A stretch of DNA of 51,016 nucleotides, from NCBI GenBank assembly GCA_947468085.1, contig CANIKY010000007.1, positions 1 to 51,016 on the forward strand. Reading direction: 5' to 3'. Positions 1-51,016 of the stretch are shown here, piece by piece. Position 1 is the stretch's first letter, and each line of letters opens with the position of its first letter. A model generated the notes under the pieces. That model was given only the letters and a program-made list of their open reading frames with translations. It made no database searches and was not told the origin of the DNA. A program made the translations under genes and the position numbers. Source of the stretch: Paracoccaceae bacterium. GTDB lineage: Bacteria > Pseudomonadota > Alphaproteobacteria > Rhodobacterales > Rhodobacteraceae.

Positions 1-514
1 GCAAACGGCGCGCGTGTTGCACGATATCGCCCGCCGCGGTGGCGCGGCGTAAGGCCGTAGGGGCCACAGCGCGCGCCCGCAACCGTGAGGCGGCACGCAC
101 CAAGCTTGGGGAAAGGCGGCGGGCAAGGTGGGCGGCCTCGACCTGGCCTTGCAGCGCCAAGGCATCTTCAAAATAGGCTAAGACCACCGCCAGCACATCG
201 GCTGAAGTCCTCGCCATGGTCCCAACCCCCTGCCCCAGATAGGTTGCTGTCTGCCCATCGGGCAGAACGGCTGGCGTCATCGCCAAGGCGCGCAGGGCAA
301 AATCAAGGCGGTTGTGCTGGGCTTGGGACAGCGAAAGGGTCACGCCGTCCACCCCGCCACCCGGCTGCAGGGTTGCAACCGGCCAAGGCCCCGCTGTCGC
401 GCCCACCAGCATCAGCCCCGAAGCTTGCGCTGGTTTGGCGGTATGATCCCCCAAAACCGCCCGCAAAAGGCCACGCTCTGCCGCAAGCCCCGCCAGAAAC
501 AGATGGCCCGTCAT
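1..514 (-). CDS. TrgB-like protein, N-terminal part (gene runs off the left edge)
   Basis: An open frame starts at the ATG at 514 and stays open to base 2, so only the first 171 residues are visible. The start reads MTGHLFLAGLAAERGLLRAV, which resembles the gamma-glutamylcyclotransferase-like N-terminal domain of Rhodobacter TrgB/NUDIX proteins. A helical stretch rich in Ala, Arg and Leu follows and ends at the edge with HARRL. The NUDIX box itself would lie outside the window, so the family call rests on memory of TrgB proteins and on gene order. It begins 29 nt after the cfa stop, so it is probably co-transcribed with phrB and cfa. TrgB was linked to tellurite resistance in Rhodobacter; NUDIX relatives hydrolyse ADP-ribose. 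That the frame is coding is fairly sure; the name is tentative. Confidence 0.55.
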   Translation of the reverse strand, partial: MTGHLFLAGLAAERGLLRAVLGDHTAKPAQASGLMLVGATAGPWPVATLQPGGGVDGVTLSLSQAQHNRLDFALRALAMTPAVLPDGQTATYLGQGVGTMARTSADVLAVVLAYFEDALALQGQVEAAHLARRLSPSLVRAASRLRARAVAPTALRRATAAGDIVQHARRL

Positions 515-543
515 ACTATCCCTTTTCCACGGTTTAAACCGCC

Positions 544-1761
544 TTAAACCGCCGCAGGCCGCGCGATGGTGATCTGCGTCACATCACAATTGGACCCTTC
601 AAAAGCCCCGGCACACGACGTCAGATAAAAGTTCCACATCCGCCGGAACCGATCATCAAACCCCATCTTTGACACTTCCGCCCAGCGCGCGTTAAACGTA
701 TCGTGCCAGCGGCGCAGGGTTTGGCTGTAGCTTTTGCCAAACTCGACCGATCCCAAGACCTTCATCCCCGCCCGCTCCACCTCGCGGCGCAAAACAGAGG
801 GCGAGGGCAGCATCCCACCCGGGAATATGTATTTCTGAATGAAATCCACCGATTTGCGATAGGTTTCCCAGCGGTGATCGGCAATGGTGATGATCTGCAA
901 CGTGGCCTTTTTACCCGGGCGCAGACGGTTCAGCACCGTGTCGAAATAGACCGGCCAGAACTTTTCACCCACAGCCTCGAACATCTCGATCGAGGCGATG
1001 CCGTCGTAAACCCCCGTCTCGTCACGGTAATCTTGCAGCTTGATGTCGACCTTGTCCGACAGGCCAAGGCGCGCCATCCGGTCAACCGCGTATTTGTGTT
1101 GCTCAGCACTGATGGTCAGGCAGGTTACCTTTAGACCGCGCTGAGATGCGGCGTATTCGGCAAAACCGCCCCAGCCACAGCCAATCTCCAGCACATGATC
1201 GCCCGGTTGCACCCCCATCTTATCGACCATCGAGGCATATTTCTGCTCTTGCGCCTTTTCTAGGCTTTCCTGCCCGTTTTCAAAAAGAGCCGAGGAATAG
1301 GTCATGCTGTCATCCAGCCACAACCCATAGAAATCATTGCCCAGATCGTAATGGTAGCTGATGTTCTTCAGCGCCTGTTTCTTCGTGTTTGATTGCAGCC
1401 AAAAGCGAAAACGCTCATAGGCGCGCACCAAGGTCATGCCGGGAAAGCCATCATAGACGGCTTCATTGTCCATTTGGATCAGGTCCATGAACCCCATCAA
1501 GTCCGGGGTCGACCACCAGCCATCCAGATAAGCATCGCAAAAGCCCAGATCACCATCCCTGATCAAGCGCGCGAAAAGATCAGTGTTATGCACCTCGATC
1601 ATCACGGCGGGCCCAGGCTTTTTTCCCTCGGCGCGGAAGATGCGGCCATCAGGAAGCCGAAAATCCAAACGTCCGCGCTGCATGCGCGAAATGGTCGCGA
1701 AGGCAGGGCCAAAATAGCGCGGCAGGCCCTGTTGGCCCGCGGTAGAGGTTAGCACCGTCAT
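544..1761 (-). CDS. cfa: Cyclopropane-fatty-acyl-phospholipid synthase family methyltransferase
   Basis: 405 residues. The CFA synthase/mycolic acid methyltransferase signature is clear: HYDLGNDFYGLWLDDSMTYS, then the SAM-binding motif VLEIGCGWGGFAEYA, then SIEMFEAVGEKFW and YIFPGG near the lipid-binding cleft. The family transfers a methylene group from SAM to the double bond of unsaturated phospholipid acyl chains at the cytoplasmic membrane surface. I chose the ATG at 1761 (MTVLTSTAGQQ) because GGGGGA lies just upstream. A GTG at 1812 directly after the phrB stop would add 17 residues. It sits between phrB and a TrgB-like gene, all on the minus strand, which suggests a light or oxidative stress unit. 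Roseobacter relatives of CFA synthase can have other lipid substrates, so the exact reaction is not certain. Confidence 0.88.
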   Translation of the reverse strand: MTVLTSTAGQQGLPRYFGPAFATISRMQRGRLDFRLPDGRIFRAEGKKPGPAVMIEVHNTDLFARLIRDGDLGFCDAYLDGWWSTPDLMGFMDLIQMDNEAVYDGFPGMTLVRAYERFRFWLQSNTKKQALKNISYHYDLGNDFYGLWLDDSMTYSSALFENGQESLEKAQEQKYASMVDKMGVQPGDHVLEIGCGWGGFAEYAASQRGLKVTCLTISAEQHKYAVDRMARLGLSDKVDIKLQDYRDETGVYDGIASIEMFEAVGEKFWPVYFDTVLNRLRPGKKATLQIITIADHRWETYRKSVDFIQKYIFPGGMLPSPSVLRREVERAGMKVLGSVEFGKSYSQTLRRWHDTFNARWAEVSKMGFDDRFRRMWNFYLTSCAGAFEGSNCDVTQITIARPAAV

Positions 1762-1812
1762 ATTTCCCCCGTCGAAGTCTTTTGAGTATGTTTCCAGAAG
1801 ATCGCCAGACAC

Positions 1813-3225
1813 TCAAGCCTTTCGTTGCGCATAAGCCGCCAAGGCGCGCGCACGGCCGTCTGGAAGGCTGATCAGGGGCGGTGGATAGGGGCGTTTGGGG
1901 TCCAAGCGCCAGGATATTGGGGCTGCGGCAAAGAAATCCAGCGCGGGTTTGGGCGGTGTGGCGGACAGTTCTGCGACATAGCGGGCGCGATAGGACTGGT
2001 CGGGGTCGAAGTTTTGCGCCTGCGTGGTGGGGTTGAACACCCGAAAATAGGGGGCGGCATCGGGGCCCGATCCCGCCACCCACTGCCAGCCCATGGCATT
2101 GGCGGCAGGGTCCCAATCGGTCAGGCATTGAGCGAACCACGCTTGGCCGACGCGCCAATCGGTCAGCAGGTGCTTGGTAAGATACGAAGCCACAATCATC
2201 CGCGCGCGGTTGTGCATGGTACCCGTGACAAACATCTGGCGCATGGCGGCATCGACCACAGGCTCGCCCGTCTGGCCGCGCCGCCAAGCTTCGGCATCGG
2301 GGTTGTCAGCGCGCCAGCCAAAGCCCTCCCATTCGGGGCGCCAATTGGTATGGGCGATGTGCGGGGTGTGGTGCATCAAAGCCCAAGCAAATTCGCGCCA
2401 GACCAGTTCTTTCAAAAAGTGCTCGGCCCCTGCCGCCCCTTCGTGCAGGGCGCGCTGGCCAGCGTGCCAAATCTGGCGCGGGCTGATCTCGCCGTAGGTT
2501 AGGTTTTCCGACAGCCCCGAACTGGCATCTTGCGCCAAAAAATCGCGCTGCAGTTTATATCCGTCCGCTTTGATATCAATAAAAGCCGCCAAGCGGGCCA
2601 TGGCTGCCGCCTCGCCCACCTGCTGATAAGGGCGCACGACCGCTGCCCCCCGCCGCATTCCAGCGCCCAAGTCCCAAGACGCCAAATCGTCCGAGACGGG
2701 CCATACATCAGGCGCTGGCAAAGCCTTAGGCGCCGGCAAAGGGGGCGCAACAGGCAAGCCTTTCACTGCGTTCCAAAAGGGCGTGTAAACCCGATAAAAC
2801 CCACCCGCCCCCGTCAGCACGGCCGCAGGTTCATGCAGCAAGAACCCCGGCCGCGAACCAGCCAACAACCCGCGCCCCTTCACCATCGCCTTCACCAACG
2901 CATCACGCGGTGTCGTGTTCGGGTCATAACTGCGGCTCCACAGCACGCCCGCGGCCTGCGTCTCATCCAGTAAAGCAGCCAACACCTGCGGGGCAGGCCC
3001 GCGCCGCAAGATAAGCCGGCTGCCCATTGACTGTAAGCGCAGCGCAAATGCCTCAACCGCCAAACCCCAGCGCCACAAAGCGGCAGGTCCCATAGCCAGC
3101 GTTTCAGGGTCCAGCACCACCAATGGCAAAACAGGATGCCCCAAAGCCAAAGCCGCGTGCAACGCCGGGTGATCCGCCAGACGAAAATCGCGGCGAAACC
3201 ACACTATGATCGGTTGCTTGGTCAT
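1813..3225 (-). CDS. phrB: Deoxyribodipyrimidine photolyase
   Basis: 470 residues, the usual length for a class I CPD photolyase. The N-terminal antenna domain starts IVWFRRDFRLADHPAL, typical of photolyases. The C-terminal FAD domain has LTYGEISPRQIW, ELVWREFAW, GEPVVDAAMRQM, GTMHNRARMIVASYLTKHLL and DWDPAANAMGWQW, which include the FAD-binding and thymine-dimer-pocket residues and the tryptophans used for photoreduction. It repairs UV-induced cyclobutane pyrimidine dimers using blue light. It is first in a probable minus-strand operon with cfa and the TrgB-like gene: its stop lies 51 nt before the chosen cfa start. Confidence 0.95.
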   Translation of the reverse strand: MTKQPIIVWFRRDFRLADHPALHAALALGHPVLPLVVLDPETLAMGPAALWRWGLAVEAFALRLQSMGSRLILRRGPAPQVLAALLDETQAAGVLWSRSYDPNTTPRDALVKAMVKGRGLLAGSRPGFLLHEPAAVLTGAGGFYRVYTPFWNAVKGLPVAPPLPAPKALPAPDVWPVSDDLASWDLGAGMRRGAAVVRPYQQVGEAAAMARLAAFIDIKADGYKLQRDFLAQDASSGLSENLTYGEISPRQIWHAGQRALHEGAAGAEHFLKELVWREFAWALMHHTPHIAHTNWRPEWEGFGWRADNPDAEAWRRGQTGEPVVDAAMRQMFVTGTMHNRARMIVASYLTKHLLTDWRVGQAWFAQCLTDWDPAANAMGWQWVAGSGPDAAPYFRVFNPTTQAQNFDPDQSYRARYVAELSATPPKPALDFFAAAPISWRLDPKRPYPPPLISLPDGRARALAAYAQRKA

Positions 3226-3285
3226 AACATCTCCCGCTATGTCAAAGACTTACACCTGCAACTTCCGCACAGATCACTTTGGCTT

Positions 3286-3345
3286 TCATCTTGGCAAGAA
3301 TACTCTCAGGGGGGAAGTCGGGGGTGGGGGGCACAAGGCCCCCGG
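3286..3345. repeat. GC-rich intergenic element with short hairpin
   Basis: Between phrB and the aminotransferase gene, both on the minus strand, is a G-run-rich stretch. It contains CTTGGCAAGAATACTCTCAG (3289-3308), several runs of five or six G, and a perfect 6-bp hairpin GGGGGC/GCCCCC at 3327-3343. I recall similar 'AAATACTC...GGGGG...GGGGGC' stretches between genes in many Rhodobacteraceae genomes. It may act as a terminator or processing site for the aminotransferase transcript, but there is no T-run. Only one copy is visible in this window. Confidence 0.3.
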
Positions 3346-3347
3346 CC

Positions 3348-4583
3348 CTACAGAACCCGGTCCAAGGCCCCAATCAGGCGTGTTACATCCTGCGCGTCGG
3401 TATAATGCACTGCCGACAGGCGCAGCACGCCAAGCGCGCGGTCAATCCCCATCGCCTCAATCGGACGCACAGCATAGAAATCCCCTGCCCAGCAGGCGAT
3501 GCCATGGTCCGCCAACGCCTGCGAGACGGGCTCGGCATCTCGGTTCAGTGCCACGGCCACAGTCGGCGCACGCTGGCCTGCTGAACGCGGGCCTACCAAT
3601 CGCACATCATTGCGCGCGGCCAAATAGTCTAACAGCGGTTGAATAACCGCCACTTCTTGGGCACGCATCAGATCATGCACCACGCGGTTGCGTTCGGCGG
3701 GGGCTACAGTTTGGCCGGGGCAATGATGGGCATAAAGCGCGTCGATATAATCGGCCATGCCCGCACAGGCCGCGATCTGGGCATGGTCAGGGCCTGCAGG
3801 AGTGAATCGTTTGTAAAGGCTGCCTGCATTGAACCAATGGCCTTGCGAGGGCAATTCTGCGCCAAAATCCGACCGGATCAGCATCAGGCCTTGATGTGGG
3901 CCGTAGGTTTTATAGGCCGAAAACAGATAGACATCGCAGCCAAGGGCGGGGAAATCCGGCAAGCCATGCGGTGCATAGCTGACCCCGTCCACCACAGTGC
4001 GCACGCCCGCAGCCCGCGCCATGGCGCAAATCTCGGCCACAGGGTTGATCTCGGCCACGACATTCGAGCAATGGGGAAAGCACAAAAGCCGCACCTTGCC
4101 ATCAGCCAGCAAGGGCACCAAAGCCGCAGGGTCCAGATGGCCTGTGTCCGGATCAATCTGCCATTCACGCACCTCGATCCCCTCATCGGCCAAGCGCCGC
4201 CAAACGCCCGAGTTCGCCTCATGATCCTGATTGGTCACGACAATCGCGGCTTTTTGCCCGCGCAGCCCAATGCGAACCGCATTGGCCAGCACAAAGGTAT
4301 TGGCGCTGGTGGAAGGCCCAAAGGACAGTTCTTCTGCCGCGCAGCCCATCAGGGCGGACAAACGGTCCCGCGCCTCGTTCATCTCGGCCCCGCCTTCAGT
4401 GGCACCGGGATAGGGCGCATAGGGCTGAACTTTGCGGTCGGTGTAAAAGCGGTGCAACCGGTCCACCACTTGGACGCAGGGAAACGATCCACCGGCATTT
4501 TCAAAAAAGGCATGGCCCGACAGAACCGGGCTTTGAAAGGCCGGAAACTGGGCACGCACGAAGGTCATATCAAGCGCAGACAT
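3348..4583 (-). CDS. Class V aminotransferase, cysteine desulfurase-like (VC1184 type)
   Basis: 411 residues of a PLP-dependent fold type I enzyme. Visible marks are FFENAGGSFPCVQVVDRL near the N-terminus, the cofactor region LSFGPSTSANTFVLANAV, an acidic FPHCSNVVAEINPVAEI stretch, VVDGVSYAPHG (the PLP aspartate region), and the probable Schiff-base lysine in YLFSAYKTYGPHQG. This matches the 'cysteine desulfurase-like' subfamily rather than IscS/SufS, and the true substrate of that group is not settled. The start at 4583 (MSALDMTFVRAQFPAF) has GGAG upstream at suitable spacing. The frame stays open to 4721, but those residues do not look like this family. It is divergent from the binding-protein gene at 4899. 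Confidence 0.82.
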   Translation of the reverse strand: MSALDMTFVRAQFPAFQSPVLSGHAFFENAGGSFPCVQVVDRLHRFYTDRKVQPYAPYPGATEGGAEMNEARDRLSALMGCAAEELSFGPSTSANTFVLANAVRIGLRGQKAAIVVTNQDHEANSGVWRRLADEGIEVREWQIDPDTGHLDPAALVPLLADGKVRLLCFPHCSNVVAEINPVAEICAMARAAGVRTVVDGVSYAPHGLPDFPALGCDVYLFSAYKTYGPHQGLMLIRSDFGAELPSQGHWFNAGSLYKRFTPAGPDHAQIAACAGMADYIDALYAHHCPGQTVAPAERNRVVHDLMRAQEVAVIQPLLDYLAARNDVRLVGPRSAGQRAPTVAVALNRDAEPVSQALADHGIACWAGDFYAVRPIEAMGIDRALGVLRLSAVHYTDAQDVTRLIGALDRVL

Positions 4584-4898
4584 GGCTGGCCGCTCCATCA
4601 TTAGGGGTGCCTCAAAGGGCGGGGGTGGCAGGTCTTCCAGCCAAGCCGCGCAGTTTACGCGGCAGAGGCCGTCAAAGACGACCTCATCCCAAGTCGTAAC
4701 AACCACGCCCCCATCGTGCAAGCGGCCCTGACAGCAGGTTTGCGCATCAAACGCCTATTTGGGGGCAACAATCCAGCGAGTTGCAATCGGCCCTTGCTTG
4801 CCTGCGGCTTTGGGGTAAATTCTTACCCGAACTTACTTAGCAACGGGATGTTTTGGCGCGGTTTTAGCGAGATTGCGCCGCATCAGATAGGAGAGACG
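4584..4898. other. Divergent intergenic region (315 bp)
   Basis: This gap separates the aminotransferase gene (leftward) from the binding-protein gene (rightward) and must hold promoters for both. It becomes AT-richer towards the binding-protein side, around GGGGTAAATTCTTACCCG at 4812-4829, which contains a small inverted repeat (GGGTAA/TTACCC). I could not pick a convincing -35/-10 pair, and I see no RNA gene. Confidence 0.4.
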
Positions 4899-5960
4899 AT
4901 GTCACACTTCACAAGGTTCTTCACCGGTACGGCCCTGGCACTGACCCTAGGCTTTGGCGGAACGGTGGCGCAGGCTGGCGATCCTGACCTGACCGCCTTT
5001 GACTGGTCAAGCTTCCAGTTGCCCGATCTTCTGGCGACTTACGTCAGCCAGCACGGCGATATGCCCACTTTCTCGATCTTCGCGGACGATGACGAGGCAT
5101 TTCAAAAGCTGTCATCCGGTTTTAAAGCCGATGTGGCCCATCCTTGCAGCCAGATGATCCAGAAATACCGCGATGCAGGGCTGATTGAACCTTGGGACAC
5201 CGCCAAGATTCCCAACTTTGGCGAGATTTCTCCGGCGTTCTTGAACTCCAAGATTTTCCAAGATGACACCGGCGTTTGGTTCATTCCGACCGATTTTGCC
5301 TATACAGCCGTGGGCTACAACACCACCGAAGTTCCGGCCGAGGATGTGGTGAGTTTGGATGTCTTTACCAACGCCAAATATGCCGGCCGCATTTCGCTGC
5401 CTGACAATGCCGATGACGTCTGGGCCTTGGCCCTTTTGGCCACAGGCGTCAGCGATTGGACCAATGTTTCCGACGACCAATTCAAAGCCGCCGCCGATTG
5501 GCTGCGCGCCGTACATCCCAATGTCCTAGCCTATTGGGCCGACCCTGCACAACTAAGCCAACTGATGGCCTCGGGCGAAGTGCTGGTGTCTTGGACATGG
5601 AACGACACCATAGCCCTGCTGCGGGCAGAAAACTTCCCCGTGGGGTTCCAGCGCCAAGCCAAAGAGGGCGCATCAAGCTGGTTTTGCGGCTGGGTCAATC
5701 TGAAAGACGGGCCGGGTAAAGAAGACAAGGCCTACGATTTCATCAACGCTTGGCTGGATCACGGCGCAGCCCAGCCTTTGCTGGACAATGTGGGCTATGC
5801 CTCGACCAATGCCGTGTCGATGCAAAGCATTGATCTTGCAGCGCTGAAGGCTGCAGATGTTGATCCTTTAACCTCAACCCTTCTGGCCCAGACCCCGATC
5901 GACCCGGCCCTGCGCGACCGCATGGTCAACGAGTTCGAGCAGATCAAGTCGGGCTTCTGA
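4899..5960 (+). CDS. Orphan periplasmic binding protein, PotD/PotF-like
   Basis: 353 residues. The N-terminus is a Sec signal peptide with a hydrophobic core (FFTGTALALTLGFGG) and a probable cleavage site after VAQA. The mature part has the layout of polyamine-type ABC binding proteins: FSIFADDDEAFQKLSSGF, VWFIPTDFAYTAVGYNTTEV, and a late VLVSWTWNDTIALL segment. The start has AGGAGAG six bases upstream (4888-4894). No permease or ATPase gene is next to it, and a strong terminator follows the stop, so the gene is monocistronic. It may feed a transporter encoded elsewhere. The ligand is not readable from sequence; polyamine or another cationic amine is the family expectation. Confidence 0.82.
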   Translation: MSHFTRFFTGTALALTLGFGGTVAQAGDPDLTAFDWSSFQLPDLLATYVSQHGDMPTFSIFADDDEAFQKLSSGFKADVAHPCSQMIQKYRDAGLIEPWDTAKIPNFGEISPAFLNSKIFQDDTGVWFIPTDFAYTAVGYNTTEVPAEDVVSLDVFTNAKYAGRISLPDNADDVWALALLATGVSDWTNVSDDQFKAAADWLRAVHPNVLAYWADPAQLSQLMASGEVLVSWTWNDTIALLRAENFPVGFQRQAKEGASSWFCGWVNLKDGPGKEDKAYDFINAWLDHGAAQPLLDNVGYASTNAVSMQSIDLAALKAADVDPLTSTLLAQTPIDPALRDRMVNEFEQIKSGF

Positions 5961-5981
5961 GGCCCTCTGCGTGACCGTGAC

Positions 5982-6013
5982 AGGCCCGGCGCTCCATCGC
6001 CGGGCCTGTTTGC
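5982..6013 (+). terminator. Rho-independent terminator after the binding-protein gene
   Basis: A perfect 10-bp GC-rich stem (AGGCCCGGCG at 5982-5991 pairing with 5998-6007) has a 6-nt loop and is followed by GTTTG. It begins 21 nt after the stop codon at 5960. Confidence 0.8.
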
Positions 6014-6060
6014 TGCAGACTCCGCCGTTCTGGTTGGGTCCGCTGTGGAGAAAAGGCCTG

Positions 6061-6747
6061 ATGATGGAAGACCCGGTGCCGCATTTCTCCAACCCCAAGG
6101 CGATTTCAAGCTATGCCGATTCGGCACGCCGGATGGTGCCGGGACTAAGCGACCTGCATCGCATGACCCTGCTGCTGCTGGCCGAGGGCGCGCCGCCTGA
6201 CGCCCGGGTGCTGGTTGTCGGCGCGGGGGGCGGGATGGAACTTGCCGTTTTCGCGCAAAGCCAGCCGGGCTGGCGGTTTGACGGCGTTGACCCGGCGCCC
6301 GCGATGCTGGCTGTGGCGGAGGAGACGCTGGGGCCCTTGATGGAGCGGGTGCGCCTGCACCAAGGCTATGTCGACACCGCCCCCGATGGCCCGTTCGATG
6401 CCGCAAGCTGCCTGCTGACGCTGCATTTCCTGACCCCGGAGGATCGCTTGCGCACGCTGCGGCTGATCCGCCAGCGCCTGAAGCCAGGTGCGCCCTTCGT
6501 GATGGCGCACCACAGCGTTGCGCAAGACCCGGAGGCGCGTGCGCTGTGGACCCGCCGCTTTGCGGCCTTTGGCGCCCTGCCGGGCGCGCCCCCGCCCGAC
6601 GCTGACCCCGCCCGCCCGACCCTGTTCGATCTGCTGCCCGTGCTGGCCCCCGAGGCGGAAGAGGCCCTGCTGCGCGAGGCGGGCTTTCGCGATGTCACCC
6701 TGTTTTACGCCGCTTTCTCGTTTCGTGGCTGGGTCGCCTGTGCCTAG
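6061..6747 (+). CDS. Class I SAM-dependent methyltransferase
   Basis: 228 residues. The SAM-binding motif I is VLVVGAGGGMELAVFA. An acidic motif II follows in FDGVDPAPAMLAVAEE, then a post-I region FDAASCLLTLHFLTPEDRL and RLKPGAPFVMAHH. The start at 6061 (MMEDPVPHF) has GGAG at 6047-6050; the second ATG at 6064 is also possible. No substrate domain is recognisable; small-molecule methyltransferases of this shape are common. Its codon use is richer in GC than the neighbouring binding-protein gene. It sits alone between a terminator and the ssrA promoter, so it needs its own promoter or read-through. Confidence 0.75.
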   Translation: MMEDPVPHFSNPKAISSYADSARRMVPGLSDLHRMTLLLLAEGAPPDARVLVVGAGGGMELAVFAQSQPGWRFDGVDPAPAMLAVAEETLGPLMERVRLHQGYVDTAPDGPFDAASCLLTLHFLTPEDRLRTLRLIRQRLKPGAPFVMAHHSVAQDPEARALWTRRFAAFGALPGAPPPDADPARPTLFDLLPVLAPEAEEALLREAGFRDVTLFYAAFSFRGWVACA

Positions 6748-6779
6748 GTCCTGACCCGCCTGTGATCCGCAGTCATCCC

Positions 6780-6808
6780 TTGCACTGGGGGGCGGCCGGG
6801 CCTATATC
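6780..6808 (+). promoter_or_regulatory. Probable ssrA promoter
   Basis: TTGCAC at 6780-6785, a 17-bp spacer and TATATC at 6803-6808 match the alphaproteobacterial housekeeping promoter pattern (CTTGAC-N17-CTATAT). Transcription would start near 6815, where the first tmRNA piece begins. Confidence 0.65.
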
Positions 6809-6811
6809 AGG

Positions 6812-7142
6812 TCTGTCCGGAGCAATCCGGACTATGGCGATAAACGCACCCATAATAGACGGATCGGACCCGGGGGCGGTACCCGGCGGCTCCACCAAAC
6901 CTCCTGTTCATTGCAGGCAATGGGGCCGAAATAGGATCGACGGACGTTCAAAGGGGCCAGCTTTCGCTCGGTGAGCTACCACCGTTATCGGTGCAAGATC
7001 ACAGTTGCCAATGACAACCGTGCTCCGGCTTATGCTCTGGCTGCGTGAGCAGTTCGAGAAAGCCAAACTAAGTCCTTGCGCTTAGCCGCGTAAGGCGGGG
7101 TTTGCAGGTACCTGGCAACAGAAACCTGCGCCTAATCCCATG
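6812..7142 (+). ncRNA. ssrA: tmRNA (ssrA), circularly permuted two-piece alphaproteobacterial form
   Basis: The acceptor piece comes first and ends in GGCGGCTCCACCA at 6885-6897. After a 25-nt intervening segment (6898-6922), the coding piece starts with GGGGCCGAAATAGGATCGAC at 6923. Bases GGGGCCG pair with CGGCTCC before the ACCA end (one G-U pair), forming the split tRNA-like acceptor stem. The tag frame runs from the resume codon GCC at 7007 to TGA at 7046-7048 and encodes ANDNRAPAYALAA, so the mature tag would be that plus the alanine from the charged tmRNA. The C-terminal ALAA is the usual ClpX-type degron. Processing would remove the intervening loop to give two RNAs. The outer ends are estimates; the 3' side probably closes with the hairpin GCAGGT...ACCTGC near 7104-7129. 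Confidence 0.93.
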
Positions 7143-7231
7143 CTAGCCGTCGTTGATCTATGGGCTTTGTCTTGCCCCTGTCACACAGCTGCCCCAAAAG
7201 GCGGGCAGTTTTGGGCCGCACACGAAGCATC

Positions 7232-8476
7232 ATGATCACCTATCGCACGCTGTTTAGTACCTTTCTGCGGATCGGAGTTTTGTCCTTTGGCGGGCCTGCG
7301 GCCCAAATATCCCTTCTGCACCGCACCTTGGTTGACGAGCGCCGCTGGATTTCTGATGCCGAGTTTCTATCGGCCCTGTCGTTTTGCATGCTCCTGCCAG
7401 GCCCCGAGGCGATGCAACTGGCCACCTGGACGGGCTGGAGGCTGAAAGGCCCTTGGGGCGGGCTGATTGCGGGGCTGTTGTTCGTGCTGCCGGGGGCCTT
7501 GGTGGTTTTGTTTCTTGCCGCGCTTTATGCCGAGTTTGGGCAGGTGCCTGTGGTGGCTGCGCTGTTTTCCGGCGTGCAGGCTGCTGTTGTGGCGGTGGTG
7601 GTTCAGGCGGTGATCCGCCTCGCACGGCGCGCGCTAAAGGGTCGGGCACATCGGGCGGCGGCCTTTCTGGCCTTTGCGGCGCTGGCAGGCTTTGGTCTGC
7701 CCTTTCCGGCGGTGATCGCGGTTGCAGGGCTTTATGGCTACCTGACCACGCAGGGGGCAGCACCGCCTTTCACCGGCCCGCGCCCTTGGGCGGCCACGGG
7801 ACGGGCTGTGACCATTTGGGGGCCGGTTTGGCTGCTGCCCTTGGCGGGGCTGGTTCTGGCCTCCCCCGGTTTTTATGCCGAGGTGGCAGTGTTTTTTTCC
7901 AAACTTGCGGTTGTCACCTTTGGCGGGGCCTATGCTGTTCTGGCATGGATGAGCCAAGCAGTGGTGGTGGAGAAAGGCTGGCTTACCGCACCCCAGATGA
8001 TGGATGCTTTGGGTCTGGCCGAGACAACGCCGGGGCCGTTGATTTTGGTGACAGAATTTGTGGCCTATGTGGCGGGCCACCAAAAAGACGGCTGGTCAGG
8101 CGGGTTTTGGGCGGCGCTGATCACGCTTTGGATGACTTTCGTGCCGTGCTTTTTATGGATCTTTGCCGCTGGCCCTTGGCTTGAGCGCATCACCCAAATG
8201 CCGCGCCTGTCAGGTGCGCTGCAGTGTATCACTGCCGCCGTGGTAGGGGTGATAGGTCATCTGTCGTTATGGTTTGCAGCCCATGTGGTCTTTGCACAAA
8301 TCGGGCGAATCGATCTGGGGCCGTTTCATGCACTTTGGCCAAACATTGCCTCTTTGCGGCCCTTGCCCGCGCTTATGGCCCTAGGCGCAGCCTATCTTTT
8401 GCTGCAGCGGCATTGGCCTTTGCCTGTGGTGCTGGCACTTTCGGGGATGGTCAGTGCTATCGGGGCGTGGATGTGA
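7232..8476 (+). CDS. chrA: Chromate transporter family protein, two-domain ChrA
   Basis: 414 residues with two chromate-transporter repeats. The N-terminal half has the signature FLRIGVLSFGGPAAQISLLH and FCMLLPGPEAMQLATWTGWR. The C-terminal half repeats it as FFSKLAVVTFGGAYAVLAWM and DALGLAETTPGPLILVTEFV. About ten hydrophobic segments are visible, so it is an inner-membrane protein. Family members export chromate in exchange for protons or take part in sulfate-related anion transport. The ATG at 7232 (MITYRTLFSTFLRIG) is preferred; a frame extension to 7160 looks non-coding. It lies between ssrA and sspB with the same orientation, but a functional link is not evident. Confidence 0.88.
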   Translation: MITYRTLFSTFLRIGVLSFGGPAAQISLLHRTLVDERRWISDAEFLSALSFCMLLPGPEAMQLATWTGWRLKGPWGGLIAGLLFVLPGALVVLFLAALYAEFGQVPVVAALFSGVQAAVVAVVVQAVIRLARRALKGRAHRAAAFLAFAALAGFGLPFPAVIAVAGLYGYLTTQGAAPPFTGPRPWAATGRAVTIWGPVWLLPLAGLVLASPGFYAEVAVFFSKLAVVTFGGAYAVLAWMSQAVVVEKGWLTAPQMMDALGLAETTPGPLILVTEFVAYVAGHQKDGWSGGFWAALITLWMTFVPCFLWIFAAGPWLERITQMPRLSGALQCITAAVVGVIGHLSLWFAAHVVFAQIGRIDLGPFHALWPNIASLRPLPALMALGAAYLLLQRHWPLPVVLALSGMVSAIGAWM

Positions 8477-8540
8477 CGGGCTCTCTTCCCTTTGGGGGCG
8501 AATTGCCTATGTTGAAGCTCAAGACACGAAAGGCGTTCGC

Positions 8541-8984
8541 ATGGCGAAATCGATCGACTACGGCAATTTGATGCACAAGGCCATGTGCGGCCTGATCCAG
8601 ACGGTCTTGAAAGAGGTCGCAGCTTTTGGCCTGCCCGGGGCGCATCACTTCTTTATCACCTTTGATACCACCACCGAAGGCGTGGAAATGGCCGATTGGC
8701 TGCGCACCCGCTATCCGGGCGAGATGACAATTGTTGTGCAAAACTGGTTTGACAACTTGCTTGTCACCAAAGACGGCTTTTCCATAACGCTGAACTTCGG
8801 CAACAATCCGGAACGCATGACCATTCCCTACGATGCGCTGCGCACCTTTGTGGACCCGTCAGTAGAGTTTGGCCTGCGGTTCGATGCCCAAGTCTCGGAC
8901 GACGACGAAGGCCCCGATGACGAGCCACCCGCACCGCAGCACGATGCGCAGATCGTGCGCTTGGACAGATTTCGAAAATCATAG
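8541..8984 (+). CDS. sspB: SspB, ClpXP adaptor for ssrA-tagged proteins (alpha type)
   Basis: 147 residues. It starts MAKSIDYGNLMHKAMCGLIQ, followed by HHFFITFDTTTEGVEMADWL, the segment IVVQNWFDNLLVTKDGFSITLNF split by short loops, and MTIPYDALRTFVDPSVEFGL. This is the fold and order of alphaproteobacterial SspB, which holds ssrA-tagged substrates and delivers them to ClpXP. An acidic linker (SDDDEGPDDEPPAP) leads to a short C-terminal tail, IVRLDRFRKS, that would dock on ClpX. It lies about 1.5 kb from the tag-encoding tmRNA gene. The next gene begins 6 nt after its stop, so the two are likely co-transcribed. Confidence 0.92.
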   Translation: MAKSIDYGNLMHKAMCGLIQTVLKEVAAFGLPGAHHFFITFDTTTEGVEMADWLRTRYPGEMTIVVQNWFDNLLVTKDGFSITLNFGNNPERMTIPYDALRTFVDPSVEFGLRFDAQVSDDDEGPDDEPPAPQHDAQIVRLDRFRKS

Positions 8985-8990
8985 GGCATC

Positions 8991-9542
8991 ATGAGCGATT
9001 CACTTCTTTTTTTGCGCCAGCTGATCAGCCGGCCGCTGCAAGTTTCTGCGATGGCCCCGTCGTCGCGGTTTTTGGGAAAAGCCATGGCCAAGGATCTCGG
9101 CCCCCATACCGGCCGCGTGGTTGAATTTGGCCCCGGCACGGGCCGGCTGACCAAAGGGATTTTGGACGCCGGTGTTGCCCCCGAAAACCTGACCCTGTTC
9201 GAGATGAACCCTGAATTTGTCACCCACCTGCGAGCCCAGTTTACCGGGGTGACAGTGCATTTGGCCGGGGCGCAAGATGCGCCGCAAATGGTGGAAAAGG
9301 GTGTCGGGGCGGTGATCTCGGGGGTGCCTTTGTTGTCGATGCCCATGGCGCTGCGCCGCACGATCATGGCAGCCGCGTTCGAGATTTTGCGCCCTGATGG
9401 CGTTTATGTACAATTTACCTACCGCGGACGGCCCGCGCTGGAAGAATCGCAGATCAAATCGCTTGGGCTGATATGGAAACAGACGGCCTATGTGCCGCTT
9501 AACCTGCCTCCAGCGCGGGTGCATACCTTTCGGCGGGCTTGA
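8991..9542 (+). CDS. PmtA-like class I SAM methyltransferase (phospholipid N-methyltransferase family)
   Basis: 183 residues. The SAM site is VVEFGPGTGRLTKGILDAG, and the ribose-binding acidic residue is in LTLFEMNPEFVTHL. The later motif VGAVISGVPLLSMPMALRR and the C-terminal VYVQFTYRGRPAL match the short PmtA-type phosphatidylethanolamine N-methyltransferases and the related 'rRNA adenine dimethyltransferase-like' group. Activity on phosphatidylethanolamine is plausible but not provable from sequence. AGGG lies just before the ATG. It follows sspB by 6 nt. Confidence 0.72.
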   Translation: MSDSLLFLRQLISRPLQVSAMAPSSRFLGKAMAKDLGPHTGRVVEFGPGTGRLTKGILDAGVAPENLTLFEMNPEFVTHLRAQFTGVTVHLAGAQDAPQMVEKGVGAVISGVPLLSMPMALRRTIMAAAFEILRPDGVYVQFTYRGRPALEESQIKSLGLIWKQTAYVPLNLPPARVHTFRRA

Positions 9543-9619
9543 AAGTAGACCACGGCATCACGGTTGAGTTTTCCACGCGGCAGACGTAAAAGCCGCCTGT
9601 CCCCACAGGAGCACACGCC

Positions 9620-11014
9620 ATGACCGCCATCCGTGTTGAAACCGACAGCTTTGGCCCGCTGGATGTTCCAGCCGACAAATACTGGGGCGCGCAGACCCAG
9701 CGGTCGATCATCAACTTCCCCATCGGGTGGGAACGCCAGCCCGTCGCCATCATCCGCGCCTTGGGTGTGATCAAAAAGGCCTGCGCTTTGGTGAACATTG
9801 TGCAGGGCGACATCGACCCAGCTTTGGGTCAGACGATTGCCGTCGCAGCGCAAGAGGTGATTGAGGGCAAATTTGACGACAATTTCCCGTTGGTTGTCTG
9901 GCAAACCGGATCGGGTACCCAGTCGAACATGAACGCCAACGAGGTAATCTCGAACCGCGCGATCGAAATGCTGGGCGGGGTGATGGGGTCAAAAAAGCCT
10001 ATCCATCCCAATGACCATGTGAATATGGGCCAATCGTCCAACGACACTTTTCCCACGGCCATGCATGTGGCCATCGGCATGATGGCGCGCGATGTGCTGT
10101 TGCCGGGTTTGGAAAAGCTGCACGCCGCACTGGCGACGAAAGCTGTGGAATTCAAAGACATCATCAAGATCGGCCGCACCCATACCCAAGATGCCACGCC
10201 CTTGACGCTGGGGCAGGAGTTTTCGGGCTATGCCGCCCAAGTCGCCAAGGGAATCGCGCGGGTGAAGATGTGCCTGCCCGACATTTACGAACTGGCCCAA
10301 GGCGGCACCGCTGTCGGCACGGGCCTGAACACCCGCGTTGGATGGGATACCCGCGTGGCGGCCGCCATTGCTGAGATCACCGCCCTGCCCTTTGTGACCG
10401 CGCCCAACAAGTTTGAGGCCCTTGCCGCCCATGACGCCATGGTGATGTTTTCAGGCGCCTTGAAAACCGTGGCCGCCAGCCTGTTCAAAATCGCCAACGA
10501 TTTGCGGCTTTTGGGCTCTGGCCCGCGTTCGGGCTTGGGCGAGTTGATCTTGCCCGAAAACGAACCCGGATCATCGATCATGCCCGGCAAAGTGAACCCC
10601 ACTCAGGCCGAGGCGCTGACGATGGTATGCGCCCATGTCATGGGAAATGATGCAGCCGTGGGATTTGCGGGATCACAGGGCCATTTCGAACTGAACGTCT
10701 ATAATCCGATGATGGCCTATAACGTTTTGCAATCCATGCAGCTTTTGGGCGATGCCTCAGCGTCTTTCACCGACAATATGGTGGTGGGCACCCAAGCCAA
10801 CATCCCGCGCATTGAAAAGCTGATGAAAGAAAGCCTGATGCTGGTGACAGCCCTTGCCCCTACCATCGGCTATGACGCTGCGACCAAAGTTGCCAAAACC
10901 GCGCATAAGAATGGCACGACGCTACGCGAAGAGGCGATTGCGCTGGGCTATGTAGACGGCGAAACCTTCGACCGCATCGTGCGACCCGAAGACATGGTTG
11001 GCCCCAAAGGCTGA
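9620..11014 (+). CDS. fumC: Class II fumarate hydratase
   Basis: 464 residues, the standard length. It begins [21 protein letters not shown]. Catalytic and signature segments are all present: [42 protein letters not shown] and the superfamily loop [13 protein letters not shown]. It interconverts fumarate and malate in the TCA cycle in the cytosol. This class needs no iron-sulfur cluster, unlike FumA/B. An AGGAG ribosome site sits 8 nt before the ATG. The stop codon overlaps the ATG of the next small gene, so the two are translationally coupled. Confidence 0.97.
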
Positions 11015-11193
11015 TGGCAGAGATCGTCAACCTGCGCCAAGCCCGCAAAGCGGCGGCCCGTAAAGCGGACCGTTTGGGTGGCGATGCAGCGGCTATGAAA
11101 TCGGGCCGCACCAAGGCGCAAAAGCGGTTAGAGGCGGCAGAGGCCGCCATGGCCAAGGCAGAGCTTGACGCAAAAAAGCGCGAGACACCCTAG
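11014..11193 (+). CDS. Small basic protein, DUF4169-like
   Basis: 59 residues, starting [20 protein letters not shown]. The start overlaps the fumC stop by one base (TGATG). The protein is almost all Ala, Lys, Arg and Glu, with a predicted helical, coiled-coil-like pattern (RTKAQKRLEAAEAAMAKAEL). This looks like the DUF4169 family that I recall directly downstream of fumC in Rhodobacteraceae. Its function is unknown; the charge pattern could suit nucleic-acid or protein binding. Confidence 0.7.
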   Translation: MAEIVNLRQARKAAARKADRLGGDAAAMKSGRTKAQKRLEAAEAAMAKAELDAKKRETP

Positions 11194-11240
11194 GCGCTGT
11201 TAACTGCGCCTTAACGGGTCAGGGGCAGAGTGGGTACATC

Positions 11241-11498
11241 ATGACACATCATATGCTCCCCCCGATTCTCTCCGCCGTGATCCCGGCCTTCACGCCCGAT
11301 CAATGGCTTTATCACCTCTTTTCGCCGCTGGCTGTGGCGCAAGGAACCCCGTTGATCCGCGGTGTGGCCGATGTGGACGCCCATATTGGCCGATCCAGGT
11401 TCTTCGCCGAAGCTGCCTTGCGCGGCTATCAGGTGACCGAAAACGCCGGAATGTTCATGCTCAGCCTGCGGCGCACCCCTATTCAAGTGATGGTCTGA
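11241..11498 (+). CDS. Hypothetical 85-residue protein
   Basis: A frame of 85 residues starts MTHHMLPPILSAVIPAFTPD and continues FSPLAVAQGTPLIRGVADVD and FFAEAALRGYQVTENAGMFM. Amino-acid composition is natural and the frame fits the gap between two small genes on the same strand. A short GAGTGGG upstream may serve as the ribosome site. No motif, signal peptide or membrane segment is evident, and I do not recognise the family. Confidence 0.5.
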   Translation: MTHHMLPPILSAVIPAFTPDQWLYHLFSPLAVAQGTPLIRGVADVDAHIGRSRFFAEAALRGYQVTENAGMFMLSLRRTPIQVMV

Positions 11499-11578
11499 CA
11501 GCGCGGGCGTTGCAGCTTGGGCCAAGATCGTGGCAAATTGGCGGGGCAAACAACGCTCCGTTCAAAAGGCTACGTCCC

Positions 11579-11815
11579 ATGCCACAGGCAAACTCGTCCG
11601 GCCGACCTGTCAAACACAGCCTAACGCTGCGCGGCCACCGCACATCGGTGTCATTGGAACAGGTGTTTTGGCAGGAGTTTCGCCAGATTGCCGCAGACCA
11701 AAAGCAGTCGCTAAACGATTTAGCGTCGCGCATCGACGCGCAACGCGGCGATGTTGGCTTGGCCTCGGCCATACGCGTTTTTGTACTGACCGCGGTGCAG
11801 GCCAAATCTGGCTAA
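11579..11815 (+). CDS. Ribbon-helix-helix domain protein
   Basis: 78 residues: MPQANSSGRPVKHSLTLRGH, then RTSVSLEQVFWQEFRQIAAD and LNDLASRIDAQRGD. The pattern of a short beta strand (HRTSVSLE) followed by two helices matches the RHH_4-type ribbon-helix-helix domain, which binds DNA as a dimer through the strand. It is probably a small transcriptional regulator or an RHH-fold protein of unknown target. It is the last of three small genes between fumC and rne. AAAAGG lies upstream of the ATG. Confidence 0.7.
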   Translation: MPQANSSGRPVKHSLTLRGHRTSVSLEQVFWQEFRQIAADQKQSLNDLASRIDAQRGDVGLASAIRVFVLTAVQAKSG

Positions 11816-12272
11816 GCCCGTAAGGCACTGCGTCTCAAAGGGGTACGTGTGCTGGCAAAGCGGGTCGCGCAGGTCGCTAATCGCCCCCATCGCTCAAATC
11901 GGCCATTGTCATTGCTTGACGTTTGGCTTTACAAGATTGAACGCGACTTGGTTCGCGCAAGCATTCTCTGCCCACCTGCTCTGGCGCCTGACATCGGCGC
12001 CGAAATGGCGGTCAGTCGGATCGGTCGCAAGACCGCAGAGTTGCCCGGAAAATCGCTGATTTACTGGGATTTCATTGGGGCCCGTCCGGGGCCTGGAAGA
12101 GAACCGCGATGAAGCGCGCGTCAACATTGGTGAAAGTCGAGGGCTGCCTTACGGGCATAGCCGCGCTTTCTCATGCGCAGCCCCTCGCCCGAACACGCCG
12201 CCCGTTTCTTGGTCTGTCCCGTACCGGCGCTTCGCCACCGGGGCCTGCAAGACCGCGCGGCATTGGAACACC
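11816..12272 (+). other. Long leader region before rne
   Basis: 457 bp with no convincing gene. RNase E genes often have a long 5' UTR through which the enzyme controls its own mRNA, and this gap fits such a leader. A CTTGACG at 11915-11921 could be a -35 element, but no good -10 follows at 16-18 bp. Frames through this region have odd composition (runs of Pro, Arg and Ser) and do not look coding. Confidence 0.4.
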
Positions 12273-15032
12273 ATGTCTAAGAAAATGCTTATCGACGCCA
12301 CTCACGCAGAGGAGACTCGCGTTGTTGTGGTGGACGGAAACAAAGTTGAAGAATTTGACTTTGAAACCCTGAACAAACGCCAGCTCGCCGGGAATATCTA
12401 TTTGGCCAAAGTGACGCGGGTTGAACCCTCGTTGCAGGCGGCCTTCATAGATTACGGCGGCAATCGGCACGGCTTTTTGGCCTTCGCCGAAATTCACCCC
12501 GATTACTACCAAATCCCGGTCGCCGACCGCAAAGCCCTGCTTGAAGAAGAGCGCGCCTTTGCAAGGGCCGAGGATGACGAAGACAACCGCCGCTCCAGCC
12601 GCCCCGCACCGCGGCCACGCCCGCAACCCGCCCGCGTCGAAAGCCGCGATCAGGTGGAAACGGCGCAGCCCTCTGCCAGCTATGGCAGCATGGATGTGGT
12701 CGATCTGTCGGAAGAAACCCCCGATGCCGAAGGCCAAGGCGCCGACGCGACGATCGCTTTGCCCACGGCACAGGCTGCAGAAGTGGCCCATGACCACGAT
12801 CACAGCCATGATCACGGCCATGATCACGGCCATGACCACACCCACGACGATGCCCAATCTGCCGAAGGCGACGCCCCCTTCCGGGCGATCGATCATGCCT
12901 CTGACACCGATGACGAGATTGAATCCATCGCCGAAGAGGATGTGCAAGAAGAAATCAGCGCCACGCGCAAGCCCCGCGCCCGACGCTACAAGATTCAAGA
13001 AGTGGTCAAAGTGCGCCAGATCATGCTGGTGCAGGTCGTCAAGGAAGAACGTGGCAACAAGGGTGCTGCCCTGACCACCTATCTGTCGCTGGCAGGTCGC
13101 TATTGCGTTTTGATGCCCAACACCGCGCGCGGCGGCGGCATTTCGCGCAAGATCACCGTAGCCACTGATCGCAAGAAGCTTAAGGAAATTGCCTCGGAAC
13201 TGGAAGTGCCGGAAGGCGCTGGCCTGATCATCCGCACGGCGGGTGCAAAACGCACCAAGCCCGAAATCAACCGCGATTACGAATATCTGATGCGCCTGTG
13301 GGAACAAATCCGCGAACTGACGCTTAAATCCATGGCGCCTGCCGCGATCTATGAAGAGGGCGATCTGATCAAACGCTCGATCCGTGACCTTTACAGCCGC
13401 GAGATTGACGAGATCCTGGTCGAGGGCGAGGCTGGCTACCGCACCGCCAAAGACTTTATGAAAATGATCATGCCCTCCCATGCCAAAGTGGTGCAGCGCC
13501 ATAATGATCAGATGCCGCTTTTTGCGCGCTTTCAGGTCGAAAGCTATCTGGCCGGTATGTTCAACCCGACTGTTCAGTTGAAATCGGGCGGCTATATCGT
13601 CATCGGCGTGACCGAGGCACTGGTGGCCATCGACGTCAACTCTGGCCGCGCCACCAAAGAAGGGTCGATCGAAGACACCGCGCTGAAAACCAACCTTGAA
13701 GCCGCCGAAGAGATTGCCCGCCAGTTGCGCCTGCGCGACTTGGCCGGTTTGATCGTGATCGACTTCATCGATATGGAAGAGCGGCGTAACAATCTGGCCG
13801 TTGAAAAGCGCATCAAGGACAAGCTGAAAACCGACCGTGCGCGCATTCAGATTGGCCGGATTTCTGGCTTTGGCCTGTTGGAAATGTCGCGTCAACGCCT
13901 GCGGCCGGGGATGCTGGAGTCCACCACCCAGCCTTGCGCGCATTGCCATGGCACGGGTCTTATCCGCTCGGACGACAGCCTTGGCCTGCAAGTGCTGCGC
14001 GCCCTAGAGGACGAAGGCGCGCGCAAGCGGTCTAAAGAGGTGCTTTTGAAAGCGCCGATTGGCATCGTAAACTTCCTGTTCAACCAAAAGCGCGAGCATC
14101 TGGCCGTGATTGAGGCGCGTTACGGCATGGCCGTACGGATCGAAGCTGATCCGCAGATGATCAGCCCCGATTTCCTGCTTGAAAAGTTCAAGACCGCCAC
14201 AAGGGTGGTACCGGATGCTGCCTCTGTCATCTCGGGGAACGCCAGCCTGATGGGCGCGCCCGTGTTGGAAGAAGAAGACGACGATATCGTTGAAGAGGAT
14301 ATCGACGACGAGACAGAGGAGGCCGAGGATGAGGCAGATGGCGAAAGCACCTCTACCGCCGCAAGCCGTTCTGCCGATGCGGCGAACCCGGGCAAGAAAA
14401 AGCGCCGTCGTCGTCGCAAGAAAAAGGGCGGTACAGGGGCTGGACAAGGCGAACCGGGCGAGGCCCTAAGCCAAGACGGCGTTGAAACCGAGTCGGGGGT
14501 AGCGGATACTGCAGGCGCGGATACTGCAGGCGCTGATCCGGCCGAAGTGGCACCCGCCGCTGGTGGTGACACCAAAAAGGCCCCGCGCCGCACGCGCGGC
14601 CGGTCGCCTAAATCTGTGGACACCGTGGTTGCAGCGGACGCTACCGTTGCAGAAAATGTCACTGAACCGGTCGCAGAACCTGTGGCCGAAGGTGTGACAG
14701 GCTCTGCGGCGGAGCCTGCGGCCGAAGTGGCAGCCCCTGCCGCCAAGCGCCCCGCCTCGCGCCGCAAAGCCGCCGCAGAAGTGCCCGTTGACACTGCACA
14801 ACCAACGCCCAAGCCCGCCCGCCCCCGTACCGCTCGCGGCAAAGCCGCAGCAGTTGCAGTGGTCGAGGCAAGCTTTCCGGCTGACCCCGGCGTCACAGAA
14901 ACCGCCGTGACAGAAGTGCAGCCCGTGTTGCGGGCCGATCCTGAGGAAGCGGCAATTGTTGCTGCCCCTGCGGCAGAGCCTGAGGATCCAAACAAACCCA
15001 AGCGCAAAGGATGGTGGTCACTCGGCCGCTAA
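12273..15032 (+). CDS. rne: Ribonuclease E
   Basis: 919 residues, essential endoribonuclease and degradosome scaffold. It starts MSKKMLIDATHAEETRVVVV. The S1 domain (NIYLAKVTRVEPSLQAAFID, then YGGNRHGFLAFAEI) is interrupted at about residues 91-238 by an acidic, low-complexity insert before the domain resumes at KIQEVVKVRQIMLVQVVKEE. The catalytic core has the metal-binding Asp regions VAIDVNSGRATKEG and IVIDFIDMEERRNN, and the zinc-link motif CAHCHGTG. After about residue 660 the tail is acidic, then Lys/Arg-rich (KKKRRRRRKKK), then long Ala/Pro/Glu repeats, typical of a disordered scaffold. Ten alternating His residues (173-191) inside the S1 insert are unusual. A terminator follows. Confidence 0.96.
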   Translation: MSKKMLIDATHAEETRVVVVDGNKVEEFDFETLNKRQLAGNIYLAKVTRVEPSLQAAFIDYGGNRHGFLAFAEIHPDYYQIPVADRKALLEEERAFARAEDDEDNRRSSRPAPRPRPQPARVESRDQVETAQPSASYGSMDVVDLSEETPDAEGQGADATIALPTAQAAEVAHDHDHSHDHGHDHGHDHTHDDAQSAEGDAPFRAIDHASDTDDEIESIAEEDVQEEISATRKPRARRYKIQEVVKVRQIMLVQVVKEERGNKGAALTTYLSLAGRYCVLMPNTARGGGISRKITVATDRKKLKEIASELEVPEGAGLIIRTAGAKRTKPEINRDYEYLMRLWEQIRELTLKSMAPAAIYEEGDLIKRSIRDLYSREIDEILVEGEAGYRTAKDFMKMIMPSHAKVVQRHNDQMPLFARFQVESYLAGMFNPTVQLKSGGYIVIGVTEALVAIDVNSGRATKEGSIEDTALKTNLEAAEEIARQLRLRDLAGLIVIDFIDMEERRNNLAVEKRIKDKLKTDRARIQIGRISGFGLLEMSRQRLRPGMLESTTQPCAHCHGTGLIRSDDSLGLQVLRALEDEGARKRSKEVLLKAPIGIVNFLFNQKREHLAVIEARYGMAVRIEADPQMISPDFLLEKFKTATRVVPDAASVISGNASLMGAPVLEEEDDDIVEEDIDDETEEAEDEADGESTSTAASRSADAANPGKKKRRRRRKKKGGTGAGQGEPGEALSQDGVETESGVADTAGADTAGADPAEVAPAAGGDTKKAPRRTRGRSPKSVDTVVAADATVAENVTEPVAEPVAEGVTGSAAEPAAEVAAPAAKRPASRRKAAAEVPVDTAQPTPKPARPRTARGKAAAVAVVEASFPADPGVTETAVTEVQPVLRADPEEAAIVAAPAAEPEDPNKPKRKGWWSLGR
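12789..12845 (+). repeat. rne: Alternating His repeat within rne
   Basis: Codons for residues 173-191 of RNase E give His at every second position (ten His, mostly separated by Asp or Gly). The DNA is built from an imperfect repeat of CATGATCACGGC, which suggests growth by replication slippage. Confidence 0.85.
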
Positions 15033-15052
15033 CTGAATGCATTTGCTATTCA

Positions 15053-15087
15053 AACGCCCGGCAGCATCAGTTGCCGGGCGTTTTTTT
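15053..15087 (+). terminator. Rho-independent terminator after rne
   Basis: An 11-bp stem AACGCCCGGCA (15053-15063) pairs with TGCCGGGCGTT (15072-15082), with an 8-nt loop and a run of seven T (15081-15087). It starts 20 nt after the rne stop and overlaps the end of the convergent tusA-like gene by a few bases. Confidence 0.93.
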
Positions 15088-15313
15088 ATGAACCTACGCG
15101 GATCAGGTGCAAGGTAACGCTGCCGTCTTCGTGTGCAGCCAAATAACGGTGTCCCGCCTCAAGGCAAAAATGCGGCAGGTCGATGTGTGCCATGGCATCG
15201 GTGGCACGCAGACACAGCACCTGCCCCGCTTGCATCGCCATAAGCCGCTTGCGCGCTTTGAGCACCGGCAGCGGGCACAAAAGCCCCTCACAATCCAAGA
15301 CCTCATCCCACAT
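15086..15313 (-). CDS. TusA-family sulfurtransferase
   Basis: 75 residues, the usual TusA/SirA size. It begins MWDEVLDCEGLLCPLPVLKA and carries the family CPxP motif (C13-P-L-P) with the sulfur-carrying cysteine, followed by GQVLCLRATDAMAHIDLPHF. TusA proteins relay persulfide sulfur from a cysteine desulfurase, for instance to tRNA thiolation or molybdenum cofactor enzymes. The start at 15313 gives a protein of exactly the family length. It is divergent from ccdA, another gene of cysteine thiol chemistry, across a 104-bp gap. Confidence 0.85.
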   Translation of the reverse strand: MWDEVLDCEGLLCPLPVLKARKRLMAMQAGQVLCLRATDAMAHIDLPHFCLEAGHRYLAAHEDGSVTLHLIRVGS

Positions 15314-15417
15314 CTGCGCCCCCTTTAACCTTGCATACAAAGCCCGCCCCGCAAAGGCCACACAAAGGTGAAGATTGCGCAGGTGACGGCGTGCACCAAA
15401 CAGGGTAAGCCTACCCC

Positions 15418-16158
15418 ATGTTTGGAATAGAGATCTTAGACGCCAGCCTTCTGCCCGCAGCCCTTGTGGCCTTGGCGGCCGGCGTTCTGTCGTTTCTGTC
15501 GCCCTGCGTGCTGCCGATCGTGCCGCCCTATCTGGCCTATATGTCGGGCATTTCCGTGGGCGAGATGAAATCCGGCCGCAAGCCGCTGCTGGCGGCCAGT
15601 TTTTTTGTGCTGGGCCTGTCGACGGTGTTTTTGCTGATGGGGGCGGCGTCGTCGGCCTTTGGTGCTTTCTTTCTGGCGCGGTCACAAAGTTTTGCCACAG
15701 TCTCAGCACTGGTAGTGATGGTCTTTGGCGCGCATTTTATAGGAATTTTTCGCCTGCGCTTTTTGGATCAAGACATCCGCATGGATGCGGGCGACAGGGG
15801 CGGCTCGGCCATGGGATCCTATGTGCTGGGGCTGGCCTTTGCCTTTGGCTGGACACCCTGCATCGGCCCGCAACTGGGCGCTATTCTGACGATTGCCGCC
15901 CAAGAGGGATCTGTTGGGCGCGGCACTTTGCTTTTGGCAGTTTACGCCATGGGCCTTGGCCTACCCTTTATTCTGGTCGCCGCCTTTTTCCCCCGATTCA
16001 CCCCTCTGATGGCGCTGATGAAGCGCCATATGGAGCGAATCGAGAAGATCATGGGCCTGATGCTGTGGACCATTGGCCTGTTGATGCTGACGGGTGGCTT
16101 TTCGCAGTTTTCCTATTGGCTGCTGGAACATCTGCCAGCCCTCAGCCAATTTGGTTAA
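15418..16158 (+). CDS. ccdA: CcdA, thiol-disulfide electron carrier for cytochrome c biogenesis
   Basis: 246 residues with six hydrophobic segments. The two signature half-sites are FLSPCVLPIVPPYLAYMSG near the N-terminus and FGWTPCIGPQLGAIL in the middle; the paired cysteines carry reducing equivalents from cytosolic thioredoxin to periplasmic thioredoxin-like proteins such as CcmG. The short DsbD-like form without soluble domains is what is seen here. It ends 3 bp before the convergent dctD-like gene, with no terminator between them. Confidence 0.92.
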   Translation: MFGIEILDASLLPAALVALAAGVLSFLSPCVLPIVPPYLAYMSGISVGEMKSGRKPLLAASFFVLGLSTVFLLMGAASSAFGAFFLARSQSFATVSALVVMVFGAHFIGIFRLRFLDQDIRMDAGDRGGSAMGSYVLGLAFAFGWTPCIGPQLGAILTIAAQEGSVGRGTLLLAVYAMGLGLPFILVAAFFPRFTPLMALMKRHMERIEKIMGLMLWTIGLLMLTGGFSQFSYWLLEHLPALSQFG

Positions 16159-16161
16159 GGG

Positions 16162-17490
16162 CTACACATAATCCTGCCGCTGCAAATTATACTTGGCCAT
16201 CTTTTCGTTCAGCGTCCGGCGTGGCAGGCAAAGCTCTTCCATCACCGCCACGATCGACCCTTTATGGCGGCGCATCGTGTTGTCGATCAACATACGCTCA
16301 AAGGACTCGACATAGTCTTTCAAGGGTTTGCCTTCGGTGGTCAGCATCGGGCCTGTGGACTCGTTGTCTGCCATCAAGAGTGACGTGATCGACCCAGATC
16401 CGCGCCGGTTTTGCAGCACCGCGCGTTCGGCCACATTGACCAATTGGCGCACATTGCCCGGCCACGGGGCTTGCAGCAGTTGAGCGGCTTCTTGGGTCGT
16501 GACTTGGGGCGCATCGCAGCCGTATTCATCAGCGAATTGCTCGGTAAGGCCGTTAAACAGCGTCAGGATGTCTTCGCCACGCGCACGCAGCGGCGGCAGA
16601 ACTATGGTCATGGCCCCAAGGCGATAAAAAAGATCAGGGCGCAGCGTGTCTTCCAGGGTTTTATCGGGCGCGTGGCGGTTACAGATGGCGATGATGCGGG
16701 TTTCGGGCGGGGTGCCTTGGTCGTTGATCACCTCTAACAGGCGGGCCTGCATAGCACCTGACAGAGCCTCGATATCCTCAAGACAAATCGTGCCGGCGCG
16801 TGCGTCTTCGATCATCGGGATCGTGCCATCTTCGGCGGGGCCAAAGAGACGGGCGGCAAACTGGTCTTCGGACCATGCCGCGCAAGACACTGTAACAAAC
16901 TTGCGCCCGGCGCGGGGGCCAACCGCGTGCAGGGCATGGGCCACCAAGGTTTTGCCCGTGCCTGTTTCGCCATCAATCAACACATGGGCATCAGCTTGGC
17001 CCAGATCAAGGATATCTTCGCGCAGCCGTTCCATCACAGGGCTGGAGCCGATAAGCTTTTTCATCAAAATCGTGCCGTCCGACAACTCCTTGCGCAAAGC
17101 GCGGTTGTCCAAAGTCATCCGGCGGGTTTGGGTGGCACGTTTGGCAAGTTCGGTCATGCGGTCGGGGTTGAAGGGTTTTTCCAAAAAGTCAAAGGCCCCG
17201 ATCCGCATCGCCTCAACAGCCATGGGCACATCGCCGTGGCCAGTGATTAAAATCACGGGCAGGCCCGAATCCATGCCCATCAGCTTTTTCAAAAAAGCCA
17301 TGCCATCCATGCCGGGCATCTTGATATCAGAGACGATCACCCCGGGAAATTCCGGGCCTATCACCTTTAGCGCCTCTGCGGCCGAGGCGAAGGTTTCGGT
17401 ATCAAACCCCGACAGAGCCAGCCACTGGCTGATAGATTGGCGCATATCGGCCTCGTCATCCACAATCGCCACTTTCATTGCCCGCGCCAT
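16162..17490 (-). CDS. dctD: DctD-type response regulator with AAA+ domain lacking GAFTGA
   Basis: 442 residues. Receiver domain 1-120: VAIVDDEADMRQSISQWLAL, phospho-acceptor D55 in VSDIKMPGMDG, and the conserved Lys in FLEKPF. AAA+ domain: Walker A GETGTGKT, arginine-finger region LRPDLFYRLG, and PWPGNVRQLVNVAERAV. A Fis-type HTH closes the protein (SIVAVMEELCLPRRTLNEKM). The sigma-54 contact loop GAFTGA is absent: where it should follow 'LFG' the sequence reads PAEDGTIPMIEDARAG, and Walker B reads ICLEDIEAL rather than the usual LFLDEI. It may therefore act without sigma-54, as reported for R. capsulatus NtrC. The ATG at 17490 has GAGGG upstream and lies 7 nt after the dctB stop. Confidence 0.85.
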   Translation of the reverse strand: MARAMKVAIVDDEADMRQSISQWLALSGFDTETFASAAEALKVIGPEFPGVIVSDIKMPGMDGMAFLKKLMGMDSGLPVILITGHGDVPMAVEAMRIGAFDFLEKPFNPDRMTELAKRATQTRRMTLDNRALRKELSDGTILMKKLIGSSPVMERLREDILDLGQADAHVLIDGETGTGKTLVAHALHAVGPRAGRKFVTVSCAAWSEDQFAARLFGPAEDGTIPMIEDARAGTICLEDIEALSGAMQARLLEVINDQGTPPETRIIAICNRHAPDKTLEDTLRPDLFYRLGAMTIVLPPLRARGEDILTLFNGLTEQFADEYGCDAPQVTTQEAAQLLQAPWPGNVRQLVNVAERAVLQNRRGSGSITSLLMADNESTGPMLTTEGKPLKDYVESFERMLIDNTMRRHKGSIVAVMEELCLPRRTLNEKMAKYNLQRQDYV

Positions 17491-17497
17491 CAAACCC

Positions 17498-19309
17498 TCA
17501 CTCTGCTGCTTTTACGTCTTGCCCCAAATCTTGCGCCAAAGACTGGCCCAAGATCGGAAGCTGCATTTCAAATACGGCCCCCTTGGGGGTCCCATTGCGT
17601 GCGGTTAACCGCCCGCCAAAGTCATTCATGATGCCAGAACTGATCGCCAGCCCCAAGCCCACACCTTCTCCTGCCCGCTTGGTGGTGTAGAAAGGTTCAA
17701 ACAGGTTCACCAGATCAGCAATGCCATGGCCGTTGTCAGATACCGTTAGCGTCGCTATGTCCCCTGCCGAAAGGGTAAGGTCAATCATCGGTTCGCGCAC
17801 ATCCTTCGTGGCATCAAGCGCATTGCGCAGCAGGTTAATGATGACCTGTTCCAAACGCAAACGGTCCACCGTCACCATCACAGCAGCCCTTGGAACGGAC
17901 CGCGTGATCTTGACCACCCGCAGTTTCAACTGCGGTTCCATCATGGCCAAGGCAGAAGACAGGCACAGCCGCAGGTCGACTGGTTCAAAGGCATCGCCGC
18001 CTTTGCGGGCATAGGATTTCAACTGGCGCGTGATGGCGCCCATGCGATCGATCAGATCATCGATCCTCTGAAACGACGACAGCGCCTCTTCGGCACGTTT
18101 GCGCTGCAACAACAGCCGCGCGCCGGCGAGGTAGGTTTTCATGGCCGCCAATGGCTGGTTCAGCTCATGGCTGACGGCGGCCGACATTTCACCCAAGGCC
18201 GCAAGTTTGGACGATTGCGCCAGCGTCTGTTCAGCCACGGCCAGATCTTTTTGCACCTTCTCACGTTCAGCCACCTCGCGTTGCAGGCGGGCGTTGAGTT
18301 GGCGCAATTCAAGGGATTCGCGCCGGAAGGACAGGGTCTGCGACCATGCCCGGCGCGACAGCAGGTAAAAGGTCAGGGCGGCCAGAATGGCAAAACCCAT
18401 GATCTCAAGTGCTAAAATGCCATTGACCCTTTCGCGCACCGAATCATAGGCGGTGAAACTGGCCATGCGCCAGGCACGAAAGGTCATCCGGTTGTCGGTG
18501 CGCAGAACCGCCACGCCGCGCACATAGGCATCAGGATAGTTTTGGGTCAAATCTGAGGTGACCAAGATCGCCCTATTCAAAGCCATATTCAGCGCCGAGG
18601 GGCTGGCAGGGGCGGCAATTGCCTGTTCCACTGCTTTGCCACGCCAACGCGGTTCGGTTGATAAGATCACCGTGCCTTCGCTGTCTGTGACCAGCACCAA
18701 ATCTTGCAACGCTGCCCAAGCGCGTTCGAATTTCATCAGATCGACCGCGACCACAATCACACCCAAAGGCTTGCCCTCGGCAAACACCTGTTGGCTATAG
18801 GTGAATTCATACCCCCCGCCTGCACGCGGTGTCGTCGAAAAGACTGTTTCGGCCGATTGCATCGCCTGCACATAAAATGGCGCGCTACGGTAAGGTGTGC
18901 CCAAAAGCGTCCGATTGGTGGACCCAACGGTACGCCCTTGGGTGTCAAGCAGCAAGATCGAGGCCACGCTGATATCGGCCTGCACTTGGATCAGGCGCTG
19001 GCTGGCATAGGTGTAAGAGCCCTTTGTCAAAGCTTCGGATATAGCAGCGTCGCGCGACAACAGCAGCGGCACGACCGAAGTGCGCTGTAATTCGGACACC
19101 ACGTTACCGCTGTAAAGCGCAAGGCGCAGTTCGGCCTTGTTGCGGGTGGTTTCGGTGAAGCGTTCGGTCAGCCAGCGGTTGGTGATCAAAACCACACCCA
19201 CCGCAAAGATAATCAACGCCGCAACGGCCCCCTTGACCCACACCGAAGAGCGCGCCGAACTGTCGGTTTGCGCGGAAGGTGATGAAGCGAGAACAGTTGG
19301 ATCAGCCAT
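17498..19309 (-). CDS. dctB: DctB-type sensor histidine kinase
   Basis: 603 residues. TM1 (VAALIIFAVGVVLIT) and TM2 (ILALEIMGFAILAALTFYLL) enclose a double-Cache periplasmic sensor of about 260 residues, with VASILLLDTQGRTVGSTNRT and FTYSQQVFAEGKPLGVIVVA as typical Cache strands. A coiled linker leads to the H-box LAALGEMSAAVSHELNQPLA, then N-box VIINLLRNALDAT, G1 VSDNGHGI and G2 GVGLGLAISSGIM. The layout is that of DctB, which senses C4-dicarboxylates. No dctPQM or dctA transporter gene lies nearby, so the ligand may be another organic acid. It is upstream of and co-oriented with the regulator gene. Confidence 0.88.
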   Translation of the reverse strand: MADPTVLASSPSAQTDSSARSSVWVKGAVAALIIFAVGVVLITNRWLTERFTETTRNKAELRLALYSGNVVSELQRTSVVPLLLSRDAAISEALTKGSYTYASQRLIQVQADISVASILLLDTQGRTVGSTNRTLLGTPYRSAPFYVQAMQSAETVFSTTPRAGGGYEFTYSQQVFAEGKPLGVIVVAVDLMKFERAWAALQDLVLVTDSEGTVILSTEPRWRGKAVEQAIAAPASPSALNMALNRAILVTSDLTQNYPDAYVRGVAVLRTDNRMTFRAWRMASFTAYDSVRERVNGILALEIMGFAILAALTFYLLSRRAWSQTLSFRRESLELRQLNARLQREVAEREKVQKDLAVAEQTLAQSSKLAALGEMSAAVSHELNQPLAAMKTYLAGARLLLQRKRAEEALSSFQRIDDLIDRMGAITRQLKSYARKGGDAFEPVDLRLCLSSALAMMEPQLKLRVVKITRSVPRAAVMVTVDRLRLEQVIINLLRNALDATKDVREPMIDLTLSAGDIATLTVSDNGHGIADLVNLFEPFYTTKRAGEGVGLGLAISSGIMNDFGGRLTARNGTPKGAVFEMQLPILGQSLAQDLGQDVKAAE

Positions 19310-19365
19310 CTGCGAAACTTAGTCCTCGGGTCAAGCCACCTCAAGTCAGGGCAAAGTCAACCGGG

Positions 19366-20034
19366 TCAGGCCAGCGCCATCCCGCCCATCAAGCTGGCAA
19401 AAAGGGTGGCCCCTTCGACGCCGCCCTGTGCTGCTTCGACCGCACGTTCGGGGTGGGGCATCATGCCCAGAACCCGCCGGTTGGGCGACAGAATGCCCGC
19501 AATGTCGGCTGTGGCCCCGTTGGGGTTGGCCAGATAGGTAAAAGCGATGCGGTCTTGATCCTGCAGGGCCTTCAGCCCCTCGGCATCAATGGTGAAATTG
19601 CCGTCATGATGGGCGATGGGCAGCGTGACGTGCTGGCCTAAGCCGAAAGCACCACTGAAAGCGCTGTCGGTCGTAGCCACCCGCAATCCCACCGTGCGGC
19701 ACACAAACTTCAACTCAGCATTGCGCATCAAGGCCCCGGGCAAGAGGCGCATTTCGGTCAGGACCTGAAAGCCGTTGCAAACGCCGAGCACAAAGCCACC
19801 CCGCCCGGCATGAGCCTTCACCGCGGCCGCGATGGGCGACCGCGCCGCAATCGCGCCGCAGCGCAGATAATCGCCGAACGAAAAACCACCCGGCAAACCC
19901 ACCACATCAGTGCCCAGCGGCAAAGATGTGTCCTTGTGCCAGACGCGCGCCACCTGAAACCCGGCCTTTTCAAAGGCCACGGCCAGATCACGGTCACAAT
20001 TGGATCCGGGGAAGGTGATGACAGCGGCTTTCAT
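19366..20034 (-). CDS. purQ: Phosphoribosylformylglycinamidine synthase subunit PurQ
   Basis: 222 residues, a class I glutamine amidotransferase. It starts [20 protein letters not shown]. The glutaminase nucleophile Cys is in [16 protein letters not shown] and the His/Glu pair in [12 protein letters not shown]. It supplies ammonia to PurL in step four of purine synthesis. CGGAG sits ahead of the ATG. The small partner PurS, often the preceding gene in this family, is not found in the 209 bp upstream, so it must be elsewhere. A probable terminator of the upstream gene separates the two. Confidence 0.95.
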
Positions 20035-20174
20035 CGCGGGCTCCGTTAAGTGGGATGTTCACGCCTTAGCGCAAAGCGGGCCTGTCTGCCAGTGGGGGCG
20101 GCAGGATTTGCTCTGCCCCACACAGCGGGGGTTTCACACTCCACAAGCCCGGCCACAGACTGGGGGTTCTTCGC

Positions 20175-20226
20175 AAAAACACTCCACTAGAAGCGTTCTG
20201 ACCGCTCATCGCCGCGTGGAGTGTTT
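20175..20226 (-). terminator. Probable terminator of the CoA-binding-protein gene
   Basis: Read on the minus strand, AAACACTCCAC and GTGGAGTGTTT form a perfect 11-bp stem around a 28-nt loop that can fold a small inner stem, and the 3' arm runs into a stretch of five T. It lies 18 nt past the stop at 20244. Confidence 0.6.
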
Positions 20227-20243
20227 GGGCCAAGGTGAAGGGG

Positions 20244-20663
20244 TTAAAGCCCGAGACGGGGGATTTCGATGGCGGGGCAGCGGTCCATCACCACCTCAAG
20301 CCCTGCGGCACGCGCGGCACTGGCCGCGGCTTCGTTGACCACACCCAGTTGCATCCAGATCGCGCGAGAGCCGGACAGGTGGGCAATAGCTTCCGCCACC
20401 ACGGGGCCAACCTCGGCAGGGGCGCGGAAGATGTCGACCATATCGACTTGCTCTGAGATCTCAGACAAACCGGCGCGCACCACCTCTCCCCAAGCGGTGA
20501 CAACACCGACTTGCGCGGGGTTGACCGGAATGACGCGGTAGCCGCGCGCAGCCAGATAGGCCGCGACGCGGTGGCTGGGGCGGTCGGGCTTGGGCGACCA
20601 GCCGACCAAGGCTATCACCTTCGTCTCAATCAATATGCGCGCTATGCTTGCATCTTGCGTCAT
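20244..20663 (-). CDS. CoA-binding domain protein (YccU-like)
   Basis: 139 residues with a Rossmann-type CoA-binding fold. The nucleotide-binding segment is VIALVGWSPKPDRPSHRVAA (the GxSxxPxRxS pattern), followed by GYRVIPVNP and VDMVDIFRAPAEV, then IWMQLGVVNEAAASAARAAG, and a conserved Cys in VVMDRCPAIE. Stand-alone members of this family bind CoA, but no reaction is established. It is transcribed alone, between the terminators at 20674 and 20175. Confidence 0.88.
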   Translation of the reverse strand: MTQDASIARILIETKVIALVGWSPKPDRPSHRVAAYLAARGYRVIPVNPAQVGVVTAWGEVVRAGLSEISEQVDMVDIFRAPAEVGPVVAEAIAHLSGSRAIWMQLGVVNEAAASAARAAGLEVVMDRCPAIEIPRLGL

Positions 20664-20673
20664 TCTTCACCCC

Positions 20674-20707
20674 AAATAAAAAAGCACCCGAACCTTAATT
20701 CGGGTGC
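20674..20707 (-). terminator. Rho-independent terminator (minus strand)
   Basis: On the minus strand, GCACCCGAA-TTAAGG-TTCGGGTGC forms a perfect 9-bp stem with a 6-nt loop, followed by TTTTTTATTT. It lies about 137 nt beyond the rlmB stop and is far stronger than needed for a simple 3' end, so it could also end a short RNA. Confidence 0.88.
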
Positions 20708-20785
20708 CAGTCTGGAACAAGGGACAGGAAAAGAGATGGCGTTCCGAACACACCTCACTGGGTAAGATATGTGACGGGTCAAGAT

Positions 20786-20807
20786 TTTAAAGGGCAGACC
20801 CTTTAAA
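20786..20807. repeat. Perfect AT/GC hairpin downstream of rlmB
   Basis: TTTAAAGGG (20786-20794) and CCCTTTAAA (20799-20807) form a 9-bp stem with a 4-nt loop. It lies 37 nt past the rlmB stop and may be a first, weaker terminator or an mRNA 3'-end stabiliser. Confidence 0.5.
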
Positions 20808-20843
20808 TTTAAAAGTTTTAACCCTGAACTTTCACAGCGCGAC

Positions 20844-21638
20844 CTAACGCACCGAGGCCGCGTAAAGCGCAATCGCTGCCGCGTTTGACACGTTGAGCGA
20901 GCCAAAAGCATCAGCAAACGGGATTCTGGCGATGACATCGCAAGTTTCGCGTGTCTTTTCGCGCAGGCCCGGCCCCTCGGCCCCCATGACGATCGCCACA
21001 GCCCGCGTGCCCGCATCGGCCATGGCTTGAGAAAGCGTCACACTGCCTTCGCCGTCTAATCCGATCAGCACATAGCCCATCTCACGCAATGTCACCATCG
21101 CATCCGACAGGTTGGTGACACGCAGGTAGGGTTGGCGCTCCAAAGCGCCCGAGGCCGTCTTGGCCAATGCGCCGGTTTCGGGGGCCGAATGGTGGCGCGG
21201 CGCGATCACGGCACGCGCCCCGAACACCTCGGCCGAGCGCAAAACAGCCCCCGCATTATGCGGGTCGGTCACACGGTCAAGGCACACCACCAGCGCGTTG
21301 CCCTTGCCGGAAATGCACACATCTTCCAGTTTGCCCCAGTTCAACGGGCGCACTTCCATAGCCGCCCCTTGATGCACCGAATCTTCGGCAATCGGCACTT
21401 GGAATTTGCGCGGGTCAACGATTTCGGGTTCGATCCCCGCATGGGGCAGCGCCTCGGCCAAGCGGTCGGCGGCGTTTTTGGTCAGAACCAGCCGCAGCTT
21501 TTCGCGGTTGGGGTTCAAAAGCGCATCGCGCACGGCGTGGATGCCAAACAGCCACAGCGTCTCTTTCGCCTCTGCGCGTTTGGTGCGTTCTTTGTCGACC
21601 ACCCAGGTGGGTTTGGTTGTGCCGCTATAGCCCGTCAT
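20844..21638 (-). CDS. rlmB: 23S rRNA (guanosine-2'-O-)-methyltransferase RlmB family
   Basis: 264 residues of the SpoU/TrmH family. The N-terminal substrate-binding part includes LWLFGIHAVRDALLNPNREK. The SPOUT knot has the three motifs: VVCLDRVTDPHNAGAVLRSA, IVMGAEGPGLREKT and IPFADAFGSLNVSNAAAIAL. RlmB methylates G2251 in the peptidyl-transferase P-loop of 23S rRNA. The ATG at 21638 is favoured, with GAGG five bases upstream; an in-frame ATG at 21662 has no ribosome site. It is divergent from the tRNA-Tyr gene. Confidence 0.92.
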   Translation of the reverse strand: MTGYSGTTKPTWVVDKERTKRAEAKETLWLFGIHAVRDALLNPNREKLRLVLTKNAADRLAEALPHAGIEPEIVDPRKFQVPIAEDSVHQGAAMEVRPLNWGKLEDVCISGKGNALVVCLDRVTDPHNAGAVLRSAEVFGARAVIAPRHHSAPETGALAKTASGALERQPYLRVTNLSDAMVTLREMGYVLIGLDGEGSVTLSQAMADAGTRAVAIVMGAEGPGLREKTRETCDVIARIPFADAFGSLNVSNAAAIALYAASVR

Positions 21639-21753
21639 GATACCCTCGTCTTTGAACCCCATTTGGCGCGGCTTGGCGGTTGGCGCAAGCTGAAACCTTC
21701 TGCACGCTCCCCCTTGACGCCCCGCCGCCCCTTGGATATTCCCCAGCCTCAGT

Positions 21754-21837
21754 GGGCGATATGCTACAAGGTGTGGCAGCGGACTGTAACTCCGCCGAGG
21801 CGACTCGTGCCTGGTTCGATTCCAGGATCGCCCACCA
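21754..21837 (+). tRNA. tRNA-Tyr (anticodon GUA)
   Basis: The 84-nt cloverleaf has acceptor GGGCGAT/ATCGCCC with encoded ACCA, anticodon stem GCGGA/TCCGC around loop CTGTAAC (anticodon GTA), a long variable arm with stem CGAG/CTCG, and T arm CCTGG-TTCGATT-CCAGG. A type II variable arm is expected for bacterial tRNA-Tyr. The D-arm side is odd: the bases at nominal positions 8 and 14 are A and C instead of the usual U and A. Starting one base earlier restores U8, A9 and A14 but then disturbs the discriminator and position 26. Confidence 0.9.
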
Positions 21838-21892
21838 TCTTCTAACAGGATATCAAGTTGTTAGCTGCCCATAAGGGCAGCGTCAGGGCCGT

Positions 21893-22804
21893 TTAACCCG
21901 CGAAGGGCTGGCCCAAAGAGGCGACCGTGTTCAACCGCATCCTGCGCCGGTTCGAAGAGATCACCGCCAGCATCACAATCGTCACCGCATAGGGCAAAGA
22001 GGCCAAAAGCTGCGATGGCAGCGCCACGCCTGCCGCTTGGGCGATCAACCCGCCCAAAGACAAAGCCCCAAAAAGCACCGCGCCAAAGACGATTCGCCCT
22101 GCAGCCCAAGTGCCAAAGACCACCAGCGCCACCGCAATCCAACCCCGCCCCGCAATCATTCCATCGGCCCAAAGGGGGGTGTAGATAGTGGATGCATAGG
22201 CCCCCGCCATCCCCGCCATGGCCCCGCCAAAGGCCACAGCCGCCAGCCGGATGCGCAGCACGCGAAAGCCAATGGCGCGTGCTGCATGCGGGTTTTCGCC
22301 CACAGCGCGGATGATCAGGCCCAGTTTGGAATGGTTCAGAACCGCCCAGATCACCACCGCCAAGCCAAAGGTCAGATAAACCACCACATCCTGCTCAAAA
22401 AGTGGCCCGATCACCGGCAGATCGGCCAAGACGGGAATAGCCAACTTGCCCGGTGCATCCAGCGTTTGGCTTTCCAACGGCTTGCCAATCAGCGACGACA
22501 AACCCAGCCCCAGCACCCCGATGGCCAGCCCCGCCGCAACCTGATTTGCCATAAATCCCAAAGCCAGCGTGGCAAAAACCATCGACAGGGCGATACCCGC
22601 CAAAGCTGCCCCTGCAAAGCCCAAGACGGGGCTGTGGGTGTTATAGGTGACTACAAAGCCCACAGCCGCGCCCAAGGCCATCATCCCCTCAAGGCCAAGG
22701 TTCAAGACACCCGCACGTTCGACGATCAGCTCGCCAAGGGCTGCCAGCAACAAGGGTGTGGCAGCAGCCAAAGTGCCCGCAAGAATAAAGGCCAAAATCG
22801 TCAT
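21893..22804 (-). CDS. BMP-type ABC transporter permease (second)
   Basis: 303 residues, about eight to ten membrane segments. The sequence LLLAALGELIVERAGVLNLG and LEGMMALGAAVGF is the family signature of permeases in nucleoside/purine (YufQ/NupQ-like) and branched-chain-type transporters. The coupling region is GLIIRAVGENPHAARAIGF. It overlaps the upstream permease gene by 4 nt, so the two permeases are translationally coupled and should form a heterodimer in the inner membrane. It is the last gene of the transport unit. Confidence 0.88.
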   Translation of the reverse strand: MTILAFILAGTLAAATPLLLAALGELIVERAGVLNLGLEGMMALGAAVGFVVTYNTHSPVLGFAGAALAGIALSMVFATLALGFMANQVAAGLAIGVLGLGLSSLIGKPLESQTLDAPGKLAIPVLADLPVIGPLFEQDVVVYLTFGLAVVIWAVLNHSKLGLIIRAVGENPHAARAIGFRVLRIRLAAVAFGGAMAGMAGAYASTIYTPLWADGMIAGRGWIAVALVVFGTWAAGRIVFGAVLFGALSLGGLIAQAAGVALPSQLLASLPYAVTIVMLAVISSNRRRMRLNTVASLGQPFAG

Positions 22805-23871
22805 GCGCGCCCTGCCCAGTTCAAGATCACCCGATGGCGGATAAAGGTCAGGCTGCCCAGATAAAACACCAAGAGCAGCCCTTGAAAGACAAACACCGCC
22901 GCCACCGGCAGATCGGCCGAAACCATGGCATTATCCCCGCCAATAAACAGCGCCGCCATCAAGAACGCCGAAACCACAATGCCCAAGGGGTTCAACCCGC
23001 CCAAGTAGGCCACAATGATCGCCGAATAGCCGTAGCCCGTGGAAACCGACCGCTGCAATTGGCCCAAGGGGCCCGCCACCTCGCAAGCGCCAGCCAGCCC
23101 CGCCATCAAGCCGCCCAAAAGCAGGCTGACCCAAACCGCCCGCGCCTCGGTAAAGCCTGCATAGCGTGCGGAGCGCGGCGCTAGGCCGCCCACCAGCAAC
23201 TGATAACCCGAAAAGCGGTAGCGCATCATCACATAGGCCAAAGCGCTGATCAAAAGCGCCGCCAAAACCGAGATATTGACCCGCGTGCCAGACAGCAGAA
23301 TAGGCAAAAGTGCAGCATCAGGAAAAATCACGCTTTGGGGAAAGTTAAAGCCGTTGGGGTCTTTCCATGGGCCCAACAGCAGATAGTTCAGCACTTGGGT
23401 GGCAATCAGCGTCAGCATCAAGGTGACAAGGATCTCATTGGCGTTAAAGCGCACCCGCAAGCCGGCCGCAATGGCCGCCCAAGTAGCCCCCCCCAAAGCC
23501 CCCAGCGCAATCATGGCGGGCAGCATCAGCGGCGAGGCGCCTTCGGGAAAATACACCGGCAGCGCACTGGCGAAGAGGGCACCGATGATCAACTGCCCTT
23601 CGGCCCCGATGTTGAACACATTGGCGCGAAAGCCAATCGCCAACCCTTGGGCGATCAGCATCAAAGGGCCCATCTTCAGCAAGACTTCCGAGATATTGTA
23701 CCACCCCACAAAGGGTTCCAGCAGCAGCGAATACAGCGCCTGCCCCGCGGGTTTGCCCAAGGCGGCAAACAGGATCAGACTGGTCAGCATGGCCAGCCCC
23801 AAGGCAATCAGGGGGGCTGCAAACAGCACAGGTCGCGACAGGGTTGCGCGGCGTTCAAACGTGATCTTCAT
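22801..23871 (-). CDS. BMP-type ABC transporter permease (first)
   Basis: 356 residues, polytopic. Recognisable pieces are AQGLAIGFRANVFNIGAEGQ, LIIGALFASALPVYFPEGA and the coupling helix stretch GGLAPRSARYAGFTEARAVW, typical of the NupP/YufP permease group that works with BMP-family binding proteins. The start overlaps the stop of the ATPase gene by 4 nt, and its own stop overlaps the next permease start, so the set is tightly coupled. Confidence 0.88.
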   Translation of the reverse strand: MKITFERRATLSRPVLFAAPLIALGLAMLTSLILFAALGKPAGQALYSLLLEPFVGWYNISEVLLKMGPLMLIAQGLAIGFRANVFNIGAEGQLIIGALFASALPVYFPEGASPLMLPAMIALGALGGATWAAIAAGLRVRFNANEILVTLMLTLIATQVLNYLLLGPWKDPNGFNFPQSVIFPDAALLPILLSGTRVNISVLAALLISALAYVMMRYRFSGYQLLVGGLAPRSARYAGFTEARAVWVSLLLGGLMAGLAGACEVAGPLGQLQRSVSTGYGYSAIIVAYLGGLNPLGIVVSAFLMAALFIGGDNAMVSADLPVAAVFVFQGLLLVFYLGSLTFIRHRVILNWAGRA

Positions 23872-25364
23872 GCCACAGCCCCGATCATATAGGTGCCGAT
23901 CTTGGCCACCGAGGTCGCCGCCACCTCCACCGAGGGCGACAGGCGCCCCTTATGCAGCACCTGCAAGCGGTCGCAGATTTCAAACAACTCGTCGATCTCT
24001 TCCGAGATGACCACAATCGCCGCCCCTGCATTGCGCATGGCCACCAACCGCTGGCGGATGTCAGCGGCGGCACCAATATCCACGCCCCAGGTGGGTTGGG
24101 CTACCAAAAGCACCGACGGCTCTAGCATCATCTCGCGCCCCATGATGAACTTTTGCAGATTGCCCCCCGAAAGGGACCCCGCCTCGGCCTGCGGACCGGA
24201 GGTGCGCACATCAAAGCGGGCGATGCAGTCGGCGGTAAAGGCGCGCTCAAGCTTGCGGTTGATAAAGCCGTTTTTCACCAGCCCGCGGGAATGAGCGGTG
24301 AGCAGCGCATTGTCGGCCAAAGACATATCCGGCACAGCGCCGCGCCCCAGCCTGTCTTCGGGCACAAAGGCCAGCCCGCGCTGCCTGCGCGCCGCAGCGC
24401 CTAAATCGCCCACGGGTTGGCCCATTAACATCACGGCCTTACCGCCTGATTTCAAAGCAATCTCGCCCGAGATCAGCGCTGCCAATTCTTGCTGGCCATT
24501 GCCCGAAATACCCGCAATGCCCAGAATTTCCCCGCCCCGAACAGACAGCGACACATCTGTCAGCGACACGCCAAAAGGATCATCATTGGCAAAGGTCAGG
24601 TTCGAAAGCGCCAGCCGCTCCTCTCCCAGCCCATGCGGGGTGGGATGCACCGGTGGCGGCATCGGGCGGCCGATCATCAAGGTGGCCAGGTCATGCGCCG
24701 TGCCTTGGCGCGGGTCCAGCCGTGCCGTCACACGGCCTTGGCGCAGGATCGTGGCGGTGTCGCAAAGCTCTCGGATTTCTTCCAGCTTGTGGCTGATGAA
24801 CAAAATCGCCATGCCCTTGGCCCGCAGCGCGCGCAGCGTATCAAACAGCAGCGCCACCGATTGTGGCGGTAAGACCGAGGTTGGTTCATCTAATATCAGC
24901 AACGCAGGGTTTAACAGCAGGCAGCGAATGATCTCTACCCTTTGGCGTTCCCCCACCGACAAGGCATGCACCATGGCCTGTGGGTCAACCGACAAGCCAA
25001 AAGCAGCGCCCAGATCGCGGATGCGCGCGGCCAGTTCGCCTTTCGATCCCGGCACGATCAGCGCCATGTTTTGCACGACACTAAGTGTTTCAAACAGCGA
25101 GAAGTGCTGAAACACCATCCCGATCCCCAAGCGGCGCGCATCAGACGGGCTGGACAGGGTAACCGCTTGGCCTTGCCAAAGCACCTGCCCCTCATCGGGG
25201 CGTTCCACCCCGTAGATCAGCTTCATCAGCGTGGATTTGCCAGCACCGTTTTCGCCCAAGATCGCATGAATAGATCCGGCATCGACCGAAAGATCGATGC
25301 CGGCATTGGCTTGTACCCCGCCGTAGCGTTTCGAGACGCCAGAAAGCTGCAACAGCGGGGCCAT
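23868..25364 (-). CDS. BMP-type ABC transporter ATPase with two nucleotide-binding domains
   Basis: 498 residues with two fused ABC domains. Domain 1: Walker A ILGENGAGKSTLMKLIYG, signature LSVGERQRVEIIRCL, Walker B LLILDEPTSVL. Domain 2, from about residue 255: degenerate Walker A IAGISGNGQQELAALISG, signature LSGGNLQKFIMGREM, Walker B VLLVAQPTWGVD. A degenerate second site is normal for sugar- and nucleoside-type double ATPases. It powers the two permeases downstream. Its ATG lies 9 nt after the binding-protein stop. Confidence 0.92.
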   Translation of the reverse strand: MAPLLQLSGVSKRYGGVQANAGIDLSVDAGSIHAILGENGAGKSTLMKLIYGVERPDEGQVLWQGQAVTLSSPSDARRLGIGMVFQHFSLFETLSVVQNMALIVPGSKGELAARIRDLGAAFGLSVDPQAMVHALSVGERQRVEIIRCLLLNPALLILDEPTSVLPPQSVALLFDTLRALRAKGMAILFISHKLEEIRELCDTATILRQGRVTARLDPRQGTAHDLATLMIGRPMPPPVHPTPHGLGEERLALSNLTFANDDPFGVSLTDVSLSVRGGEILGIAGISGNGQQELAALISGEIALKSGGKAVMLMGQPVGDLGAAARRQRGLAFVPEDRLGRGAVPDMSLADNALLTAHSRGLVKNGFINRKLERAFTADCIARFDVRTSGPQAEAGSLSGGNLQKFIMGREMMLEPSVLLVAQPTWGVDIGAAADIRQRLVAMRNAGAAIVVISEEIDELFEICDRLQVLHKGRLSPSVEVAATSVAKIGTYMIGAVA

Positions 25365-25373
25365 AGGAACCTC

Positions 25374-26462
25374 TTACTTCGGCAAGGGCGTGGTGACGCC
25401 CTTCACATGCCAATCCATCGACAAGATCATATCGTCGCCCAAGGTGACGCCCGCTGCAACCTGCTCTGCGCCGTCTTGGTTGGTGATCGGGCCGGTGAAG
25501 GGCGAGAAGGCGCCCGATTCAATGGCAGCTTCCGTCTCGGTGATCTTGGCCACGATGTCGGCGGGGATATCGGGGTTCCAATCGGCGACAAAGACGCATT
25601 TCTCGGCCATGCTTAGCCAAGCCGAGGCGCCTGCAAAGGTGCCCGCCAGATGCGCCTCAACCGATTGCAAGAAGTAGGGGGCCCAATCGGTGCCGACCAC
25701 GCCCAGATACTTCGTTGGCGCATAGGTCTTCATCGACGAATTGAGGTTAAAGGCGTAAACCCCCGCCTCTTCCGCCGTCTGGATCACCGAAGGCGTGTCT
25801 TGTGCGTTCGAGAAGATCACATCCACGCCTTGCGAAATCAACGCCTTAGCCGCTTGCTGTTCGGAAGCCGGATCGAACCACGAATTCACCCAAACAACCG
25901 AGACTTCAATCGCAGGGTCCACCGATTGCGCGCCCAAGGTGAACGCATTGATCGAGGTGATCAGTTCAGGAATGGCAAAAGCCCCGACGCAGCCCAGTTT
26001 CTTGGATTTGGTCAGCGCAGCCGCCGCCATGCCCATCAGATAAGTGCCCTGATAATAGCGCGCGCCAAAGGGCGAGAAGTTGTCGGCCGTCTTGTAGCCC
26101 GAAGCGTGCAAAATTGACATATCGGGCCGCGACTTGGCCAGCTTTAGCCCGCCTTCCATATAGCCAAAAGAGCCCAAGATCAGGAACGTGGTGCCGTCGG
26201 CTGCGGTCTTGTTCATGATGCGGTCGGCATCGGGGCCTTCGGCGATGTTTTCCAACAGGGTCACTTTGACCTTGTCGCCATATTTCGCCTCTAGCGCCTT
26301 GGTGCCCAGTTCCAGCGTATGCGACCAACCCACATCGGCTGCGGGCGAGGGCACGATCAGCGCCACGTTCAGCACATCGTCAGCAAAAGCTGGCACAGGC
26401 AGCGCAAGGGCTGTGCTGGCGGCGAGGGTGGATTTTAGAAAGCTGCGGCGGTTTAAGGACAT
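25374..26462 (-). CDS. BMP-family periplasmic substrate-binding protein
   Basis: 362 residues. The N-terminus MSLNRRSFLKSTLAASTALA is a twin-arginine type signal (RRSFLK) ending near VPAFA. The mature protein has LNVALIVPSPAADVGWSHTL and later IFSNAQDTPSVIQTAEEAGV, typical of the basic membrane protein family. BMP proteins bind nucleosides, purines or related heterocycles such as riboflavin. Position between the amidohydrolase gene and the ATPase gene supports a purine-like ligand, but the ligand is inferred. A ribosome site GGAG lies before the ATG. A G-rich repeat separates it from the upstream amidohydrolase gene. Confidence 0.9.
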   Translation of the reverse strand: MSLNRRSFLKSTLAASTALALPVPAFADDVLNVALIVPSPAADVGWSHTLELGTKALEAKYGDKVKVTLLENIAEGPDADRIMNKTAADGTTFLILGSFGYMEGGLKLAKSRPDMSILHASGYKTADNFSPFGARYYQGTYLMGMAAAALTKSKKLGCVGAFAIPELITSINAFTLGAQSVDPAIEVSVVWVNSWFDPASEQQAAKALISQGVDVIFSNAQDTPSVIQTAEEAGVYAFNLNSSMKTYAPTKYLGVVGTDWAPYFLQSVEAHLAGTFAGASAWLSMAEKCVFVADWNPDIPADIVAKITETEAAIESGAFSPFTGPITNQDGAEQVAAGVTLGDDMILSMDWHVKGVTTPLPK

Positions 26463-26476
26463 GGTCTTCTCCGTTC

Positions 26477-26529
26477 AGGGTTAAGGGGTGGGTTAAGGGT
26501 TGGGTCAGGGTTAAGGGTTAGGTCAGGGT
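26477..26529. repeat. Telomere-like GGGTTAAGGG repeat
   Basis: The plus strand carries seven or more G-runs spaced by TTAA, TT, TCA or TTA, for example GGGTTAAGGGGTGGGTTAAG at 26478-26497. The minus strand, which is the mRNA sense here, reads as repeated CCCTTAACC. It fills the gap between the amidohydrolase stop at 26518 and the binding-protein start at 26462, and overlaps the last few codons of the former. Confidence 0.75.
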
Positions 26530-27888
26530 GCGGTGCAGGGCCTCTTCGGCTTGGGCAAACAACTGCCCTTCATCAAGGCCGGGGAAAGCGCCGTTTTGCC
26601 AAAGGATGCGGCCATTGGCCATCGTCAGGTCAGTGGGGGCACCCACGCCCACTTTGGCGATCAGGCTGACGGGGTCATGGCGGGTGCCGACATAGTCCAG
26701 CTTGCGGGTGTCGATGGCGAACAGATCAGCCGCCTTGCCCACTGCCAAACTGCCCAGATCACGCCGCCCCAAAAGATCAGCCCCGCCTTGGGTGGCATAG
26801 TGCAGGAATTGGGCAGGCTCCGGCACGGGATGTTTGCGCCCCGAGGCCACCAAGCATTGCAACATATAAGCCGAATGAATGCAGTGCATCAGGTTGGAAT
26901 TGTCATTCGACGCAGCCCCATCCACCCCCAGCCCGATGCGCAGCCCCAAGGCCTGCATGGCGGGAATATCGGTGACTTCTGCCCCCACCAGATAAACCGG
27001 TTCAGGGCAATGCGACACGCCTGTGTTGGTCGCGGCAAGTTGCGCCAGTTCGCTATGGGTTAACTCCCACGCATGGGCATAAAACGTGTCTGGGCCGCAA
27101 AAGCCCATCTCTTGCAGATAATCGACTGTGCGCTTTCCCGTGCGGGCCTGCATCACGGGGCTTTCGCCTTCGCCCACATGGGAATGCAGGAAAACGCCCT
27201 TATCGCGCGCCAAGCGCACCGATTCGACAAAGGTGTCGCGGTAGCAATTCACCGGTTGGCAGGGCGATATCACCACCTGCCGCAGGCTAAAGTCGCCCGC
27301 ATCGTGGTACTGATCAATCAGCCTTTCGCAATCGGCCAGAAAACCATCGGTGGTTTCCAGCATCTCGTCGGGGATGGTGGAGCCTTCGCTTTTGGGCAGC
27401 GTATTGCCGCCCCGCCCCGCATGAAACCGCAGCCCAAACAGATCGGCCGCTTCAAACTGGCGGTCAACGATGCGCGATCCGGCATGGCGGGGGAAGTTGT
27501 ATTGATGGTCAAAGGCCGTGGTGCAGCCGTGTTTGATCAGTTCGGCCATAGCCACGACGGAAGAGTGGTAAAAGCATTCTTCCGTCAAGCGGGCAAAGAT
27601 CGGATAGATCCGGTCCAGCCATTGCAGCACGGAAAGCTTGGTCCAATCCAGATCGGCGCGGTTTCGCACGAAGGTTTGGAAGAAATGGTGATGGGTGTTG
27701 ATCAGGCCCGGATAAACAAACCACCCGCTGGCGTCGATCACTTGGGTGCCTGCTGGCAGCGGGCCTGCCGACAGGTTGGGGCCAATGGCGGCAATCGCAG
27801 GCCCTTGGATCAAGATATCCTGACCCCGCAGCACCGGCAGATGGGCCGAGCGCACAATCGCCGCACAAGATTTCAGCAAATATCCCAT
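26518..27888 (-). CDS. Amidohydrolase, 8-oxoguanine deaminase / AtzB-like
   Basis: 456 residues of the COG0402 aminohydrolase group. Metal ligands: H66 and H68 in LINTHHHFFQTF, a His in FLHSHVGEGESP, a His in FYAHAWELTHSE, and the Asp in LGVDGAASNDNSNLMHCIHS. The HHHFxQT pattern matches 8-oxoguanine deaminases of the PA0142 type; sister enzymes deaminate isoxanthopterin, guanine or triazines. The reaction is hydrolytic removal of an exocyclic amino group from a purine-like ring in the cytosol. The ATG overlaps the stop of the GST-like gene by one base (TGATG). Clustered with a demethylase-like system and a BMP transporter, it may act on a methylated guanine or 8-oxopurine. The substrate is not proven. 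Confidence 0.85.
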   Translation of the reverse strand: MGYLLKSCAAIVRSAHLPVLRGQDILIQGPAIAAIGPNLSAGPLPAGTQVIDASGWFVYPGLINTHHHFFQTFVRNRADLDWTKLSVLQWLDRIYPIFARLTEECFYHSSVVAMAELIKHGCTTAFDHQYNFPRHAGSRIVDRQFEAADLFGLRFHAGRGGNTLPKSEGSTIPDEMLETTDGFLADCERLIDQYHDAGDFSLRQVVISPCQPVNCYRDTFVESVRLARDKGVFLHSHVGEGESPVMQARTGKRTVDYLQEMGFCGPDTFYAHAWELTHSELAQLAATNTGVSHCPEPVYLVGAEVTDIPAMQALGLRIGLGVDGAASNDNSNLMHCIHSAYMLQCLVASGRKHPVPEPAQFLHYATQGGADLLGRRDLGSLAVGKAADLFAIDTRKLDYVGTRHDPVSLIAKVGVGAPTDLTMANGRILWQNGAFPGLDEGQLFAQAEEALHRTLT

Positions 27889-28538
27889 CAGACAACCTCA
27901 GGCGCGGGGTGCAATTCGTGCAGGCGGTGAATGCCGGGCATTTCGACAAAGCGGTCAAGTGCGCGGACGGCGCGGGTCCATAGGCGAACGGACGGATAGG
28001 CATCAAGGCTAACACCGCCGTCTTGGGACAGCGCCACATTGGGAAAGCAGGCGATGTCAGCGATGGAGGGGGCATCGCCCACCAACCAAACCCCGCCCGC
28101 AAAGCGCCGCTCGCTTAGGGCGGCTTCCAATTCGCGCAGCGCCGCATGGCCTTGGGCGCGCCATGCGTCGATATTGCCTTCGTACAGCAACATATCATGC
28201 AGCCTTGCCATGCCCAAGCTGGCGGCCAAGCGGCCCGAAAAGGCCAGCCAGTGCTGCACTTGGGCGGCGGATTTGGGGTCTGAGGGCGCCAGCCAGTCAC
28301 GCCCCAAAAGCTGCGCCAGATAGACCAGCATCGCGGTGCTTTCGGTCAGGATCAAATCGCCATCCACCAGCACCGGCAGCGTGCCCGCCGGATTAAGCCG
28401 CGCAAATTCCACCGATTTATGCGCCCGACCGGGGTGAAAATCCACCGCCTCATGCTTTAGCTTAACACCCAGCAAAGCCGCCATCAGGCGGATTTTGTAG
28501 CAACTGGCACTCAGCACATAATCATACAGCCGGATCAT
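27888..28538 (-). CDS. GST-like protein, possible NdmE-type oxygenase partner
   Basis: 216 residues with a thioredoxin-like N-terminal domain (MIRLYDYVLSASCYKIRLMA, then LNPAGTLPVLVDGDLILTES with the cis-Pro and the ES glutathione pair) and an all-helical C-terminal domain (WLVGDAPSIADIACFPNVAL). This is a complete GST fold. The start at 28538 overlaps the oxygenase stop (ATGA), and the stop overlaps the amidohydrolase start. A GST-like protein next to a Rieske-less oxygenase mirrors NdmE, which I recall as a structural partner in the 7-methylxanthine demethylase. A catalytic role, such as trapping formaldehyde or another electrophile with glutathione, is the alternative. Confidence 0.85.
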   Translation of the reverse strand: MIRLYDYVLSASCYKIRLMAALLGVKLKHEAVDFHPGRAHKSVEFARLNPAGTLPVLVDGDLILTESTAMLVYLAQLLGRDWLAPSDPKSAAQVQHWLAFSGRLAASLGMARLHDMLLYEGNIDAWRAQGHAALRELEAALSERRFAGGVWLVGDAPSIADIACFPNVALSQDGGVSLDAYPSVRLWTRAVRALDRFVEMPGIHRLHELHPAPEVV

Positions 28539-29377
28539 GCCGCCACCATCTGCGCGCCGTAGGTTAGACCGCGTTTCTTCAGCCACCGCCGATAGGCGAT
28601 AGAGGTGAGGTCGGCTTGGGTTGGAACCTCCATCCCCGGATCCAGCGGCAGCAGGCGGGGGATCTGGTTTTCAAGAATGGATCGGTCCTGCAGGAAGATC
28701 ATTTGCTGAAAGGCGATCAGTTCGGCTTGTGGGGTCGTGTCATCATAAAGCGCCATCCACGGCCAGACATCGCACAACTCTTCACTTAAGGGCTGCACGA
28801 AAATGCCGATCACATCCCAAGCATCGGGCCGCGCAGGGCAGGTTTTATACAGCACCGCCGCGGTGGGCGCGGGCACGCGGTACATATATTGCGTCACAAT
28901 CCCGCCCTCGGCCGATTTGGCGGCTTGGGGCTGGTAAAAGGTGACTTTGGTCGCCCAAACCTCGTCGCTGTCTGCGCGGATATTCACCTCGTAGCGGTTC
29001 ACTTCGGTGTGGGGTTCAGCGCCCAAAACATCGGTGTGGACAAAGGGAAAATGGGCGATATCCAAAAAGTTTTCAACCGCGCGCAAGGGCGAGCATTTGA
29101 CCCGCACCACCCCCACATCCACCAAGCGGCGGCCTGTTTCCAAGGCTTCGGGAATGGGGAAAAGCGGATGCGCTGGCGTGCCCGGGCAGGCCCAGACATG
29201 GCCGAAGGCCTCGGTCACGCGCAAAGCGCCGCCCTGCCCTGTCACGACGATGGCACAGTCTTGCACCTCAACCGTGATCGGATCGCCCAAAAGCTGCGTC
29301 AGGCGCCGCTGCCCCGCACGGATTTGGGAAGCCATGGCGACAGGATACCATTCGTTCAAAACCTGAGGCGCGATCAT
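28535..29377 (-). CDS. Non-haem iron oxygenase subunit without a Rieske domain (NdmC-like)
   Basis: 280 residues. The N-terminus MIAPQVLNEWYPVAMASQIR and QLLGDPITVEVQD resembles the start of vanillate/caffeine demethylase oxygenases, but the CxH...CxxH Rieske segment that should follow is missing. The catalytic domain is intact: bridging D106 and iron-ligand candidates H109 and H114 in ENFLDIAHFPFVHTD, and the third ligand candidate D231 in FLQDRSILENQ. A Rieske protein is encoded immediately upstream with a 4-nt ATGA overlap, so the two must act as a split Rieske oxygenase. The ATG at 29377 has GGGGAC upstream. An oxidative N- or O-demethylase is the best reading; a ring hydroxylase is possible. 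Confidence 0.8.
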   Translation of the reverse strand: MIAPQVLNEWYPVAMASQIRAGQRRLTQLLGDPITVEVQDCAIVVTGQGGALRVTEAFGHVWACPGTPAHPLFPIPEALETGRRLVDVGVVRVKCSPLRAVENFLDIAHFPFVHTDVLGAEPHTEVNRYEVNIRADSDEVWATKVTFYQPQAAKSAEGGIVTQYMYRVPAPTAAVLYKTCPARPDAWDVIGIFVQPLSEELCDVWPWMALYDDTTPQAELIAFQQMIFLQDRSILENQIPRLLPLDPGMEVPTQADLTSIAYRRWLKKRGLTYGAQMVAA

Positions 29378-30000
29378 GCTGTCCCCTTTCTTTCCGCGCG
29401 GCGGCGCAAGTCTTCCAGCCAGCGCGAGGCGGCGATGCGATCCGCCCCCACTGCGCACAAGGCGTGCAGCGTCAGGCCCGAAGCGCCGTGTTGCACCAAA
29501 AGGCAGACCTCACACGCCTGCCCTGCGATCTGCACCAACCCGCGTAATGTATCTTCACCAGACAACGCCGGTTCCACCAAAAGCACTGCGGCGACATCGC
29601 AGGTCAGGCTGATACTGCGCAAAGGCTGCAATCCGCGCAACGCCGTAGGCGCACCCAAAGTATCCGCAGGGGCGACCCAGATCACGCCGTCTTGTTCGAC
29701 ACAGGCAAAAACCGCAACGCGGATGGTGGCTGGCGGGGTCAGCGCGGGATGGGCGGGGATATGTTTGCATCCACCCTCAGCACCATAGACCCAACCGTGA
29801 TAGATGCAGGCCAAAGTCTCACCGCGCACAAATCCGTGCGACAGGCGCATGCCGCGGTGCGGGCAGCGGTCGTTCCAGGCTTGTAAGCGCCCCGTGGCAC
29901 TGCGCCAAACAGCAAGATCCTGACCCTGCCAATGGCCGGCCATAGCCACTGCCTTTGGCAGATCCTGTGACAGGCCAGTGGCTGTCCAACGCGGTGTCAT
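29374..30000 (-). CDS. Stand-alone Rieske [2Fe-2S] protein, electron donor to the oxygenase
   Basis: 208 residues. The cluster ligands are clear: C46 and H48 in NDRCPHRGMRLSHG, and C65 and H68 in LACIYHGWVYG. The surrounding sequence is that of oxygenase-type rather than ferredoxin-type Rieske domains. After about residue 110 comes an extra domain of about 100 residues that I do not recognise (SISLTCDVAAVLLVEPALSG onwards); it may replace contacts normally made within a fused oxygenase. No reductase domain is present, so an unlinked ferredoxin or reductase must feed it. GAGGGAG lies ahead of the ATG at 30000. Its stop overlaps the start of the catalytic subunit. Confidence 0.88.
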   Translation of the reverse strand: MTPRWTATGLSQDLPKAVAMAGHWQGQDLAVWRSATGRLQAWNDRCPHRGMRLSHGFVRGETLACIYHGWVYGAEGGCKHIPAHPALTPPATIRVAVFACVEQDGVIWVAPADTLGAPTALRGLQPLRSISLTCDVAAVLLVEPALSGEDTLRGLVQIAGQACEVCLLVQHGASGLTLHALCAVGADRIAASRWLEDLRRRAERKGTA

Positions 30001-30131
30001 GCAAACTCCCTCACTCACGGCGCAGTCTTTCGGCTTGGCACGCCCTGCTCCAGCCTTGCGGGGGCAAAAGCAGATGGCAGGCGGCGCACATGCCTAAGAA
30101 TGTGGCACTTCGTTGGGAAGTTGAACATGTT

Positions 30132-30428
30132 TCAGGCAAGGGGTGAAGAGAATTCCGCATCAAGCGGATCGTTTGCCCTAAAGCGATCTACCTGATCCAC
30201 CCATACCTCTTGCGGACCTAGGCTACAGGCCAAGGCCATAGCGTCCAACAAATCGGGCGGGCCAGAGACGATCATCTCAAGGCGGGCAGCATTTTGCCCC
30301 AAAAGCCGCAGCCCCAAACCCAATCGCCCCGCGTGCCGCCTGATCCACACGGGAAAGACCCCAGACCCCACCTGCCCACAAAGGGCGAAGTGTTCGCTAA
30401 CATACGGCAGAGGCAGCGCGGCTTGCAT
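30132..30428 (-). CDS. Small acylphosphatase-like protein
   Basis: 98 residues: MQAALPLPYVSEHFALCGQV, then GSGVFPVWIRRHAGRLGLGL, RLLGQNAARLEMIVSGPPDL and CSLGPQEVWVDQVDRF. The strand-helix pattern and the landmarks G-V-F, A-x-x-x-G-L, N, V-x-G-P and L-G-P fit the acylphosphatase fold. The catalytic Arg expected directly after GVF-(F/Y) is displaced (GVFPVWIRR), so activity is doubtful. It is 131 bp upstream of the Rieske gene on the same strand and may be the first gene of the cluster. The function in this context is unknown. Confidence 0.6.
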   Translation of the reverse strand: MQAALPLPYVSEHFALCGQVGSGVFPVWIRRHAGRLGLGLRLLGQNAARLEMIVSGPPDLLDAMALACSLGPQEVWVDQVDRFRANDPLDAEFSSPLA

Positions 30429-30436
30429 TGAGATTG

Positions 30437-30495
30437 GCCTTGGATGGACAGAAGGTATCTTTGCTGGATTTCGCGGCATTGACCACCCAAAAGGC
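30437..30495 (-). promoter_or_regulatory. Leader hairpin before the acylphosphatase-like gene
   Basis: On the minus strand GCCTT-TT-GGGTGG (30495-30483) can pair with CCATCC-AAGGC (30447-30437), giving about 11 bp with a small bulge and one G-U. The 3' arm contains AAGG, the only plausible ribosome-binding sequence for the ATG at 30428, nine bases before it. Such pairing could control translation. Confidence 0.3.
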
Positions 30496-30543
30496 GCCCA
30501 AAGCCTATCTATGTCACCCAAGCCTTACGCAAGCGACACGCGC

Positions 30544-30561
30544 CTGTCATTTGGCTCTGCT
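30544..30561 (+). promoter_or_regulatory. Possible Pho box upstream of the phosphodiester operon
   Basis: CTGTCAT (30544-30550), a 4-bp spacer and CTCTGCT (30555-30561) resemble the 7-4-7 direct repeat of PhoB sites; the first half is perfect, the second matches at four of seven bases. It lies 34 bp before the first gene of the isomerase-phosphodiesterase-ugp unit, and TATCCT or GATAGA could serve as -10. Confidence 0.35.
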
Positions 30562-30594
30562 ATCCTGATAGAAGATTCATTTTAGGAGAGTGAC

Positions 30595-31410
30595 ATGACC
30601 AGCCCCATCATAGGCGCCGCGCTGACCAATGCCGAATTGGCAACCTATCAAACTTGGATTTTGGAGAAAGACCGCGATCTGGAACTGCAAAGCTTCGTGG
30701 GCGCTGCCGTGCTGGACGACGACTGGACGCCTTTGGCGGAAGAGGTCAAGCATCTTCTGGCAGGCTACAAAGGCCGCATGGGCATTCACGGCCCATTTTG
30801 GGGCTTTACCATCGACACGCCCGATCCTTTGGTGCGTGCCGTGGTGCAAAAGCGCTTAGGGCAGGGCTTGGACGTATGCGCCGCAGTCGGCGGAACGCAC
30901 ATGGTCGTCCATTCCCCCTTTACGACATGGGATTACAATAACCTTGACGGCTATACCGATGCCCGCGACCGGATGTTGACCTGTGTCCATGAGCTATTGT
31001 CCCCCATCGTCAAACGCGCCGAAACTTTAGGCGTGACGCTGGTTTTGGAAAACATCGAAGACATCAACCCTGCTGACCGCAAGGAACTGTGCCAAAGCTT
31101 TGGCAGTGACGCCTTGCAACTGTCGATCGACACGGGCCATGCGCACTATGCCCATGGGTCGACCGGCGCGCCGCCGGTGGATTACTTTGTTCGCTCTGCT
31201 GGTGACATGCTGGCCCATGTGCATCTGCAAGACGCCGATGGCCATGCCGACCGGCATTGGCAGATTGGCCAAGGCAACATCCTGTGGCCTTCGGTTTTTG
31301 CCGCAATTGCCGCCCTGAACGTGAAACCGCGCCTTATCTTGGAACTGGCCAATAAGGCCGGCATCCCGGCATCGATGGCCTATCTGGAAGCACAAGGGTT
31401 GGGTCAATGA
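30595..31410 (+). CDS. Sugar phosphate isomerase/epimerase-type TIM-barrel protein
   Basis: 271 residues of the xylose isomerase-like/endonuclease IV-like barrel (AP_endonuc_2). Metal-binding landmarks: a His in VVHSPF, the Glu in LVLENIEDI, the pair in LSIDTGHAHYAHG, and HVHLQDADGHADRHWQIGQG. The enzymatic reaction is unknown; barrels of this group isomerise or epimerise small sugars or polyols. AGGAG is seven bases before the ATG. It overlaps the next gene by 4 nt (ATGA) and leads a unit with a phosphodiesterase and ugpBAEC, so its substrate may be a head group released from glycerophosphodiesters, such as an inositol or sugar. Confidence 0.8.
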   Translation: MTSPIIGAALTNAELATYQTWILEKDRDLELQSFVGAAVLDDDWTPLAEEVKHLLAGYKGRMGIHGPFWGFTIDTPDPLVRAVVQKRLGQGLDVCAAVGGTHMVVHSPFTTWDYNNLDGYTDARDRMLTCVHELLSPIVKRAETLGVTLVLENIEDINPADRKELCQSFGSDALQLSIDTGHAHYAHGSTGAPPVDYFVRSAGDMLAHVHLQDADGHADRHWQIGQGNILWPSVFAAIAALNVKPRLILELANKAGIPASMAYLEAQGLGQ

Positions 31411-32213
31411 GTGACACTTTAAAATTTGTGGTGATGAGCGACCTGCATCTGGTGCGCGAAGGCCAAATATCGATGACACTGGACACCGCCGCACGGCTTG
31501 AGGCAGCGGTGGCTTGCCTGAACGAACGCTACGCGGACGCCGATTTCGTCGTCATCGCCGGCGATCTGGCGGATGAGGGCGAGGCGGAAGCTTACGAGCG
31601 CCTGAAAACCATCACAGCGGGTATTACAATTCCCACCTATATCACCTTGGGCAACCATGATGACCGCCCGACCTATCTGAACGTCTTTGGCGCCCATCAC
31701 GCCGATGAGACAGGCAAGATCAACCATGTGATCGACGCCAAGGGCTACCGCGTCATCGTGCTGGACTCGTCTGAACCCGGACGCGTCGATGGGGTTCTAA
31801 CCACCCATCAGATGACATGGCTGACCGCCCGCTTGGCCGAGGCGGCGGACCGCCCTGTGATCGTTGTGCTGCACCACAATGCCAACGCGCTGCATATCGC
31901 AGCCGATACGATCAAGATCCATGACGATGCGCCCTTTATCGCTGTGCTCAAAACCCATGGCGACATCCGTCAGGTGATTGCAGGCCATGTCCACCTGACC
32001 TCGACTGCGATCTATCACGGGTTGCCCTTTACCACGCTGGCGGGCGGGCATTATTCGGTGAGCTTCAACGCCGACCAACCCACAACCCCGTTCAAAAGCC
32101 TGACGGGACCGGGGCAGATGGCGGTGGTTCTGGGCACGCCCCATGCCACGACAGTTCTGTTTGAAGATTTCATCGACGGCAACACGGTGATTGGCCTGCA
32201 CGATCCAGACTAA
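31407..32213 (+). CDS. GpdQ-like cytosolic metallophosphodiesterase
   Basis: 268 residues of the calcineurin-like phosphoesterase family. The five motifs are present: MSDLHLV (DxH), VIAGDLADEGE (GD), LGNHDDRPTY (GNHD), VVLHHNANALH (H) and IAGHVHLTS (GHxH). The layout, without a signal peptide, resembles GpdQ and cyclic-nucleotide phosphodiesterases. Given the following ugp genes, hydrolysis of imported glycerophosphodiesters to glycerol-3-phosphate and an alcohol is likely. It starts within the stop of the isomerase gene. An 11-bp hairpin follows it. Confidence 0.87.
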   Translation: MSDTLKFVVMSDLHLVREGQISMTLDTAARLEAAVACLNERYADADFVVIAGDLADEGEAEAYERLKTITAGITIPTYITLGNHDDRPTYLNVFGAHHADETGKINHVIDAKGYRVIVLDSSEPGRVDGVLTTHQMTWLTARLAEAADRPVIVVLHHNANALHIAADTIKIHDDAPFIAVLKTHGDIRQVIAGHVHLTSTAIYHGLPFTTLAGGHYSVSFNADQPTTPFKSLTGPGQMAVVLGTPHATTVLFEDFIDGNTVIGLHDPD

Positions 32214-32225
32214 GGCCAAAAGGAT

Positions 32226-32260
32226 CGGTTGGGCCAGACGCTGGCCTTGTGGCCCAACCG
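32226..32260 (+). repeat. Hairpin between the phosphodiesterase gene and ugpB
   Basis: CGGTTGGGCCA (32226-32236) and TGGCCCAACCG (32250-32260) form a perfect 11-bp stem around a 13-nt loop. No T-run follows, so it may be an mRNA processing or stability element rather than a terminator. Beyond it, GTGTC-N8-GACAC at 32313-32330 is a small inverted repeat. Confidence 0.55.
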
Positions 32261-32393
32261 TCAAGAACTTGTTGCACCCCTGAAACATTCCCGATTCCAA
32301 ACCTTCGCGCAAGTGTCTGCACCCTGACACAAGCCCCCCTTATCAATCCCTAGCGCCCGAATTTCTGCGGGACGTCCAAATTGGAGAACGAAG

Positions 32394-33722
32394 ATGAACA
32401 AGTCCTATCCGGCGCTTGCCGCGCTGGCGCTGGCATTTTGTGCCACCACCGCCTCCGCCGACAAGATCAAGTTTGACTACTGGTATGGCCTGTCAGGCGA
32501 TCTAGGTGAAACCCTTGCCGAGACCTGCAACCGCTTTAACGCAAGCCAAGACAAGTACGAAGCTGTCTGCACCGGCTATGATGGCTACGAACTGGTTGTC
32601 CAGTCGGCCATCGCTGCGTTCCGCGCTGGCAAAGCCCCGGCTTTGCTGCAATCGTTTGATGCCGGCACCGCTGACCTGATGATGTCGGGCCAGTTCTACG
32701 CCGTCACCCAGATGATGAAAGACTACAACATCGAGATCAACTGGGCCGACTACTTCCCCGGTATCGCCAACTACTACGCTTCGTCCAAGGGCGAGCTGTT
32801 CTCGATGCCCTTCAACTCGTCGACCGCTATGATGTACTACAACACGGATGATCTTGCTGCCGTGAACATGCCTGCCCCCACCACTTGGGCAGAATTCGAC
32901 GCCACTTTGAAGGCGCTGAAGGCCAAGAACCCCGAGAAGTGCTCTTACGGCTACGAACCCTCGGTTTGGGTTGACCTTGAGCAGTATTCCTCGATCAACA
33001 ACGTGCCCTTGGCCACCAACAACAACGGCTACGATGGTATGGACACCCAGTACGTCTATAACACCACCTCGGCCGTCAAGCACATGGAAGACATCAAGGG
33101 CTGGCTTGACGCTGGTCTGGCAGAGATGAAAGTTTCGGCCGGTGGCATGAACAGCCAAGAAGCTTTCTCGCAGAATATCTGCTCGTTCTTCTTCGGTTCG
33201 ATCGCCAACCACTCGTCCTTGAACCTCAAGCATGCCGACAACCTGCATTGGGAAGTCGCGATGATCCCGAGCGAAACCGCTGAGCGTCACAACTCGGTCG
33301 TGGGCGGTGCTTCGCTTTGGGTTCTGGCTGGCAAGTCGGAAGACGAATACCGCGGCGTGGCGGAATACCTGAAGTTCATCTCCACCCCTGAGTCGATCAA
33401 GTTCTGGGTGTCGAACACCGGTTACATCCCCGTCACCAAGTCGGCTTTCGACGCGCTGACCGCTGAAGGCTTCTACGCGGCCGCCCCCTTCAAAGGCCGT
33501 GAAACTGCGATCGCTTCCTTGACCGCAACCGAACCGGGCCCGCTGAACCGCGGCTTCCGTCTGGGGTCGATGATCCAGCACCGCGCAGAATGGCTGTCGG
33601 AAGTGCAAGCAGCCTTGGCTGGCCAAAAAACGGTGCAAGAGGCTTACGACACCTCGGTCGAGCGTGGCAATGCCCTGCTTGAGAAGTTTGCCAAGACCTA
33701 CGCTGGCAAGACCCTGCCGTGA
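32394..33722 (+). CDS. ugpB: UgpB, glycerol-3-phosphate / glycerophosphodiester binding protein
   Basis: 442 residues. A signal peptide (MNKSYPALAALALAFCATTA, cleaved near ASA-DK) leads to the UgpB pattern KFDYWYGLSGDLGETLAETC. Further family landmarks are CTGYDGYELVVQSAIAAFRA, LLQSFDAGTADLM, MPFNSSTAMMYYNTDDL and FFFGSIANHSSLNL, and GGASLWVLAGK. It delivers glycerol-3-phosphate or its diesters to UgpAE in the periplasm. GGAG stands before the ATG. Codon use (frequent TCG, GCC, CTG) suggests high expression, and a strong hairpin after the stop may protect this part of the message. Confidence 0.93.
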   Translation: MNKSYPALAALALAFCATTASADKIKFDYWYGLSGDLGETLAETCNRFNASQDKYEAVCTGYDGYELVVQSAIAAFRAGKAPALLQSFDAGTADLMMSGQFYAVTQMMKDYNIEINWADYFPGIANYYASSKGELFSMPFNSSTAMMYYNTDDLAAVNMPAPTTWAEFDATLKALKAKNPEKCSYGYEPSVWVDLEQYSSINNVPLATNNNGYDGMDTQYVYNTTSAVKHMEDIKGWLDAGLAEMKVSAGGMNSQEAFSQNICSFFFGSIANHSSLNLKHADNLHWEVAMIPSETAERHNSVVGGASLWVLAGKSEDEYRGVAEYLKFISTPESIKFWVSNTGYIPVTKSAFDALTAEGFYAAAPFKGRETAIASLTATEPGPLNRGFRLGSMIQHRAEWLSEVQAALAGQKTVQEAYDTSVERGNALLEKFAKTYAGKTLP

Positions 33723-33736
33723 TCTGACATAACCCT

Positions 33737-33768
33737 GCCCCCTCCGGCCTGTGCCGGAGGGGGCTTTT
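33737..33768 (+). terminator. Hairpin/attenuator between ugpB and ugpA
   Basis: An 11-bp GC-rich stem GCCCCCTCCGG (33737-33747) pairs with 33754-33764 across a 6-nt loop, followed by TTTT. The ribosome site of ugpA starts 4 nt later. Partial termination or 3'-end protection here would yield more binding protein than permease. Confidence 0.8.
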
Positions 33769-33783
33769 CGTGGAGGATGACCC

Positions 33784-34665
33784 ATGCGGCGCGCGTATTT
33801 CAAGAACAACTGGGTGGCGGCCCTGATGGTGGCACCGCAACTGATCATCGTTTTTACCTTTTTCTATTTCCCGACCTCGCAGGCTTTGTACTGGGCCTTT
33901 ACGCTAGAACAGCCTTGGGGCGGCGGGAACACTTGGGTTGGCTTTGACAATTTTGCAGCGATTTTGGGCGACGCCTATTATTGGGACTCGATCTGGGTGT
34001 CGATCGTCTATGCCATTGGGTCTACGGCCCTTGCCGTGATCATGGCGCTGACCTTGGCGATTTTCGCGGATCGGCAACTGGCAGGGTATAAGCTTTACCG
34101 CGTCGGTATGATCTGGCCCTATGCGATCGCAGCCCCAGCGGTTGGATTGGCCTTTCGGTTCATCTTCACGCCCGGCGCGGGGTTGATGATGTTTATCAAC
34201 CAAATGTTTCCCGATCTGTGGAACCCTGTCGACAACGGCACCCAAGCCATGGGGATGGTGATCGTGGCCGGGGCGTGGAAACAGGTGGCCTACAACTTCA
34301 TTTTCTTCCTTGCAGGCCTACAATCCATCCCGCGCAGCCTGATCGAGGCGGGCGCTATGGACGGGGCCCGCGTGCTGCGCCGGATGCGCGACATTCAGTT
34401 GCCCTTGTTGGCGCCCACTTTCTTTTTCGTGCTGGTGATCAACATCACCGACAGTTTCACCGACAGTTTCGGCATAGTTGACACGATGACAGCAGGCGGC
34501 CCGTCGCGGGCCACCGATCTGATGGTCTATAAAATCTTCAACGACGGATTTCAGGGCTTGGATTATTCGGGCGCCGCGGCGCAATCGATCATCCTGATGC
34601 TTTTGGTTATCGCCCTGACCTTTGTCCAATTCCGTTACATCGAACGTAAGGTGCACTACACATGA
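33784..34665 (+). CDS. ugpA: UgpA, ABC permease
   Basis: 293 residues, six membrane segments. It starts MRRAYFKNNWVAALMVAPQL, and the permease signature EAGAMDGARVLRRMRDIQLP contains the EAA coupling motif. GGVGSxxx-like elements of sugar-type (MalF family) permeases are seen in NITDSFTDSFGIVDTMTAGG. It pairs with UgpE in the inner membrane. GGAGG is well placed before the ATG, and the gene overlaps ugpE by 4 nt. Confidence 0.93.
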   Translation: MRRAYFKNNWVAALMVAPQLIIVFTFFYFPTSQALYWAFTLEQPWGGGNTWVGFDNFAAILGDAYYWDSIWVSIVYAIGSTALAVIMALTLAIFADRQLAGYKLYRVGMIWPYAIAAPAVGLAFRFIFTPGAGLMMFINQMFPDLWNPVDNGTQAMGMVIVAGAWKQVAYNFIFFLAGLQSIPRSLIEAGAMDGARVLRRMRDIQLPLLAPTFFFVLVINITDSFTDSFGIVDTMTAGGPSRATDLMVYKIFNDGFQGLDYSGAAAQSIILMLLVIALTFVQFRYIERKVHYT

Positions 34666-35588
34666 TCGAACGCACCCCTATTTTGAATATCGCCACCCAC
34701 GCGATATTGGTCTTTGGCCTGCTGTTCTTGCTGCTGCCCTTGTATCTTGTGATCGTGGCAGCCTCGCACAGTTTACAAGATGTTGTGGCCGTGCCACCCA
34801 ACTTGCTGCCGGGCGACCAGCTTTGGATAAACCTGCAAGCCGCTTGGGCTAAGGGCCATCTGGGTGAGCGGTTTGTCACAACCTTTATCGTGGCGATGGG
34901 CGTCATGACGGGCAAGATCGTTTTGTCCTGCATTACGGCCTTTGGCATCGTGTTCTTTGACCATCGGTTGAAGATGCCGATCTTCTGGCTGATTTTCATC
35001 ACCCTGATGCTGCCGCTAGAGGTGCGGATCGTGCCAACCTATGCCGTGGCCGCTAATGCCTTTTTGCCCTTCCAAACCCTGCTTGACCTGTCGGGGATTA
35101 CTTGGGTGATCAACGCTGTGTCGGGGGTTGAGGTGAAGCTGGAGTGGAACCTGCTCAACTCTTACGCAGGGCTTATCATGCCCTTGATCGCCACGGCCAC
35201 GGGCACATTCCTGTACCGCCAATTCTTCCTGACCATCCCCGAAGAGCTGGTTGAAGCTGCCAAGATGGATGGCGCAGGGCCGGTGCGGTTTTTGTGGGAT
35301 ATGTTGATCCCCCTGTCGCGCACCAATATCGCGGCCCTTGCCACAATCATGTTCGTCTATGCGTGGAACCAATACCTTTGGCCGCTTTTGGTGGTGACAG
35401 ACCAGTCTTACGCGATGATCGCGGTGGAACTCAGCCGTCTGGTGCCCAAATTCACCGCCACCGGCGGCGAGGTGCCCAAGTGGCATATCGCCATGGCCGG
35501 AACCCTTATCGTTATGCTGCCACCCATTGTGGTCGTCGTCGCCATGCAACGCTGGTTCGTGCGCGGCCTGATCAACACCGACAAATAG
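34662..35588 (+). CDS. ugpE: UgpE, ABC permease
   Basis: 308 residues, slightly longer than E. coli UgpE. Six hydrophobic segments; the coupling motif is EELVEAAKMDGAGPVRFLWD. It begins MIERTPILNIATHAILVFGL inside the ugpA stop codon (ATGA), which ensures equal synthesis of the two permeases. An internal segment (SGITWVINAVSGVEVKLEWN) forms a periplasmic loop that extends the usual protein. Confidence 0.92.
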   Translation: MIERTPILNIATHAILVFGLLFLLLPLYLVIVAASHSLQDVVAVPPNLLPGDQLWINLQAAWAKGHLGERFVTTFIVAMGVMTGKIVLSCITAFGIVFFDHRLKMPIFWLIFITLMLPLEVRIVPTYAVAANAFLPFQTLLDLSGITWVINAVSGVEVKLEWNLLNSYAGLIMPLIATATGTFLYRQFFLTIPEELVEAAKMDGAGPVRFLWDMLIPLSRTNIAALATIMFVYAWNQYLWPLLVVTDQSYAMIAVELSRLVPKFTATGGEVPKWHIAMAGTLIVMLPPIVVVVAMQRWFVRGLINTDK

Positions 35589-35597
35589 GATAAAGCC

Positions 35598-36704
35598 ATG
35601 GCCCATATTACCATCCAAGACGTCCGCAAATCCTATGCCAAGACCGAAGTGGTCCACGGCGTTTCGTTAGAGGTGCAAAGCGGCGAGTTTGTCGTGATCC
35701 TTGGCCCGTCAGGCTGCGGCAAGTCGACCTTGCTGCGCATGATTGCGGGCTTGGAAAGCATCAGCGGCGGTCAAATCACCATCGCGGGCAAGGTCGTGAA
35801 CGACCTTGAACCGCACGAACGCGGCTGCGCGATGGTGTTTCAAAACTACGCGCTGTATCCGCATATGACGGTGGGTGACAACATCGGTTACGGCTTGAAG
35901 GTCGCAGGCCTGCCGCGTGCCGAGCGCACAGCCAAGGTGGCAGCCGTAGCCGCCTCGGTCGGATTGACCGAGTTTTTGGATCGCCGGCCCGGTCAGCTCT
36001 CGGGTGGTCAGCGCCAGCGTGTTGCCATGGCACGCGCTATTGTGCGCGAACCTGCGGTGTTCTTGTTTGACGAGCCGCTGTCGAACCTTGACGCCAAACT
36101 ACGCGTGCAGATGCGCCACGAAATCCGCCGGATCCACAATCAAATTTCCGCCACTTCGGTCTTTGTGACCCATGATCAGGCCGAGGGCATGACTTTGGCC
36201 GACCGTTTGGTGGTGATGAACAAGGGCGTGATCGAACAGGTTGGCACACCGGAAGAAATCTACCACGCCCCCGCTTCGGTTTATGTCGGCGGGTTTATCG
36301 GCTCGCCGGCGATGAACTTCATGGGCGGCATGGTGGCGCCTAAACAGGCCTGCGTGGCGCTGGAAAATGGCTGCCGGATTGCGATCCCGCAAGCCTTGGC
36401 TGCAGCCCATGCCGGCCACTTGGTGCAAATCGGCCTGCGCCCCGAGGCGTTAAACCTTGTACCTGCCGGAATGGGCGCATTTGACGCCACCTTTGATTTC
36501 TTCGAAGAACTGGGCCCGGCCCGCCTTTATCACTTCCGGTTTGAGGATTTGATGATTGCTGTCTTGTCATCCGACAAGCCACCCGTTCAGGTGGGCCAGC
36601 CCATGGGTCTGAAAATCGCGCCGGAAGCGGTGCATCTGTTTTCAGCAGACACCGGCAAGCGGTTGGAAGCGTCCCAAAAGGCTACGGAATCCGTGTTGGT
36701 TTAA
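35598..36704 (+). CDS. ugpC: UgpC, ABC ATPase
   Basis: 368 residues. Walker [15 protein letters not shown]-loop [12 protein letters not shown], signature [15 protein letters not shown], Walker [15 protein letters not shown] and H-loop VTHDQAE are all intact. The C-terminal 120 residues form the MalK/UgpC-type OB-fold regulatory domain ([13 protein letters not shown]). It energises UgpAE. AGGA precedes the ATG. A possible terminator hairpin without T-run lies at 36726-36753. Confidence 0.92.
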
Positions 36705-36725
36705 GGTGCGGGCAAGGTCAGCGGC

Positions 36726-36753
36726 AGGGCGCGGCCACCTTGTGGCGCGCCCT
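36726..36753 (+). terminator. Possible factor-independent stop after ugpC
   Basis: AGGGCGCG (36726-36733) and CGCGCCCT (36746-36753) pair, extended by CCAC/GTGG with one bulged base and a 3-nt loop. There is no T-run, so termination is uncertain. Confidence 0.4.
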
Positions 36754-36840
36754 TCCCTGCACGGCGGCTTGCCGCTATAGTGGGTACATCTGCGGGCTTT
36801 TGCCCGTAGCCTGACCCATACGCTGAAAGGCCTTTGCTTC

Positions 36841-37992
36841 ATGACCCTGTTCGGCCGTCTTGCCTGCCTTTTATCCGCCACCCTTGTTGCGGCCCTGCCC
36901 GTGCAAGCCTTTGAAACGGCAGCACCCCATGCTTGGGTTTATGACATGACAACCCAGACCGTGCTGTTGGACAAAGACGGCGATTTGCCGGTACCCCCCG
37001 CCTCGATGGCAAAACTGATGACCATCGAAATGCTGTTTGAAGCCTTGTCCGATGGCCGCGTGCAAATGGACACCACCTTTGGCGTGTCGGATGCAGCGGT
37101 TGCCTTCACAGCCTTGGGCGGATCGACCATGTATCTGCAACAGGGCGACAGACCCACAGTGGAAGATCTTATCAAGGGCATGATCGTGAACTCTGGCAAC
37201 GATGCCTGCACGGTCGTGGCCGAAGGCTTGGAAGGTTCTGAAAAAGAATTCGCCCGCAAGATGACCGAACGGGCCAAGACTTTGGGCCTAGAACACTCTA
37301 CCTTTGCCAATTCTTCTGGCTGGCCCGATCCCAACCAAAAGATGAGCATGCGCGACCTTGGCATGCTTTCAGCCCATATCATTTCAACCTACCCCGAGCT
37401 TTACCGCCAGTTTGCCGATACCGAGTTCAACTACAAAGACCGCGCGCCAGCCAATGCCGACAATCGCAACCCGATTTTGGGCGTGGTGTCCGGGGCCGAT
37501 GGGTTGAAAACCGGCCATACGACCGAAGCGGGCTTTGGGATGGTTGGATCGGTCCTGCAAGGAGAGCGGCGGATTGTGTTTGCCTTTTCGGGCCTGACTT
37601 CGAAGGAAGAGCGCGCCACAGAGGCAGAGGCCACCGCCAATTGGGCTTTTCGGCAGTTTTCGTTAAAAACCACTGTCAAGGCTGGGCAGGAAGTGGCGCA
37701 AGCGCCGGTGTTCTTAGGCGATGCGCAAAGCGTGGGCTTGGTTGCGGCCCAGAATCTACGCCACTTGATGCCAGCAGGTGCGGCAAGCCAAGTGGCAGGA
37801 GATGTGGTCTATATTGGCCCGATCAAGGCCCCGATCGCCAAGGGGACAAAGCTGGGAGAGTTGATCGTGCATGTCCCCGATTTGGGGGATCAGCGGGTTG
37901 ACCTTTTGGCTGCGGCGGATGTGGGGGTCGCAGGTTTTACGGCGCGACTTTCCGTGGCAGTAGACTATTTGCGCGCCAAATACGGTCTTTGA
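36841..37992 (+). CDS. D-alanyl-D-alanine carboxypeptidase (PBP5/6 type)
   Basis: 383 residues. A signal peptide (LACLLSATLVAALPVQA) is followed by the peptidase S11 domain with the three active-site motifs S55-M-A-K58, S118-G-N120 and K223-T-G225. The C-terminal PBP5-like beta domain follows (VKAGQEVAQAPVFLGDAQSV). The last segment FTARLSVAVDYLRAKYG could be an amphipathic membrane anchor. The enzyme trims the terminal D-Ala from peptidoglycan pentapeptides in the periplasm. It leads a run of closely spaced genes with tmk, holB and the TatD gene: tmk starts 3 nt after its stop. Confidence 0.93.
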   Translation: MTLFGRLACLLSATLVAALPVQAFETAAPHAWVYDMTTQTVLLDKDGDLPVPPASMAKLMTIEMLFEALSDGRVQMDTTFGVSDAAVAFTALGGSTMYLQQGDRPTVEDLIKGMIVNSGNDACTVVAEGLEGSEKEFARKMTERAKTLGLEHSTFANSSGWPDPNQKMSMRDLGMLSAHIISTYPELYRQFADTEFNYKDRAPANADNRNPILGVVSGADGLKTGHTTEAGFGMVGSVLQGERRIVFAFSGLTSKEERATEAEATANWAFRQFSLKTTVKAGQEVAQAPVFLGDAQSVGLVAAQNLRHLMPAGAASQVAGDVVYIGPIKAPIAKGTKLGELIVHVPDLGDQRVDLLAAADVGVAGFTARLSVAVDYLRAKYGL

Positions 37993-37995
37993 TCC

Positions 37996-38613
37996 ATGGC
38001 AGGGCGCTTTTGGTCGTTTGAAGGCATCGACGGATCGGGCAAGTCCACCCAAACCCGCTTGCTGGCAGAGGCCTTGCGCACAGCGGGCCATGAGGTGGTT
38101 TTAACCCGCGAACCGGGCGGCAGCCCCGGAGCCGAGCAAATCCGCCGTCTGGTGCTGGAAGGTAAAAGCGACCGCTGGTCCGCCGAGACCGAGATTTTGC
38201 TTTTCACCGCAGCGCGGCGCGATCATCTGGAAAAGACCATCCGCCCCGCCTTGGCGCGCGGGGCTGTGGTGATCACCGACCGCTTTGCCGACAGCACGCG
38301 GATGTATCAAGGCATCTCGCGCGGGGATTTGGCCCAAGTGGTGGATGATCTGCACGCGCTGATGATTGGGGTAGAGCCTGACCTGACCTTTCTGATCGAC
38401 CTGCCCGCAGAAATGGGTCTTGCGCGCGCGCATAGCCGTGCCGGACCAGAGATGCGGTTTGAAGACATGGGACTGGCCTTGCAAAGCCAAATGCGCCACG
38501 GCTTTTTGGCCTTGGCGGCGAAACTCTCCCGTTTTGCCGTGATCGACGGAACCCAATCACAAGACGACATTGCGGCCCAGATCTTGGCCATAGCCCAAGC
38601 CCATCTGGGATGA
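37996..38613 (+). CDS. tmk: Thymidylate kinase
   Basis: 205 residues. P-loop FEGIDGSGKSTQTRLLAEAL, the DR(Y/F)xxS motif as TDRFADSTRMYQGISRG, and a Leu-Pro substrate segment in TFLIDLPAEMGLARAHSRAG. It makes dTDP from dTMP for DNA synthesis. It starts 3 nt after the carboxypeptidase stop and overlaps holB by 4 nt, the usual tmk-holB pairing of alphaproteobacteria. Confidence 0.96.
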   Translation: MAGRFWSFEGIDGSGKSTQTRLLAEALRTAGHEVVLTREPGGSPGAEQIRRLVLEGKSDRWSAETEILLFTAARRDHLEKTIRPALARGAVVITDRFADSTRMYQGISRGDLAQVVDDLHALMIGVEPDLTFLIDLPAEMGLARAHSRAGPEMRFEDMGLALQSQMRHGFLALAAKLSRFAVIDGTQSQDDIAAQILAIAQAHLG

Positions 38614-39731
38614 GCGATATCCCCGAACCTGATTGCTTAGAAGGCGCGCCCCATCCGCGCCAAACTGTGCAGGTGTTTGGGCATAAAGCCGCAGAGGCTG
38701 TCTTTCTTGAGGCCTTTAATGCCCAGCGCGTGCACCACGCTTGGCTGATCAGTGGCCCCAAGGGCGTGGGCAAGGCCACCCTCGCGTGGCGCTTGGCGCG
38801 GTTCTTGCTGGCAACCCCCGAAACGGAAGGCGGCTTTTTCGCAGCGCCCAAACCCGAAACGTTGGATATTTCGGCCAATGATCCTGTGGCACACCGCCTG
38901 CTGGCCCTGTCCGAACCACGGTTGTTTTTGCTGCGTAGACCCTATGATGAAAAGACCGAACGGCTGCGGGGCGACATCACGGTCGATGAAACCCGCAGCT
39001 TGCGGACCTTCTTGGGCCTTTCAGCCGCAGACGGCGGGCGGCGCGTGGTGATCATCGACAGCGCGGACGAGATGAACAGGTCTGCTGCCAATGGCATCTT
39101 GAAACTGCTGGAAGAACCACCTGCCAAGGTCACCTTCTTGATCATCAGCCATCAACCCGCTGACCTGCTGCCCACGATCCGCTCGCGCTGCCGCGATCTG
39201 CGACTTGCACCCCTATCGCCAGCCGACCTTTCCGACGCCTTGACCCAAGCAGGCGCTGCGATTGAGGCCGACGACCGCGATGGTTTGGCGCAATTGGCCG
39301 GAGGTTCGGTGGGCGAGGCGTTTCGCCTTTCACACCTTGAGGGGCTGAAGCTTTATAGCACCCTCATCCGCCTTTTCTCGACACTGCCCAAGTTAGACCG
39401 CCCCCTCGCCCGCGCCGTGGCTGAAGCGGGGGCCAATCGCAAAACGCCCGAGGCCTTTGATTTGACTGTCACCTTGCTGGACGCGCTTTTGGCGCGTACC
39501 GCCCGCGCTGCCGCCACCCGCACCCTGCCACCAGAAGCAGCCAAGGGCGAATCGGCCCTGATCGAGCGGTTGGCGCAAATTCCCGAGGCAGCACTGGTAT
39601 GGGCCGATCTGGCGCAACATTTGGGCTTGCGGGCGCGCAAGGGAAAGGCTGTAAATCTTGACCCCGCCGCCCTTCTGATGGATATGCTTCTGAATGTCGA
39701 CGAGACGGCGGCACAGGTCGTCCAAAGGTGA
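38610..39731 (+). CDS. holB: DNA polymerase III subunit delta prime
   Basis: 373 residues. AAA+ clamp-loader fold: LISGPKGVGKATLAWRLARF as P-loop, VVIIDSADEMNRSAANGILK and LLEEPPAKVTFLIISHQPAD as Walker B and sensor 1 region, and the SRC motif in TIRSRCRDLRL. The four-cysteine zinc module found in many delta-prime proteins is not seen. It is a part of the clamp loader that puts the beta ring on DNA. Translationally coupled to tmk. Confidence 0.93.
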   Translation: MSDIPEPDCLEGAPHPRQTVQVFGHKAAEAVFLEAFNAQRVHHAWLISGPKGVGKATLAWRLARFLLATPETEGGFFAAPKPETLDISANDPVAHRLLALSEPRLFLLRRPYDEKTERLRGDITVDETRSLRTFLGLSAADGGRRVVIIDSADEMNRSAANGILKLLEEPPAKVTFLIISHQPADLLPTIRSRCRDLRLAPLSPADLSDALTQAGAAIEADDRDGLAQLAGGSVGEAFRLSHLEGLKLYSTLIRLFSTLPKLDRPLARAVAEAGANRKTPEAFDLTVTLLDALLARTARAAATRTLPPEAAKGESALIERLAQIPEAALVWADLAQHLGLRARKGKAVNLDPAALLMDMLLNVDETAAQVVQR

Positions 39732-39735
39732 CAAG

Positions 39736-40542
39736 ATGAACGCCCCTTACGAACTGGTTGACAGCCACTGCCACCTTGATTTCGCCGACTTTGCGCATGA
39801 ACGCGGGGCTGTGGTTGCCCGCGCGCGCGCCGCAGGCGTGGGCCGCATGGTGACGATCTGCACCAAGTTGCACCAAGAACCCGCCGTGCGTGCCATTGCC
39901 GAAACCTTTGAGGGCGTTTTTTACGCCGCAGGCACTCATCCGATGTCCGCCGCCAGCGAGCCGATGGCCACGCTGGACCAATTGGTCGCCTTGGCGCGCC
40001 ACCCCAAGTTTGTGGGCATTGGCGAGACGGGCCTAGATTACCATTACACAGCCGAAAGTGCAGAGGTGCAAAAAACCTCGTTGCGGGTGCATATCGAGGC
40101 GGCGCAAGTAACGGGGCTGCCCTTGATCATCCACGCGCGGGCCGCCGATGACGACATTGCCGCCATCTTAGCCGAAGGGATGCGTGCCAAGCCCTATGCC
40201 TGCGTGATGCACTGCTTTTCCTCGGGCGCACATCTGGCTGCGGCTGCGCTGGAGATGGGATTTTATCTGTCGATGTCGGGCATTGCGACCTTTCCCAAAA
40301 GCACCGAGCTGCGCGATATTTTCGCCGCAGCCCCCATCAACCGCATTCTTTTGGAAACCGACAGCCCCTATCTGGCCCCGATCCCGCATCGTGGCAAACG
40401 CAACGAACCCGCCTATACCGCCTTTACGGCCAAAACGGGCGCCGCACTCTATGGGGTGACTGAGGCAGAGTTTGCCGCCGTCACAACCGCGAACTTTGAT
40501 CGCCTTTTCACCCGCGCAGCTCGCAAAGCACAGGCCGCATGA
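39736..40542 (+). CDS. TatD-family metal-dependent deoxyribonuclease
   Basis: 268 residues. Metal-binding motifs: LVDSHCHLDFADF (HxH), the Glu in FVGIGETGLDYHY, His in LIIHARAADDD, His in VMHCFSSG, and Asp in ILLETDSPYLAPIPHRGKRN. TatD/YcfH enzymes act as 3'-5' DNA exonucleases and in D-Tyr-tRNA-type quality control in some cases. It lies 4 nt after holB, an arrangement common in this family, and overlaps the next gene by 4 nt. Confidence 0.94.
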   Translation: MNAPYELVDSHCHLDFADFAHERGAVVARARAAGVGRMVTICTKLHQEPAVRAIAETFEGVFYAAGTHPMSAASEPMATLDQLVALARHPKFVGIGETGLDYHYTAESAEVQKTSLRVHIEAAQVTGLPLIIHARAADDDIAAILAEGMRAKPYACVMHCFSSGAHLAAAALEMGFYLSMSGIATFPKSTELRDIFAAAPINRILLETDSPYLAPIPHRGKRNEPAYTAFTAKTGAALYGVTEAEFAAVTTANFDRLFTRAARKAQAA

Positions 40543-41348
40543 TGGCAAGTTTGCGGTTCACCATTCTGGGATGCGGGTCTTCGGGCGGGGTACCGCGATT
40601 GGGTGGTGATTGGGGCACTTGCGATCCGACCAACCCCAAAAATCGCCGCCGGCGTTGTTCGATGCTGGTCGAGCGGATCAGTGGCGATGCGCGCACAAGG
40701 GTGCTGATCGACACGTCGCCTGATATGCGCGATCAGTTGTTAGATGCGGGCGTGGGCACATTGGACGGGGTGGTCTTTACCCATTCCCACGCCGATCATA
40801 CCCACGGCATCGACGATCTGCGCCAGATCGTTTTTAACACGGGCAAACGCTTGCCCGTCTGGGCCGATGGCCCAACCGAGACTGCGCTGATTGCACGGTT
40901 TGGCTATGCCTTTTTGCAACCCAAAGACTCGCCCTATCCGCCGATTTTGGACCTAAACGCCATCTGCGATGCGCCCTTTGACGTGACAGGCCCCGCAGGC
41001 CCCATTCGCTTTTCGCCCTTCAGCGCTGACCATGGCGCCATGATCGCTTTAGGCTTTCGCATCGGGCCCTTGGCTTATCTTCCCGATGCCGTGGCCCTGC
41101 CAAAGGAAAGCTGGGCCTGTTTGGAAGGCTTGGATGTTTGGGTGGTCGATGCCCTGCGCCGCAAGCCGCACCCGACCCATGCGCATCTAGACATGACCTT
41201 GGGTTGGATAGAACAAGCCAAGCCCGCCCGCGCCGTGCTGACCAATATGCATCTGGATATGGACTACGAAACCCTGCGCGCAGAATTGCCCAAGGGCATC
41301 GACCCTGCCTATGACGGCATGACGATCACATTTGACACCATCGCCTGA
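40539..41348 (+). CDS. MBL-fold metallohydrolase (PhnP/RNase Z-like)
   Basis: 269 residues. It begins with FTILGCGSSGGVPRLGGDWG and CDPTNPKNRRRRCSMLVE, typical of the PhnP-like branch. The metal site is FTHSHADHTHGIDDLR (HxHxDH), with later ligands in FSADHGAM and VLTNMHLDMDYETLR. Members hydrolyse cyclic phosphodiesters or act on lipoate-like esters; the substrate is open. The first ATG overlaps the stop of the TatD gene (ATGA); the second ATG follows directly. Confidence 0.88.
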   Translation: MMASLRFTILGCGSSGGVPRLGGDWGTCDPTNPKNRRRRCSMLVERISGDARTRVLIDTSPDMRDQLLDAGVGTLDGVVFTHSHADHTHGIDDLRQIVFNTGKRLPVWADGPTETALIARFGYAFLQPKDSPYPPILDLNAICDAPFDVTGPAGPIRFSPFSADHGAMIALGFRIGPLAYLPDAVALPKESWACLEGLDVWVVDALRRKPHPTHAHLDMTLGWIEQAKPARAVLTNMHLDMDYETLRAELPKGIDPAYDGMTITFDTIA

Positions 41349-41349
41349 T

Positions 41350-42285
41350 ATGGGCTTGTTGTTAGACGTCATCCTGCCGGTCTTTGTCGTCATCGGGTTT
41401 GGCTATGGCATGGCCAAATGGGGCGGCATGCCCGAAAGCGTGGTAGATGCGCTCATGTGGTTTGCCCAAAGCATTGCCGTTCCTGCCCTGTTGTTTCGCC
41501 AAATCGCCCTGATCGACTTAAAAACCAGCTTTGACCCCGGACTGATCGGCAGCTTTTACGCCGGCGGGTTCTTGTGCTTTGCCGCCGGTTTTTTCGGCGC
41601 GTGGAAGCTATTTTCACGACCCTTGGAAGAAGCCGTAACAACGGGCTTTGCCTGTATGTTCTCCAACTCCTTGCTTTTGGGCCTATCCATTACAGAACGC
41701 GCCTATGGGCCTGCGGCTCTCAGCGGCAATTACGCCATCATCGCAATGCATTCTCCGATGTTCTATGCCTTTGGCATCACCTTGATGGAGCTGGTGCGCA
41801 ACCATGGGCAGGGTCTGACGGGACGGGTTCTGACGGTGAAGGTGGTTAAGGCGATTTTCAGCCAATCCTTGGTTTTGGCGATTACCTTGGGTTTTTTGGT
41901 CAACCTGTCAGGAATTGCTTTGCCCAGCGCCTTGGACGCGGCGAGTGAGATGCTGGGCAAAGCGGGTCTTCCCACGGCGCTGTTTGGTTTGGGCGGGGTG
42001 CTGAACCGCTATCGCCCCGAAGGCGACAAGGGCCTGATTGCCTTGATTGTGGGGGTGTCTTTGGTACTGCACCCCGTGACCACTTATGGTTTGGCAATGC
42101 TGTTCCAGCTGGATGTGGCAAGCCTTCGTTCGGCCACCGTCACGGCGGCCATGCCACCCGGGGCAAATGCGTATCTTTTTGCGCATTTGTATGCGACAGG
42201 GCGCAGGGCCAATGCATCGGCCGTGTTGATTGCCACCGGGTTATCGATTTTCACAGCGTGGATTTGGTTGCAGATCCTACCATAG
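41350..42285 (+). CDS. AEC-family transporter (auxin efflux carrier-like)
   Basis: 311 residues with about ten hydrophobic segments in two repeats separated by a central hydrophilic part (RNHGQGLTGRVLTVKVVKAI). It starts MGLLLDVILPVFVVIGFGYG. Typical features are the broken-helix regions FACMFSNSLLLGLSITERAY and AAMPPGANAYLFAHLYATG. Substrates in bacteria include malate, malonate or other organic anions. The ATG follows the MBL gene stop by 1 nt. It ends convergent to the agmatinase gene. Confidence 0.87.
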   Translation: MGLLLDVILPVFVVIGFGYGMAKWGGMPESVVDALMWFAQSIAVPALLFRQIALIDLKTSFDPGLIGSFYAGGFLCFAAGFFGAWKLFSRPLEEAVTTGFACMFSNSLLLGLSITERAYGPAALSGNYAIIAMHSPMFYAFGITLMELVRNHGQGLTGRVLTVKVVKAIFSQSLVLAITLGFLVNLSGIALPSALDAASEMLGKAGLPTALFGLGGVLNRYRPEGDKGLIALIVGVSLVLHPVTTYGLAMLFQLDVASLRSATVTAAMPPGANAYLFAHLYATGRRANASAVLIATGLSIFTAWIWLQILP

Positions 42286-42304
42286 GTTTTTGTTTTAAAA
42301 CCTA
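42283..42304. terminator. Bidirectional AT-rich hairpin between convergent genes
   Basis: TAGGTTTT (42283-42290) and AAAACCTA (42297-42304) form an 8-bp stem with a T-rich loop, starting inside the stop codon of the AEC gene and ending 3 bp before the agmatinase-family stop. Its A/T arms could serve both directions. Confidence 0.45.
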
Positions 42305-42306
42305 AA

Positions 42307-43263
42307 TCACCTTGCGCCGCGCGCGTGGAAGATAAAGCCTAGAAAGTTCAGCAAAACCTGCGCGGCCAAAATCGCGGTGGATTGGCTGTGGTCGTAATCA
42401 GGCGCAACCTCGACCAGATCGATCCCCACGATGTCATGGGCCTTGGCCACGGCTTGCAGCAGTTCCAACACCTCGTAATACAAAAAACCGCCGTGGCTGG
42501 GCGTGCCCGTGCCCGGCGCGATAGAGGGGCAAAAGCCGTCGATGTCGATCGTCACATAAAGCCGCGCGCCTTTGGGGATGCGGTCTGCCACGCCCTGCGG
42601 CCCAAGTGCGCGAAACTGACGTACGGACAGAATATCCGATCCCATCGCCCGCGCCACCTCGTACCCGTCGCGCGCGGTAGAAGACACGTTGCGAATGCCG
42701 ACCTGCGTTAGGCCCGTGACATAGGCTTTCTCTGCCGCACGGCGCAGGGGAGAGCCGTGCCCCACCTTCACCCCGTGGCGTTCGTCGACAAAATCCAGAT
42801 GCGCGTCGATTTGCAGGATATGGATCGGGCCTTGACCGGCAAAAGCCTCGACACAGGGGATGTTGATGGAATGATCGCCGCCAATCACCACGGGCAAAGC
42901 GCCCGCACGCAAGATCGCCTCGACCCCCTTGCGAATGTTGGCGTGGCTTTGGGCCGTCTCGGTATGCACAATATCGGCATCGCCGATATCGACGATGCGC
43001 ACCGATTGCGGCAGATATGTCGCGTCATCCTCGTGGTCATAGGCCCCCGCATGGCCAAAGCTGAACAAGGTTGACGCCTCGCGCACCGACCGCGGGCCAA
43101 AGCGGGCGCCGGCGCGAAACTGGGTGCCAAAGTCAAAAGGCGCGCCCATGACGGCGACATCGGCGTCAATCTGCCCCCAGTCTTCGACATAGGGGCGCTT
43201 GCCAAAGGTAGCGATGCCCACAAAGGGCAGGTTCAGTCGGCCAGAGTCGTAACTGTGTGCCAT
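42307..43263 (-). CDS. speB: Agmatinase / ureohydrolase family enzyme
   Basis: 318 residues. The manganese sites of the arginase fold are present: VVIGGDHSI, LQIDAHLDFVDE and VTIDIDGFCPSIAPGTGTP. It starts MAHSYDSGRLNLPFVGIATF. The family hydrolyses guanidino compounds to urea and an amine: agmatine to putrescine, or guanidinobutyrate/propionate to the amino acids. It is the last gene of a polyamine-type ABC transporter unit, 9 nt after the permease stop, so the transporter may import the guanidino substrate. Exact substrate is open. Confidence 0.88.
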   Translation of the reverse strand: MAHSYDSGRLNLPFVGIATFGKRPYVEDWGQIDADVAVMGAPFDFGTQFRAGARFGPRSVREASTLFSFGHAGAYDHEDDATYLPQSVRIVDIGDADIVHTETAQSHANIRKGVEAILRAGALPVVIGGDHSINIPCVEAFAGQGPIHILQIDAHLDFVDERHGVKVGHGSPLRRAAEKAYVTGLTQVGIRNVSSTARDGYEVARAMGSDILSVRQFRALGPQGVADRIPKGARLYVTIDIDGFCPSIAPGTGTPSHGGFLYYEVLELLQAVAKAHDIVGIDLVEVAPDYDHSQSTAILAAQVLLNFLGFIFHARGAR

Positions 43264-43272
43264 GGGGTGTCC

Positions 43273-44244
43273 CTACTGCGGCGTCATGCCGCGCAACCGT
43301 TCTGACCTGCGGCGCAGAAGTTCTACCGAGGCCAGAAGCGCAATCGACACGATCACCAAGATCGTGGCCACCGCCAAAATGGCGGGCGAGATCGCCTCGC
43401 GGATACCGTTGAACATCTGACGCGGGATGGTTTGCTGAGCGGGCCCTGCGATGAACAGCACCGCCACGACCTCGTCAAACGAGGTGACAAAGGCAAACAA
43501 GGCCCCCGAAATCACCCCCGGAAGGATCAAGGGCATCACGACCTTGAAGAACGTCACCCGTGGGTTTGCCCCCAAGGAATGCGCCGCACGGGTCAAGGAT
43601 TGGTCAAACCCCGACAGCGTCGCTGTCACGGTGATGATCACAAACGGAATGCCAAGCACCGCATGCGCCACAATCACACCCAGATGGGAATTGGCCAGAC
43701 ACCCCTTTTCTGACAGGAACGGACCGGTAAGGGTGGCAAAAACGCTGTCAGGCGGAACACAGGCTTGGGCGTAAAAAAAGCTCATCCCCACGGCGATAAT
43801 GATGATCGGAACAATCATTGGGCTGATCAGAATAGCCATGATCAGCCGGCGATAGGGCATTTCGGGGCGCGACAAGCCAAGGGCTGCGATGGTGCCCAGA
43901 ACTGTCGCCAGAACGGTGGCCCACAGCCCGACCCAGAACGAATTCTTGGCCGCCTGCACCCATGTTGCGCGTTCCCATACCAAAGCCCACCATGTGCTGT
44001 CGCGCACTGTGTCTGGCGCAGGATGGCCTAGCGTCAAGAGCGTGTCATACCAGCGCAGGGAATACCCCTGAGGATCAAACGACAGCATCTTTTCGGTAAA
44101 GCTGAAATAGGGTTCCGCGTTGAATGACAACGGCACCACAAGCAGGATAGGCGCGATCAGAAAGATGAAGATCAGGGTGCAGATGACCAGATAGGCATAG
44201 TGCCAGATCCGTTCCAAGGGCGAGGCGTAAGTTGGAAGTGCCAT
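43273..44244 (-). CDS. PotC-like ABC permease
   Basis: 323 residues, six membrane segments. It starts MALPTYASPLERIWHYAYLV and carries AAHSLGANPRVTFFKVVMPL, the EAA-type coupling loop. A periplasmic insertion of about 40 residues lies between TM1 and TM2 (FDPQGYSLRWYDTLLTLGHP and following). It pairs with the upstream PotB-like protein. Ends with an Arg-rich tail. Confidence 0.9.
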   Translation of the reverse strand: MALPTYASPLERIWHYAYLVICTLIFIFLIAPILLVVPLSFNAEPYFSFTEKMLSFDPQGYSLRWYDTLLTLGHPAPDTVRDSTWWALVWERATWVQAAKNSFWVGLWATVLATVLGTIAALGLSRPEMPYRRLIMAILISPMIVPIIIIAVGMSFFYAQACVPPDSVFATLTGPFLSEKGCLANSHLGVIVAHAVLGIPFVIITVTATLSGFDQSLTRAAHSLGANPRVTFFKVVMPLILPGVISGALFAFVTSFDEVVAVLFIAGPAQQTIPRQMFNGIREAISPAILAVATILVIVSIALLASVELLRRRSERLRGMTPQ

Positions 44245-44254
44245 GATCTGCTCC

Positions 44255-45508
44255 TTAACCCAACTTCAGGCGGTCAATGCCGACCAGCCGGTCATAAATC
44301 CAGTACAAAACCAAAATCGCCGCCAGCAGCATGGCCGCCAGCGCTGCCGCCAACGACCAGTTTGATTTGGACATGTGAAAGCTGATCAGGTTTGAAATCA
44401 GCTGCCCTTCAGCACCGCCCACCAAGGCCGGGGTGATGTAATAACCCACGGCCAGAATAAACACCAACAGCGACCCCGCCGCGATCCCGGGCAAGGTCTG
44501 TGGCAGATAGATGCGGCGGAACGTGGTCCATGATGTGGCCCCAAGGCTGCGCGCGGCACGGGCATAAGAGGGCGGAATAACCCGCATCACCGAATAAAGC
44601 GGCAAAATCATAAAGGGCAGCAAAACATGCGTCATCGCGATAATCGTGCCTGTCATGTTGTACATCATCGACAGGCGACCCTCATCCGACAAAACCCCCA
44701 TCCAGACAAGGGCGTCATTCACAATCCCTTGTTCTTGCAACAAAGCAATCCACGCCGTTGTGCGCACCAACAGCGATGTCCAGAACGGCAACAACACCAG
44801 AATCATCAAAAGCGATGATTTGGACATCGGCAAAACGGCCAGCAAATGCGCCACCGGAAAGGCCAGCAGCATGCAAATGACCGTGATGATTCCCGACACA
44901 AGGAAGGTCTTGAAAAAGAGGTACAGGTATATTCTTTGCTTATCGTCGCCACGCTGCCATCCGGTTTCGGTCAGCTTGCGGTCGGTTGCGACCTGATAGA
45001 AATCGGTCGTCCACTTTGACGCGGCGGCTTCCATTGCATACCACAACTCGGGCGCACCCCATGCATGGTCCAATGTCAGCAGCGCGGCCTTGAACGGCGG
45101 CTGCATATCGCCCGCCTCGCGTGCGCCTTTCTTGAACAGGCTGATGGTGCCGGGCACGGTATAATTGATCCGCGTGCCCGCCATGCCGGTGTTCTTGGTG
45201 GCTTGCATCTGGGCAAGGTCGGTAACCAAGGCCGCAAATGCCGCTTCGGGTGGGTTCATGTGGTCAAAATCTGAATTGGCCTGAAACCATGCGGTCAGGG
45301 TCGGCGAGGATTTTGAAAATCCATCATGCTCGACCGAGCGTTTCAACATGTAGCCAATCGGGATCAGAAAGGTCAAAAGCACGAAGATCAGAAGCGGAAA
45401 CACCAGCCAAAAGGCCTTGCGCTTTGAACGGGCTTGGGCGGCCGCAAGGGCCTCGCGCAAGGGACGGCCATCGGCAGTTTTCAAAAGCTCTGTCGTGGCC
45501 GTTGTCAT
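44255..45508 (-). CDS. PotB-like ABC permease with long periplasmic insert
   Basis: 417 residues, much longer than a typical PotB of about 280. TM1 is at about 33-55 (AFWLVFPLLIFVLLTFLIPI); TM2 starts at about 197 (YLFFKTFLVSGIITVICMLL). The roughly 140 residues between them are hydrophilic (SKSSPTLTAWFQANSDFDHM onwards) and must face the periplasm. The coupling loop is ARAARSLGATSWTTFRRIYL. Such inserts are known to me in a subset of alphaproteobacterial polyamine/opine permeases. It is followed 10 nt later by the PotC-like gene. Confidence 0.88.
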   Translation of the reverse strand: MTTATTELLKTADGRPLREALAAAQARSKRKAFWLVFPLLIFVLLTFLIPIGYMLKRSVEHDGFSKSSPTLTAWFQANSDFDHMNPPEAAFAALVTDLAQMQATKNTGMAGTRINYTVPGTISLFKKGAREAGDMQPPFKAALLTLDHAWGAPELWYAMEAAASKWTTDFYQVATDRKLTETGWQRGDDKQRIYLYLFFKTFLVSGIITVICMLLAFPVAHLLAVLPMSKSSLLMILVLLPFWTSLLVRTTAWIALLQEQGIVNDALVWMGVLSDEGRLSMMYNMTGTIIAMTHVLLPFMILPLYSVMRVIPPSYARAARSLGATSWTTFRRIYLPQTLPGIAAGSLLVFILAVGYYITPALVGGAEGQLISNLISFHMSKSNWSLAAALAAMLLAAILVLYWIYDRLVGIDRLKLG

Positions 45509-45578
45509 GCCGCGTTCCTTTTTGGGCTATTTGGGCGCGGAGATTTCCCCCCGCGCCCTGTTTTGGGCCTTGACCCGA

Positions 45579-46649
45579 TTATTGCGCCAACCAAGCTTGG
45601 AAACGCTCGTTCAGTTCTGCGTCATGGTCGACCCAGAAGTCTGCCGACGACAGCAGCGCGTTGGTCAGGTTTTCAGGCGCGGTCGGCAGGTGCGGTGCCA
45701 TCACCGTCTTGCCGTCCTTATAGATGATCTCTTCGGCCATCGACGACTTGCGGGCCGGGCCGTAAGAGATCTGCTGCGCAGAGGCACGCAGGCCTTCGGT
45801 GGATGTTGCGAACGCAATGAATTCCATCGCATCAGCCATGTTCGGCGCGCCCTTTGGAACAACGAACATTTCGTTCTCGTAGACCTGACCATCCCAGACG
45901 ATCTGGAATGGCTTGCCTTCGTTCATCGCAGCAGCAAACAGACGGCCGTTGTAAGCCGTGGTCATGACAACTTCGCCGTCAGCCAAAAGCTGCGGCGCCT
46001 GAGAGCCTGCTTCCCACCAAACAACATCCGCTTTGATGCTGTCGAGTTTGGCGAAGGCGCGATCCACGCCCTCAGGGGTCGACAGCACCGCATAAACTTC
46101 GCCAACCGGAACGCCGTCACCAATCAAGGCAAACTCCAGAACAGCTTTGGCCGACTTGTGCAGGCCGCGCTTGCCCGGGAACTTGGCAAGGTCGAAGAAA
46201 TCAGCCGCGGTTGCCGGAGCGGCACCGGTAAACTTGGTAGTGTCAAAGCCGTAGACGTTGGCCCAGATGTCGGTCGACACCGCGCATTCGGTCACAGCGC
46301 CAGCCAAGAAGTCGTCAGCTGCGGGCGTGCCATCGGGGGCGGCCGGCAGGCTGGCCACGTTGATTGGCTCTAGCATACCTTCGTCGCAAAGACGAATGCC
46401 GTCGGCATATTCGACCGAGGCCACGTCAACGGTAACGTTGCCAGCTTCGACCATCGCCTTGATCGCCGGAGCAGGGTTGTCGCTATCCACCATGATAGTG
46501 GCTTTGCCGGTGGCCGCGATGAACGGCTTCACAAAGGCTTCGGTCTGGGCTTCGCCGTAAGCGCCGCCCCACGACATCACCGTGATATCGGCGTTTGCCG
46601 CAACGGCAAAACCGGTCAGCGCGGTGGACAGGATTAGGATCTTCTTCAT
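45579..46649 (-). CDS. PotD-like periplasmic binding protein
   Basis: 356 residues. The signal peptide MKKILILSTALTGFAVAANA is followed by DITVMSWGGAYGEAQTEAFV, a start typical of polyamine/putrescine-type binding proteins. Later parts include KATIMVDSDNPAPAIKAMVE, and VVMTTAYNGRLFAAAMNEGK with FQIVWDGQVYENEMFVVPKG. The ATG at 46649 is favoured over one at 46661 because it gives a standard signal peptide. It lies between the ATPase and the permease genes. Confidence 0.9.
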   Translation of the reverse strand: MKKILILSTALTGFAVAANADITVMSWGGAYGEAQTEAFVKPFIAATGKATIMVDSDNPAPAIKAMVEAGNVTVDVASVEYADGIRLCDEGMLEPINVASLPAAPDGTPAADDFLAGAVTECAVSTDIWANVYGFDTTKFTGAAPATAADFFDLAKFPGKRGLHKSAKAVLEFALIGDGVPVGEVYAVLSTPEGVDRAFAKLDSIKADVVWWEAGSQAPQLLADGEVVMTTAYNGRLFAAAMNEGKPFQIVWDGQVYENEMFVVPKGAPNMADAMEFIAFATSTEGLRASAQQISYGPARKSSMAEEIIYKDGKTVMAPHLPTAPENLTNALLSSADFWVDHDAELNERFQAWLAQ

Positions 46650-46685
46650 GCAACTCTCCATGTTGTACGGTAGCTTGGTTTTGTT

Positions 46686-46739
46686 CAGTTCAGTTTCGTG
46701 CAGTTCAGTTTCGTGGCAGCCAAGTGTTCAATGACACTT
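46686..46739. repeat. Tandem 15-bp repeat and small hairpin between potA-like and potD-like genes
   Basis: CAGTTCAGTTTCGTG occurs twice head-to-tail (46686-46700 and 46701-46715). It is followed by a 6-bp hairpin AAGTGT/ACACTT (46722-46739) right at the ATPase stop codon. Confidence 0.8.
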
Positions 46740-46740
46740 C

Positions 46741-47865
46741 TCAAGGGTCAAGCGCACGGGCATCTTGGGGATGCCAGCCGACCTTGATCTTTTCGCCCGG
46801 CACAAGGACACGCTGGCCTTGGGCGTTGCGGGCTTTGATGACGAAATCTTCGGACCCTGCAACGCGCAGCCGGGTGCGAAAGAGATCGCCCATATAGATA
46901 AATTCCAGAACTTCCGCATCGATCGTATGCACGCCTGCGGGCATCATCTCGGGCTTGAATTCCACCCGTTCAGGACGAATGGACACCACAGTTTTTGCAC
47001 CGATCGTGGTGACATTGACGGGGGTGGCGTCAATCACCTCTCCGGTCGCCAAACGCACCAGACAGCGACCACCGCTGATGTCTTCAATTACCCCCGCCAA
47101 GCGGTTGTTTTCGCCGATAAATTGCGCGACAAAGCTGTTGTCGGGGCGTTCATACAGATCTTGTGGGGTGGCCAGTTGCTGGATGCGCCCATCGTTGAAG
47201 ACGGCGACACGGTCTGACATCGTCAGCGCCTCGCCCTGATCATGGGTCACATAAACCACCGTGATGCCAAGGCTTTCGTGCAGGTGCTTGATTTCAAACT
47301 GCATATGCTCGCGCAGTTGCTTGTCCAAGGCCCCCAAGGGTTCGTCCATCAAAACCAAGGCCGGGTCAAACACCAAAGCCCGCGCCAAGGCGATGCGTTG
47401 CTGTTGGCCGCCCGAAAGCTGTGCGGGACGCCGGTTCAGGAAGGCCCCCATCTGCACCATATCCAAGGCACGTTTCACCTTGGCCTCGCGTTGGTCACGC
47501 GCCATGCCGCGCACTTCTAGCGGAAAGGACAGATTTTCGCCGACTGTCATATGCGGAAAAAGGGCGTAGTTCTGAAACACCATCCCAATGCCGCGCTTGT
47601 GCGGTGGCACTTGGTTGATCGGGCGACCGTCCAGCGTGATCTCACCGTGCGTGGCCGTTTCAAAGCCGGCCAGCATCATAAGGCACGTGGTTTTGCCCGA
47701 CCCAGACGGCCCCAGCATCGTCACGAATTCGCCTTTGCCAATGGCAAGGTTCAAATCCTTGACCACCAACGACACGCCATCATAGCTTTTTTGCACATGG
47801 TCGAACACGACAAACGCCGTGCCGGCGCTCGGCTTGCCACCCAATTGAGCGCTAGACTGTGTCAC
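46741..47865 (-). CDS. potA: PotA-like ABC ATPase
   Basis: 374 residues. Walker A LGPSGSGKTTCLMMLAGFET, Q-loop [12 protein letters not shown], signature LSGGQQQRIALARAL, Walker B LVLMDEPLGALDK, H-loop VTHDQGEAL. The C-terminal TOBE domain covers the last 120 residues (SIRPERVEFKPEM). First gene of the five-gene transport and agmatinase-family unit, behind a candidate promoter at 47907-47936. GGGGAGA lies upstream of the ATG. Confidence 0.92.
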   Translation of the reverse strand: MTQSSAQLGGKPSAGTAFVVFDHVQKSYDGVSLVVKDLNLAIGKGEFVTMLGPSGSGKTTCLMMLAGFETATHGEITLDGRPINQVPPHKRGIGMVFQNYALFPHMTVGENLSFPLEVRGMARDQREAKVKRALDMVQMGAFLNRRPAQLSGGQQQRIALARALVFDPALVLMDEPLGALDKQLREHMQFEIKHLHESLGITVVYVTHDQGEALTMSDRVAVFNDGRIQQLATPQDLYERPDNSFVAQFIGENNRLAGVIEDISGGRCLVRLATGEVIDATPVNVTTIGAKTVVSIRPERVEFKPEMMPAGVHTIDAEVLEFIYMGDLFRTRLRVAGSEDFVIKARNAQGQRVLVPGEKIKVGWHPQDARALDP

Positions 47866-47906
47866 CCTTTTCTCCCCATCGACGTGGCCGTTGGTCGGCC
47901 TTGATG

Positions 47907-47936
47907 CTTATAAGTTAAGCCTCTGCCTAACATCAA
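47907..47936 (-). promoter_or_regulatory. Candidate promoter of the polyamine-type operon
   Basis: On the minus strand TTGATG (47936-47931), an 18-bp spacer and TATAAG (47912-47907) lie 41 bp before the ATPase ATG. Confidence 0.4.
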
Positions 47937-48227
47937 TGCAATTGGCTTGCATAATAACAAGGCTAGCCACGGCAAAGGCCCGACGATCAGTCTTTTTGCG
48001 CCGAATTTGTTGATGGGAACGCCAAAGTGACCAGAAAATAGGCGTTTGTGACGCGATCGAGCAAAGGCTTAAAGGCTGGCCGATGGGCGCCTTCCGCTAG
48101 GCCTGCGATTCGTGGGTTGGGGGATGCCGCCGCGAAAGCCGTCAGTTCAAGTGTAGCGACATCTGCCGAGCGTTTGCGCGGTTTTCATCGGCAAATACGT
48201 AAGTTTTTTTGAAAAGCCCGGCCGGAT
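47937..48227. other. Intergenic stretch between the pot-like operon and tRNA-Leu
   Basis: About 290 bp with no frame that looks like a gene. It should hold the end of the tRNA-Leu transcript: on the minus strand TCCGGCCGGGCTTTT follows the tRNA, a weak terminator at best. I see no conserved RNA motif. Confidence 0.4.
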
Positions 48228-48314
48228 TGGTGCGGATGAAAGGACTCGAACCTTCACTCCGATTAAAGAACAGCGACCTCAACGCTGCGCGTCTACCAAT
48301 TCCGCCACATCCGC
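48228..48314 (-). tRNA. tRNA-Leu (anticodon GAG)
   Basis: An 87-nt type II tRNA on the minus strand. Acceptor GCGGATG/CATCCGC with encoded ACCA, D-arm GTGGCGGAATTGGTAGACGC typical of tRNA-Leu, anticodon stem CAGCG/CGCTG around TTGAGGT (anticodon GAG, reading CUU/CUC), long variable arm, and T arm with GGTTCGAGTCC. Confidence 0.95.
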
Positions 48315-48452
48315 ATTGATCCGGCTCGGGGTGTGGGCGTGATAACGAAGGCCGCGCGCGAAGGAAAGAGGTTTTATGGGAAGTACCCGCACCTTTTGCA
48401 GGATAAGGGCAGCGCACTGGACGGGCACAGTCGAGGGGGATATTAACGCGAT

Positions 48453-49103
48453 ATGCCGCAGATAACCACACTTCCCAGCCTTGCGCCCTATGTCGAAACC
48501 TTGGCCGCGATGGAAGCCCAAGTGGCTGCGATCGCCGCAGGCAAGGCAAAAGAGGCAATCTGGCTGTTGGAACACTCGCCGCTTTATACAGCAGGCACGT
48601 CCTCTAAGCTGGAAGATTTAACTGACCCAAGCCGCTTTCCCGTTCATGTGGCGGGGCGAGGCGGGCAATATACCTATCATGGGCCGGGCCAGCGGGTGGC
48701 TTATGTCATGCTCGATTTGAACAAACGGGGGCGCGATGTGCATCAGTTCGTCACAACGCTTGAGGCTTGGGTGATCGGAACCTTGGCCGCTTTTAACGTT
48801 AAGGGCGAGCGCCGCACTGGGCGCGTGGGGGTTTGGGTGACGCGCCCGGACAAGCCCAAGAATGCGGATGGCACTGTGCGCGAGGATAAAATTGCGGCCA
48901 TCGGGGTGAAACTACGCCGATGGGTCAGTTTTCACGGCATTTCGATCAATGTCGAACCTGACCTAAGCCATTTTTCCGGCATCGTGCCCTGCGGCATCCG
49001 CGATCATGGCGTCACCTCTTTGGTCGATCTGGGCCTGCCCGTCACCATGGCCGATCTGGACGCCGCCCTTTTGGCCGAATTCCCGCGGCATTTCCCCGAC
49101 TAG
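48453..49103 (+). CDS. lipB: Octanoyltransferase LipB
   Basis: 216 residues. The active-site Lys lies in [18 protein letters not shown] and the Cys in [19 protein letters not shown]; the family signature [19 protein letters not shown] is present. It moves octanoyl groups from acyl carrier protein to lipoyl domains of 2-oxoacid dehydrogenases and the glycine cleavage system. It is divergent from tRNA-Leu and upstream of ctaD on the same strand, with a 229-bp gap to the latter. Confidence 0.96.
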
Positions 49104-49332
49104 GTCGATCCGCCGCAAGCAAAAAACGACGCCGTTGGCTGTCGCAATCAGACAGATTGGCCAAGCCGCCAGAAAAAATGCAAAAAAAGTCACGTAGGCC
49201 TTACATTTTATGGGCTAAGATCCAAGTCTGACATTGCTCTGGACACGGGCGCAAACTAAGTAGTCTTGCAATCGGAGCAGAGTCTTTATCGACCGCGCGC
49301 CGAACCTGACACGCAATAGACGGGAGACGCCA

Positions 49333-51009
49333 ATGGCTGACGCAGCCCTGCATGGCCACGACGATGACCATGAGCACAAAGGGTTCTTTACCCGCTGGTT
49401 CATGTCAACGAACCATAAAGACATCGGGATATTGTACCTGTTCACCGGCGGGCTTGTTGGCCTGATCTCGGTCATCTTCACCGTCTATATGCGGATGGAG
49501 CTGATGTATCCAGGCGTGCAGTACCTGTGCACCGAAGGCCTGCGCTTTGTGGCCGATGCCAGCCAGACCTGTACGCCTGACGGCCACCAGTGGAACGTGA
49601 TCATCACGGGGCACGGTGTCTTGATGATGTTCTTTGTTGTGATCCCCGCTCTGTTTGGCGGCTTTGGCAACTACTTTATGCCGCTGCAAATCGGCGCGCC
49701 GGACATGGCGTTTCCGCGCATGAACAACCTGTCTTATTGGATGTTTGTGGCTGGGTCGGCTCTGGGCATCATGTCAGTCTTTGCACCGGGTGGTGAAGGC
49801 GGCACGGGCGCGGGCGTGGGTTGGGTTTTGTACCCGCCGCTGTCATCGAAAGAAGACGGCTACGCGATGGACCTTGCGATTTTCGCTGTCCACCTGTCGG
49901 GTGCTTCGTCTATCTTGGGGGCGATCAATATGATCACCACCTTCTTGAATATGCGCGCGCCGGGCATGACGATGCACAAGGTGCCGCTGTTTGCTTGGTC
50001 GATCTTTGTGACGGCTTGGCTGATCTTGCTGGCTTTGCCGGTTCTGGCCGGTGCCATCACCATGCTGCTGACTGACCGCAATTTTGGGACAACTTTCTTT
50101 GACCCCGCCGGTGGCGGCGACCCGATCTTGTACCAGCATATCCTTTGGTTCTTTGGCCATCCGGAAGTGTATATCATCGTGATCCCGGCCTTTGGCATCA
50201 TCAGCCATGTGATTGCGACCTTCTCCAAAAAGCCGGTGTTTGGCTATCTGCCCATGGTATACGCCATGGTGGCGATCGGGGTGCTGGGCTTTGTCGTCTG
50301 GGCGCACCACATGTACACAGTGGGCATGTCGCTGACCCAGCAAAGCTACTTCATGATGGCCACGATGGTGATCGCGGTGCCCACGGGCGTGAAGGTGTTC
50401 AGCTGGATTGCCACGATGTGGGGCGGCTCGATCGAGTTCAAGACGCCGATGCTTTGGGCCTTTGGCTTTTTGTTCCTATTCACCGTGGGCGGTGTGACGG
50501 GCATCATGCTGGCCCAAGCACCTGTCGACCGGATGTATCACGACACCTATTATGTTGTGGCGCACTTTCACTATGTGATGAGTTTGGGAGCAGTCTTTGG
50601 CATCTTTGCCGGGATCTACTTCTGGTTCGGTAAAATGTCGGGCCGCGAATTTCCGGAATGGGCAGGCAAGCTGCACTTCTGGACGATGTTCATCGGTGCC
50701 AACCTGACCTTCTTCCCGCAACACTTCCTCGGCCGTCAGGGCATGCCGCGCCGCTATATCGACTATCCAGAAGCCTTTGCCTACTGGAACCAGATCTCGT
50801 CCTACGGCGCGTTCCTAAGCTTTGCATCCTTCGTATTCTTCCTTGTGATGATTTTTTACGCGATGTTCTTTGGCAAGAAGATCACCGTCAACAACTACTG
50901 GAACGAATACGCCGACACGCTGGAATGGACCCTGCCCTGCCCGCCGCCCGAACACACGTTCGAGCAACTGCCCAAGCGGGAAGACTGGGACCACGCGCAC
51001 AATCACTAA
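49333..51009 (+). CDS. ctaD: Cytochrome c oxidase subunit I (aa3 type)
   Basis: 558 residues with twelve membrane helices. It starts [20 protein letters not shown], then [18 protein letters not shown]. Redox ligands: first haem a His in [19 protein letters not shown]; CuB His and the cross-linked Tyr with the D-channel Glu in [20 protein letters not shown]; the CuB pair in [11 protein letters not shown]; the K-channel Lys in [16 protein letters not shown]; haem ligands in [13 protein letters not shown]. It is the catalytic subunit of the terminal oxidase. GGGAG precedes the ATG. The gene is complete, ending 7 bp before the window edge; the other subunits are not in the window. Confidence 0.98.
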
Positions 51010-51016
51010 GACTGAA

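Follow-up and report, generated by a model that had tools for sequence, protein, structure and literature searches.

A predicted purine uptake-and-demethylation gene set with a putative two-protein Rieske oxygenase and an NdmH-like amidohydrolase in a Rhodobacteraceae genome

Gene set and layout

In the window (the whole stretch of 51,016 nt analysed), we identified a set of nine genes, all on the minus strand, encoding an acylphosphatase-like protein, a Rieske protein (P0001), an oxygenase subunit (P0002), a GST-fold protein (P0003), an amidohydrolase (P0004) and four importer components. Counts over 80 loci refer to the best 80 of 543 relatives found; acylphosphatase-like homologues were sought at lenient thresholds.

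30132..30428, minus strand: small protein of 98 aa, acylphosphatase-like; in 78/80 loci, a homologue lies upstream of the Rieske gene
29374..30000, minus strand: stand-alone Rieske protein P0001, 208 aa; Pfam Rieske
29377..29667, minus strand: C-terminal domain of P0001, interpreted as what is left of a degenerated oxygenase catalytic domain
28535..29377, minus strand: oxygenase subunit P0002, 280 aa; Pfam VanA_C, without Rieske ligands
29036..29071, minus strand: iron-site motif NFLDIAHFPFVH, P0002 residues 103-114 (D106, H109, H114), from an alignment of 13 sequences
27888..28538, minus strand: GST-fold partner P0003, NdmE-like, 216 aa; Pfam GST_N/GST_C
26518..27888, minus strand: amidohydrolase P0004, NdmH-like (N2,N2-dimethylguanine hydrolase type), 456 aa; Pfam Amidohydro_1, 13/13 NdmH residues
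25374..26462, minus strand: BMP/PnrA-type substrate-binding protein; PF02608 E 1e-40, match in 77/80 loci
23868..25364, minus strand: ABC importer ATPase; match in 75/80 loci
22801..23871, minus strand: ABC importer permease 1; match in 75/80 loci, annotated homologue in R. johnstonii 3841
21893..22804, minus strand: ABC importer permease 2; match in 75/80 loci, annotated homologue in R. johnstonii 3841

A preliminary description of this DNA had reported four overlapping genes with ATGA, ATGA and TGATG junctions, and the coordinates agree: the overlaps are 4 nt for Rieske/oxygenase (ATGA), 4 nt for oxygenase/GST (ATGA) and 1 nt for GST/amidohydrolase (TGATG), an arrangement that fits translational coupling of the four genes. 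As a four-gene cassette, however, the set was drawn too small, the acylphosphatase-like ORF lying upstream and the four importer genes downstream. The second domain of P0001 and the type of the amidohydrolase were absent from that description.

The substrate-binding protein scored 139.6 bits against PF02608 (cut-off 24.1). The named models nearest to the importer are vitamin B6 ones, both under cut-off; the ATPase scored 427.5 bits against its nearest NCBIfam model, that of a putative B6 importer ATPase (cut-off 670). Both permease homologues in R. johnstonii 3841 are annotated as ABC transporter permease, and the homologue of the 98-aa protein in the same strain is annotated as acylphosphatase. 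PF00708 exceeded its cut-off in none of the three acylphosphatase-like proteins tested; the R. johnstonii homologue fell just under it (E 5e-4, 20.7 vs 22.5 bits) and the window's protein gave no match. The Arg and Asn that we take to be the catalytic residues of acylphosphatases were not seen at the presumed places in the family consensus. The small protein is probably without acylphosphatase activity.

The two oxygenase halves and their relatives

In Pfam searches P0001 matched Rieske (E 1e-19), whereas P0002 matched VanA_C (E 5e-19) and not Rieske, so that the Rieske protein is indeed separate from an iron oxygenase lacking a Rieske part. The ligands assigned earlier stood up in family alignments: C46/H48 and C65/H68 of the stand-alone protein are invariant across 10 sequences, and the iron site of the 280-residue oxygenase (D106, H109, H114, D231) is intact and invariant across 13, as is N103. 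P0001 consists of a Rieske domain (residues 1-111) and a shrunken catalytic-type domain without an iron site (residues 112-208); the latter had no match in the Pfam search and is folded into strands and helices in the AF2 model (mean pLDDT 94.4 for the whole protein). A Foldseek search with this model led to GxtA/SxtT (TM 0.65-0.74 by query length and rmsd 4.6-7.2 over the top 24 matches), and the match apparently spans both domains. In hhalign comparisons, 35 columns of the C-terminal domain aligned with the split-oxygenase profile (probability 50%, P 1.6e-4), and the probability against the unsplit profile was 1.3%. Homology of this domain to the catalytic domain is thus suggested modestly by sequence, the fold match of the model being the stronger support.

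The structure model of P0002 was poor (pLDDT 72.4). Its closest PDB match by sequence was SxtDIOX/GxtA (6wnc), and a match of its N-terminus with SxtDIOX residues 8-35 was not significant by sequence. For both halves, SxtT/GxtA came out on top in the sequence and fold comparisons; it is, however, a single chain with both cofactors in each subunit, whereas the window has the cofactor sites on two proteins. P0001 and P0002 each appear to retain a complementary part of a single SxtT-like alpha subunit, and we consider it very likely that they are the two halves of one oxygenase.

The Rieske, oxygenase and GST genes, whose linkage the preliminary description had proposed to survey, occur together in 80/80 loci (best 80 of 543). 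In all 80, the iron motif is present in the oxygenase, the Rieske motif is absent from it but intact in the partner, and the GST gene adjoins the oxygenase gene. The ATGA overlap is kept between Rieske and oxygenase genes in 67/80 loci and between oxygenase and GST genes in 75/80. That the split arose by chance or from a broken gene was rejected on the conserved complementary motifs in 80/80 loci and on the clades found in both trees. In the oxygenase tree, from which five far unsplit rows had been dropped beforehand, 44 split rows formed one clade against 18 unsplit rows (support 100/100), and the same clade was recovered with all 67 rows (support 99). In the Rieske-domain tree, 36 split rows formed one clade against 23 unsplit rows (97/89). 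Window-type oxygenases made up a separate sub-clade of 28 rows within the split clade (92/92), and a clade of all free-Rieske oxygenases including L160 was neither supported nor rejected (AU p 0.42). One oxygenase labelled as free-standing type (L029) was placed among the NdmC-like rows, and no Rieske or GST partner of the family was found in its fetched locus.

The proposed kinship with the NdmC/NdmD/NdmE set is borne out in that both halves fall into a clade with NdmC-like and NdmD-like proteins, represented by same-layout loci of Klebsiella, P. fulva, Sinorhizobium and others and not by the CBB5 sequences themselves; the split oxygenases stand apart from the unsplit ones sampled, and no grouping with unrelated ring-hydroxylating enzymes appeared. 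By these trees, both halves share a common origin with the NdmC/NdmD-type halves. The set has in common with NdmCDE of Pseudomonas putida CBB5 an oxygenase that lacks Rieske ligands, a separate protein bearing the Rieske domain and a GST-like partner, all encoded by adjacent genes. The Rieske domain of NdmCDE is fused to a reductase, whereas P0001, at only 208 aa, is free, as had been claimed, with no reductase match (E 1e-6) in any of the 80 loci. Judged by sequence, the set is therefore of the NdmCDE kind, from which it differs by the free Rieske protein, the separate oxygenase sub-clade and the added amidohydrolase, importer and acylphosphatase-like genes. The general arrangement is not new, since split oxygenase and GST clusters outside Pseudomonas are already in print in passages of PMC4408171.

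The PDB entries of SxtT/GxtA are named with saxitoxin-type ligands, and because these are the closest solved relatives the chemistry of the split oxygenase could instead be an SxtT/GxtA-like or HpxD-like hydroxylation of some guanine-like or guanidinium compound, with no methyl group removed. Unsplit purine oxygenases annotated as HpxD do exist, and HpxDE (Mo-independent xanthine hydroxylase) is by annotation a purine-acting Rieske oxygenase, like the predicted enzyme of the window. HpxDE, however, is unsplit, has its own VanB-type reductase gene and lies outside the split clade; the split kind is reviewed as a demethylase; and the first step is common to demethylation and hydroxylation, so that the SxtT/GxtA fold does not discriminate between them. 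We consider hydroxylation improbable, and N-demethylation a reasonably likely chemistry for the oxygenase.

GST partner and electron donor

Two other GSTs of the same genome are far more distant from P0003 than are those of NdmCDE-type loci. Free-type and NdmE-type proteins are intermingled on short branches of the tree, and the two other GSTs sit on very long branches, one of them in an unresolved fork. It is likely that the GST belongs to the oxygenase complex. An N-terminal motif, S-[PA]-S-C-Y-K, is kept in at least 72/80 GSTs (from the 15 commonest strings), which would be unusual for a pure scaffold and would suit a catalytic GST trapping formaldehyde as S-hydroxymethylglutathione instead of serving as a structural subunit. 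Glutathione and formaldehyde also react spontaneously, which counts against this alternative, as does the non-catalytic, structural role proposed for NdmE (Summers 2013, as cited in PMC13237722); we judge a catalytic role unlikely.

The window's own genome has three PF00175 matches, of which L112 was judged the sole PDR/VanB-like one. L112 combines a DmmA-like N-terminal domain with a Fer2 domain, and adjoins genes that we take to be a dimethylamine monooxygenase set. As a universal donor it was rejected: among 10 genomes with an intact set (its own and those of L020-L028), it had a match of at least 50% identity in 5 (its own included), no better than 36-37% in 2 and none at E 1e-40 in 3. One free-Rieske locus (L162) was found with a separate reductase gene; this locus may not be intact, as roughly the first 60 residues are missing from its oxygenase frame or the frame is interrupted in that part.

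The amidohydrolase and the predicted pathway

P0004 carries 13/13 published key residues of NdmH, the N2,N2-dimethylguanine hydrolase of Drexler et al. 2026 (PMC13054789), at a constant offset of 3; the comparison was made by the poNdmH residue numbers of that paper and not its sequence. The catalytic Q74, E243, H275 and D326 correspond to Q71, E240, H272 and D323 of P0004, the CQNN set C213, Q214, N217 and N165 to C210, Q211, N214 and N162, and the substrate-flanking W85, W93, Y98, Y133 and P300 to positions 82, 90, 95, 130 and P297. Twelve of the 13 were tallied in relatives and kept in 76/76, P297 having been taken from a proline list outside the tally. In Pleomorphomonas, the homologue encoded in this operon carries its glutamine at 74, the very number it bears in poNdmH. 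The top NCBIfam model for P0004 was 8-oxoguanine deaminase (NF006055), and this identity was rejected, the score being far under the cut-off (362.7 vs 532 bits). P0004 is predicted to be an NdmH-like amidohydrolase acting on a guanine-type base. Its gene directly follows the GST gene, within 5 nt, in 75/80 loci; it is absent in three (L048, L083, L107) although the contig continues, L107 also being without the importer.

Both the residues of the amidohydrolase and certain genes near related loci suggest a purine of the guanine type. We infer complex formation, N-demethylation, a guanine-type substrate and the following order of steps. The BMP-type ABC importer would take up the purine base, and the two-part Rieske oxygenase would strip an N-methyl group as formaldehyde. 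P0001 would hold the [2Fe-2S] cluster and P0002 the mononuclear iron, so that the electron would cross between proteins; in ordinary trimeric Rieske oxygenases the electron passes between neighbouring subunits. The halves would be kept together by the GST-like protein, perhaps with help from the acylphosphatase-like one. The NdmH-like amidohydrolase would then take off the C2 amine (NH2 or N(CH3)2) to give xanthine for the cell's own xanthine dehydrogenase. That the substrate is a purine is likely, and the reading as an operon that takes up and demethylates an N-methylated purine of the guanine type has a somewhat better than even chance; for methylguanine in particular the odds fall a little short of even. 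By analogy with NdmCDE, our first guess for the methyl removed is N7. Such a natural two-protein Rieske oxygenase, with donor and acceptor sites on different chains, would make inter-subunit electron transfer and the need for the GST directly testable.

The split enzyme that has been reviewed, NdmCDE, removes the N7-methyl group of 7-methylxanthine (passages of PMC4408171), which would favour a methylxanthine N-demethylase here, with 7-methylxanthine or another methylxanthine imported and the amidohydrolase serving a separate guanine-type substrate. Ten NdmCDE-type loci (L115-L119, L155, L156, L158, L159, L161) are in keeping with this, a BMP-type binding protein match lying near 6/10 and a xanthine-dehydrogenase-type match near 3/10. 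A methylxanthine, however, needs no step such as that of the NdmH-like gene so closely attached to the GST gene, and in L025 a guanine-deaminase-type gene adjoins the importer genes; we give the methylxanthine reading little weight.

For a guanine-type substrate, a tentative and rather doubtful extension is that NdmH has its physiological place in this operon, which would salvage methylated guanine bases shed from RNA, with a hetero-oligomeric Rieske oxygenase that arose by alpha-subunit duplication and complementary cofactor loss removing a ring N-methyl and NdmH the C2 amine. NdmH was assayed on N2,N2-dimethylguanine, and its discoverers write that the physiological context is still under investigation (PMC13054789). 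Hydrolysis alone turns that base into xanthine, so the need for an oxygenase there is not obvious. In its boldest form the proposal concerns doubly modified bases such as N2,N2,7-trimethylguanine of RNA caps, for which both steps would be needed to reach xanthine; in a plainer form, 7-methylguanine. The terms Rieske, oxygenase, operon and gene cluster are absent from the main text of PMC13054789, and '7-methyl' from that of both amidohydrolase papers. Within open-access PMC, we found no paper that ties NdmH to a Rieske operon and none on an NdmCDE variant with a free Rieske protein; the cluster survey of Summers 2013 could already include some of these. Judging from these genes, bacteria of soil and water probably recycle methylated RNA bases via this operon. 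If so, NdmH would gain a pathway in rhizobia and Rhodobacteraceae that is open to genetic tests.

The window's own genome encodes a canonical guanine deaminase and a xanthine dehydrogenase, both over cut-off, on other contigs. Xanthine-dehydrogenase-type matches were found in L026, L027, L117, L155 and L156; few lie near the 80 window-type loci (one large-subunit and one small-subunit query match), so that the xanthine-dehydrogenase link rests on the more distant loci. L025, L026 and L027, which contain other split oxygenases, each encode a protein that narrowly misses the guanine deaminase cut-off (359-374 vs 375.4 bits). L027 also has one over the 8-oxoguanine deaminase cut-off (580.6 vs 532), for which that identity holds and which differs from NdmH at 4/12 tallied residues. 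L026 and L027 each combine one Rieske/GST set with two oxygenase paralogues, which suggests interchangeable catalytic subunits.

Gene set and conservation

In this analysis, we read the split Rieske oxygenase genes of the window (contig C7 of its genome) as part of a candidate operon for the uptake, N-demethylation and deamination of a methylguanine-type purine. In order of transcription, the genes are:

30132-30428, minus strand, acylphosphatase-like ORF (98 aa), first
29374-30000, minus strand, Rieske protein P0001, second
28535-29377, minus strand, oxygenase P0002, third
27888-28538, minus strand, GST P0003, fourth
26518-27888, minus strand, amidohydrolase P0004, fifth
26462 down to 21893, minus strand, BMP-type binding protein, ATPase and two permeases, after the amidohydrolase

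Translations and family alignments of the Rieske protein and oxygenase bore out the residues, lengths and gene junctions of the preliminary description, which had seen a stand-alone Rieske protein, an oxygenase lacking its Rieske segment, a GST and an amidohydrolase. The oxygenase query gave a single match at E 0.001 in the window's own genome (96% complete). The same set is annotated in R. johnstonii 3841 as RL_RS29065-29105, without a pathway.

Scanning bacterial and archaeal genomes with the oxygenase alignment revealed at least 543 relatives, of which the best 80, mainly from rhizobia and Rhodobacterales (identity 67-94%), were kept; locus counts cover only these most similar 80, which we count against the operon reading. 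Among these best 80 of at least 543, the Rieske, oxygenase and GST genes occur together in all 80, with the acylphosphatase-like ORF upstream in 78, a complete amidohydrolase gene downstream in 75, and matches to the binding protein in 77 and to the ATPase and permeases in 75; the 4-nt ATGA overlap is kept between Rieske and oxygenase genes in 67 and between oxygenase and GST genes in 75. Two of the five loci without a complete amidohydrolase gene (L044, L090) run to the contig end, and three (L048, L083, L107) do not.

Of 198 genomes sampled from the family, 15 (own genome counted) gave an oxygenase match at E 1e-5. Eleven of the other 14 were fetched with flanks (L020-L030), and nine of these (L020-L028) carry all three genes, the oxygenases of L026 and L027 being separated from the Rieske-GST pair. 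L029 has an NdmC-like gene without the Rieske and GST partners, and L030 (genome G124) holds a decayed-looking split oxygenase set with fragmentary matches; the remaining three genomes (L013-L015) have unsplit oxygenases. The phylum sample of 398 genomes gave matches at E 1e-15 in 26, split and unsplit forms counted together. In L026 (G116) and L027 (G046), a single Rieske and GST set is flanked by two oxygenase paralogues, each adjoining an amidohydrolase of a different type; one electron-delivery module possibly serves two catalytic subunits there.

A split Rieske oxygenase with a GST is already known from NdmCDE, the 7-methylxanthine N7-demethylase of Pseudomonas putida CBB5, and homologous clusters are mentioned for 18 other organisms (PMC4408171). 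In NdmCDE the Rieske domain is fused to a reductase (NdmD), whereas the window set has a free Rieske protein, an NdmH-like (N2,N2-dimethylguanine hydrolase-like) gene, an importer and an acylphosphatase-like gene. In searches of the open-access PMC literature, we found no description of a conserved operon that combines the free-Rieske form with NdmH, an importer and an acylphosphatase-like gene. The acylphosphatase-like gene had no match at E 1e-5 in ten NdmCDE-type loci or in the free-Rieske loci L023, L028, L157 and L160.

Two probable halves of one oxygenase and their origin

The best hits among solved structures were SxtDIOX/GxtA and SxtT for both proteins, at chain residues 12-120 for P0001 and 101-333 for P0002. 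Each of the 80 pairs from the best 80 of at least 543 relatives divides the motifs between its proteins, the Rieske motif occurring in just one and the iron motif in its partner. The AlphaFold2 model of P0001 is confident (mean pLDDT 94.4) and places a predicted second domain, built from strands plus two helices, C-terminal to the Rieske domain. The top 24 Foldseek hits of this model to GxtA/SxtT had TM 0.65-0.74 by query length, rmsd 4.6-7.2 and identity 19-22%; given that the Rieske domain makes up about 53% of P0001, the modelled second domain very probably contributes to this fold match. In profile comparison, the second domain matched the split-oxygenase profile once, over 35 columns (P 1.6e-4, probability 50%); the unsplit-oxygenase profile gave no meaningful match (probability 1.3%). 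The P0002 model is poorer (pLDDT 72.4) and best at about residues 1-90; its structure search also ranked GxtA/SxtT first. We infer that P0001 and P0002 descend from two alpha-subunit copies that lost opposite cofactors. The SxtT/GxtA kinship of both halves would also fit plain hydroxylation instead of demethylation, which we count against the operon reading.

In NdmCDE-type loci, the Rieske-reductase fusion is 588 aa in Sinorhizobium and 585 aa in Klebsiella and P. fulva, and the one Sinorhizobium fusion tested has the Pfam domains Rieske, NAD_binding_1 and Fer2. In a careful oxygenase tree, with five far unsplit rows left out, 44 split oxygenases form one clade against 18 unsplit ones (support 100/100), containing a free-Rieske-type sub-clade of 28 rows (92/92) with L029 and L160 outside it; a quick tree of all 67 rows agrees on the split clade. 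The Rieske-domain tree unites 27 free and 9 NdmD-like domains against 23 unsplit ones (97/89), with the NdmD rows grouping at 96/95 and the free rows more weakly (92/65). In the GST tree, proteins from free-Rieske and NdmCDE-type sets are intermixed on short branches, and two of the own genome's other GSTs have very long branches, one of them in an unresolved fork; a third had no usable match for this tree. At locus L162 (8051-16155, G521), genes for a free Rieske protein, an oxygenase, a GST and a stand-alone NdmD-type reductase follow one another, the oxygenase frame missing about 60 N-terminal residues or being broken. The halves thus probably parted once, and the NdmD-type fusion to a reductase either arose afterwards on one branch or disappeared from the other.

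The L162 row also includes an importer and an acylphosphatase-like gene. On S. meliloti pSymA (L117:11968-16228), a BMP-ABC importer and a xanthine-dehydrogenase-type cluster enclose a pair of NdmC-like oxygenases, a single NdmD-like fusion and a single GST; in L118 (11730-11928), what is left of the first NdmC-like gene adjoins the intact second one.

Amidohydrolase, importer and proposed pathway

Work on N2,N2-dimethylguanine hydrolases from Pleomorphomonas oryzae (poNdmH), Haliea and a Rhodobacteraceae bacterium lists 13 residues in the poNdmH active site (PMC13054789). Compared by residue number alone, P0004 has all 13, at poNdmH numbering minus 3. Twelve of them were tallied in relatives, and all 76 retain them; the Pleomorphomonas homologue within the same operon (L047) has glutamine at exactly 74, counted from its likely start. 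The more distant amidohydrolases of L027, L120 and L156 each differ at four of these positions. That of L027 exceeds the 8-oxoguanine deaminase cut-off (580.6 vs 532), and L025, L026 and L027 hold proteins slightly below the guanine deaminase cut-off.

The own genome has a canonical guanine deaminase on contig C97 (506.6 bits) and a xanthine dehydrogenase on C53 (1173.9 bits), both over cut-off, which makes it unlikely that P0004 is the housekeeping guanine deaminase. Xanthine-dehydrogenase-type matches lie near L026, L027, L117, L155 and L156; in the 80 window-type loci (best 80 of at least 543), each of two xanthine dehydrogenase queries found a match at a single locus. We count against the operon reading that the base assayed with NdmH is turned into xanthine by hydrolysis alone (PMC13054789).

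The binding protein belongs to PF02608, and the same importer type adjoins six of ten NdmCDE-type loci as well as unsplit oxygenases in Leptolyngbya, L163 and L165. PnrA-type proteins bind nucleosides and purines. The closest named NCBIfam models are those of a putative B6 importer, with the binding protein (82.9, cut-off 400) and the ATPase (427.5, cut-off 670) both below cut-off. On plasmid p2 of the cyanobacterium Leptolyngbya boryana (L152:1021-6672), the gene next after a complete BMP-ABC importer encodes an unsplit SxtT-like Rieske oxygenase.

In the proposed pathway, the substrate would be imported, N-demethylated by P0001/P0002 with the GST as putative partner, and hydrolysed at C2 by P0004, with demethylation before or after this step; xanthine dehydrogenase would act last. 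N7 is our first choice for the methyl removed, by analogy with NdmCDE, the reviewed enzyme of the same layout, which acts at N7 (PMC4408171). No reductase match at E 1e-6 was present in the 80 window-type loci (best 80 of at least 543). A reductase beside dimethylamine-type genes in the own genome was considered as general electron donor and rejected, as it is not universal among genomes with the set. This PDR/VanB-type reductase (L112, contig C21, from about 30700) has a DmmA-like N-terminal domain and adjoins a protein that we take to be DUF3445-like, the genes together probably making up a dimethylamine monooxygenase set. NdmH would release dimethylamine if acting on N2,N2-dimethylguanine.
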